Part shown: positions 1-41,528 of the stretch, in pieces
How the letters are laid out: each line of letters begins with the position of its first letter
Position numbering within the stretch: position 1 is the stretch's first letter
Assembly: GCA_023511995.1 (NCBI GenBank)
Contig: JAIMAL010000022.1
Location: forward strand, 1 to 41,528
Reading direction: 5' to 3'
Source of the DNA: Burkholderiales bacterium
Lineage (GTDB): Bacteria > Pseudomonadota > Gammaproteobacteria > Burkholderiales > Thiobacteraceae
DNA length: 41,528 nucleotides
Program-made: the position numbers and the translations under genes
The notes under the pieces: model-generated
What the model saw: only the letters and a program-made list of their open reading frames with translations
The model's database searches: none
Told to the model about the DNA's origin: nothing

Positions 1-75
1 CGCCTGAACTGGAAAACACCTCATCAGGTATTTATGCAATCATACAGCCGCGTTGCACTTCGAGATTGAATCCAC
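1..75 (+). mobile_element. 3' end of an IS30-like insertion sequence (transposase tail plus right end)
   Basis: Frame 1 reads RLNWKTPHQVF and then a short basic tail ending VALRD before a TGA at 67-69. This resembles the extreme C-terminus of IS30-family transposases, which typically reads R-x-x-x-WKTP-x-E/Q-VF. The sequence around 52-75 (GCGTTGCACTTCGAGATTGAA) is placed as an IS30-like terminal repeat would be, directly after the stop codon. The element enters from beyond the left window edge, so its left end and target duplication cannot be seen. The family assignment is by recall of the C-terminal pattern and is tentative. Confidence 0.5.
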
Positions 76-477
76 CTGCAACTGTCGTTGCGCGCCGACC
101 TCGATCCGGCGGTGCATCTTGCGGCTGGGCAAGCGCTGGCGCCGTTACGCGATGAAGGCGTGCTGATCATCGGTTCCGGCAACACCTACCACAACATGAG
201 CGTGATGATGCGCGCGCTAAGGGGTGGCGCGACAGCCATTCATGGATGCGAATTCGATGCCTGGCTCACCGACACGGTGGTCCACCCCGATGCCACCGAG
301 CGTGCGCGGCGATTGTCGGAATGGTTTCGCGCACCCGGTGCACGGGATGCCCATCCGCGCGAAGAGCACCTCATCCCGCTTCTGGTTGCCGCCGGTGCGG
401 GGGGCGCGGACAGCGGCATGAAGTGCTTCGAGGATCGCGTCCTGGGCGCGGTCCAAAGTGCGTTCCGTTTCGGCTGA
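70..477 (+). pseudogene. N-terminally truncated LigB/DODA-type extradiol ring-cleavage dioxygenase
   Basis: The reading frame continues upstream of the first usable start (TTG at 88), as H-L-Q-L-S-L-R-A-D, to about position 70. There it meets the in-frame TGA of the transposase tail. About 135 residues remain. They contain the second-half signatures of DODA/YgiD-type dioxygenases: GVLIIGSGNTYHNM, followed later by REEHLIPLLVAAGA. Intact family members are about 260 residues, and the N-terminal half carrying the first metal-binding histidines is absent. This is therefore a gene remnant cut by the adjacent insertion sequence. If translated from TTG 88 it would give 129 residues that are very unlikely to be catalytic. 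Confidence 0.75.
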
Positions 478-690
478 ACACGTTTCCAGCGCGCTTTTCC
501 ACCCACCCAGGGCCAACGGCAATGGCTAGCTCGATGTTCCATCACTTCGCAAACAGCCCCGGCAGTGCGATTGCCGACCCCGCCGCGACGGGGTGGAACG
601 CCGTCCCCGCAGCGTCACCGTCGCCGGGGACAAGAAAGCCTACACCCCCTACCAGCCGCACGCAGCAGCCTTTCCAGACGATATCGCCTT
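478..690. other. Gap between dioxygenase remnant and nnr, no gene recognised
   Basis: These 213 bases separate the truncated dioxygenase from the 3' end of nnr on the other strand. Frame 2 stays open from 530 to 726 without a convincing start or recognisable domain. I see no terminator hairpin with a T-tract. It may be decayed coding DNA left by the rearrangement at the left edge. Confidence 0.4.
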
Positions 691-2199
691 TCAGGCAACC
701 CCGTCCGCAGGGCGGCTCAGGCCGTAGGCCCACTCGTTGAGTAGCCGTCGTACCGCCCCGATCAGTTCGGAGGCGGTGAGCCCGATGGGGCCGATGCCCT
801 GTTCCACCAGGCGGTCGGCGGCCAAGCCGTGGACGTGGACACCCGCGAGGAGGGCTTCCTGGGGGCCCAGACCCTGCGCCAAGAGCGCTGCCACGATGCC
901 GGTGAGGACATCGCCGGTGCCGGCACTGGCAAGACCCGGATTGCCGCTCGTGTTGATGAACCAGGAGTCGGTTGGACCGGCACAGACGGTCCCCGCTCCC
1001 TTCAGGGCGACCCACGCGTTGAAGCGGGTGGCGAGGCGGCTGGCCGTTTCCACCCGCTGGCGTTGCACTTGTTCCACCGACGTGCCCAGCAGCCGGGCGG
1101 CTTCCGCCGGGTGGGGTGTCATCAAGGTGGGGGCGCTGCGCCGACTCACCGCTTCCTTCAGGGCAGGGTCGGCGGCAATGAGGTTGAGGGCATCGGCGTC
1201 CAGCACCAGGGGGACCGTTCGCCCGATGACGGCCCGCAGATACTCCACCGCCGCTGCAGAGGTGCCGAGGCCGGGGCCGGCGGCGATGACGTTGACCGGC
1301 TCGAGCCCCGGCAGCGTCGCCGGCGACCGAAGCATGAGTTCTGGCTGCAGGCAATCCACCGTCAAAGCGGCTTCATGGAGCAACCCCGCATAGACCCGAC
1401 CCGCCCCGGCGGCGAGGGCGGCGCGGGAGGCGAGGAGAGCGGCCCCCGTCATCCCCGGCGCCCCACCCAGCACGGCGACGGTGCCGAAGCGGCCCTTGTG
1501 GCTGTTGCGGGGCCGCGGCCGCACGAACGCCCGCACCATGGCGGTTTCCAGCAGCCGGCCCGGCGGCGGGGGGAAGAGGGATGCCGGGACGTCGAGGGTA
1601 CGCAGGTGAAGCGTGCCGCAATGATCGGGGCCATCGGCGGTGAGCAGGCCGGGTTTGAGGGCGAGGAAGGTGACGGTGTGCCGCGCCCGTACGGTGGGGC
1701 CCAGCGCCAGGCCGCTGTCTGCGTCGAGGCCGCTGGGAATGTCGAGGGCGAGGATGGGGGCTGCCTGCTCGTTGATCTGGGCTACCCACGTCCCATAGGG
1801 TTCGCCAAGCGGCCGGGTGAGGCCGATGCCGAACAGGCCATCGATGACAAGCCCCCAGTCGCCGCCGCGCGGGGGTTCGCTGAGACAACCGCCACCCGCC
1901 GCCCGCCAGGCGGCAAACGCTGCCGCCGCGTCCGCGGGCAGGCGGGTCGGATCGGCGGCGCATACCACATCCACCCGGTAGAACCACGCCTTGAGATGGC
2001 GCGCTGCTACGAGGGCATCCCCGCCGTTGTTGCCCGGGCCGGCGAAAACGAGGATGGGCCGCCCGTCTTCGGCAAGGGCGCGGGCAAGCTCCGCGGCGGC
2101 GAGCCCGGCGCGTTCCATGAGGCTGGGCCGGGCGGCGGGCAGGGCGGCTTCCAGGGCGCGGATGCCGGCCGTGGGATAGATGGGCAGCGGTTCGGACAT
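691..2199 (-). CDS. nnr: Bifunctional NAD(P)H-hydrate epimerase / ADP-dependent NAD(P)HX dehydratase
   Basis: The 502-residue protein repairs damaged NADH/NADPH hydrates. The N-terminal YjeF_N domain (about 1-215) epimerises the R form. The C-terminal ribokinase-like domain (about 230-490) dehydrates the S form using ADP. Visible motifs are GPGNNGGDALVAARHL near residue 55 and ALDIPSGLDADSG near 150 in the epimerase half. In the C-terminal half are LDADALNLIA, TPHPAEAARLLG and the phosphate-binding ASAGTGDVLTG. Length and domain order match full-length bacterial Nnr. The ATG at 2199 has an AAAGG-type ribosome site just upstream. The gene is divergent from the DUF3330 gene and ends next to the rearranged left edge, but looks complete. 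Confidence 0.96.
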   Translation of the reverse strand: MSEPLPIYPTAGIRALEAALPAARPSLMERAGLAAAELARALAEDGRPILVFAGPGNNGGDALVAARHLKAWFYRVDVVCAADPTRLPADAAAAFAAWRAAGGGCLSEPPRGGDWGLVIDGLFGIGLTRPLGEPYGTWVAQINEQAAPILALDIPSGLDADSGLALGPTVRARHTVTFLALKPGLLTADGPDHCGTLHLRTLDVPASLFPPPPGRLLETAMVRAFVRPRPRNSHKGRFGTVAVLGGAPGMTGAALLASRAALAAGAGRVYAGLLHEAALTVDCLQPELMLRSPATLPGLEPVNVIAAGPGLGTSAAAVEYLRAVIGRTVPLVLDADALNLIAADPALKEAVSRRSAPTLMTPHPAEAARLLGTSVEQVQRQRVETASRLATRFNAWVALKGAGTVCAGPTDSWFINTSGNPGLASAGTGDVLTGIVAALLAQGLGPQEALLAGVHVHGLAADRLVEQGIGPIGLTASELIGAVRRLLNEWAYGLSRPADGVA

Positions 2200-2285
2200 T
2201 TGGCCTTTCGTGCTGTCTAAAGACTTGCAAGAGCCTGCCGCAATATAGCATGCGGGCTATCCGCCGAAGGAAAAAGGAGGTCGCC

Positions 2286-2492
2286 ATGGTAGCCGAGAAA
2301 CATACGCCCAGTGGGGCACCCATCGTCAACTGCGACGAGACCGAAGCCTGCCAAGTCGTATCCTGCGCCACCTGTCTGTCAGAGATTCCGGCCGATGTGG
2401 CGCTCACCGCGGAAGGGCCAGACTACGTGCAGTATTTCTGCGGTCTGGAGTGCGTGGCGAAGTGGAAGGAAAAGGCTGGCATGAAGGCGTGA
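2286..2492 (+). CDS. Small DUF3330-type cysteine-rich (putative zinc-binding) protein
   Basis: A 68-residue protein with a CxxC pair (SCATCLSEIP) and a second pair of cysteines eleven residues or more downstream (QYFCGLECVAKW). This is the arrangement of DUF3330 proteins and suggests a treble-clef-like zinc site. An in-frame ATG exists at 2250. I prefer ATG 2286 because a perfect AAGGAGG lies five bases upstream and the extra twelve residues are just basic low-complexity sequence. It sits alone between divergent nnr and purL. No function is established for the family as far as I know; metal handling or a protein-protein role is possible. Confidence 0.85.
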   Translation: MVAEKHTPSGAPIVNCDETEACQVVSCATCLSEIPADVALTAEGPDYVQYFCGLECVAKWKEKAGMKA

Positions 2493-2527
2493 GCCGCGCC
2501 CCGGTCTTCGCTCAGGACGGTTTCGGT

Positions 2528-2557
2528 TAAAATCCGGGTTTCGTCAGCCGAAACCCG
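2528..2557 (+). promoter_or_regulatory. purL promoter -10 box and perfect 9-bp dyad abutting the start codon
   Basis: A TAAAAT box at 2528-2533 is followed by a perfect inverted repeat, CGGGTTTCG (2535-2543), loop TCAGC, CGAAACCCG (2549-2557). It ends three bases before the purL ATG. No clear -35 hexamer and no Shine-Dalgarno sequence is visible. The dyad could be an operator overlapping the transcription start, or an RNA hairpin controlling ribosome entry. It does not resemble the enterobacterial PurR box. Confidence 0.5.
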
Positions 2558-2560
2558 AAC

Positions 2561-5500
2561 ATGTCCCAGATTCTCAAGCTGCGGGGACGTAGCGCCCTTT
2601 CCCCTTTTCGTCTCGACAAACTCAAGCACTCCCTCGCCCAAGTCGTTCCCTCGGTCACGGCGGTTCATGCCGAGTTCTGGCACTTTGCCGCGCTTTCCCG
2701 GCCGTTGACGGCTGAGGAGCGGGAACGCCTGGGCAGGCTGCTCACCTACGGCCCGGCGACGGCAGGAGGGGATGCGCGCGGTGACCTCCTTTTGGTGGTG
2801 CCCCGCCTCGGCACCATTTCGCCCTGGTCGTCGAAGGCTACCGACATCGCCCATCACTGCGGGCTGGAGGCGGTGGAGCGGATCGAGCGCGGGGTAGCCT
2901 GGTATTTCGGCAAACCCGGCTGGGTGCCCTTGGAGGTCCACGAACGGGCGGCGCTGGCGCCATTGATCCACGACCGCATGACGGAGACCGTGCTCGCCGA
3001 CCTGGATGGGGTGGAGGCGCTCTTCGCCCATCACGTGCCGAAGCCGCTTGCCACCGTGGACGTTCTGGGAGGCGGGCGCAACGCTCTGGTCGCGGCCAAC
3101 CGAGAGATGGGGCTTGCTTTGTCTGTCGAAGAAATCGACTACCTGGTGGAGGCCTTCATCCGGCTTGGCCGCAATCCCACCGACGTCGAGCTCATGATGT
3201 TTGCGCAGGCCAATTCGGAACACTGCCGGCACAAGATTTTCAACGCCGAGTGGATCATCGATGGACAAAGGCAGGCCCAATCCCTGTTCGCCATGATCCG
3301 CGAAACCCATGCCCGGCATCCCGAAGGCACGTTGGTGGCCTATGCCGACAACGCGGCGGTGATGGAAGGGGCCGAGGTGGCTCGTTTCTTCCCCGACCCG
3401 CAAAGCGGCGTCTACGGCTTCCACAGCGATCTCACGCATATCCTGATGAAGGTGGAGACGCATAACCATCCGACGGCGATCTCCCCTTATCCCGGTGCGG
3501 CCACCGGCGCCGGGGGGGAAATCCGCGACGAAGGGGCCACTGGCACTGGCTCCAAACCGAAGGCAGGGCTTACGGGTTTTTCCGTCTCCAACCTCGTGAT
3601 CCCTGGTTTCGAGCAGCCCTGGGAGACTAATCCCTACGGGCGCCCCGGGCGCATCGCCTCGCCCCTTGCCATCATGCTGGAAGGCCCCATCGGCGCGGCG
3701 GCCTTCAACAACGAATTCGGACGTCCCAACCTCGCCGGCTATTTCCGCACCTTCGAGCAGCGGGTGGCGGGGGAGGTGCGGGGTTATCACAAGCCCATCA
3801 TGCTCGCCGGGGGTATTGGCAACATCTCCGCACAACACGTGCACAAGGCGCATGTTCCGCCCGGTGCCCTGCTCATCCAGTTGGGCGGGCCTGGGTTACT
3901 CATCGGTCTGGGCGGGGGCGCGGCCTCCAGCATGGATACCGGGGCCAATGCCGAGAATCTGGATTTCGATTCCGTGCAACGGGGCAATGCGGAAATGCAG
4001 CGCCGTGCCCAGGAGGTAATCGACCGTTGCTGGCAGTTGGGACCAGACAATCCCATTCTTTCCATCCACGACGTGGGTGCCGGCGGCCTTTCCAATGCGC
4101 TCCCCGAGCTGGTGCACGCCAGCGGCCGCGGCGCGCGTCTCGATTTGCGCCGCATTCCCATCGAGGAACCCGGCATGTCGCCCATGCAGATTTGGTGCAA
4201 CGAGGCGCAGGAGCGTTACGTGCTCGCCATCCGCCCGGACGCACTGGAACGCTTCCAAGCCATCTGTGAGCGGGAGCGCTGCCCCTTCTCCGTGCTGGGC
4301 CAAGCCACGGAAGCGTCGCGTCTTGTCGTGGAGGATCCCCATTTCGGCAACCGGCCGGTGGATGTGGACCTGGAGGTCATCCTCGGCAAGCCGCCGCGGA
4401 TGGTGCGCGAAGCAAGCCACCTCTTGCGACGCCTGCCGCCCCTCGATTTCAGCGTCATGGAGCTTGCCGAGGCGGTGGAGCGAGTGTTGCGTCTGCCTGC
4501 CGTGGCTGCCAAGACGTTCCTCATCACCATCGGTGATCGCACCGTGGGAGGATTCACCGCCCGTGACCAGATGGTGGGGCCGTGGCAGGTCCCTGTGGCC
4601 GATTGCGCAGTGACTACCCTAGGCTACGACACCTACCTCGGCGAGGCCTTCGCCGTGGGCGAACGCACACCACTTGCCCTCATCGATGCGCCGGCTTCGG
4701 GGCGCATGGCGGTGGGCGAAGCCATCACCAATCTCGCTGCGGCACCCATCGAAAGCCTCGGCAAGGTCAAGCTCTCCGCCAACTGGATGGCGGCGGCCGG
4801 CCATCCGGGAGAGGATGCGGCCCTGTTCGATACCGTGCGAGCGGTGGCTTTGGAACTCTGTCCCGCGCTGGGTCTTGCCATCCCGGTGGGGAAGGATTCC
4901 TTGTCCATGAAGACGGTCTGGGAAGAAAACGGCGAACGCAAGGAGGTGACGGCACCGCTTTCCCTCATCGTCTCCGCCTTTGCTCCCGTCGAGGATGCGC
5001 GCAGAACCCTCACGCCCCAACTGCGCACCGATCAGGGCGAGACCGATCTGATCCTCATCGATCTAGGCGCCGGTCGCGGCCGCCTGGGGGGATCGGCACT
5101 GGCCCAAGTGTACGGCCAGATGGGTGATTGCTGTCCGGATGTGGTCAATCCCGACAAGCTTAAAGCCTTCTTCGAAACCGTGCAGGCCTTGAACCGGGCC
5201 GGCAGGATTCTCGCCTACCACGACCGTTCCGATGGGGGGCTTTTCGTGACCCTGTGCGAAATGGCCTTCGCCGGTCACACGGGGCTCACCGTGGACCTCG
5301 ACGAGCTCTGTTTCGATCACATCCGCGCCGGGGTGGAGCGGCGCGGTGAGCCGGAACCGGACCTTGCCCCCGGCGCTTATTCGGCGCACATCTTTCCCGT
5401 GCTCTTCAACGAGGAATTGGGGGCGGTGCTGCAGGTTCGCCGCGCCGATACGCCGGCGGTGCTCGAGGCCTTCATCGATGCCGGTCTGCGTAGCGAGCTG

Positions 5501-6520
5501 CACGTGATCGGCACCCTCAACGGAGATGACACCATCCGTTTCTTGCGCCAGGGCCACGAGATTTACGCCGCACCCCGCGCCACCCTGCAGAGGCTTTGGG
5601 CGCGGACGAGTTTCGAGATGCAGCGGCTGCGGGATAATCCAGAGTGCGCCCAAGAGGAATACGATCGCTTGCTCGTGGCCGACGATCCAGGGCTTTCCGT
5701 GCACCTCACCTTCGACCCCGGTGAAGACATTGCTGCCCCTTTCATTGCCACGGGCCGGCGGCCGCGGGTGGCCATCCTGCGGGAACAAGGCGTGAACGGC
5801 CAAGTGGAAATGGCGGCAGCATTCCACCGCGCGGGTTTCGAGGCGGTGGACGTGCACATGAGCGACATCATCGATGGCCGTATTTCTCTGAGGGCATTTG
5901 CTGGCTTCGTCGCCTGCGGTGGGTTTTCCTATGGCGACGTGCTGGGGGCGGGCGAAGGGTGGGCGAAGTCGATTCTTTTCAATGCCCGGGCCCGGGAGGA
6001 ATTCCAGGCATTCTTTGCGCGCGGCGATTCTTTTGCCCTGGGCGTGTGCAACGGCTGCCAGATGATGAGCAATCTGCACGAAATCATTCCAGGCGCGGAA
6101 AACTGGCCCCACTTCGTGCGCAACCGATCCGAGCAGTTCGAGGCCCGGTTCGTGCTCGTCGAGGTGACGGACAGCCCGTCGCTCTTCCTGCGCGACATGG
6201 CGGGCAGCCGCTTGCCAGTGGTCGTTGCCCACGGCGAAGGGTATGCGGAATTCGCCGACGAAAGACAACGGGCGCAGGCCTTGGTGGCCCTGCGTTACGT
6301 GGACCACCACGGCAGACCCACGGAAACCTATCCCTTAAACCCCAACGGCTCCCCCGGAGGGATTACCGGCCTCACCACGCCCGATGGGCGCTTCACCATC
6401 ATGATGCCCCATCCGGAACGCCTCTTCCGCACGGTGCAGTACTCCTGGCATCCGGACGACTGGGGCGAGGACGGCCCCTGGCTGCGCATGTTCCGCAATG
6501 CGCGGCGCTGGGTGGGTTGA
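2561..6520 (+). CDS. purL: Phosphoribosylformylglycinamidine synthase (single-chain)
   Basis: Fourth step of de novo purine synthesis: FGAR + glutamine + ATP gives FGAM. At 1319 residues this is the large single-chain form typical of gamma- and betaproteobacteria. It comprises a PurS-like N-terminal domain (about 1-150), a linker domain, two PurM-like ATP-binding halves (signatures [14 protein letters not shown] near 220, [13 protein letters not shown] near 300, and [14 protein letters not shown] near 510) and a C-terminal class I glutaminase. The glutaminase nucleophile is Cys1163 in GVCNGCQMM, and the His-Glu pair is in PHPERLFR near the end. All key residues are present. The ATG at 2561 follows the dyad described separately. 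The gene converges with the HDOD gene downstream. Confidence 0.98.
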
Positions 6521-6526
6521 GGGAGG

Positions 6527-6552
6527 CCGCTTGCCCGGCGCAAATCAAGCGG
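6527..6552. terminator. Inverted repeat between convergent purL and HDOD gene, possible weak terminator
   Basis: CCGCTTG (6527-6533) and CAAGCGG (6546-6552) form a 7-bp stem with a 12-base loop, six bases after the purL stop codon. The repeat overlaps the stop codon of the convergent gene. A TTTT run occurs only six bases beyond the stem, so this is a weak candidate. Confidence 0.3.
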
Positions 6553-7381
6553 TGAGGTTTTCCTCGAACTGGGCGAGCATTTCGTCAACGAACTCGTTGC
6601 GTGTGAGGGGACTCACACCGAGGGCGGCCAGCACCGCCGGCTCGGTTTTCTCCCAGCCAGCTTCGGCGTAACCGTAGAACAGATTGCGCAGATGCGTGGC
6701 AGCGAGCAGTACCGCCAAAAGGGGAAGATCGGCGAGCAGATCGTCGGCCACTTCATGGTGGTGGCGGATGGTACGGCAGACCGCTTCCGGCAACTTCCAG
6801 TTGCGCGCCAAAAGCGCACCCACGGCGGCGTGGCAGGTGCCGATGGCGGCATCCTCCTGCTCGAGGTCTGGCCAGGCGTGTTGCAGGTTCTGGCAGTAGC
6901 CGGGGAACCGTTGCATGAGGATGGGTACGCCGCAGTCGTGGAAGAGGCCCGCCAGATGCGCCTCGCCGGCGGGAATGCCCAGCACGTCCGCTTGCCGCCG
7001 CGCGATTAGGCCGCACAGCAGGGCGATGTCGTTGGCACGTTCCCAGAAAGCCTCGAGGGATCCACCTTCGCCACCCACTGCCTCCCGCAGCGCCGCCCCC
7101 TTGATGATCACCAAAGCCGGTTGGAGACCCAGGAGGGAGAGGGCCTGTTCCAGGCTGCTCACCTCCCGGCCGACGCCGAAGAGGGGAGAGTGGGCTGCCT
7201 TGAACACACGGGCGGTGAGCCCGGCATCTTTCCCCACCACGGCAGCGACCTGGCGCAGGCTGCAGGCGTTGCGCTGAAGCAGGGCATCGATCTCCGCCAG
7301 CACTTTTGGCTGCGGCGGCAGGTGGATACCTTTGGCGAAGAGGGCTTCAATTTCCGGACCGGGAGTCGTGTCGCGATTCAT
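6545..7381 (-). CDS. HDOD-domain signalling protein
   Basis: A 278-residue protein made almost entirely of one HDOD domain, the HD-related output domain found in bacterial signalling and stress proteins. Recognisable parts are IHLPPQPKVLAEIDALLQ near the start, the helix around GKDAGLTARVFKAAHSPLFG, and HLAGLFHDCGVPIL and the helix near IRHHHEVADDL. The HD catalytic set is only partly kept (HD in FHDCG, then HHHE), as usual for HDOD proteins, so I do not infer phosphodiesterase activity. There is no receiver or GGDEF domain. An in-frame ATG at 7420 would add thirteen Ser/Arg-rich residues. I chose 7381 because the domain begins soon after and AGGGCG lies upstream, but this is not certain. Confidence 0.88.
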   Translation of the reverse strand: MNRDTTPGPEIEALFAKGIHLPPQPKVLAEIDALLQRNACSLRQVAAVVGKDAGLTARVFKAAHSPLFGVGREVSSLEQALSLLGLQPALVIIKGAALREAVGGEGGSLEAFWERANDIALLCGLIARRQADVLGIPAGEAHLAGLFHDCGVPILMQRFPGYCQNLQHAWPDLEQEDAAIGTCHAAVGALLARNWKLPEAVCRTIRHHHEVADDLLADLPLLAVLLAATHLRNLFYGYAEAGWEKTEPAVLAALGVSPLTRNEFVDEMLAQFEENLTA

Positions 7382-7493
7382 GGTTTGTCGCCCTGAGTTA
7401 GAAGTGCGTCGCGAAGACATTATCGGGCGTCGGGTGAAGAGCTTTAGGGTGGAACGATGACAGTCGTGTGAAGGGCCATGCCGGCTCAGGGCG

Positions 7494-7523
7494 AAAAAAA
7501 CCGCGCCGGGCTAGCCGGCGCGG
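7494..7523 (-). terminator. Intrinsic terminator of the yciB-yciI-bolA-ppiC operon
   Basis: On the minus strand, CCGCGCCGG, loop CTAGC, CCGGCGCGG forms a perfect 9-bp all-GC stem followed directly by seven T residues. It lies thirteen bases after the ppiC-type gene stop codon, as expected for a Rho-independent terminator closing the operon. Confidence 0.95.
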
Positions 7524-7535
7524 CTTGCGTTTGGG

Positions 7536-8375
7536 TTACTTGTTCTCGGTCTTGGCTTCGGGCGGGTTGGCGTATTCGATCTTGGCTTTGGCGCGCAGGT
7601 CGGCTGCGAGCTGCTGGATCTGCTGCTGCTGCAGGCGCTGGGTGATCTGGGGCCGGATTTCATCCAGCTTGGGCGCATCCTTCACGTCCTCCAGCTTGAT
7701 GACGTGCCAGCCGAACTGGGTTTGCACCGGGGTCTTGGTGTATTCGCCCTTTTTCAGGGCCACCAGAGCATCAGCGAAGGGTTTCACGTAGGCGGCGGGC
7801 ACGTTCCAGCCGAGATCGCCGCCATTGCGTGCAGAGGCATCCTTCGATTTCTGCTCGGCGAGTTTCTCGAACTTGGCACCCTTGGCGAGCTGGGCAATGA
7901 TGGCCTCGGCTTCTTTCTTCTCCGCCACCAGGATGTGGCGGGCGTGGTACTGCTTGTCACCGATCTGGGCCTTGATCCTGTCGTATTCGGCCTTGATCAT
8001 GTCCTCGGTGATGGGGTGCTTCTTGATGTAGTCCTGCACGTAGGCATTGAGCAGGATGTTCTGCCGTGCGAGATCCAGTTGCATCTGCACGTCGGGACGC
8101 TTGTCCACGCCTTCCCGGACTGCCGCCTGGCGAACTACCTCCCGGCTGATGAGCTCCTCCAGCACGGCTTTGCGCGCTTCCGGCGTGTCCGGCGCGCCTT
8201 GCGCGGCACGCTGCTGCATGAAGGCATCGATGAGGGATTGCTTGATGGGCGTGCCGTTGACCGTGGCGGCCGCGGCTTCGTTGCCGTTCTTGGCGGCCGG
8301 CTGCGCGTTGCAGGCGGTGAGGGTGAAGAGGGTGCCGAACAGGGCGAACAGCACACGGGTGGTGGCGGATTTCAT
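7536..8375 (-). CDS. Periplasmic/membrane-anchored PpiC-type peptidyl-prolyl isomerase, probable lipoprotein
   Basis: A 279-residue parvulin-family isomerase. The N-terminus is a signal peptide ending in a lipobox-like LFTLTAC with the cysteine at residue 22, suggesting a lipid anchor. A SurA-N-like helical region (about 40-140) precedes the parvulin domain (about 145-240). In the latter, YHARHILVAEKKEAEAI, KDASARNGGDLGWN and TQFGWHVIKLED are the classic segments. It probably assists folding of exported or outer-membrane proteins. A glutamine-rich coil and a charged tail follow. It is the last gene of the operon: its ATG overlaps the bolA stop by four bases, and AGAGGAG just upstream serves as ribosome site. 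Confidence 0.93.
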   Translation of the reverse strand: MKSATTRVLFALFGTLFTLTACNAQPAAKNGNEAAAATVNGTPIKQSLIDAFMQQRAAQGAPDTPEARKAVLEELISREVVRQAAVREGVDKRPDVQMQLDLARQNILLNAYVQDYIKKHPITEDMIKAEYDRIKAQIGDKQYHARHILVAEKKEAEAIIAQLAKGAKFEKLAEQKSKDASARNGGDLGWNVPAAYVKPFADALVALKKGEYTKTPVQTQFGWHVIKLEDVKDAPKLDEIRPQITQRLQQQQIQQLAADLRAKAKIEYANPPEAKTENK

Positions 8376-8656
8376 GGAGTCTCCTCTCGGGTGGAAAAAA
8401 ATTCATCGGGAGTGGCTGCGCTGATGCTCAGGGCGTGAATACCCTTCTGCATCAGTTCGGCCAGGGTTTCGTAAACGAGACGATGGCGGGCGAGCGTGGG
8501 CAGACCCTGGAAACGTTCGGAGACGATGACAAGGCGGTAGTGCCCGCCTTCGCGTGCCCCGGCGTGACCGGCATGCAGACGGCTGTCGTCGATGATTTCC
8601 AGGTGTTGCGGCGCCAGCGCAGCGAGCCGGTGCCGCATCTGTTCGATGGTGCTCAT
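8372..8656 (-). CDS. bolA: BolA-family protein
   Basis: A 94-residue BolA homologue. The family binds monothiol glutaredoxins and iron-sulfur clusters and is linked to iron homeostasis and stress morphology. The fold signature is visible in [44 protein letters not shown] and [11 protein letters not shown]. The invariant histidine of the helix-turn-helix-like segment is in ARHRLVY. Start and stop both overlap neighbours by four bases (ATGA), so it is translationally coupled between the YciI-like and PpiC-like genes. The same neighbourhood (yciB, yciI, bolA, ppiC) is common in betaproteobacteria. Confidence 0.95.
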
Positions 8657-8955
8657 GCGGGAAACACCCTGCGCCAGGGTTTGACCGTGACCCGCGCATA
8701 GACGCCGGCAGCGACGTAGGGATCGGCCTCGGCCCAGGCGCGCGCCGCTTCCAGGGAGGGAAATTCGGCGACGATGAGGCTGCCGGTGAAGCCCGCCGGC
8801 CCGGGATCCACGCTGTCGATGGCGGGACAGGGGCCCGCCAGCAGCAGACGGCCCTCGTTCTGCAAGGCCTCGAGCCGCGCAAGATGTGCCGGACGCGCCG
8901 CCTGCCGCTTGGCCAGGCTGTCCGGCACGTCTTCCGCCCAGATTGCGTAGAACAT
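8653..8955 (-). CDS. YciI-family protein
   Basis: A 100-residue YciI-like protein with a ferredoxin-like alpha/beta barrel. It begins [17 protein letters not shown], where the family has 'Y-x-x-x-x-x-D-x-x-x-S-x-x-x-R' followed by [11 protein letters not shown]. The histidine in RPAHL and the later aspartate in [11 protein letters not shown] match the putative active-site His-Asp pair seen in YciI and related dehalogenase-like proteins. The biological reaction is not established. The start is the ATG at 8955, sharing one base with the yciB stop codon (TGATG). A longer in-frame extension lies entirely over yciB and is not credible. Confidence 0.9.
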
Positions 8956-9494
8956 CAGGAACCTTCCCCTTCCTCGACGTATTTGGCCAGCATCAGCCCC
9001 TGCAACAAAATGAACACCAGCATGATGCCCAGGAAGCCGAACAGCTTGAAGTTGACCCATGCCGCTTCCGAGAAACGATAGGCGACCACCAGGTTGAGAC
9101 CGCCCATGAAGGCGAAAAAGGTCGCCCAGCTCAGATTGAGGCGGTGCCAGACGGCATCCGGCAGCTTGATCTGGTTTTTCATCATGGCCGCAATCAGGTT
9201 GCGGCCGAACAGGCGTTCCGCTGCCAGCAGCACCACGGCAAAGAGCCAGTAGAGCACCGTGGGCTTCCACTTGATGAAGACGGGATCATGCAGCCACAGG
9301 GTGGCACCGCCGAAAACAACGATGAGCACCAGGCTCACCCAGAGCATGGTATCCACTTTGCGGTGGCGCAGCCACATCCAGCCGATCTGGGCGAAGGTGG
9401 CGGCGATCGCCACCGCCGTGGCGGTGTAAATCCCATAGGCCTTGTAGGCGATGAAAAAGAGAATGACCGGAAAAAGATCGAAGAAAAACTTCAT
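8955..9494 (-). CDS. yciB: Inner-membrane-spanning protein YciB (septation protein A family)
   Basis: A 179-residue hydrophobic protein with about five membrane segments. It is recognised by the N-terminal [18 protein letters not shown] and the central [16 protein letters not shown] followed by [14 protein letters not shown]. In the family this protein takes part in cell-envelope integrity and septation. It opens the four-gene operon yciB-yciI-bolA-ppiC. The ATG at 9494 is the natural start of the conserved sequence; a GGGGAAG-like site is not obvious immediately upstream. Confidence 0.95.
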
Positions 9495-9639
9495 GGGGGA
9501 AGCCGGCGTGGATGAACGGCGCGCCCCGGGAAAGCGTGACTTTGCGCCCGGCCCGGAAACGGTTGCGGCGTGAAGTGTAGCACGGCGCAGGCGCCAGTCC
9601 CAATTTTTCCGCGTGGCAGACGGGGGGCGGCGTTTTTGT

Positions 9640-9645
9640 TATGAT
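9640..9645 (+). promoter_or_regulatory. -10-like box upstream of the PHP-domain RNase gene
   Basis: TATGAT lies 23 bases before the ATG at 9669. The preceding T-rich run is compatible with a promoter but no good -35 hexamer is seen at 16-18 bases. Confidence 0.4.
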
Positions 9646-9668
9646 TTGCCGCATCCGGCAGCCATGTC

Positions 9669-10517
9669 ATGCAAGCGGTCGATCTGCACGCCCATTCTAC
9701 GATTTCCGACGGTCTGCTCACCCCACGCGAGCTGGTGCGGCACGCCTGCGCCCAGAGCGTGCGCGTGCTGGCGCTGACGGATCATGACGATGTGGCGGGC
9801 ATTGCCGAAGCACGGGAGGAGGCGGCCCTGTGGGGCATCCACCTGGTAAGCGGGGTGGAAATCTCCGTCACCTGGCGGGGCCGAACCGTGCACATCGTGG
9901 GGCTGCGGATCGACGAGGCCGACCCCACTCTCAATGCGGGCCTGGCGCAACTGCGCGCCTCGCGTCTGGCCCGCGCCCGACGCATCGCCGAGGAGCTCGA
10001 CCGCATCGGCATCCACGGCAGTCTTGAGGCTGCCGCCGCGGTGAGCGGGCAGGTCATCAGCCGTAGCCATTTTGCGCGTTTTCTCGTGGAGCGGGGCTAT
10101 GCGGCGGATGTGCGCAGCGTCTTCCGCCATTATCTGGTCAGGGGCAAGCCCGGCTATGTGGAGCACACCTGGGCTTCGCTTGAGGACGCGGTGGGCTGGA
10201 TTCACGGCGCCGGGGGCCTGGCGGTTATCGCCCATCCCGGCCGCTATGACCTTACCCCCGTCGAAGTGCATGAATTGTTCACCGAATTCCGCGACCTTGG
10301 CGGGGAGGGGATCGAAGTCGTTTCCGGCAGCCAGCGCCCAGCGGAACAGGAGCGCTTCGCCCGGCTCGTGCGGGAATTCGGTTTTTTTGCCTCACGCGGC
10401 TCCGACTATCACGGACCGGGCCACAACGAGGTGGACATGGGGCGGCTGCCGGCGTTGCCCGAGGGGCTCACCCCCATCTGGCAGGACTGGCCCGAGGTGC
10501 TGCCGGCGGCCGCCTGA
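9669..10517 (+). CDS. PHP-domain 5'-3' exoribonuclease / 3',5'-nucleoside bisphosphate phosphatase (RNase AM type)
   Basis: A 282-residue PHP-domain hydrolase of the YciV/RNase AM (TrpH) family. Members trim 5' ends of RNA and hydrolyse short oligonucleotides or pAp. Metal-binding motifs are in place: DLHAHSTISDG (His7, His9), LTDHDDVAGI near residue 38, GVEIS near 60, SRSHFARFLV near 122, IAHPGRY near 190 and SDYHGPG near 250. Length fits the family. It is first in a plus-strand run in which yciV, yciO, an M50 protease and trpS follow. This order recurs in beta- and gammaproteobacteria. Confidence 0.93.
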   Translation: MQAVDLHAHSTISDGLLTPRELVRHACAQSVRVLALTDHDDVAGIAEAREEAALWGIHLVSGVEISVTWRGRTVHIVGLRIDEADPTLNAGLAQLRASRLARARRIAEELDRIGIHGSLEAAAAVSGQVISRSHFARFLVERGYAADVRSVFRHYLVRGKPGYVEHTWASLEDAVGWIHGAGGLAVIAHPGRYDLTPVEVHELFTEFRDLGGEGIEVVSGSQRPAEQERFARLVREFGFFASRGSDYHGPGHNEVDMGRLPALPEGLTPIWQDWPEVLPAAA

Positions 10518-10554
10518 GCATGGGCCGCGGCAAGGCGGCGGCTCTCCTCCCCCC

Positions 10555-11184
10555 ATGGCGCAGTATTTCTCCGTTCACCCGCAAAACCCGCAGCCGCGCC
10601 TGATCCGGCAGGCGGCGGACATCGTGCGCCACGGTGGCGTGATCGTCTATCCCACGGATTCCTGCTATGCCCTCGGCTGTCGCCTGGGAGACAAGGATGC
10701 GGAGCGGGAGCTGCGGCGCATCCGGGACCTCGACGAGCAGCACCATCTGACGCTCATGGTGCGGGATTTGTCGGAGATCGCCGTCTATGCCCGGGTGGAC
10801 AACCAGCAGTTCCGGCTGCTCAAGGCGCACACGCCCGGTGCCTATACCTTCATTCTGCAGGCGACGCGGGAGGTGCCTCGCCGGCTGCAGCACCCGAAAC
10901 GGGCCACCATCGGCATCCGGGTGCCGGATCATCCGGTGGCGCTTGCCCTCCTCGAAGCTCTGGGAGAACCTTTGCTTTCCACCACCCTCATCCTGCCGGG
11001 GGAGGCGCTGCCCCTCAACGATGCGGAGGAAATCCGCGAACGTCTGGGCAACCGCGTGGCCCTCATCCTGGATGCGGGTTCCTGCGGCGTGGAGCCCACC
11101 ACGGTGATCGATCTCACCGGAGAAAGCCCCGTCGTATTGCGCAAGGGCCGGGGTAGCCTGGCGTCCTTTGGTCTGGAGCACTGA
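10555..11184 (+). CDS. L-threonylcarbamoyladenylate synthase-like protein (YciO/Sua5 family)
   Basis: A 209-residue YrdC-fold protein. Its organisation (FSVHPQNPQPRLIRQAADI, then GGVIVYPTDSCYALGC, KRATIGIRVPDHP and STTLILPGE) matches the YciO branch more than the essential TsaC/Sua5 branch. The family binds threonine, bicarbonate and ATP, or RNA. YciO is only a weak or accessory TC-AMP synthase, so tRNA t6A synthesis should not be assumed to depend on it. The ATG at 10555 has no obvious Shine-Dalgarno. A longer in-frame extension overlaps the RNase gene in another frame and was rejected. Confidence 0.9.
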   Translation: MAQYFSVHPQNPQPRLIRQAADIVRHGGVIVYPTDSCYALGCRLGDKDAERELRRIRDLDEQHHLTLMVRDLSEIAVYARVDNQQFRLLKAHTPGAYTFILQATREVPRRLQHPKRATIGIRVPDHPVALALLEALGEPLLSTTLILPGEALPLNDAEEIRERLGNRVALILDAGSCGVEPTTVIDLTGESPVVLRKGRGSLASFGLEH

Positions 11185-11847
11185 ATGGATTTCGACTCGA
11201 TCCTGCGGGAGGTTTCGGTGCTGGCGCTGCCAGTGCTGTTCGCCATCACGCTGCACGAAGCGGCACATGGTTACGTGGCGCGGCATTTCGGCGATCCGAC
11301 GGCATGGGCGGCGGGCCGCATCAGCCTCAATCCGCTGCGCCACATCGACCCGGTGGGCACCATCCTGGTGCCCCTGGTGATCTATTTCACCACCGCGCTG
11401 GCGGGGCAGGGCTTTTTGTTCGGTTGGGCAAAACCGGTGCCGGTCAATTTCAGCCGCCTGCGCCATCCCAAGCGGGACATGCTGTGGGTGGCGGCGGCAG
11501 GGCCGGGGGCCAATCTGGTGATGGCCATCCTGTGGATCATGGTGGCGAATGTGAGCGGCAATTTCCCCGCCGGTGGCGTGGGCGAATGGTTCTATGCCAT
11601 GGCCGAGAAGGGCATCCTCATCAACGTCATCCTCATGGTGCTCAATCTCTTTCCCCTGCCGCCGCTCGATGGTGGCCGCATTGCCGTAAGCCTTTTGCCA
11701 AACCCCTATGCCTACCGCTTCGCCCGCATCGAGCCCTATGGCCTCATGATTCTGGTCGTGCTGTTGGTGACGGGCGTGCTGGGTGCCGTGTTATGGCCCC
11801 TGGTGGTCCTCACCACCCGGCTTCTGCTCACTCTGTTCGCCGTTTAG
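11185..11847 (+). CDS. Site-2-protease-family (M50) membrane metalloprotease
   Basis: A 220-residue polytopic protein with the zinc-protease motif HEAAH at residues 24-28 in the first membrane helix. The second M50 signature, FPLPPLDGGR, lies near residue 160 and supplies the third metal ligand (Asp). There is no PDZ domain, so it belongs to the short S2P group often found beside trpS and scpA in proteobacteria. Its substrate is unknown; regulated intramembrane proteolysis is the family role. The ATG directly follows the TGA of the preceding gene with no gap, indicating translational coupling. Confidence 0.93.
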   Translation: MDFDSILREVSVLALPVLFAITLHEAAHGYVARHFGDPTAWAAGRISLNPLRHIDPVGTILVPLVIYFTTALAGQGFLFGWAKPVPVNFSRLRHPKRDMLWVAAAGPGANLVMAILWIMVANVSGNFPAGGVGEWFYAMAEKGILINVILMVLNLFPLPPLDGGRIAVSLLPNPYAYRFARIEPYGLMILVVLLVTGVLGAVLWPLVVLTTRLLLTLFAV

Positions 11848-11856
11848 GATGCCTCC

Positions 11857-13059
11857 ATGTTTGCTGAACGTGTACTTTCTGGCATGCGCCCGACGGGCAG
11901 TCTGCACCTCGGCCACTATCACGGGGTGCTGAAGAACTGGATTCGTCTGCAGCATGAATACGAGTGCCTGTTCTTCGTCGCGGACTGGCATGCGCTGACC
12001 ACCCACTACGACAGCCCCCATACGATTGCGGAAAACGTCTGGAACATGGTCATCGACTGGCTGGCCGCCGGGGTCAACCCGGCCAGTGCGACGCTCTTCA
12101 TCCAGTCCCGGGTGCCGGAGCATGCGGAGCTGCATCTGCTGTTGTCCATGATGACGCCCCTGGGTTGGCTGGAACGGGTGCCCACCTACAAGGACCAGCA
12201 GGAGAAACTCGCCGACCGGGACCTCTCCACCTATGGTTTCCTGGGCTATCCGCTTTTGCAAAGCGCCGACATCCTCATCTACCGCGCCACCCGGGTACCG
12301 GTGGGGGAGGATCAGGTGCCCCACATTGAATTCACGCGGGAGATCGCGCGCCGCTTCAATCACCTCTATGGGCGGGAGCCGGGCTTCGAGGAGAAGGCCC
12401 AGTTGGCGGTGAAGAAGCTGGGGGCGAAAAAGGCGCGCCTGTACGAGGAGCTGCGCACCCGCTATCAGCAGGCAGGCGACGAAGGGGCGCTGGAGGCGGG
12501 CAAGGCCCTGATCGGCGAAGCCCAGAATCTTTCCCTGGCCGACCGCGAGCGGCTCTTCGGCTACCTGGAGGGCAGCGGCAAGATGATCCTGCCCGAGCCG
12601 GAGGCGCTGCTTACCGAGGCCTCGCGCATGCCAGGGCTCGATGGCCAGAAAATGTCCAAGTCCTATCACAATACCATCGGCCTGCGCGAGGCACCCGACA
12701 GTGTGGTAAAAAAAATCCGCACCATGCCCACCGACCCGGCCCGCGTGCGCCGGACTGATCCTGGTACACCGGAAAAATGCCCGGTCTGGCAGTTCCACCT
12801 GGTCTACTCCGACGATGCCACCCGGCAGTGGGTGCGGGAGGGGTGCACCACGGCCGGCATCGGTTGCCTGGAGTGCAAGCAGCCGGTGATCGATGCCGTG
12901 CTCGAGGAACAAAAGCCCATGCACGAGCGCGCCCGACCCTATGAGGAGGACCCCACGCTGGTGCGCAATCTGGTCGCCGACGGCTGCGAAAAAGCGCGGG
13001 AACTGGCCCAGGAAACCCTGCGCGAGGTGCGCGCCGCCATGGGCCTCGACTACGACTGA
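11857..13059 (+). CDS. trpS: Tryptophanyl-tRNA synthetase
   Basis: A class I aminoacyl-tRNA synthetase charging tRNA-Trp. The HIGH-type motif is in PTGSLHLGHYHG (about residues 11-22) and the KMSKS loop in GQKMSKSYHN (about 264-273). Other hallmarks are DWHALTTHYD and GEDQVPHIEFTREIARRFN. At 400 residues it exceeds the common 330-350. The extra length lies mainly in an insertion of roughly 70 residues between the ATP-binding region and KMSKS (about 185-255), rich in charged helix. I recall this longer form from other betaproteobacteria. ATG 11857 follows an AGGA nine bases upstream. Confidence 0.97.
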   Translation: MFAERVLSGMRPTGSLHLGHYHGVLKNWIRLQHEYECLFFVADWHALTTHYDSPHTIAENVWNMVIDWLAAGVNPASATLFIQSRVPEHAELHLLLSMMTPLGWLERVPTYKDQQEKLADRDLSTYGFLGYPLLQSADILIYRATRVPVGEDQVPHIEFTREIARRFNHLYGREPGFEEKAQLAVKKLGAKKARLYEELRTRYQQAGDEGALEAGKALIGEAQNLSLADRERLFGYLEGSGKMILPEPEALLTEASRMPGLDGQKMSKSYHNTIGLREAPDSVVKKIRTMPTDPARVRRTDPGTPEKCPVWQFHLVYSDDATRQWVREGCTTAGIGCLECKQPVIDAVLEEQKPMHERARPYEEDPTLVRNLVADGCEKARELAQETLREVRAAMGLDYD

Positions 13060-13071
13060 GCCCTTCCCGCC

Positions 13072-13102
13072 TTGGCGGGGCCGGTGCCGACTCCGGTAAA
13101 AT
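13072..13102 (+). promoter_or_regulatory. Candidate scpA promoter overlapping the start codon
   Basis: TTGGCG (13072-13077) and TAAAAT (13097-13102) are spaced 19 bases apart. Initiation seven or so bases after the -10 would fall at 13109-13110, on the second of three in-frame ATGs (13101, 13110, 13113). That suggests a leaderless or near-leaderless message. There is no Shine-Dalgarno for any of these ATGs. Confidence 0.4.
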
Positions 13103-13932
13103 GACCAAAATGATGACCGAAGCCTCTGCCGCGCCCGCCGCGGTGCACCCGCCCGGTATTCGCGCGCGCGTCTATGGCGAGCCGCTGACGGAACTGCCGG
13201 CGGACCTCTACATCCCCCCCGATGCGCTGGAAGTGATCCTGGAGGCCTTCGAGGGGCCGCTGGATTTGCTGCTCTATCTCATCCGCCGGCACAATCTCGA
13301 CATCCTGGACATTCCCATGGCGGAGCTGTGCCGCCAGTACATCGAATACGTGGAGCGTATCCGCGCCCGCCAACTGGAGCTCGCCGCGGAATATCTGGTG
13401 ATGGCGGCCATGCTCACCGAGATCAAGTCCCGCATGCTGTTGCCCCGGCCGCCGCGGGAGGAGGGGGCGGAGGAGCCGGAGGACCCGCGGGCGGAGCTGG
13501 TGCGGCGGCTGCTGGAATACGAGCAGATGAAGTACGCGGCGCGCCGGCTTGACGAGCTGCCCCAGGTGGGCCGCGACCTGCAGCTCGTGCGGGTGTACGT
13601 GGAAAAAATCGCCGGGGAAAGGCTCCCCCAAGTGAGTGCGGCCGATCTCGCCGCCGCCTGGGAAGCCATCGTTGCCCGCGCCCGACGCAATGTGCACCAT
13701 CGCATCACCCGCGAGGAACTCTCGGTGCGGGAACACATGAGCCGGCTGTTGCGGGTGCTCTCCGTGGAGGGGTACAAGGAATTCAGCGAGCTGTTCAATC
13801 CGGCCGCCGGCGTGCCGGAACTGGTGGTGACCTTCCTCGCCATCCTGGAGCTTGCCAAACAGGGTGCAATCCGCATCACCCAGGCGGAAGTCTATGCCCC
13901 CATCTACGTCAAACTCGCCGACGACGACAGCG

Positions 13933-13958
<26 letters not shown>
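13101..13958 (+). CDS. scpA: Segregation and condensation protein A
   Basis: ScpA is the kleisin subunit that bridges SMC heads and recruits ScpB in the bacterial condensin. The 285-residue protein carries the family hallmark [24 protein letters not shown] near residue 50. The helical segment [22 protein letters not shown] follows near 95, and a winged-helix C-terminus ([25 protein letters not shown]) binds the SMC cap. The first forty residues are poorly conserved. The start could be 13101, 13110 or 13113; 13101 is given as the longest, but the promoter placement favours 13110 or 13113. Its partner smc lies 11 kb downstream in the same window. Confidence 0.95.
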
Positions 13959-14683
<725 letters not shown>

Positions 14684-14691
<8 letters not shown>

Positions 14692-15466
14692 ACGTCTGCA
14701 GAAGGTCCTCGCCGCGGCGGGGCTGGGCTCGCGGCGGGAGATCGAGGATTGGATCCGCGCCGGCAGGGTGAAGGTCAACGGTCGCATTGCCACGCTGGGC
14801 CAGACCGTCACCGCCCGGGACCGTGTTTTCGTCGATGGCAAGCCGGTACGCCTGCGTCTTAAGGAGAGGCGGCTGCCGCGGGTGTTGCTCTACAACAAGC
14901 CGGAAGGGGAGATCGTCAGCAAGGCCGATCCCCAGGGCCGGCCCACCGTCTTCCGCAACCTGCCGCGGCTACGCACCGCCAAATGGATCGCCGTGGGCCG
15001 CCTCGATCTCAACAGCAGCGGGTTACTCCTTTTCACCACCTCAGGGGAGCTTGCCAACCGGCTCATGCATCCGCGCTACCAGGTGGAGCGGGAATACGCC
15101 GTGCGGGTGATGGGGCGTCTTGGCGCCGAACAGGTGCAGCGACTTTTGGCCGGCGTGGAGATCGACGGGCAGCCGGCCCGCCTGGAACACATCGAGGATC
15201 GTGGCGGGGAAGGGGCCAACCACTGGTACCACGTGGTGATTCGCGAAGGACGCAAACGGGAAGTGCGGCGCCTTTTCGAGGCGGTGGGGCTCATGGTCTC
15301 GCGCCTCATCCGCGTGCGTTACGGCAGCCTGCGGCTGCCGCCCCGTTTGCGGCGCGGGCAGTTTCTCGAACTTGACCGGGCGCAGGTGGCGGCCCTGTTG
15401 CAGGAGGTGGGGCTCAACCCGCCCCGCCGTGAGTCTGCCCGACCACGGGCGCGCCGCGCAGGCTGA
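14684..15466 (+). CDS. rluB: 23S rRNA pseudouridine synthase, RluB type
   Basis: A 260-residue RsuA/RluB-family pseudouridine synthase, expected to modify U2605 of 23S rRNA. It has an N-terminal S4 RNA-binding domain ([22 protein letters not shown]) and a catalytic domain with the aspartate in [14 protein letters not shown]. The later [24 protein letters not shown] segment is diagnostic of RluB/RluE/RluF/RsuA. The tail is short and basic, unlike the long repetitive tails of some betaproteobacterial RluB. ATG 14684 overlaps the scpB stop by eight bases. The scpA-scpB-rluB order is widely conserved. Confidence 0.93.
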
Positions 15467-15566
15467 AGGGGCGCGGCCGTCTTTTCTGTTATGCTGGCGG
15501 AATCCGGCCCGACGCAAGGGCGCATCGGGCCTCCTTCATCGTGTAACCTCATCGGGGACTTTGACT

Positions 15567-16088
15567 ATGCGCAGGCTTTTCGTTTTCCTTTTCCTCTCCA
15601 CCATCCTCGTGCTTCCCGCCGCCCACGCGGGTTCGGTGCGCAAGGCTTCCCGCCCCGCCGCGCCCGCGCTCACCCTGGCGCAGACGGTGATCCGCATGCC
15701 CTTGGCGAAGGGCGTGTCCCTGGAAGATGCGGAGCAGTCCATGAAGCTGCGCGCCAATGCCCTCAACATGAAGCTGGTGGCGGAGCTGCCGCTCTCCAGG
15801 CAGGTGGAGGCGATCACCGGCAAGCCTTCGCGTTATGCCACCATCTTCCAGTTCTGCGATGCCATGACGGCCCGCCAGATGCTGGACTACAGCCTGGATT
15901 TCGCCGCCTATCTGCCCTGCCGCATCGCTTTGGTGGAGGACGAAAAAGGGCAGGGCTGGGTGGTGATGATGGACCTCAACCTGCTCATCAACGCCGCCAA
16001 TCTGAAGCCGGAGCTCAAGGCCAAGGCCATCGAGGTGCGCGACATGCTGGAAAACATCATGCGCGCGGCCGCCAACGGCGAACTCTAA
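15567..16088 (+). CDS. Exported DUF302-domain protein
   Basis: A 173-residue protein beginning with a clear signal peptide (MRRLFVFLFLSTILVLPAAHAG, cleavage after AHA near residue 21), so probably periplasmic. The rest fits DUF302: SLEDAEQSMKLRANALNMKL, then IFQFCDAMTARQMLDYSLDFAAYLPCRIALVED and GWVVMMDLNLL. Two cysteines (about residues 111 and 130) could form a disulfide or a ligand site. DUF302 proteins are common near sulfur-oxidation and redox genes, but no such neighbours are seen here. It follows rluB by 100 bases, with a possible TATGCT -10 at 15490-15495, and converges with prmB. Confidence 0.85.
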   Translation: MRRLFVFLFLSTILVLPAAHAGSVRKASRPAAPALTLAQTVIRMPLAKGVSLEDAEQSMKLRANALNMKLVAELPLSRQVEAITGKPSRYATIFQFCDAMTARQMLDYSLDFAAYLPCRIALVEDEKGQGWVVMMDLNLLINAANLKPELKAKAIEVRDMLENIMRAAANGEL

Positions 16089-16105
16089 GGCAGGCAGCCG
16101 CAGGC

Positions 16106-18510
<2,405 letters not shown>

Positions 18511-19332
18511 TCACACGCCGCGTAAAAGTTCGTTGATGCCCACCTTGGACCGCGTCTTTTCATCCACCTTTTTCACGATCACCGCGCAGTAGAGGCTGTA
18601 TTTGCCATCCTTGGAGGGCAGGCTGCCGGACACCACCACGGAGCCGGCGGGCACACGTCCGTAGTGGATTTCGCCGGTCTCGCGATCGTAAATCTTGGTG
18701 CTCTGGCCGATGTACACGCCCATGGAGATGACGCAGTTGTCCTCCACCACCACGCCTTCGACGATCTCCGAACGGGCGCCGATGAAGCAGTTGTCGCCGA
18801 TGATGGTGGGATTGGCCTGGAGGGGCTCCAGCACGCCGCCAATGCCCACACCGCCGGATAGATGCACATTCTTGCCGATCTGGGCGCAGGAGCCCACGGT
18901 GGCCCAGGTGTCCACCATGGTGCCTTCATCCACATAGGCGCCGATGTTGACATAGGAGGGCATGAGCACCACGTTTTTCGCGATGTAGGCGCCCCGGCGC
19001 GCAGTGGCGGGGGGCACGACGCGGAAGCCGCCCTCGCGGAAATCGCGGGAGTTGTAGTCGGCGAACTTGGAGGGCACCTTGTCGAAATAATTGGTGAAGC
19101 CACCCTTGATGAAGAAGTTGTCCTGCATGCGGAAGGAAAGCAGGACAGCTTTCTTGATCCACTGGTGGGTGACCCAGTCGCCATCGATTTTCTCCGCCAC
19201 GCGCAGGGTGCCACGGTCGAGGTGATCGATCACCGTGTCCACCGCTTCCTTGGTCTTGGCGTCCACGGTGCGCGGCGTGATGTCGGCGCGGCGCTCGTAA
19301 GCTTCTTCGATGATGGCTTGCAGTTCCTGCAT
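18511..19332 (-). CDS. dapD: 2,3,4,5-tetrahydropyridine-2,6-dicarboxylate N-succinyltransferase
   Basis: A 273-residue trimeric left-handed beta-helix enzyme that succinylates tetrahydrodipicolinate in the lysine/DAP pathway. The N-terminal helical domain ([19 protein letters not shown]) leads into hexapeptide repeats ([60 protein letters not shown]). It closes with [20 protein letters not shown]. The length matches E. coli DapD almost exactly. AAGGAAA about nine bases upstream of ATG 19332 is a good ribosome site. Confidence 0.98.
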
Positions 19333-19388
19333 GGTGGTGTTTCCTTATGCTGGTGTCGGGTTGCGTGAAGGAGAGGGGCCGTCTTGCT

Positions 19389-20579
19389 TCAGAGGTTTTT
19401 CACGAATTCCCTGATCCGCCGGGCCGCCTCCAGACACTCCGCCTCCGGGGCGACCAGCGCGATGCGGACGAAATTCGCGCCGGGGTTGACACCGTTCTGG
19501 AGGCGCGCGAGGAAACTGCCCGGCAGCACCGTGACATTATATTCGCGGTACAGCGCGCGGGTGAATTCGGTGTCATCGATGGGGGTCGGCACCCAGTAGT
19601 AAAACGCCGCTTCCGGCACGGTGAGGGGAAGGGCATCGCCGATCGTGTTGCGGAAAGCGGCGAACTTGGCGCGGTAGAGCCGCCGGTTTTCCGCCACGTG
19701 GGCCTCATCCTGCCAGGCGAGGGTGCTGGCGTGCTGGACGGTGGGGCTCATGGCGCAGCCGTGATAGGTGCGGTAGAGCAGGAATTTCTCCAGGATTTCC
19801 CGATCGCCGGCGACAAAGCCGGAACGCATGCCCGGCACGTTGGAGCGCTTGGACAGACTGCTGAACACCACCAGATTGATGAAATCGTCGCGGCCCAGGC
19901 GATGCGCGGCCTCCAGGGCACCGAGGGGCGGCCGGGCTTCGTCGAAATAGATTTCCGAATAGCACTCGTCGGCGGCAATGACGAAACCGTAGCGGTCGGA
20001 GAGGGTGAACAGAGTCTGCCACTCATCGAGGGTCAGCACCCGGCCGGTGGGGTTACCCGGCGAGCAGACATAGACGAGCTGGGTGCGCTCCAGCACGTGC
20101 TCCGGCACCTGCGAAAAGTCCATGCGGAAGCCGTTCTCCGGCGTGGTGGCGAGATAGTAGGGCTGTGCCCCGGCCAAAAGCGCCGCCCCCTCGTAAATCT
20201 GGTAGAAGGGATTGGGGGAGATGACCACCGGCCTGGTCTGGCGGTCCACGATCACCTGGGCAAAGGCGAACAGCGCCTCGCGGCTGCCCAACACCGGCAG
20301 CACCTGGTTTTCCGGATTGACGTGGGGCAGGCGATAGCGCTTTTCCAGCCAGCGGGCGATGGCACCGCGCAGGGCATCCATGCCATGGGTGGAGGGGTAG
20401 CCGGCCAGCCCATCGAGATGGTCCACAATGGCCTGGCGGATGAAGGCCGGTGTGGGATGCTTGGGTTCGCCGATGGACAGATTGATCGGGGTAAAATCCG
20501 GCGACGCCGTCACCCCGTGCAATAACTGGCGCAGGCGCTGGAAGGGATAAGGTTTGAGCTTGGCGAGATCGGGGTTCAC
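19389..20579 (-). CDS. dapC: Succinyldiaminopimelate transaminase
   Basis: A 396-residue fold-type I PLP aminotransferase giving N-succinyl-LL-diaminopimelate. It starts VNPDLAKLKPYPFQRLRQLL, which is characteristic of proteobacterial DapC. INLSIGEPKHPTPAFI, SPNPFYQIYEGAALLAG and CSPGNPTGRVLTLDEW follow, then the PLP lysine in VVFSSLSKRSNVPGMRSGF. The start is taken as GTG 20579, since no ATG precedes the conserved N-terminus before the promoter at 20602-20607. Downstream come dapD, the ArsC-like gene, dapE and prmB on the same strand, so the succinylase-branch enzymes are clustered. Confidence 0.95.
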   Translation of the reverse strand: MNPDLAKLKPYPFQRLRQLLHGVTASPDFTPINLSIGEPKHPTPAFIRQAIVDHLDGLAGYPSTHGMDALRGAIARWLEKRYRLPHVNPENQVLPVLGSREALFAFAQVIVDRQTRPVVISPNPFYQIYEGAALLAGAQPYYLATTPENGFRMDFSQVPEHVLERTQLVYVCSPGNPTGRVLTLDEWQTLFTLSDRYGFVIAADECYSEIYFDEARPPLGALEAAHRLGRDDFINLVVFSSLSKRSNVPGMRSGFVAGDREILEKFLLYRTYHGCAMSPTVQHASTLAWQDEAHVAENRRLYRAKFAAFRNTIGDALPLTVPEAAFYYWVPTPIDDTEFTRALYREYNVTVLPGSFLARLQNGVNPGANFVRIALVAPEAECLEAARRIREFVKNL

Positions 20580-20601
20580 GATGGCGAAGAAGAAAAAACG
20601 A

Positions 20602-20631
20602 ATTATAAGCCGGAGCCTGAAGTGATCCCAA
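20602..20631 (-). promoter_or_regulatory. Promoter of the dapC-dapD-arsC-like-dapE-prmB operon
   Basis: On the minus strand, TTGGGA (20631-20626), an 18-base spacer and a consensus TATAAT (20607-20602) stand 22 bases upstream of the dapC GTG. The leader would be only about 15 bases and shows no Shine-Dalgarno. The hexamers overlap the start of the divergent EamA gene (GTG 20622), so the two genes share this short region. Confidence 0.65.
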
Positions 20632-21500
20632 ACCGACGTCTGTCCCCGGTGGCGGGTCTCATCGCCGGCGCCACGGCCTGGGGCCTTGTCTGGTATCCCC
20701 TGCGTCTTCTGGAAACCGCCGGACTCGCCGGCCCCCTGGCCATCCTGATCGTCTTCCTCTGTGCAACCCTCCTCGGGCTGCCTTTCACCTGGCGGGCGAT
20801 GACTGAATTCCGGCGGGGCACGCTCCTCCTTGCCGGCATCGGGCTCGCCGCCGGCTGGGCCAATCTCGCCTATGTGTTGGGCGTGATCCACGGCGAGGTG
20901 GTGCGGGTGCTGCTCCTCTTCTATCTCGCCCCTTTGTGGACCGTGCTTCTTTCCCGTCTGCTCCTCGACGAGCGCCTTTCCGCCGCCGGTTACGGGGTGA
21001 TCGCACTGTCCCTGGCCGGGGCCATGATCATGTTGTGGCATGCGGCCCTGGGCATTCCCTGGCCGAAGAATGGTGCGGAGTGGCTGGGGCTGTCGGCGGG
21101 GTTGGCCTTCGCCTGCTCCAACGTGCTGAGCCGCAGGGCGCAGGTGTTGAGCATAAAGGCCAAATCCTTGAGCGTCTGGCTCGGTGTGCTGGTGGTGGCG
21201 ATGGCGGTGTTGATGGTGGAACCACCTGATTTCGGCAGCGCGCTCGCCGCCCTGCAGGTGCAATGGGGATGGGTGGGGGTGCTGGGGATTGTGCTGGCTG
21301 CTGTCACCGTGGCCATGCAGTATGGGCTCACCCATACCCCGGCCAACCGTGCCATCGTCATTCTGCTCTTCGAGCTGGTGGTGGCGGCCGTGGCGGCATG
21401 GTGGCTCGTGGATGAAGTGTTGACCTGGAGGGAGTGGCTGGGCGGGGCCATGATCGTGGCGGCAAGCCTGCTTTCCGGCCGCATGGAGCACAGCCGATGA
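20622..21500 (+). CDS. EamA-family (DMT superfamily) membrane transporter
   Basis: A 292-residue protein with about ten predicted membrane segments arranged as two EamA repeats (about 8-140 and 152-287), probably exporting a small metabolite. Each repeat ends with a typical motif: FYLAPLWTVLLSRLLLDERLS in the first, and IVILLFELVVAAVAAWWLVDEVLTWREWLGG in the second. The substrate cannot be inferred. GTG 20622 is preceded by GGAG at six bases, a good site, and is divergent from dapC. The stop overlaps the start of the VOC gene (ATGA), so the two are cotranslated. Confidence 0.9.
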   Translation: MIPNRRLSPVAGLIAGATAWGLVWYPLRLLETAGLAGPLAILIVFLCATLLGLPFTWRAMTEFRRGTLLLAGIGLAAGWANLAYVLGVIHGEVVRVLLLFYLAPLWTVLLSRLLLDERLSAAGYGVIALSLAGAMIMLWHAALGIPWPKNGAEWLGLSAGLAFACSNVLSRRAQVLSIKAKSLSVWLGVLVVAMAVLMVEPPDFGSALAALQVQWGWVGVLGIVLAAVTVAMQYGLTHTPANRAIVILLFELVVAAVAAWWLVDEVLTWREWLGGAMIVAASLLSGRMEHSR

Positions 21501-21877
21501 AACCTTATGCCATTCTGCATGCGTCCTTTCTTGTCCAGGATCTCGCTCGCGCGCGGGCCTTCTACGAGGGCGTGCTGGGGTTTGTGCCCAATCCTGAGCG
21601 GCCTGATCTCGGCTATGAAGGGGTGTGGTATGACGTGGGCGAACAGCAGATCCATCTCCTCGCCCTGGAAAGTCCCGATCCCCGCGAGGGCCGCCCCGCC
21701 CATGGTGGCCACGACCGGCATGTGGCCTTCGCCGTGGAGGACATGGCGGCCCTGGAAGCGGCGCTTGCGGCGGCCGGCGTGCCCTACACCCGCAGCCGTT
21801 CCGGCCGCGCAGCGCTTTTCCTGCGCGACCCGGACGGCAACGCCCTGGAATTCATCGAAATCAGAAAACGAGGCTGA
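21497..21877 (+). CDS. VOC-superfamily (glyoxalase/dioxygenase fold) protein
   Basis: A 126-residue single VOC module with two beta-alpha-beta-beta-beta units. Metal-ligand positions are plausible: His8 in YAILHASFLVQDLARARAFY, His in QQIHLLAL, His in HDRHVAFAVEDM, and Glu in DPDGNALEFIEI. It resembles glyoxalase-like and fosfomycin-resistance-like members, but the sequence alone does not separate these. A long central loop (PDPREGRPAHGGHDR) sits before the second unit. It is translationally coupled to the EamA transporter. Confidence 0.88.
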   Translation: MKPYAILHASFLVQDLARARAFYEGVLGFVPNPERPDLGYEGVWYDVGEQQIHLLALESPDPREGRPAHGGHDRHVAFAVEDMAALEAALAAAGVPYTRSRSGRAALFLRDPDGNALEFIEIRKRG

Positions 21878-22009
21878 TGCCGGCGTAGAGTTTCGATGCC
21901 TTGGCTGTGGCTGGACGGATACCCGGCGAGGATGGTCAAGCCGTGGAGGCCATGGGCATTTGGGGCGGGCGCAAAAACCGGCGGGAATGCGACATGGTGT
22001 CGCAGGAGT

Positions 22010-22525
22010 TCAGCGGCTGCGGGCGGCAAGCCGTCGCCGATGATGGCGGAAGAGGGTGCGGTCGAGCCAGGTCTGGGTTTCCTCGTCCAGGTAAAGGAGC
22101 CGCGCGTGCACGCGATCCTCGCCTGCGGGAAGAATCTCCACCGGCAGTTGCAGCGGCCAGGGAAGCGGGGGCGAAAGATAAAGGGTGAGCACGCCGGTAG
22201 TCTGCGGGGCGGGCGCCTTGCCCGTCCAGCTCACGGTGGCGCTGGTGAGGGTGACGGCGACGGGCTCGGGCAGGGGCTGGTGCCGGCGGGCCAGTTCCCC
22301 CAGCAGGGTGAGGGCGAGGTCGATCTTGGCTTCCAGGCGCGCCAGGACAGGGTCCATCCCCGCTTCCGGTTCCGTCTCGCGGGTGGGGCATTCGAAGGCG
22401 GCCAGGGCCTTGAGCAGCGCCACGTTGCCCCGCATCCATTCCGCCACTTCCTGCGGCGGGAAGCTTTCCCGGGGCGTCCAGCGCAAGGGCAGCGCAAGTT
22501 CCAGCGTGACCCCGGAAGCTTCCAT
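22010..22525 (-). CDS. Atypical PilZ-domain (tPilZ-like) protein
   Basis: A 171-residue soluble protein whose layout resembles the atypical PilZ family (cyclic di-GMP receptor-like, XC_6012 type). A long helical region with LARLEAKIDLALTLLGELARRH is followed by a beta-rich part with the pattern VTLTSATVSWTG and LTLYLSPPLPWPLQLPVEI. It ends in a terminal helix with DRTLFRHHRRRLAARSR. The RxxxR and DxSxxG c-di-GMP motifs of canonical PilZ domains are not evident, so ligand binding is uncertain. It starts eight bases after the sugar-kinase stop codon on the same strand. Confidence 0.7.
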   Translation of the reverse strand: MEASGVTLELALPLRWTPRESFPPQEVAEWMRGNVALLKALAAFECPTRETEPEAGMDPVLARLEAKIDLALTLLGELARRHQPLPEPVAVTLTSATVSWTGKAPAPQTTGVLTLYLSPPLPWPLQLPVEILPAGEDRVHARLLYLDEETQTWLDRTLFRHHRRRLAARSR

Positions 22526-22533
22526 GGCGGGCG

Positions 22534-23790
22534 TCAGCTCAACAGCCGGGTACCCTGCTGCGCCAGGCGTGCCGCCCCGTAGGCCGCCTCGGTGTGGCGC
22601 GCGGGCACCACCGGCACGCCCAACAGGCGCGCGCGGATGGCCGTCCACACGGGGTTCTTTGCCCCGCCGCCGGTGGTGAAGACGCGCTTTGGCACGCTTG
22701 CGCCCAGTTCCACGAGGCGACGGTATCCCTGCGCCTCGATGCGGGCGATACCTTCCAGCAGGCCGTGGAGGAAGCGCACGTCGTCCTCCGGCCGCGGGCT
22801 TAAGCGGGGTGCGAGGGTGGGGTCGTTGATGGGGAACCGCTCCCCCGGGGCCGGCAGGGGATAGTAGTCGAGCCCGCTTGTCGTGGCCGGGTCGATTCGC
22901 CGCGACAGTTCGGCAAGCTGCCGGTCATCGAAGAACTGGCGCAACACCGCACCGCCGCTGTTGGAGGCGCCGCCTGCCAGCCAGCGGCTGCCGTAACGGT
23001 GACTGTACACGCCGCTTCCTGCATCCTGCACCGGACGGGCGGACAAAAGCTTGATGGCGAGGGTCGAGCCCAGGGAGGTGACGCCATCGCCGATTTCCGC
23101 GGCACCCGCTGCCATGAAGGCGGCGATGCTGTCCGTGGTGCCCGCGCGCACCAGGCAGTCGTCCGGGATGTCCAGCTTCACCGCCACTTCCAGGGGCACC
23201 ATGCCGAGACTCACACCCGGCTCCACCACGCGGGGCAGCAGGGAGGCGATGTGCAGGCTGCGCACCCATTCCGGCCAGCTCAGGTTTTCCACGTCGAAAC
23301 CCAGCTTGAGGGCGTTGTGGTAGTCGGACAGCCCCGGCCGGCCGGTGAGCATGGCGGCGATCCAGCTTGCCTGGTCGGTGCAGTAGCGGGCGCGGCTGGT
23401 GCCCGGCTGGGCCCGCAACCACAGCACCTTGGCCAGGGCCGAGGTGGGCATGGCGGCGATATGGCCAGGGGGCGCGACGGCGCGGATGCGTTCCGCTTCC
23501 GCCCGGGCGCGTGCATCGTCGTAGAGCAGCGGCGGGGTGAGGGGCCGGTTGGTGGCGTCCGTCAGCAACACCGTGCCCGAGGTGCCGGCCACGGCAATGG
23601 CCCCCAGCCGATGGCGCACGTTCTTGGGCAGATCCGCCACCAGCCAGGCCAGCGCTTTCAGCCAGCTCATCCAGTCGTGGATGTCATAGAGGGCATGGGC
23701 TCGCGCCACCACGCGTCCGTTTTGGTCGATGACGCATGCCCGGGCGCCGCTGGTGCCGAAATCCAGGCCCAGGGAGAGGTCGTTGCTCAT
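22534..23790 (-). CDS. FGGY-family carbohydrate kinase, D-ribulose-kinase-like
   Basis: A 418-residue sugar kinase. The phosphate-1 loop is GLDFGTSGARACVID at residues 8-22. The second half has VRAGTTDSIAAFMAAGAAEIG and GDGVTSLGSTLAIKLLS, plus a C-terminal TTGGGAKNPVWTAIRARLLG adenosine-binding segment. Its compact size and motif spelling recall the cyanobacterial/plant 'xylulokinase-1' group, shown to act on D-ribulose, rather than XylB (about 480 residues). The sugar specificity is thus an inference. No pentose-catabolism genes lie nearby. A TATACT box on the minus strand near 23826 may be its promoter. Confidence 0.85.
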   Translation of the reverse strand: MSNDLSLGLDFGTSGARACVIDQNGRVVARAHALYDIHDWMSWLKALAWLVADLPKNVRHRLGAIAVAGTSGTVLLTDATNRPLTPPLLYDDARARAEAERIRAVAPPGHIAAMPTSALAKVLWLRAQPGTSRARYCTDQASWIAAMLTGRPGLSDYHNALKLGFDVENLSWPEWVRSLHIASLLPRVVEPGVSLGMVPLEVAVKLDIPDDCLVRAGTTDSIAAFMAAGAAEIGDGVTSLGSTLAIKLLSARPVQDAGSGVYSHRYGSRWLAGGASNSGGAVLRQFFDDRQLAELSRRIDPATTSGLDYYPLPAPGERFPINDPTLAPRLSPRPEDDVRFLHGLLEGIARIEAQGYRRLVELGASVPKRVFTTGGGAKNPVWTAIRARLLGVPVVPARHTEAAYGAARLAQQGTRLLS

Positions 23791-23880
23791 GGAGGCGGAT
23801 GTCGTTTTTTATTGAATTTGGTCAGTATACTAGCGCGAACGGGAAAAAGGCGGCAGTCTGGGGCGCAAAAGCCGGGGATC

Positions 23881-24300
23881 TCAGCCGCGGATGTTGGACT
23901 GGGGCGCAAAATCCAGCAAGTCCACCCGGGGGGCGGGCTGCCAGCCCGGCATGCGGTATTCGGCCACCACATTGGTGAAAATCCCGCCGCGCACATAAAA
24001 CTTGGCGGTCAGACGCATGAAACGCGGCTGGGTGGCCGCCACCAGATCATCCAGGATACGGTTGGTCACCGCCTCGTGAAAATGCCCCTCGTTGCGGAAG
24101 GACCAGATATAAAGCTTGAGACTCTTGAGCTCGACACACCTGCGGTCGGGGATGTAGTCAAGGATGAGGGTGGCGAAATCCGGCTGGCCCGTCTTCGGAC
24201 AAAGACAGGTGAATTCCGGGATTTCCATGTGGATGTGGTAGTCCCGCTCGGGCTTGGGATTGTCGAAGGTTTCCAGGGATTTGGAGGGTTGGCTGGGCAT
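23881..24300 (-). CDS. queF: NADPH-dependent 7-cyano-7-deazaguanine reductase (short form)
   Basis: The enzyme reduces preQ0 to preQ1 in queuosine biosynthesis. The 139-residue protein is the unimodular type. Catalytic Cys34 and Asp41 are in the diagnostic [10 protein letters not shown], the substrate/NADPH motif is [21 protein letters not shown] (about 56-76), and [14 protein letters not shown] is near the end. ATG 24300 matches the family start. Upstream on the minus strand an extended -10-like TGGGATAAT lies in the left arm of the inverted-repeat element described separately. No other queuosine gene is in the window. Confidence 0.97.
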
Positions 24301-24329
24301 CGCTCGAATCTCGGGGGAATTGGGGTAGA

Positions 24330-24562
24330 ATTATCCCAGATTTGTCATTAGGGCGCGCGAGGATGGCGAGCCGGGTTTCGAGCAGATTCGCGCACGGGCG
24401 ACGAGCCAAAAGCCCGTGCCTATGGGCGAGGAGCACGGCTGCGAAGATGCCGAAAGACGGCCGCCAGGGCGCGCGCAGGCGGGATTCCTAGCGAGGCAGA
24501 GGTTATTTGACTCGCCAAATCGCCAAAGGCACAGGCCGACCTCATGACAAATCTGAGATTAT
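24330..24562. repeat. 233-bp element bounded by near-perfect 23-bp inverted repeats (MITE-like)
   Basis: The left arm at 24330-24352 (starts ATTATCCCAGATTTGTCAT) and the right arm at 24540-24562 (ends ATGACAAATCTGAGATTAT) are inverted copies matching at 20 of 23 positions. Inside are an 8-bp hairpin, GCACGGGC (24392-24399) with GCCCGTGC (24412-24419), and a 10-bp direct repeat AGGGCGCGCG at 24350 and 24466. No gene fits. No clear target-site duplication is visible next to the arms. Each arm carries an outward extended -10-like motif (TGGGATAAT toward queF, TGAGATTAT toward smc). A non-autonomous transposable element or a fixed divergent regulatory region are the two readings. Confidence 0.6.
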
Positions 24563-24655
24563 ACGTCATTCCGCGGCGACGCCGCAGGCAGGCGGACGCT
24601 TCGCCATAAAGGACGGAGCGCACAAGCCTCCGCCCCCAATCGAGAAGAAACATCC
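24563..24655 (+). promoter_or_regulatory. smc leader
   Basis: A 93-base stretch between the right inverted-repeat arm and the smc GTG. It contains a small GCGGCG-A-CGCCGC palindrome and a GAGAAG run eight bases or so before GTG 24656 that can act as a weak ribosome site. Nothing else was recognised. Confidence 0.35.
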
Positions 24656-27600
24656 GTGCGTCTGACCCACATCAAGCTGGCTGGATTCAAGTCCTTCGTC
24701 GATCCCACCACCATTCACGTCCCTGGCCAACTGGTCGGCATCGTCGGTCCCAACGGCTGCGGCAAGTCCAACGTCATCGATGCGGTGCGCTGGGTGCTGG
24801 GGGAATCCTCGGCAAAACACCTGCGGGGCGAATCCATGCAGGATGTGCTGTTCAATGGTTCCGGCGGCCGCAAACCGGTCTCCCGCGCCAGCGTCGAGCT
24901 CGTCTTCGACAACAGTCTGGGCCGTGCCCATGGTCAGTGGTCGGCCTATGCCGAGATTTCCGTCAAGCGGGTGCTGGAGCGTAACGGCGAATCCAACTAC
25001 TACATCAACAACATGCACGTCCGCCGCCGCGACGTGATCGACATGTTCCTGGGCACGGGGCTGGGCGCGCGGGCCTACGCCATCATCGAGCAGGGCATGA
25101 TCTCCCGCGTGGTGGAGGCCAAGCCCGAGGAGCTGCGTATTTTCCTCGAGGAGGCGGCTGGCGTTTCCATCTACAAGGAACGCCGGCGAGAGACGGAGCT
25201 GCGGCTCAAAGACACCCGGGAAAACCTGTTGCGGGTGGACGACATCCGCCAGGAGCTCGCCGGCCAGTTGGAAAAACTCACCGCCCAGGCCGAGGTCGCC
25301 CGGCGCTATTCCGCCCTCAACGATGCGCTCACCGAGGCGCAGCAGATGCTCTGGTTCCTGCGCAAACAGGAAGCCCACGCCCAGTGGGAGCGCATGCAGC
25401 GGGAGGTGACGCGCCTCTTGAATGACCTGGAGGCGGAAACCGCCCGTCTGCGCGAGGCCGAGGCGCGCCTTGCCCAGGCCCGCGCCGCCCACTACGAGGC
25501 CGGTGATAGGCTGCACCAGGTGCAGGCGGAGGTTTACGCCGCCAATGCGGAGGTGGCGCGGCTGGAGCAGGAATTGCAGCACCAGCGCGAAAGCCGGACG
25601 CGCATGCAGGAACGGCAGCAGCAGTTGGAAGCCCAGCTTGCCCAGGCGGGGGAGGGCGAGGCGCGACTTGCCGGGGAACTCGCCGACTGGCGGGAGAAGC
25701 TGGCCGCGGCGAGCGCCGAGGTGGCGCGGGCTCAGGAGGCCGTGGCGCGGGAGCGGGAACGCCTGCCGGCGGCGCGGCAGGCCTTCGAGGCGGCGCAGCG
25801 GCGGCATCAGGAGCTGCAACGCAGCCTGACGGAAGCGGAGCAAAGCCGGCGGGTGGAGGAGGCGCATTACGCCCACGCGGAAAAATCCCTGGCACAACTT
25901 GCCGCCCGCAGCCAGCGCCTCAAGGAGGAGGCGGCGCGGCTTGTGCGTCCCGACCGGGAGCGGTTGCAAGCGCTCCGCGCGCGGGTGGGGGAGCTCACCG
26001 GTACCCTGGAGGCGTTGCGTGGGGTCTATGCCGGTCTGCACCAGCGCCAGCCGGAGCTGGAGCGCGCCCTGCGCGAGGCGCAGCGGCGCCTGCAGGAGAG
26101 CGTGCGCGAGCTCGCCTCCCTGGAAGCGCGGCGCCAGGCCTTGGAGCAGATGCAGGCGGCCGCCGACCAGGACGAGCGGCTGGCCGCCTGGCTCGCCCGC
26201 CATGGGTTGGCCAGTCTCGCCCGGCTCTGGCAGAAGCTCCACATCGATAACGGCTGGGACGTGGCCCTGGAGGGCGTGCTGCGGGAGCGGGTGCGGGCGG
26301 TGGTGGTGGACGACATCGACCGCGCCGCAGACTGGTTTGCCGACCTGCCGCCGGCGGCGGTGGTGCTCGCCGAAGCTGTCGAGGAAGCGGAGATCCCGGC
26401 GCCCCGCTCTGATCTCACGCCCCTTGCTGCCTATGTGCGCTGGAAGGGCGAAGGCGGTGGGGTCCTCGCCGAGTGGCTGGCGGGGGTCTACGCCGTGGCC
26501 GATTGTGGCGAGGCGCTCCGGTTGCGGGGGCGGCTTGCGCCGGGTGAGGTCATCGTCTGCCAGGCGGGCCACGTCATTGGCCGCCATGGCCTGAGCTTCC
26601 ACGGCGAGCAGTCGGCCCTGCACGGGGTGCTGCTGCGGCAGCGGGAAATCGAGCTCCTCACCCGGGAGATCGAAAGCCAACGCGCACGCCAAGGGGAGGC
26701 GGAGCGGGCGGTGGAGCAGGCGGAGGCCACGCTAACCGCCCACAAGGGGGAGATGGCGGCACACCAGGCCGACATCAGCCGCCAGCAGCAGGAGCTGCAC
26801 CAACTGCAACTGGAGGTGCAGAAGCTCGCCCAGATGGAAGCCCAGGCCGAACAGCGTTCCAAGGCGATCGAGCAGGAACTGGCGGAAGTGACGGCCGCGT
26901 TGGTTCGCGAGGAGGAACAGAAAAAAAACAGTGCCGAAGCCCTGCGGGAGCTGCGCCTCCGAATCGAAACCCTGCTGGAACATCTGGCCGATGCCAAGCA
27001 TGCGCGCGACGAGGCGGAGGCGGAACTCAACCGCCAGACCCACCGCCTCGCCGAGGCCGAGCGGCTCGCCCAGGAGGCGGTTTTCAACGAGCGAAGTTGT
27101 GCCGCCAAGCTGCGGGAGCTGGAAAACCTGCAGCGCCTGTCCCGGGAAAATGCCGAACGGCTGACCGCGGAGCGGGCGCGGCTTGCCCATGAGCTGGCAA
27201 GCCTCGACGAAGCCCCGCTGCGCGCCGCCCTCGATGCGGCGCTGGATGCCCGTCGCGGGGCGGAAGCACGGCAGGCCGCGGCCCGGGATGCCCTCAACCA
27301 GGCGAGCGAAGCCCTGCGACAGGTGGAGGCGGAGCGCCTGGCCCTGGAGCAGAAACTCAACCCCCTGCGCGACCGCCTCGAGCAGGCGCGCCTGAAGGAA
27401 CAGGAAGCGCGGCTTAACGACGAACAGGCCGCCCAGCAGCTTGCCGAAGCGGGCGCCGACCTCGACCGGCTTGCCGCCCAGGTGGAAAAAGGAGCCAGGG
27501 CCGATCATCTGGCGCGGGAGATTGCGCGGCTCAAGCAGGACATCGAGGCCCTGGGGCCGGTGAACCTCGCCGCGCTGCAGGAGCTGGCATCGGCCAGCGA

Positions 27601-28174
27601 ACGCAAGGCCTACCTGGATACCCAGGCCGCCGATCTCAGCCAGGCGGTGGAGACACTGGAAAGCGCCATCGCCCGCATCGACCGCGAGACCCGGGAACGG
27701 CTGCAGCAGACCTATGACACCGTCAATGGCTATTTCCGGGAACTCTTCCCCTCCATCTTCGGCGGCGGGCATGCGGAACTCATCCTCACCGGCGACAACC
27801 TGCTGGATGCCGGCGTGCAGATCGTGGCGCAGCCGCCGGGCAAGCGCAACAACAGCCTGCATGTGCTCTCCGGCGGGGAGAAGGCGCTCACCGCGCTGGC
27901 GCTGGTGTTCTCCCTGTTCCGCCTCAATCCCGCGCCCTTCTGCCTCCTCGACGAGGTGGATGCGCCGCTGGACGATGCCAACACCTGGCGGTTCTGCGAG
28001 CTGGTGCGGCGCATGTCGGAACACACCCAGTTCCTCTTCGTCACCCACAACAAGATCACCATGGAAATGGCGCAGCAATTGATCGGCGTCACCATGCCCG
28101 AGCCCGGCGTATCCCGTGTGGTGGCGGTGGACGTGGAGGATGCGATGAAGATGCAGGAAAAGGCCGTTGCCTGA
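24656..28174 (+). CDS. smc: Chromosome segregation ATPase SMC
   Basis: The 1172-residue SMC protein is the core ATPase of bacterial condensin, working with ScpA/ScpB (13101-14691). The N-terminal head has Walker A in GIVGPNGCGKSNVIDAVRW (near residue 32). Coiled coil occupies about 170-500 and 670-1020, with charged alanine/glutamate/arginine-rich heptads. The hinge lies near 510-650. The C-terminal head has the ABC signature VLSGGEKALTALALVFS and Walker B in FCLLDEVDAPLDDAN. The GTG start at 24656 gives the family N-terminus VRLTHIKLAGFKSFVDPT. It is followed twelve bases later by zipA. Confidence 0.98.
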   Translation: MRLTHIKLAGFKSFVDPTTIHVPGQLVGIVGPNGCGKSNVIDAVRWVLGESSAKHLRGESMQDVLFNGSGGRKPVSRASVELVFDNSLGRAHGQWSAYAEISVKRVLERNGESNYYINNMHVRRRDVIDMFLGTGLGARAYAIIEQGMISRVVEAKPEELRIFLEEAAGVSIYKERRRETELRLKDTRENLLRVDDIRQELAGQLEKLTAQAEVARRYSALNDALTEAQQMLWFLRKQEAHAQWERMQREVTRLLNDLEAETARLREAEARLAQARAAHYEAGDRLHQVQAEVYAANAEVARLEQELQHQRESRTRMQERQQQLEAQLAQAGEGEARLAGELADWREKLAAASAEVARAQEAVARERERLPAARQAFEAAQRRHQELQRSLTEAEQSRRVEEAHYAHAEKSLAQLAARSQRLKEEAARLVRPDRERLQALRARVGELTGTLEALRGVYAGLHQRQPELERALREAQRRLQESVRELASLEARRQALEQMQAAADQDERLAAWLARHGLASLARLWQKLHIDNGWDVALEGVLRERVRAVVVDDIDRAADWFADLPPAAVVLAEAVEEAEIPAPRSDLTPLAAYVRWKGEGGGVLAEWLAGVYAVADCGEALRLRGRLAPGEVIVCQAGHVIGRHGLSFHGEQSALHGVLLRQREIELLTREIESQRARQGEAERAVEQAEATLTAHKGEMAAHQADISRQQQELHQLQLEVQKLAQMEAQAEQRSKAIEQELAEVTAALVREEEQKKNSAEALRELRLRIETLLEHLADAKHARDEAEAELNRQTHRLAEAERLAQEAVFNERSCAAKLRELENLQRLSRENAERLTAERARLAHELASLDEAPLRAALDAALDARRGAEARQAAARDALNQASEALRQVEAERLALEQKLNPLRDRLEQARLKEQEARLNDEQAAQQLAEAGADLDRLAAQVEKGARADHLAREIARLKQDIEALGPVNLAALQELASASERKAYLDTQAADLSQAVETLESAIARIDRETRERLQQTYDTVNGYFRELFPSIFGGGHAELILTGDNLLDAGVQIVAQPPGKRNNSLHVLSGGEKALTALALVFSLFRLNPAPFCLLDEVDAPLDDANTWRFCELVRRMSEHTQFLFVTHNKITMEMAQQLIGVTMPEPGVSRVVAVDVEDAMKMQEKAVA

Positions 28175-28186
28175 CGGGAAGCCCCA

Positions 28187-29269
28187 ATGAACGATCTGCA
28201 ATTGAGTCTGCTTGGCGTCGGTGTCGTCGTGATCCTCGGCGTCATCGCCTACAACGCCTGGCAGGAGCGCCGTTTCCGCAAGCTCGCCCAGCAGCGTTTC
28301 CAGGCCCAGCGCACCGACGTGCTGCTGGGTGATGCGCCGGCGGACGAACGCATCGAACCCACCCTCTCCGCCGGCGAGGCGGATGCGCCGCCGCTGGAGG
28401 CGCCGCCCCCCGCTGAGAAGAAACCCGCGGCAGGCGGCGGCGAATGGCCGTCCGAGGTGGACCGGGAGATTTCCTGCGTGGTGCGTCTGACCCTGGCCGA
28501 GCCCCAGCCGGCGGCCAGCGTGCGCGCCGCCCTCGCCACCGACATGCCCTGGGACAAGCCCTGCGCCTGGTTCGTGCAGACGCGGGAGGGGCAGTGGGCT
28601 GCGCTGCCCGGGGTGGAGGAAGGGGCGACCATCGCCGCCGCGGTGGGTGCGCTTCAGCTTGCCGACCGCGCCGGGGCAGTGCGTCCGGAGACACTGGAGC
28701 GGTTTCTGAATCAGGCGCAGGAGGCCGCCGCGCGGCTTCTGGCCGTGGCCCAGTTACCGGAGAAAGCGCCCACCCTGAGGGCGGCGCAGGCGCTGGATGA
28801 ATTCTGCGCCGATGTGGACGTGCTGGTGGGGGTGAACGTGGTGGCGATGGGGGAAGCGAGTTTCCCCGGCACGAAGCTGCGCGCGCTGGCGGAGGCCGCG
28901 GGTCTGCGCCTTGCTGCCGATGGCACCTTCCAGTACCGGGACGAAGCCGGCCACGTCCTCTATGCGCTTGCCAACCAGGAACCCGCCGCCTTCGAGGCGG
29001 AGAACATGCGCCAGTTTTCCACCCATGGTGTGACCCTGCTTTTCGATGTGCCCCGCGTGGCGGGTGGGCTGCGCGTCTTCGATCAGATGATGCAGTTCGC
29101 CCGGCATCTCGCCGATGCCTTGAAGGGCAGTCTGGTGGATGACAACCTGCGGCCCCTCACCGACGAGGGCGTGGCGAAGATCCGCCAACAGCTTGCCGCC
29201 CTCTACGCCAAAATGGAGGCGCGGGGCATTCCGGCAGGCAGCCCGCGGGCGCTGCGGCTTTTCTCCTGA
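28187..29269 (+). CDS. zipA: ZipA-like cell division protein (FtsZ-binding C-terminal domain)
   Basis: A 360-residue protein with a single N-terminal membrane anchor (LSLLGVGVVVILGVIAYNAW, residues 6-25) and a basic cytoplasmic flank. A Pro/Ala/Glu-rich linker (about 45-90) is followed by a C-terminal region (about 225-355) resembling the ZipA FtsZ-binding domain: VDVLVGVNVVAMGEASFPGTKL and GLRVFDQMMQFARHLADAL. The segment 95-210 is less conserved. Position between smc and ligA supports the call, since zipA-ligA linkage is typical of beta- and gammaproteobacteria. ZipA tethers and stabilises FtsZ at the septum. Confidence 0.85.
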   Translation: MNDLQLSLLGVGVVVILGVIAYNAWQERRFRKLAQQRFQAQRTDVLLGDAPADERIEPTLSAGEADAPPLEAPPPAEKKPAAGGGEWPSEVDREISCVVRLTLAEPQPAASVRAALATDMPWDKPCAWFVQTREGQWAALPGVEEGATIAAAVGALQLADRAGAVRPETLERFLNQAQEAAARLLAVAQLPEKAPTLRAAQALDEFCADVDVLVGVNVVAMGEASFPGTKLRALAEAAGLRLAADGTFQYRDEAGHVLYALANQEPAAFEAENMRQFSTHGVTLLFDVPRVAGGLRVFDQMMQFARHLADALKGSLVDDNLRPLTDEGVAKIRQQLAALYAKMEARGIPAGSPRALRLFS

Positions 29270-31300
<2,031 letters not shown>

Positions 31301-31325
31301 TCCCGGGAGGCAAAGGACATCTCCC
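31301..31325 (+). promoter_or_regulatory. galU ribosome-binding region with potential occluding hairpin
   Basis: TCCCGGGA (31301-31308) is a palindrome. GGGAG (31305-31309) can also pair with CTCCC (31321-31325), which sits directly against the galU ATG. That hairpin would place the AAAGGA ribosome site (31312-31317) in its loop. Confidence 0.3.
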
Positions 31326-32216
31326 ATGAAAAACAGACTCAGCAAGGCAGTGTATCCGGTGGCGGGCATGGGCACCCGCTTTCTGCCGGCCACCAAGGCA
31401 AGCCCCAAGGAAATGCTGCCCATCGTGGACAAGCCGCTCATCCAGTATGCAGTGGAGGAGGCCATCGCCGCTGGTCTGACCGAAATGGTGTTCGTCACCG
31501 GTCGCGGCAAACGGGCGATCGAGGATCATTTCGACAAGAACTACGAGCTCGAAGCCGAACTTGCCGCCCGCGGCAAGCAAAACGTCCTGGCCACCCTACG
31601 GGCCATGCTGCCCGCCAATGTGAGTTGCGTCTACACCCGCCAGCCGGAGGCCCTGGGACTGGGCCATGCCGTGCTCTGTGCGCGGCCGGTGGTGGGAGAG
31701 GAACCCTTTGCCGTCATCCTCGCCGATGATCTCATCGACGCCGAGCCCCCGGCGCTTGCCCAGATGGTGGCCCTCTACGAAAGGCACCAGTGCACCATCC
31801 TCGGGGTGCAGCAAGTGGACCGGGCGCACACGCGCTTTTACGGGATCGTCGCCAGTGAACCCGTGGGCGAGCGCGTGAGCCGCGTCACCGGTATCGTGGA
31901 AAAACCCCGGCCGGAGGAGGCCCCCTCGACCCTGGCCGTGGTGGGCCGCTACATCCTCACCCCCCGCATCTTCGATCTGCTCAAGCAGGTGCAGCCCGGC
32001 GCAGGGGGAGAGATTCAGCTCACCGATGCCATCGCCGCCCTCCTTGGCGAGGAGCCCATCCTGGCCTATGAATTCACCGGCACCCGCTACGACTGCGGCA
32101 GCAAGCTGGGCTACCTTCGCGCCACCATCGACTATGCTTTGAAACACCCGGAAGTGGGCGAAGCCTTCCGGGACCACCTGCTTCACGTGCAGGACACACT
32201 CGTCACCAGATCCTGA
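31326..32216 (+). CDS. galU: UTP--glucose-1-phosphate uridylyltransferase
   Basis: A 296-residue nucleotidyltransferase making UDP-glucose for polysaccharide and LPS synthesis. The signature [28 protein letters not shown] (residues 15-42, seen in parts) binds [18 protein letters not shown] near 125, [23 protein letters not shown] near 190 and [15 protein letters not shown] near 225 complete the active site. The length equals typical GalU. The gene sits 25 bases after ligA and may be cotranscribed with it. The downstream DsrE-like, hpt and mtiP genes run in the same direction. Confidence 0.97.
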
Positions 32217-32220
32217 TCAA

Positions 32221-32232
32221 CCTCCCGGGAGG
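32221..32232 (+). promoter_or_regulatory. 12-bp palindrome covering the ribosome-binding site of the DsrE-like gene
   Basis: CCTCCCGGGAGG is perfectly self-complementary, and its right half (GGGAGGA) is the Shine-Dalgarno sequence of the gene starting at 32238. A similar TCCCGGGAGG stands in front of galU at 31301. Confidence 0.4.
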
Positions 32233-32237
32233 ACATC

Positions 32238-32606
32238 ATGGCTGACAAGCTGCTGATCGTGATGGTCAACACCGACCCGCGCAACCCAGCGGAACTGGGG
32301 GCGCCGTTCTTTCAGGCGACCGTGGCGGCGGCCATGGAATACGACGTGGAGATCATCCTTACCGCCGGCGCCGGCGAGCTCGCAAAGCGGGGCGTGGCCG
32401 AGCGCATCGAAATCAAGAAGGGCACCGGCAAGACGGTCTACGACTTCATGCGGGATGCCCACGAAGCCGGCGTGCGCTTCAAGGTCTGCACCCCCACGCT
32501 GGAGTTATGGGGGGAGGACCTCATTCCCGAAATCGAGGAAACCGTCGGCGGTGCCTATCTCATCCAGCGCGCGATGGAAGACGATACGGTGACTTTCACC
32601 TATTGA
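32238..32606 (+). CDS. DsrE-family protein
   Basis: A 122-residue protein with the DsrE/TusD fold. It begins MADKLLIVMVNTDPRNP and contains the pattern APFFQATVAAAMEYDVEIILT. A single conserved-looking cysteine (Cys84) occurs in FKVCTPTLELWGEDLIPEI, and a glycine pair in TVGGAYLIQ. DsrE-family proteins transfer sulfur or bind persulfides through such a cysteine, and close relatives are frequent in sulfur-oxidising proteobacteria. No dsr, tus or sox gene is adjacent here, so the role is open. The start is secure: GGGAGGA lies five bases upstream. Confidence 0.88.
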   Translation: MADKLLIVMVNTDPRNPAELGAPFFQATVAAAMEYDVEIILTAGAGELAKRGVAERIEIKKGTGKTVYDFMRDAHEAGVRFKVCTPTLELWGEDLIPEIEETVGGAYLIQRAMEDDTVTFTY

Positions 32607-32689
32607 GCAGGCGACCGGCGTGGGCGGACGAGGGGCAGTCATCTTCCTGCGCCAGCCGGGCGGCCGGAAAGAACGAAAAGGGACAAAAC

Positions 32690-33250
32690 ATGCTGGGCGC
32701 AGAGAAGGCATGGGCGCTTTTGCAAAACGCAGAGCGCCTCTACAGCCGTGAGGAAGTCAGCGCGGCCATCGAGCGGGTGGCGCGGGAGATCACGGAGAAA
32801 CTCGGCGGGCGCTATCCCCTGGTGCTGTCGGTGATGGGCGGCGCAGTGGTGTTCAGCGGCCAGCTTCTGCCTCTGCTGCCCTTTCCCCTTGATTTCGACT
32901 ATGTGCACGCGAGCCGTTACGGCAAGGCCACCCAGGGCAGCGAACTGGTGTGGAAGGTCCTGCCCGGGGAAAGCGTCAAGGGCCGTGTGGTGCTGGTGCT
33001 GGATGACATCCTGGATGAGGGCCGCACCCTCGCCGCCATCCGCGACAAGCTAATGGAAATGGGCGCCGCCGAGGTCTATTGCGCCGTGCTCACGGAAAAG
33101 GAAACCGGCCGCGACAAACCCCTGCATGCGGATTTCGTCGGCCTGCGCCTGCCCAACCGCTTCGTCTTTGGCTGCGGCATGGATGCCCACGGTGCCTGGC
33201 GTAACCTGCCGGAGATCTACGCCATGAAGGAAGGGAGCAGGGATCAGTGA
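32690..33250 (+). CDS. hpt: Hypoxanthine(-guanine) phosphoribosyltransferase
   Basis: A 186-residue type I phosphoribosyltransferase converting hypoxanthine (and probably guanine) with PRPP to IMP/GMP. The PRPP loop is VVLVLDDILDEGRTL at residues 101-114. Upstream are LVLSVMGGAVVFSGQLL and FDYVHASRYGKAT, and near the end LPNRFVFGCGMDAHGAWRNLP. AAAAGGGA ahead of ATG 32690 is a good ribosome site. The last five residues (GSRDQ) and the stop codon are written by a short tandem repeat (GATCAGN x3), suggesting the C-terminus was altered by repeat growth. The downstream neighbour mtiP releases hypoxanthine, the substrate of this enzyme. Confidence 0.93.
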   Translation: MLGAEKAWALLQNAERLYSREEVSAAIERVAREITEKLGGRYPLVLSVMGGAVVFSGQLLPLLPFPLDFDYVHASRYGKATQGSELVWKVLPGESVKGRVVLVLDDILDEGRTLAAIRDKLMEMGAAEVYCAVLTEKETGRDKPLHADFVGLRLPNRFVFGCGMDAHGAWRNLPEIYAMKEGSRDQ

Positions 33251-33262
33251 TCAGGGATCAGC
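33242..33262 (+). repeat. Tandem 7-bp repeat GATCAGN, three copies
   Basis: GATCAG occurs at 33242, 33249 and 33256, exactly seven bases apart (GATCAGT, GATCAGG, GATCAGC). The first copy encodes the last hpt residues and the second copy contains part of the stop codon context. Confidence 0.8.
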
Positions 33263-33289
33263 TGACTGCCGGCTCGTCAATGTTGCGCC

Positions 33290-33308
33290 GCGGGGTTGGC
33301 AGCCCCGC
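33290..33308 (+). other. GC-rich hairpin between hpt and mtiP
   Basis: GCGGGG (33290-33295), loop TTGGCAG, CCCCGC (33303-33308) forms a 6-bp GC stem. No T-tract follows, so it is not a standard intrinsic terminator. Confidence 0.35.
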
Positions 33309-33333
33309 TGATGTCCCGTGGGGGTGGCGGAAA

Positions 33334-33349
33334 GGCGTAAAATGACGCC
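33334..33349 (+). promoter_or_regulatory. mtiP -10 box inside a small dyad
   Basis: TAAAAT (33338-33343) lies 29 bases before the mtiP ATG. It is embedded in the inverted repeat GGCGT-AAAATG-ACGCC. No convincing -35 hexamer is seen 16-18 bases upstream. Confidence 0.4.
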
Positions 33350-33372
33350 CTTCATCCGGAGCCGAAACCATC

Positions 33373-34119
33373 ATGCTCGCCATCATCGGAGGCACGGGCC
33401 TCACGCAGCTTGCCAATCTGGAGATCACCCACCGCCAGGTGATCCGCACGCCCTACGGAGAGCCGTCGGGTGCGTTGCTTTTCGGCCGCATCAAGAACGA
33501 GGAGGTGGTCTTCCTTGCCCGCCATGGTTACGGTCACACCATCGCGCCCCATGAGGTGAACTACCGCGCCAACATGTGGGCGCTTTTTTCCCGCGGCGTG
33601 AAAGACGTGGTGTCCGTCGCCTCCGTGGGCGGCATCCATCCCGACCTCACACCCGGGCGCATCGTCATTCCGGACCAGATCATCGATTACACCTGGGGGC
33701 GCAAGAACACCTACCGGGAAGGCAACGAGACGCCGGTGGTCCACCTGGATTTCACCGAGCCCTATTGCGAAGCCATGCGGCAACTGTGCATGCGCGCGGC
33801 GGAGGCGGCGGGGGAGGACTATGTCGCCGGCGGCGTGTACGCCTGCACGCAGGGCCCGCGGCTGGAAACCAAGGCGGAGATTGACCGGCTGGAGCGGGAT
33901 GGCGCCACCATGGTGGGCATGACCGGCATGCCCGAGGCGATTCTGGCCCGGGAGCTGGGGCTGTGCTATGCCCATCTGGGGGTGGTGGCCAACCATGCGG
34001 CGGGGCGGGGCGCCAGCGCCCGCGGCATCCGCCTCACCGATGTGGAAAGCGTGCTCAAGGATGCCATGCAGCGGGTGCGCGTCATCCTGGAGCACCTCGT
34101 CGCCCTGCACGGGAGCTGA
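33373..34119 (+). CDS. mtiP: S-methyl-5'-thioinosine (or thioadenosine) phosphorylase
   Basis: A 248-residue nucleoside phosphorylase of the MTAP family. It begins [13 protein letters not shown] and has [37 protein letters not shown] and [20 protein letters not shown]. Its shortness and the MTGMPEA segment resemble the Pseudomonas enzyme shown to prefer methylthioinosine. The immediate hpt neighbour fits that reaction: phosphorolysis of methylthioinosine yields hypoxanthine for HPRT. Specificity for MTI rather than MTA is inferred, not proven. No MTA deaminase gene is in the window. The gene may have its own promoter at 33338. Confidence 0.85.
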
Positions 34120-34121
34120 CC

Positions 34122-34655
34122 ATGGCGGTGCGGGAAATTCTGCGCATGGGGGATCCGCGGCTGCTGCGTGTCTCCGACCCGGTGCAATGGTTCGATACGC
34201 CGGAACTGGCCGCCCTCATCCAGGACATGCACGACACCATGGTGGCCCACGACGGCGCAGGACTGGCCGCGCCCCAGATCGGCGTGCCGCTGCAGGTGGT
34301 CATCTTTGGCGTGAAGCGCAACCCCCGCTATCCCGACGCCCCCGAGGTGCCCTATACCGTGCTCATCAACCCCACCCTCACCCCCCTTGACGAGGAAATG
34401 GAAGAGGGGTGGGAAGGCTGCCTGTCCGTGCCCGGCCTGCGCGGCGTGGTGCCGCGCTACAAGCGTCTGCGCTACCAGGGGTTCGATGCCCAGGGCAACG
34501 CCATCGATCGTACGGTGGAAGGGTTCCATGCGCGCGTCGTGCAGCATGAGGTGGACCACCTCTACGGCATCCTCTACCCCATGCGCATGAAAGACATGCG
34601 CAGGTTCGGCTTCACCGACGTGCTCTTTCCCGGCCAGACGCTTCAGGACGAATAA
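34122..34655 (+). CDS. def: Peptide deformylase
   Basis: A 177-residue metalloenzyme removing the formyl group from nascent proteins. All three motifs are intact: [10 protein letters not shown] (46-55), EGCLSVP with metal ligand Cys100, and QHEVDHLYG with His142 and His146 around catalytic Glu143. The usual partner fmt is absent; instead def follows mtiP, so this could be a second deformylase copy in the genome. GGGAG ten bases before ATG 34122 lies at the mtiP stop. The stop overlaps the gmhB start (TAATG). Confidence 0.96.
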
Positions 34656-35197
34656 TGCCCCGCCCCGCCGTATTCCTCGACCGCGACGGCACCCTCAACG
34701 TGGAAAAGGAATATCTCCACCGTTGGGAGGACTGGGAATGGATTCCCGGTGCCATCGAGGCCATCCGGCGCCTGAACGAAAGCGGCTATCTTGTCATCGT
34801 CACCACCAATCAGTCCGGCATTGCCCGCGGTTACTACAGCGAGGCCGACGTCCAGCGCCTGCACCGGCAGGTGGACGAAGACCTCGCCCGCCACGGCGCC
34901 CGCATCGATGCCTACTACTTTTGCCCCCACCACCCCCAATACGGCGGGACACGGGACTGTGACTGCCGCAAACCCGAGCCCGGCATGCTGCTTGCCGCCG
35001 CGCGGGAATACGACATCGACCTTGAGCGTTCGTTCATGATCGGCGACAAGGCGGCGGACGTGGAAGCCGCCCTCGCCGTGGGCGTGACCCCCATCCTGGT
35101 CCTCACCGGCTACGGCGTGGAGGAGCAGAAAGACATCCCCCCCGCCACCTTCATCGCCCAGGACGTGGCCCGGGCCGTGGACTGGATCCTCGGCTGA
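34655..35197 (+). CDS. gmhB: D-glycero-beta-D-manno-heptose-1,7-bisphosphate 7-phosphatase
   Basis: A 180-residue HAD-superfamily phosphatase in ADP-heptose synthesis for the LPS inner core. The nucleophile and acid/base aspartates are Asp9 and Asp11 in FLDRDGTLN. TTNQSGIARGYY is motif II, and CRKPEPGML and MIGDKAADVEAALAVG are motifs III and IV. The structural zinc site Cys90/His92/Cys102/Cys104 (CPHHPQY, DCDCRKP) is diagnostic of GmhB. Translationally coupled to def, it is the last gene before the polysaccharide module. Confidence 0.95.
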   Translation: MPRPAVFLDRDGTLNVEKEYLHRWEDWEWIPGAIEAIRRLNESGYLVIVTTNQSGIARGYYSEADVQRLHRQVDEDLARHGARIDAYYFCPHHPQYGGTRDCDCRKPEPGMLLAAAREYDIDLERSFMIGDKAADVEAALAVGVTPILVLTGYGVEEQKDIPPATFIAQDVARAVDWILG

Positions 35198-35282
35198 GCG
35201 TAGCCTCCCCCGCAACCCTCAAGCCCGGCCGCGCGCCGCCGATAATCCCCGTAGCAAAGTCCAGGACCACGTTTCCGCCCCC

Positions 35283-35306
35283 TTGCCGCTGCGGCAATTT
35301 TTGCCG
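35283..35306 (+). promoter_or_regulatory. Alternating TTGCCG/CGGCAA hexamers (possible enhancer or gmhB terminator)
   Basis: TTGCCG (35283-35288), CGGCAA (35292-35297) and TTGCCG (35301-35306) are spaced exactly nine bases apart with three-base spacers. They form two overlapping perfect dyads. The array lies about 55-75 bases upstream of the candidate sigma-54 promoter, a suitable place for an enhancer-binding protein. The first dyad, followed by TTTTT at 35298-35302, also has the form of a short intrinsic terminator for the upstream operon. Confidence 0.5.
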
Positions 35307-35358
35307 GGAGTGAGGACGCCAACAGCGAGAGATGTCGGCGACAAAGACTTGCCATGGG

Positions 35359-35374
35359 TGGAACAGGATTTGCA
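35359..35374 (+). promoter_or_regulatory. Candidate sigma-54 (-24/-12) promoter
   Basis: TGGAAC-AGGAT-TTGCA matches the RpoN consensus TGGCAC-N5-TTGCA except C to A at the fourth base. The invariant GG (35360-35361) and GC (35372-35373) are ten bases apart, as required. The expected start near 35385 leaves a leader of about 84 bases before the aminotransferase gene. This is an inference from one site; no RpoN activator gene is in the window. Confidence 0.45.
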
Positions 35375-35468
35375 AGCTAAGCGTCGACCGGCCCGCGGTC
35401 GCGACGTCACTTGTCGCATGAATGGGCAGTGTTGGAGACCGGCGGCGTCCTCAAGGACAGTGGAGAGC

Positions 35469-36584
35469 ATGAACCCTGAAAAAGACACGTTTGTCACCCA
35501 ACCGTTCCTCCCGCCCTTGGAGGAATTCATTCCCTATTTGCAGAAGATATGGGATAGCCGGGTGCTCACTAACCTGGGGCCTTTTCATCGCGAGTTCGAG
35601 ACCAAACTTTGCGCGTATTTGGGTATTGAACACGTCAACCTGTTCGCCAACGGCACCATTGCCTTGATCGTCGCCTTGCAGGCCCTCCGAGTCACCGGGG
35701 AGGTGATCACCACCCCATTTTCCTTTGTTGCAACGGCACATGCCCTTCTCTGGAACGGGATACGCCCCCGCTTTGTGGACATCGATCCTTTGACGTTGAA
35801 TCTCGACCCGACAAAGATTGAAGCGGCCATTACGCCTCAAACCACTGCGATTCTTGCTGTGCATTGCTACGGCCGCCCCTGCAAAGTTGAGGCCATTCAG
35901 AGGATTGCCGACATATACAACCTGAAAGTGATTTATGATGCGGCGCATGCATTTGGTGTCCAAGACAGCCAGGGCAGCATCTTGCGCCATGGCGATCTCT
36001 CTGTGCTTAGTTTTCACGCGACAAAAGTATTCAATACCTTTGAGGGAGGGGCGATTGTCTGTCACGATCCCAAGATGAAACAGCGTATAGATTACCTGAA
36101 AAATTTTGGCTTCGCAGACGAGGTGACGGTAGTCGCTCCGGGAATCAACGGCAAGATGAGCGAATTCAACGCCGCCCTCGGCGTTCTGCAACTGGCCTAT
36201 GTGGACAAGGCCATTGCGCAGCGCGCGGAGATTGATCGCATGTATCGTTCCCTGCTCGGGGCGGTAAACGGTATCCGTTGCCTGGGCTACGAAGAAGGCA
36301 TCACACCCAATTTTGCTTATTTTCCAGTTCTGGTTGAAGATCAATATCCGCTGACGCGCGATATGCTGTATCAGAAACTTAAGCAGCACAGAATCCACCC
36401 CAGGCGTTACTTCTATCCGCTCATCAGTAACTTTCCAATGTACAGGTCACTGCCTTCTGCGGGGCGAGACAATCTTCCAGTGGCCAATGCGATAGCGGAG
36501 CGGGTGCTGTGCCTTCCGATTTACCCCGGTCTGGAGAAGGAGGAAGTCAAATTTATTGCCTCGCTCATCGCGCAAGAGCAATGA
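35469..36584 (+). CDS. DegT/DnrJ/EryC1-family sugar aminotransferase, VioA-like
   Basis: A 371-residue PLP enzyme of the sugar-nucleotide aminotransferase family. The opening TFVTQPFLPPLEEFIPYLQ and VLTNLGPFHREFE resemble VioA, which makes dTDP-4-amino-4,6-dideoxyglucose. The PLP lysine is Lys186 in SFHATKVFNTFEGG, the cofactor aspartate is in VIYDAAHAFGV, and TTPFSFVATAHA is the typical cofactor loop. The exact sugar is an inference. No rmlA/rmlB genes are in the window. ATG 35469 has GGAG close upstream. Codon use is less G+C-biased than in the preceding housekeeping genes, suggesting acquisition together with the next genes. Confidence 0.85.
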   Translation: MNPEKDTFVTQPFLPPLEEFIPYLQKIWDSRVLTNLGPFHREFETKLCAYLGIEHVNLFANGTIALIVALQALRVTGEVITTPFSFVATAHALLWNGIRPRFVDIDPLTLNLDPTKIEAAITPQTTAILAVHCYGRPCKVEAIQRIADIYNLKVIYDAAHAFGVQDSQGSILRHGDLSVLSFHATKVFNTFEGGAIVCHDPKMKQRIDYLKNFGFADEVTVVAPGINGKMSEFNAALGVLQLAYVDKAIAQRAEIDRMYRSLLGAVNGIRCLGYEEGITPNFAYFPVLVEDQYPLTRDMLYQKLKQHRIHPRRYFYPLISNFPMYRSLPSAGRDNLPVANAIAERVLCLPIYPGLEKEEVKFIASLIAQEQ

Positions 36585-36916
36585 TGGCTCGGTGTCAAGA
36601 CCATGATGTAAGGTCATTGGGCAGTCTGCGTAGTACAGCTGTCGTTGCATATTTTGGAAGTGTGCCTTGTGCCAAGATTGCGTAACGATTCGAGCTTGCT
36701 GCGGGGATGTTCGGCATTTGCGTTGGCTAAGGTATATGTAGCGTAAAAAGTGCGACGGCTGTTCGCTCAGTACAATTATTTAAATAGAGTGACGAAGTTG
36801 GGCGCTGTCTATGACGACGTGGGCCGCTGCGTGTCGTTCAAGGTGAGGAGCGCCCCAGATGAAATCTGGGGCGTCCATCCCAGATGCTGCCCAATTGAGA
36901 CAGGAGGAATAGAAAT
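36585..36916 (+). other. A+T-richer 332-bp intergenic region with promoter-like and hairpin sequences
   Basis: This gap between the aminotransferase and acetyltransferase genes is visibly richer in A+T than the rest of the window. It contains a TACAAT box at 36771-36776 within an AT-rich tract, then a strong hairpin at 36851-36873. No open frame with a credible start was recognised on either strand. It may be the leader of the acetyltransferase-glycosyltransferase pair. Confidence 0.45.
36851..36873 (+). promoter_or_regulatory. Perfect 10-bp hairpin in the leader of the acetyltransferase gene
   Basis: CGCCCCAGAT, loop GAA, ATCTGGGGCG forms a perfect 10-bp stem. It is followed not by T residues but by another CCCAGAT (36879-36885), which could compete for pairing with ATCTGGG. 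It lies 43 bases before ATG 36917, outside the ribosome site. Confidence 0.5.
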
Positions 36917-37501
36917 ATGCTGACACGGGAACAGATTATTGCACTTGGGTTCGCCGAGGTCGGAGAAGATGTACAAATCTCGGAATGGGCGCGATTTTAT
37001 GGCGCAAGTCGTATTCGCATCGGTAATCATGTTCGCATTGACGACTTCTGTATTCTGTCTGCGGGTGAGGGGGGCATAGTGATTGGTAACCATGTGCATA
37101 TCGCGCCATTCTGCTCACTTATAGGACAGGGACGTATTGAATTGAGTGACTTTGCCGGCTTGTCCTCTCGAGTTGCAATTTACTCGAGTAGTGATGATTA
37201 CTCAGGGATGTCACTGACTAACCCTACGGTCCCCCCGGAGTTGAGGAATGTGCAACACGCGCCGGTTTTTCTGGGGCGTCATGTTATTGTGGGTAGTGGA
37301 ACGGTGATTCTTCCCGGTGTCACGCTTGAAGAGGGTGTGGCAGTGGGTGCGCTGAGTCTGATACAAAAGAACTGTTCTGCGTTTGGGGTGTACTTTGGTG
37401 CACCTGCGCGACGGGTGAGTGACCGCAGTCGCAAACTGTTGGAACTGGAGGCAAAGGTGGGGTCTTACGGCCGGGGGACGGCGGAAGGGAAGGCATCGTG
37501 A
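36917..37501 (+). CDS. Left-handed beta-helix (hexapeptide-repeat) acetyltransferase
   Basis: A 194-residue acyltransferase of the LacA/WbbJ/CatB type, probably O- or N-acetylating a sugar of a surface glycan. Hexapeptide repeats are clear: RIRIGNHVRIDDFCILSAGE, GGIVIGNHVHIAPFCSLIGQ and APVFLGRHVIVGSGTVILPG, then VTLEEGVAVGALSLI. The likely catalytic histidine is in NVQHAPVFLG or IGNHVHIAPF. It lacks the N-terminal Rossmann-like domain of PglD-type enzymes. ATG 36917 has an excellent AGGAGG nine bases upstream. The stop overlaps the start of the glycosyltransferase gene. Confidence 0.88.
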   Translation: MLTREQIIALGFAEVGEDVQISEWARFYGASRIRIGNHVRIDDFCILSAGEGGIVIGNHVHIAPFCSLIGQGRIELSDFAGLSSRVAIYSSSDDYSGMSLTNPTVPPELRNVQHAPVFLGRHVIVGSGTVILPGVTLEEGVAVGALSLIQKNCSAFGVYFGAPARRVSDRSRKLLELEAKVGSYGRGTAEGKAS

Positions 37502-40500
37502 GCGGACCGCTTTATCTCAACATCGGCTGTGGCAAGGTCAAACTTCCGGGCTTTGTCAATATCGACCTCGAGCCGGGAGCCGATGTCGTTTGCGATGTGA
37601 CGCGGGGGTTGCCCTACGAGGACGGAACAGTCGATGGTATCTACAGCGAACATTTCATTGAGCACCTGTCGCAAAAGGACATCATTTCTTTCTTCCGCGA
37701 ATGCAGACGCGTGCTGAAGCCGGGGGGACGTGTCCGCGTTGCGACACCCGACCTCGATGTGATCGTACGCAGATATGCCGAGCACGATTGGCGTCAACCG
37801 TGGCTGCAGAAATATGGCTATGATTGGATTCGCAATCGTGCTGAGTATCTTAACATCGCATTGCGCGCCTGGGGCCATGCCTGGGTCGTGAATGAAGAAG
37901 AACTCGCACGTTTGGCGGCGCTGGCGGGACTAGAGGACCCTGTTCGCTGCATGTTGAACGAGAGCCAGGACGAAATGTTTTGCGGCCTTGAAACCCGGGT
38001 CGAATCCACACTGATCATGGAATTCCGGAAACGGAGAGAGAGGTTCGGTGAACAGCCCCTTGTGTCTATCGTCATACCGGCATTCCGCTCCGAGTTTCTT
38101 GACGAATGTCTCCAGAGTGCGCTGGCGCAGACCTACGAAAACATCGAGATTCTGGTCCTTGACGATAGCGCATCGCCAAAGGTGGAAAAGATCACGGCCG
38201 CGTATAGCCGGTGCGATCAGCGGGTCGTCTACTATCGGAACGAGCCCCCGTTGGGCGAGGCAGCCAATCTGACAAAGGGCATCCGGCTCGCGCGCGGTGA
38301 GTTCATCAAACCCCTCTACGATGACGATACCCTTGCGCCGGATGCGGTTGCCCGATTACTGGCTGCGCTTCGTGCCACACCGGAGGCGCGGCTTGCAGCC
38401 GGTCGTCGAGTGCCGATCAATGAAGGCGGCGTCGAGCTGGAGCCGGGTGTGTTGGGGGTTGCGTTGGCGGACGTGGACGGCCGCCTCCGTGGCACGGCCG
38501 TTATCGGTCGGATCCTGTCCAGCGGCGTCAATATGCTCGGCGAGCCCACCTGCATGCTGTTCCGCCGCGCTGACGCCGTGGCAATCGACGAGCCCAACGT
38601 CATGTCGCTGTTCGGCCGTCTTTGCGTCGGTATCGGCGATGTGTGCCTAGCCCTCCACCTGCTTTCGCGTGGCGATCTCGCCTACGTGGCCGAACCAGTT
38701 GCCAGATTCCGCCTCCACCCGGGGCAGACACAACGTCGGCCGATGGTGCGTACTGCGGTACAGGCCACGTGGGCCTATGTTCGGGAGCAAGCGGTTCGTC
38801 TTGGCTTCCCTCTGTCTGGGCCGGAAATGGCGCAGCCAACACACCACCGGGAGCGTTCTTGTGCCACGGACACCGAATCGCGCGAAGCTTATCGTGTCTG
38901 GCGCTCGAAACGAACCCTGACCGAGGTGGATGCGGAGGTCTTTGCCGAGCGGATGATGTTGAAGTGGGGGCAGCGGCCGGCCTTCGTGTGTGTGCTGGTG
39001 CTCGAGCCGGGGCAGGAGGCGCTGCTGGCGGATACCATCGATTCCCTGGCGGCCCAGTTCTACCGCGACTGGCGGCTAGTGGTGGTGGCGCCGTTTCCGG
39101 CGCCGGATCCTGCCTTCAACGAGGTGGAACAACTCTTCTGGATCGAGGCGGACTCGCCGGAGGCCAAGGTGGAGGCCATCAACGGCGTGGCCGCTTCGGT
39201 GGGCACGCACTGGTTGTGGTTCCTGCCGCCGGGTTCGCGCCTGGAGCCTCACACTTTTCTGCGCTTCGGCGATTACATCGATCTCCGGCCGGACTGGCGC
39301 CTGATCTATGCGGACGACGACCGGCTGATGGCGGACGGAGAGTTCGGGGAACCCCGCTTCAAGCCGGACTTCAACCTCGATCTGGCGCGCTCCATGGATT
39401 ATTTCGGCCCCGTGCTCGTGCGCGCGGATGCGCTGCTCACAGCCGGTGGGGCTTCCCTTTTGCAAGGGGCGGAGACCTACGACGTGACCCTGCGTCTCCT
39501 CGATGCCTTTGGTGAGGGGGCAATCGGCCACGTGGCGGATGTGCTGGTCCATCTTCCCCGGGCCCACGCCGCGTCAGCCAACGAGGAAGCCGCGCGTCTT
39601 GCGGTGGCCATGCATCTCGAGCGCCGGGGCGTGAAGGCCACGGTGGAGGCCGGCTATGCTGCGGGCACCCATCGGGTGATCTACGCGCGGCAGTGGGATC
39701 CGCTGGTCACGATTATCATTCCCAACCGTGACAAATATGAATTCCTGCAGCCCTGTGTGGAAAGCCTCCTGGAGAAGACCGCCTATCCCCATTACGAAAT
39801 CCTGATCGTGGATAACCGCAGCACGGACCCCGACGTGCTCGACTACTATGGGCAACTGCAGGCCCGCTATCCGGAGCGCATCCGCATCCTGCGCTATGAC
39901 GCGGAGTTCAATTTCTCCGCCATGAACAACCTGGCGGCACGGGAGGCGCGGGGCGAATATCTGCTTCTGCTCAACAACGATACCCAGATCGTCCAGGCCG
40001 AGTGGCTGGAGCGCTTGCTCCAGCACGGCCAGCGCCCGGAAGTGGGCGTGGTGGGGGCGCGGTGTGTCTATCCGGAGACGGGCAAGTTGCAGCACGCCGG
40101 GGTGGTGCTGGGGCTGACGAGTCTTGCAGACCATCCCTTTAATGGCCAACTGGGGCTGGATGAACCGGGGTACATGAACCGTGCCCAGGTGGATCAGAAC
40201 TACTCCGCCGTCACCGCTGCCTGCATGCTGGTGCGCAAGGCGGTCTATTTCCAGGTGGGCGGGTTTGACGAAATCGAGCTCCCCGTGCTGTTCAACGACG
40301 TGGACCTTTGCCTGAAAGTGGGCAAGGCCGGTTACAAAGTGGTGTGGACACCCTATGCCACGGTGGTGCATCACGGCTCGACGAGCCTCAAGGGTGAGGC
40401 CGTCGATCTCATGAAACTCGCCTTGGGGCAGGAGCGGGCAAAGCGCGAGCGGGCAGCCATGATGGCGCGCTGGATGCCGATGCTCGCCCGTGACCCGGCC

Positions 40501-40734
40501 TACAATCCCCACCTCAGCCTGCGGCGACCGGGTTACCAGGTGGAGACCTCCATCGTCATCGACTGGGATGTGAACTTCCACGACCGCCCCCGGCTGCTGG
40601 GCCTGCCGTTGACGATGTTCGTCGACGCGGAGGGCGTGCTGCGCGGGCAGCACGTCGGCGTCCTTACCGAGGAGATCCTGGTAAAGAAGCTCGGCGAGGC
40701 CGGCTTCTCCGTGGCGAGGGAGCCTCAGCCGTGA
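37498..40734 (+). CDS. Multidomain methyltransferase-glycosyltransferase (GT2) with a foreign TlpA-like C-terminal tail
   Basis: A 1078-residue protein. Residues 1-175 form a SAM methyltransferase domain (LNIGCGKVKLPGFVNIDLEP, VLKPGGRVRVATPDLD). Residues 188-430 are a GT2 domain (SIVIPAFRSEFLDECLQSAL, LVLDDSAS, YDDDT). About 490-730 is a degenerate GT-A-like region (LAAQFYRDWRLVVVAP, YADDDRLM), and 735-1030 a full GT2 domain (TIIIPNRDKYEFLQPCVESL, LLLLNNDTQI). Such proteins build O-antigen or capsule chains. After FHDRPRLLG (residue 1034), where relatives continue into another GT domain, the frame switches to a thioredoxin/TlpA-like end. GTG 37498 is preceded by GGGAAGG and overlaps the acetyltransferase stop. 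Confidence 0.85.
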   Translation: MSGPLYLNIGCGKVKLPGFVNIDLEPGADVVCDVTRGLPYEDGTVDGIYSEHFIEHLSQKDIISFFRECRRVLKPGGRVRVATPDLDVIVRRYAEHDWRQPWLQKYGYDWIRNRAEYLNIALRAWGHAWVVNEEELARLAALAGLEDPVRCMLNESQDEMFCGLETRVESTLIMEFRKRRERFGEQPLVSIVIPAFRSEFLDECLQSALAQTYENIEILVLDDSASPKVEKITAAYSRCDQRVVYYRNEPPLGEAANLTKGIRLARGEFIKPLYDDDTLAPDAVARLLAALRATPEARLAAGRRVPINEGGVELEPGVLGVALADVDGRLRGTAVIGRILSSGVNMLGEPTCMLFRRADAVAIDEPNVMSLFGRLCVGIGDVCLALHLLSRGDLAYVAEPVARFRLHPGQTQRRPMVRTAVQATWAYVREQAVRLGFPLSGPEMAQPTHHRERSCATDTESREAYRVWRSKRTLTEVDAEVFAERMMLKWGQRPAFVCVLVLEPGQEALLADTIDSLAAQFYRDWRLVVVAPFPAPDPAFNEVEQLFWIEADSPEAKVEAINGVAASVGTHWLWFLPPGSRLEPHTFLRFGDYIDLRPDWRLIYADDDRLMADGEFGEPRFKPDFNLDLARSMDYFGPVLVRADALLTAGGASLLQGAETYDVTLRLLDAFGEGAIGHVADVLVHLPRAHAASANEEAARLAVAMHLERRGVKATVEAGYAAGTHRVIYARQWDPLVTIIIPNRDKYEFLQPCVESLLEKTAYPHYEILIVDNRSTDPDVLDYYGQLQARYPERIRILRYDAEFNFSAMNNLAAREARGEYLLLLNNDTQIVQAEWLERLLQHGQRPEVGVVGARCVYPETGKLQHAGVVLGLTSLADHPFNGQLGLDEPGYMNRAQVDQNYSAVTAACMLVRKAVYFQVGGFDEIELPVLFNDVDLCLKVGKAGYKVVWTPYATVVHHGSTSLKGEAVDLMKLALGQERAKRERAAMMARWMPMLARDPAYNPHLSLRRPGYQVETSIVIDWDVNFHDRPRLLGLPLTMFVDAEGVLRGQHVGVLTEEILVKKLGEAGFSVAREPQP
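40600..40734 (+). pseudogene. C-terminal remnant of a TlpA/thioredoxin-like gene, fused in frame to the glycosyltransferase
   Basis: The last 44 codons of the glycosyltransferase frame read GLPLTMFVDAEGVLRGQHVG, then LTEEILVKKLGEAGF. This is the cis-proline strand (GLP-x-T) and terminal helix of a TlpA/ResA-type redoxin. The catalytic CxxC half is missing. The next gene is a CcdA-type protein, and tlpA-ccdA is a common pair, so these codons are probably the leftover end of a tlpA-like gene. Confidence 0.75.
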
Positions 40735-41462
40735 TCGAAGTCGGCGGTGTGAGCGTGCTGGTGGCGTTCCTAGCGGGGCTAGTGTCCTGCCTCTCGCCCT
40801 GCGTGCTGCCGCTGGCGCCAGTTTACGCAGGCAACCTGGCCAGTGGCTCCCTATCGGCGACCTGTGCCGCGAGCCGGCGGGCGCCGGTGCTGCACGCGGT
40901 CGCCTTCATGGCCGGGTTCACGCTGATGTTCACCGCGCTGGGGGTATCGGTTGGGCTGGCCGGGTACATCCTGCGCGACCAACTCTCGCTGCTCCAGAAG
41001 GCCGGCGGCGTGTTTCTGATTGTGCTGGGACTGCACATGAGCCGGCTCATCGAGATTCCGGCATTCTACCGCGGCCTCGGCGCCACCTGGGAGGCGCGGG
41101 CCGGCAATCCATACCTGCGCTCCTTCCTCGTCGGTAGCTCGATCTCCGCCGGCTGGCTGCCCTGCATCGGCCCCACGCTGGGCACGATCCTGACGCTGGC
41201 GATCACCTCGGGCACCGTCGTGCAAGGGGGTGTGCTGCTGCTGGTGTACTCGCTGGGCTTGGCTGTCCCGTTCGTCGCCTTCGGCGCGACGCTGGCCCGC
41301 ACGCCGGGCCTGCTGCGCTGGCTGAACCGGCACCATGACGCGGTCCGCTTCGTCGCGGGCGTCACGCTGATCGTGATGGGCATCGTCCTCTTCACGGGCA
41401 CGCTGCAGCGGCTGAACGGCTATTTCCGCTTCTCGAGTGCAGGTCTGGGAGCGCAGATCTAG
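40731..41462 (+). CDS. CcdA/DsbD-type cytochrome c biogenesis transmembrane protein
   Basis: A 243-residue inner-membrane protein with about six helices that carries electrons from cytoplasmic thioredoxin to periplasmic thiol partners. The redox cysteines are in GLVSCLSPCVLPLAPVY (helix 1) and AGWLPCIGPTLGTIL (helix 4), the paired positions of CcdA. GTG 40731 overlaps the preceding stop (GTGA). A partner redoxin would be expected upstream, but only its C-terminal remnant remains. A small gene starting downstream at 41509 might supply one. Confidence 0.93.
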   Translation: MIEVGGVSVLVAFLAGLVSCLSPCVLPLAPVYAGNLASGSLSATCAASRRAPVLHAVAFMAGFTLMFTALGVSVGLAGYILRDQLSLLQKAGGVFLIVLGLHMSRLIEIPAFYRGLGATWEARAGNPYLRSFLVGSSISAGWLPCIGPTLGTILTLAITSGTVVQGGVLLLVYSLGLAVPFVAFGATLARTPGLLRWLNRHHDAVRFVAGVTLIVMGIVLFTGTLQRLNGYFRFSSAGLGAQI

Positions 41463-41508
41463 CCGGTAGGTTGGCAATGGCCCGCCGGCGACAAATGGAG
41501 GTGATGAG

Positions 41509-41528
41509 ATGGACAGGCGTCGCATGAT
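41509..41528 (+). CDS. Start of a further gene, cut by the window edge
   Basis: ATG 41509 is preceded by GGAGGTGA, a near-perfect ribosome site, and reads MDRRRM before the window ends. The basic start would suit a signal peptide of an exported protein such as a redoxin, but six residues cannot establish this. Confidence 0.5.

Follow-up and report, generated by a model that had tools for sequence, protein, structure and literature searches.

An apparent glycosyltransferase-redoxin fusion near a contig tip is very probably an assembly chimera

Our results suggested that the fusion of a glycosyltransferase to a redoxin-like tail, encoded close to the right end of contig C22, is very probably an assembly chimera formed at a contig tip and not a real feature. 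The window, that is, the whole stretch of DNA analysed here, is the complete contig C22 (41,528 b, with the contig end at 41528), one of the 44 contigs of a 2,507,758-b genome (G000) that is rated 99.98% complete with 0% contamination. Both halves of the glycosyltransferase gene are present in this genome, both are collinear with a single locus of genome G001, and both end in unrelated sequence. In support of mis-assembly, the junction lies near a contig end, the true continuation of the gene is found at another tip, and a relative carries one continuous locus. This relative, G001, is the sole same-genus genome compared, and L006 is its full-length glycosyltransferase locus.

The fusion is encoded by an open frame on the + strand (37498-40734, 1078 aa counted from the first GTG) which has no stop across the junction. 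Pfam analysis of the frame identified methyltransferase and GT2 domains, the GT2 stretches lying at residues 190-315 and 737-965. The frame changes character at about 40,600-40,612, where the sequence passes from RPRLLGLPL to TMFVDAEG; the alignments of the closest homologues end at query residue 304-305, so that the chimeric join falls in the codons of LGLPL(T) (40597-40614). Homology to G001 stops at position 40611 of the window. The genuine part of the glycosyltransferase, truncated by the contig break, was delimited as 37498-40611 (+) from the open frame, the Pfam domains and the homology to G001 contig C1 down to 94,916. The remaining 917 b or so between the junction and the tip (40612-41528) have no homology to the collinear G001 locus. 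Thus, the switch from glycosyltransferase to redoxin-like sequence that the original prediction had read at RPRLLG/LPLTMFVDAEG was confirmed by the open frame and by the end of the G001 homology. The CcdA gene that it placed downstream is also there: a CcdA-like gene on the chimeric tail (40731-41462, + strand), overlapping the stop of the frame by 4 bases, belongs to the CcdA/DsbD transmembrane family (DsbD_TM, PF02683, 64 bits versus a curated cut-off of 27.1).

We then consider the redoxin-like tail itself (40603-40734, + strand), which lies outside the glycosyltransferase and probably derives from another organism. Its 43 residues from 40603 matched no Pfam family, and a PDB sequence search with the 44 aa from 40600 matched nothing. 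Among plasmid-borne proteins, 35 records were retrieved at E values up to 10 (best E 0.02, identities 36-48%), and 17 of the 20 records listed are annotated as TlpA, DsbE, thiol:disulfide interchange protein or redoxin. In the same genome, where a redoxin search gave 13 matches, 12 of them above the cut-off, one redoxin from a set of 32 loci aligned with the tail (23 aa, 43% identity, E 0.009). These short and weak matches suggest that the tail is likely a TlpA C-terminus. The resemblance to the TlpA/DsbE C-terminus covers some 40 residues and is weak. The N-terminal half of TlpA-like redoxins bears the CXXC motif; Pfam found no redoxin domain, with such an N-terminal half, either in the whole 1078-aa frame or in the 43 aa at its end.

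The original prediction would have fallen if homologues in many genomes had the same C-terminus, and such homologues were looked for. A 344-aa query across the junction had matches in 45 of 60 related genomes (its own included), and the alignments of the 19 best matches other than the window end at query residues 275-307. With 21 loci from a further scan, 40 loci were examined, of which 29 align to residue 300 or beyond. In all 29, as judged by eye, a G-x-Y-R motif comes next (in most cases GGSGEYR or GCGEYR), and the redoxin tail is present in none; note that two of the 29 (L005 and L024) look like one contig, so that the independent loci number at most 28. In the other 11 loci the alignment ends at residues 274-282 (8 loci) or the match is short (3 loci). 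A C-terminus common to the relatives was thus rejected.

The remainder of the gene was found elsewhere in the same genome. The G001 glycosyltransferase, 75% identical to the 344-aa query stretch up to the junction, differs from the window in extending into a further ~330 aa without Pfam match. When this C-terminal part was searched in the genome of the window, it was found in one place, positions 121933-122862 of contig C6 (78% identical), near the right tip of that 124,416-b contig. Between about 20.5 kb and 40,611 the window follows G001 C1 collinearly, the G001 positions descending from about 119.7 kb to 94,916, and C6 resumes G001 C1 at 94,876 and follows it down to about 84.0 kb. The two homologies end 39 b apart within one G001 gene, and G001 carries the locus in one piece. 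The genes downstream of the glycosyltransferase on C6 are the same as those downstream of L006 and keep the G001 order; flagellin, fliD and fliS adjoin on this side, a position that points to a probable role of the intact gene in flagellin or surface glycosylation. Within the collinear region, window positions 35218-38055 have no listed G001 match and show a G+C dip to about 0.51-0.55; this segment encodes an aminotransferase of the DegT type as well as a hexapeptide transferase, and resembles a variable module for surface sugars next to the flagellin locus.

These data bear directly on the original prediction, in which a genuine deletion would have joined the glycosyltransferase gene, in frame, to an adjacent tlpA-ccdA operon. 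The frame is indeed open across the junction, and GLPL is plausibly encoded on both sides of it; once two pieces are joined on the same strand, the frame would by itself be read through in about one case in three. However, the supposedly deleted part lies near the C6 tip, followed by its downstream neighbours in G001 order, and a search of G001 for the partner gene gave no CcdA match (E <= 0.001) anywhere. Since the C-terminal part of the glycosyltransferase gene was not lost, we rejected the deletion fusion, which we consider barely conceivable. With it fall two consequences drawn by the original prediction: that CcdA has lost its local redoxin, which does not follow from a mis-assembly, and that the glycosyltransferase has a novel end, its true C-terminal part being on C6. 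Mis-assembly, which had been offered as the alternative, is instead supported by the gene remainder near the C6 tip and by the collinearity of C22 and C6 with one G001 locus.

Like the C22 tail, the terminal 1,554 b at the right tip of C6 gave no match in the compared part of G001. This tail contains one frame without Pfam match and a 298-aa frame (L065:3037-3930) that matches ThiO (TIGR02352) at residues 7-165 and then, in frame, NEW3/NPCBM_assoc at 186-258; the ThiO match is below the full-length cut-off, as expected of a fragment. Another possibility could be that foreign DNA was truly inserted in the glycosyltransferase gene, C22 and C6 being the flanks and 39 b of target having been lost. 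An insertion, too, would leave the gene halves at two contig tips with unrelated sequence after each, but in the C6 tail itself two unrelated genes are joined in frame, and the frames scanned contained no mobility domain.

The insertion also has to account for a second gene, der, which is split in the same way. The right end of C20 (L133:1734-2999) encodes Der profile positions 1-167 followed by a DUF4340 domain, and the left end of C10 (L084:1-1638) encodes a YbbR protein followed by Der positions 178-432, the C10 join falling in the conserved P-loop GRPNVGKST. In G001, der is a single frame from C8:33,392, in which homology to C20 stops at 33,904 and homology to C10 starts at 33,914, 9 b apart. 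Since the GTPase Der is an essential protein in those bacteria where it has been studied, a real disruption of der is not credible. The same two-sided defect, a gene split over two tips with unrelated tails, is seen at two loci and four tips. Both the mosaic nature of the C6 tail and the like pattern at der speak against one inserted element, and we regard an insertion in the glycosyltransferase gene as very improbable. It is extremely improbable that some cells carry the gene interrupted by acquired DNA including the tlpA end and ccdA; if they did, a redoxin-tailed glycosyltransferase would adjoin the flagellin locus.

Some evidence speaks against mis-assembly: the composition, the 0% contamination rating and the failure to find a donor of the CcdA gene. 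The composition of the C22 tail (z -0.26) does not mark it as foreign; the corresponding values are -1.6 and -2.4 for pieces of the C6 tail and -0.9 for the glycosyltransferase end. In favour of mis-assembly, on the other hand, the CcdA of the window is the sole CcdA match in its own genome and has none in G001, and among the matches listed its identity is at most 36% in the 60 related genomes (own included) and at best 43% in 398 genomes of the phylum (E <= 1e-20). The plasmid search gave 375 records, every one below 60% identity, and that of viral contigs gave no match. Thus, no donor was found among plasmids, viral contigs or the phylum sample.

As a control, we compared the sequences at 79 contig ends and those of three small contigs. 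Sequences of 73-77 b are common to many ends; these are probably the termini of repeats at which the assembly broke, and their length suggests de Bruijn assembly with k=77. They fall into more than one family, window positions 1-77 being an example. Twenty-one tips have no overlap partner, including C22 right, C6 right, C20 right and C10 left, in a count that leaves out the right ends of C39-C41, tips reading N being uninformative. The tips were also compared with 836,001 b of G001, about a third of that genome. Six of the partnerless tips have listed G001 matches: in five the homology starts 745-1,554 b inward, and in the sixth, C21 right, it reaches to within about 100 b of the tip. At the left end of C16 (L090:1-959), 959 b without homology to the compared part of G001 precede a MoaA-like frame, and this end is possibly another chimeric tip. 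Among the 25 overlap-sharing ends with listed matches, the homology comes to within 250 b of the tip in 17 and stops further away in 8. Since these 8 lack tip homology likewise, its absence is not diagnostic alone, and the weight of the case rests on the two genes that are each split over two tips.

The assembly chimera could have arisen as follows. One long glycosyltransferase gene, located beside flagellin, fliD and fliS, would have been broken by the assembly, leaving one half at the end of C22 and the other at the end of C6, with a loss of about 39 b in between. The free C22 end would then have been extended with DNA foreign to the locus, the redoxin tail and CcdA, and the free C6 end with the unassigned frame, the ThiO start and the NEW3-domain piece. 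The tails may come from other organisms in the sample, linked by chimeric reads or by short-overlap joins. In both genes the joins fall where the two sides can encode similar residues (GLPL in C22, the P-loop in der), as would be expected if short similarity had mediated the joining. A hairpin as cause of the gap found no support: the folding value of the G001 sequence at the glycosyltransferase gap (-21.7) is within the spread of 200 same-length windows (-19.4 +/- 5.5), and the shorter stretch at the der gap gave -10.3.

Finally, these results call for caution. The genome is rated nearly complete and free of contamination, yet at least two of its genes (the glycosyltransferase and der) are cut in two, and unrelated pieces sit at four contig tips (C22, C6, C20 and C10). 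In such genomes, a fusion protein encoded close to the end of a contig should be compared with the other contig tips before it is believed. Chimeric contigs are an artefact class of short-read (meta)genome assembly, and the tips described here resemble them in having unrelated sequence joined at tips beside small gaps.
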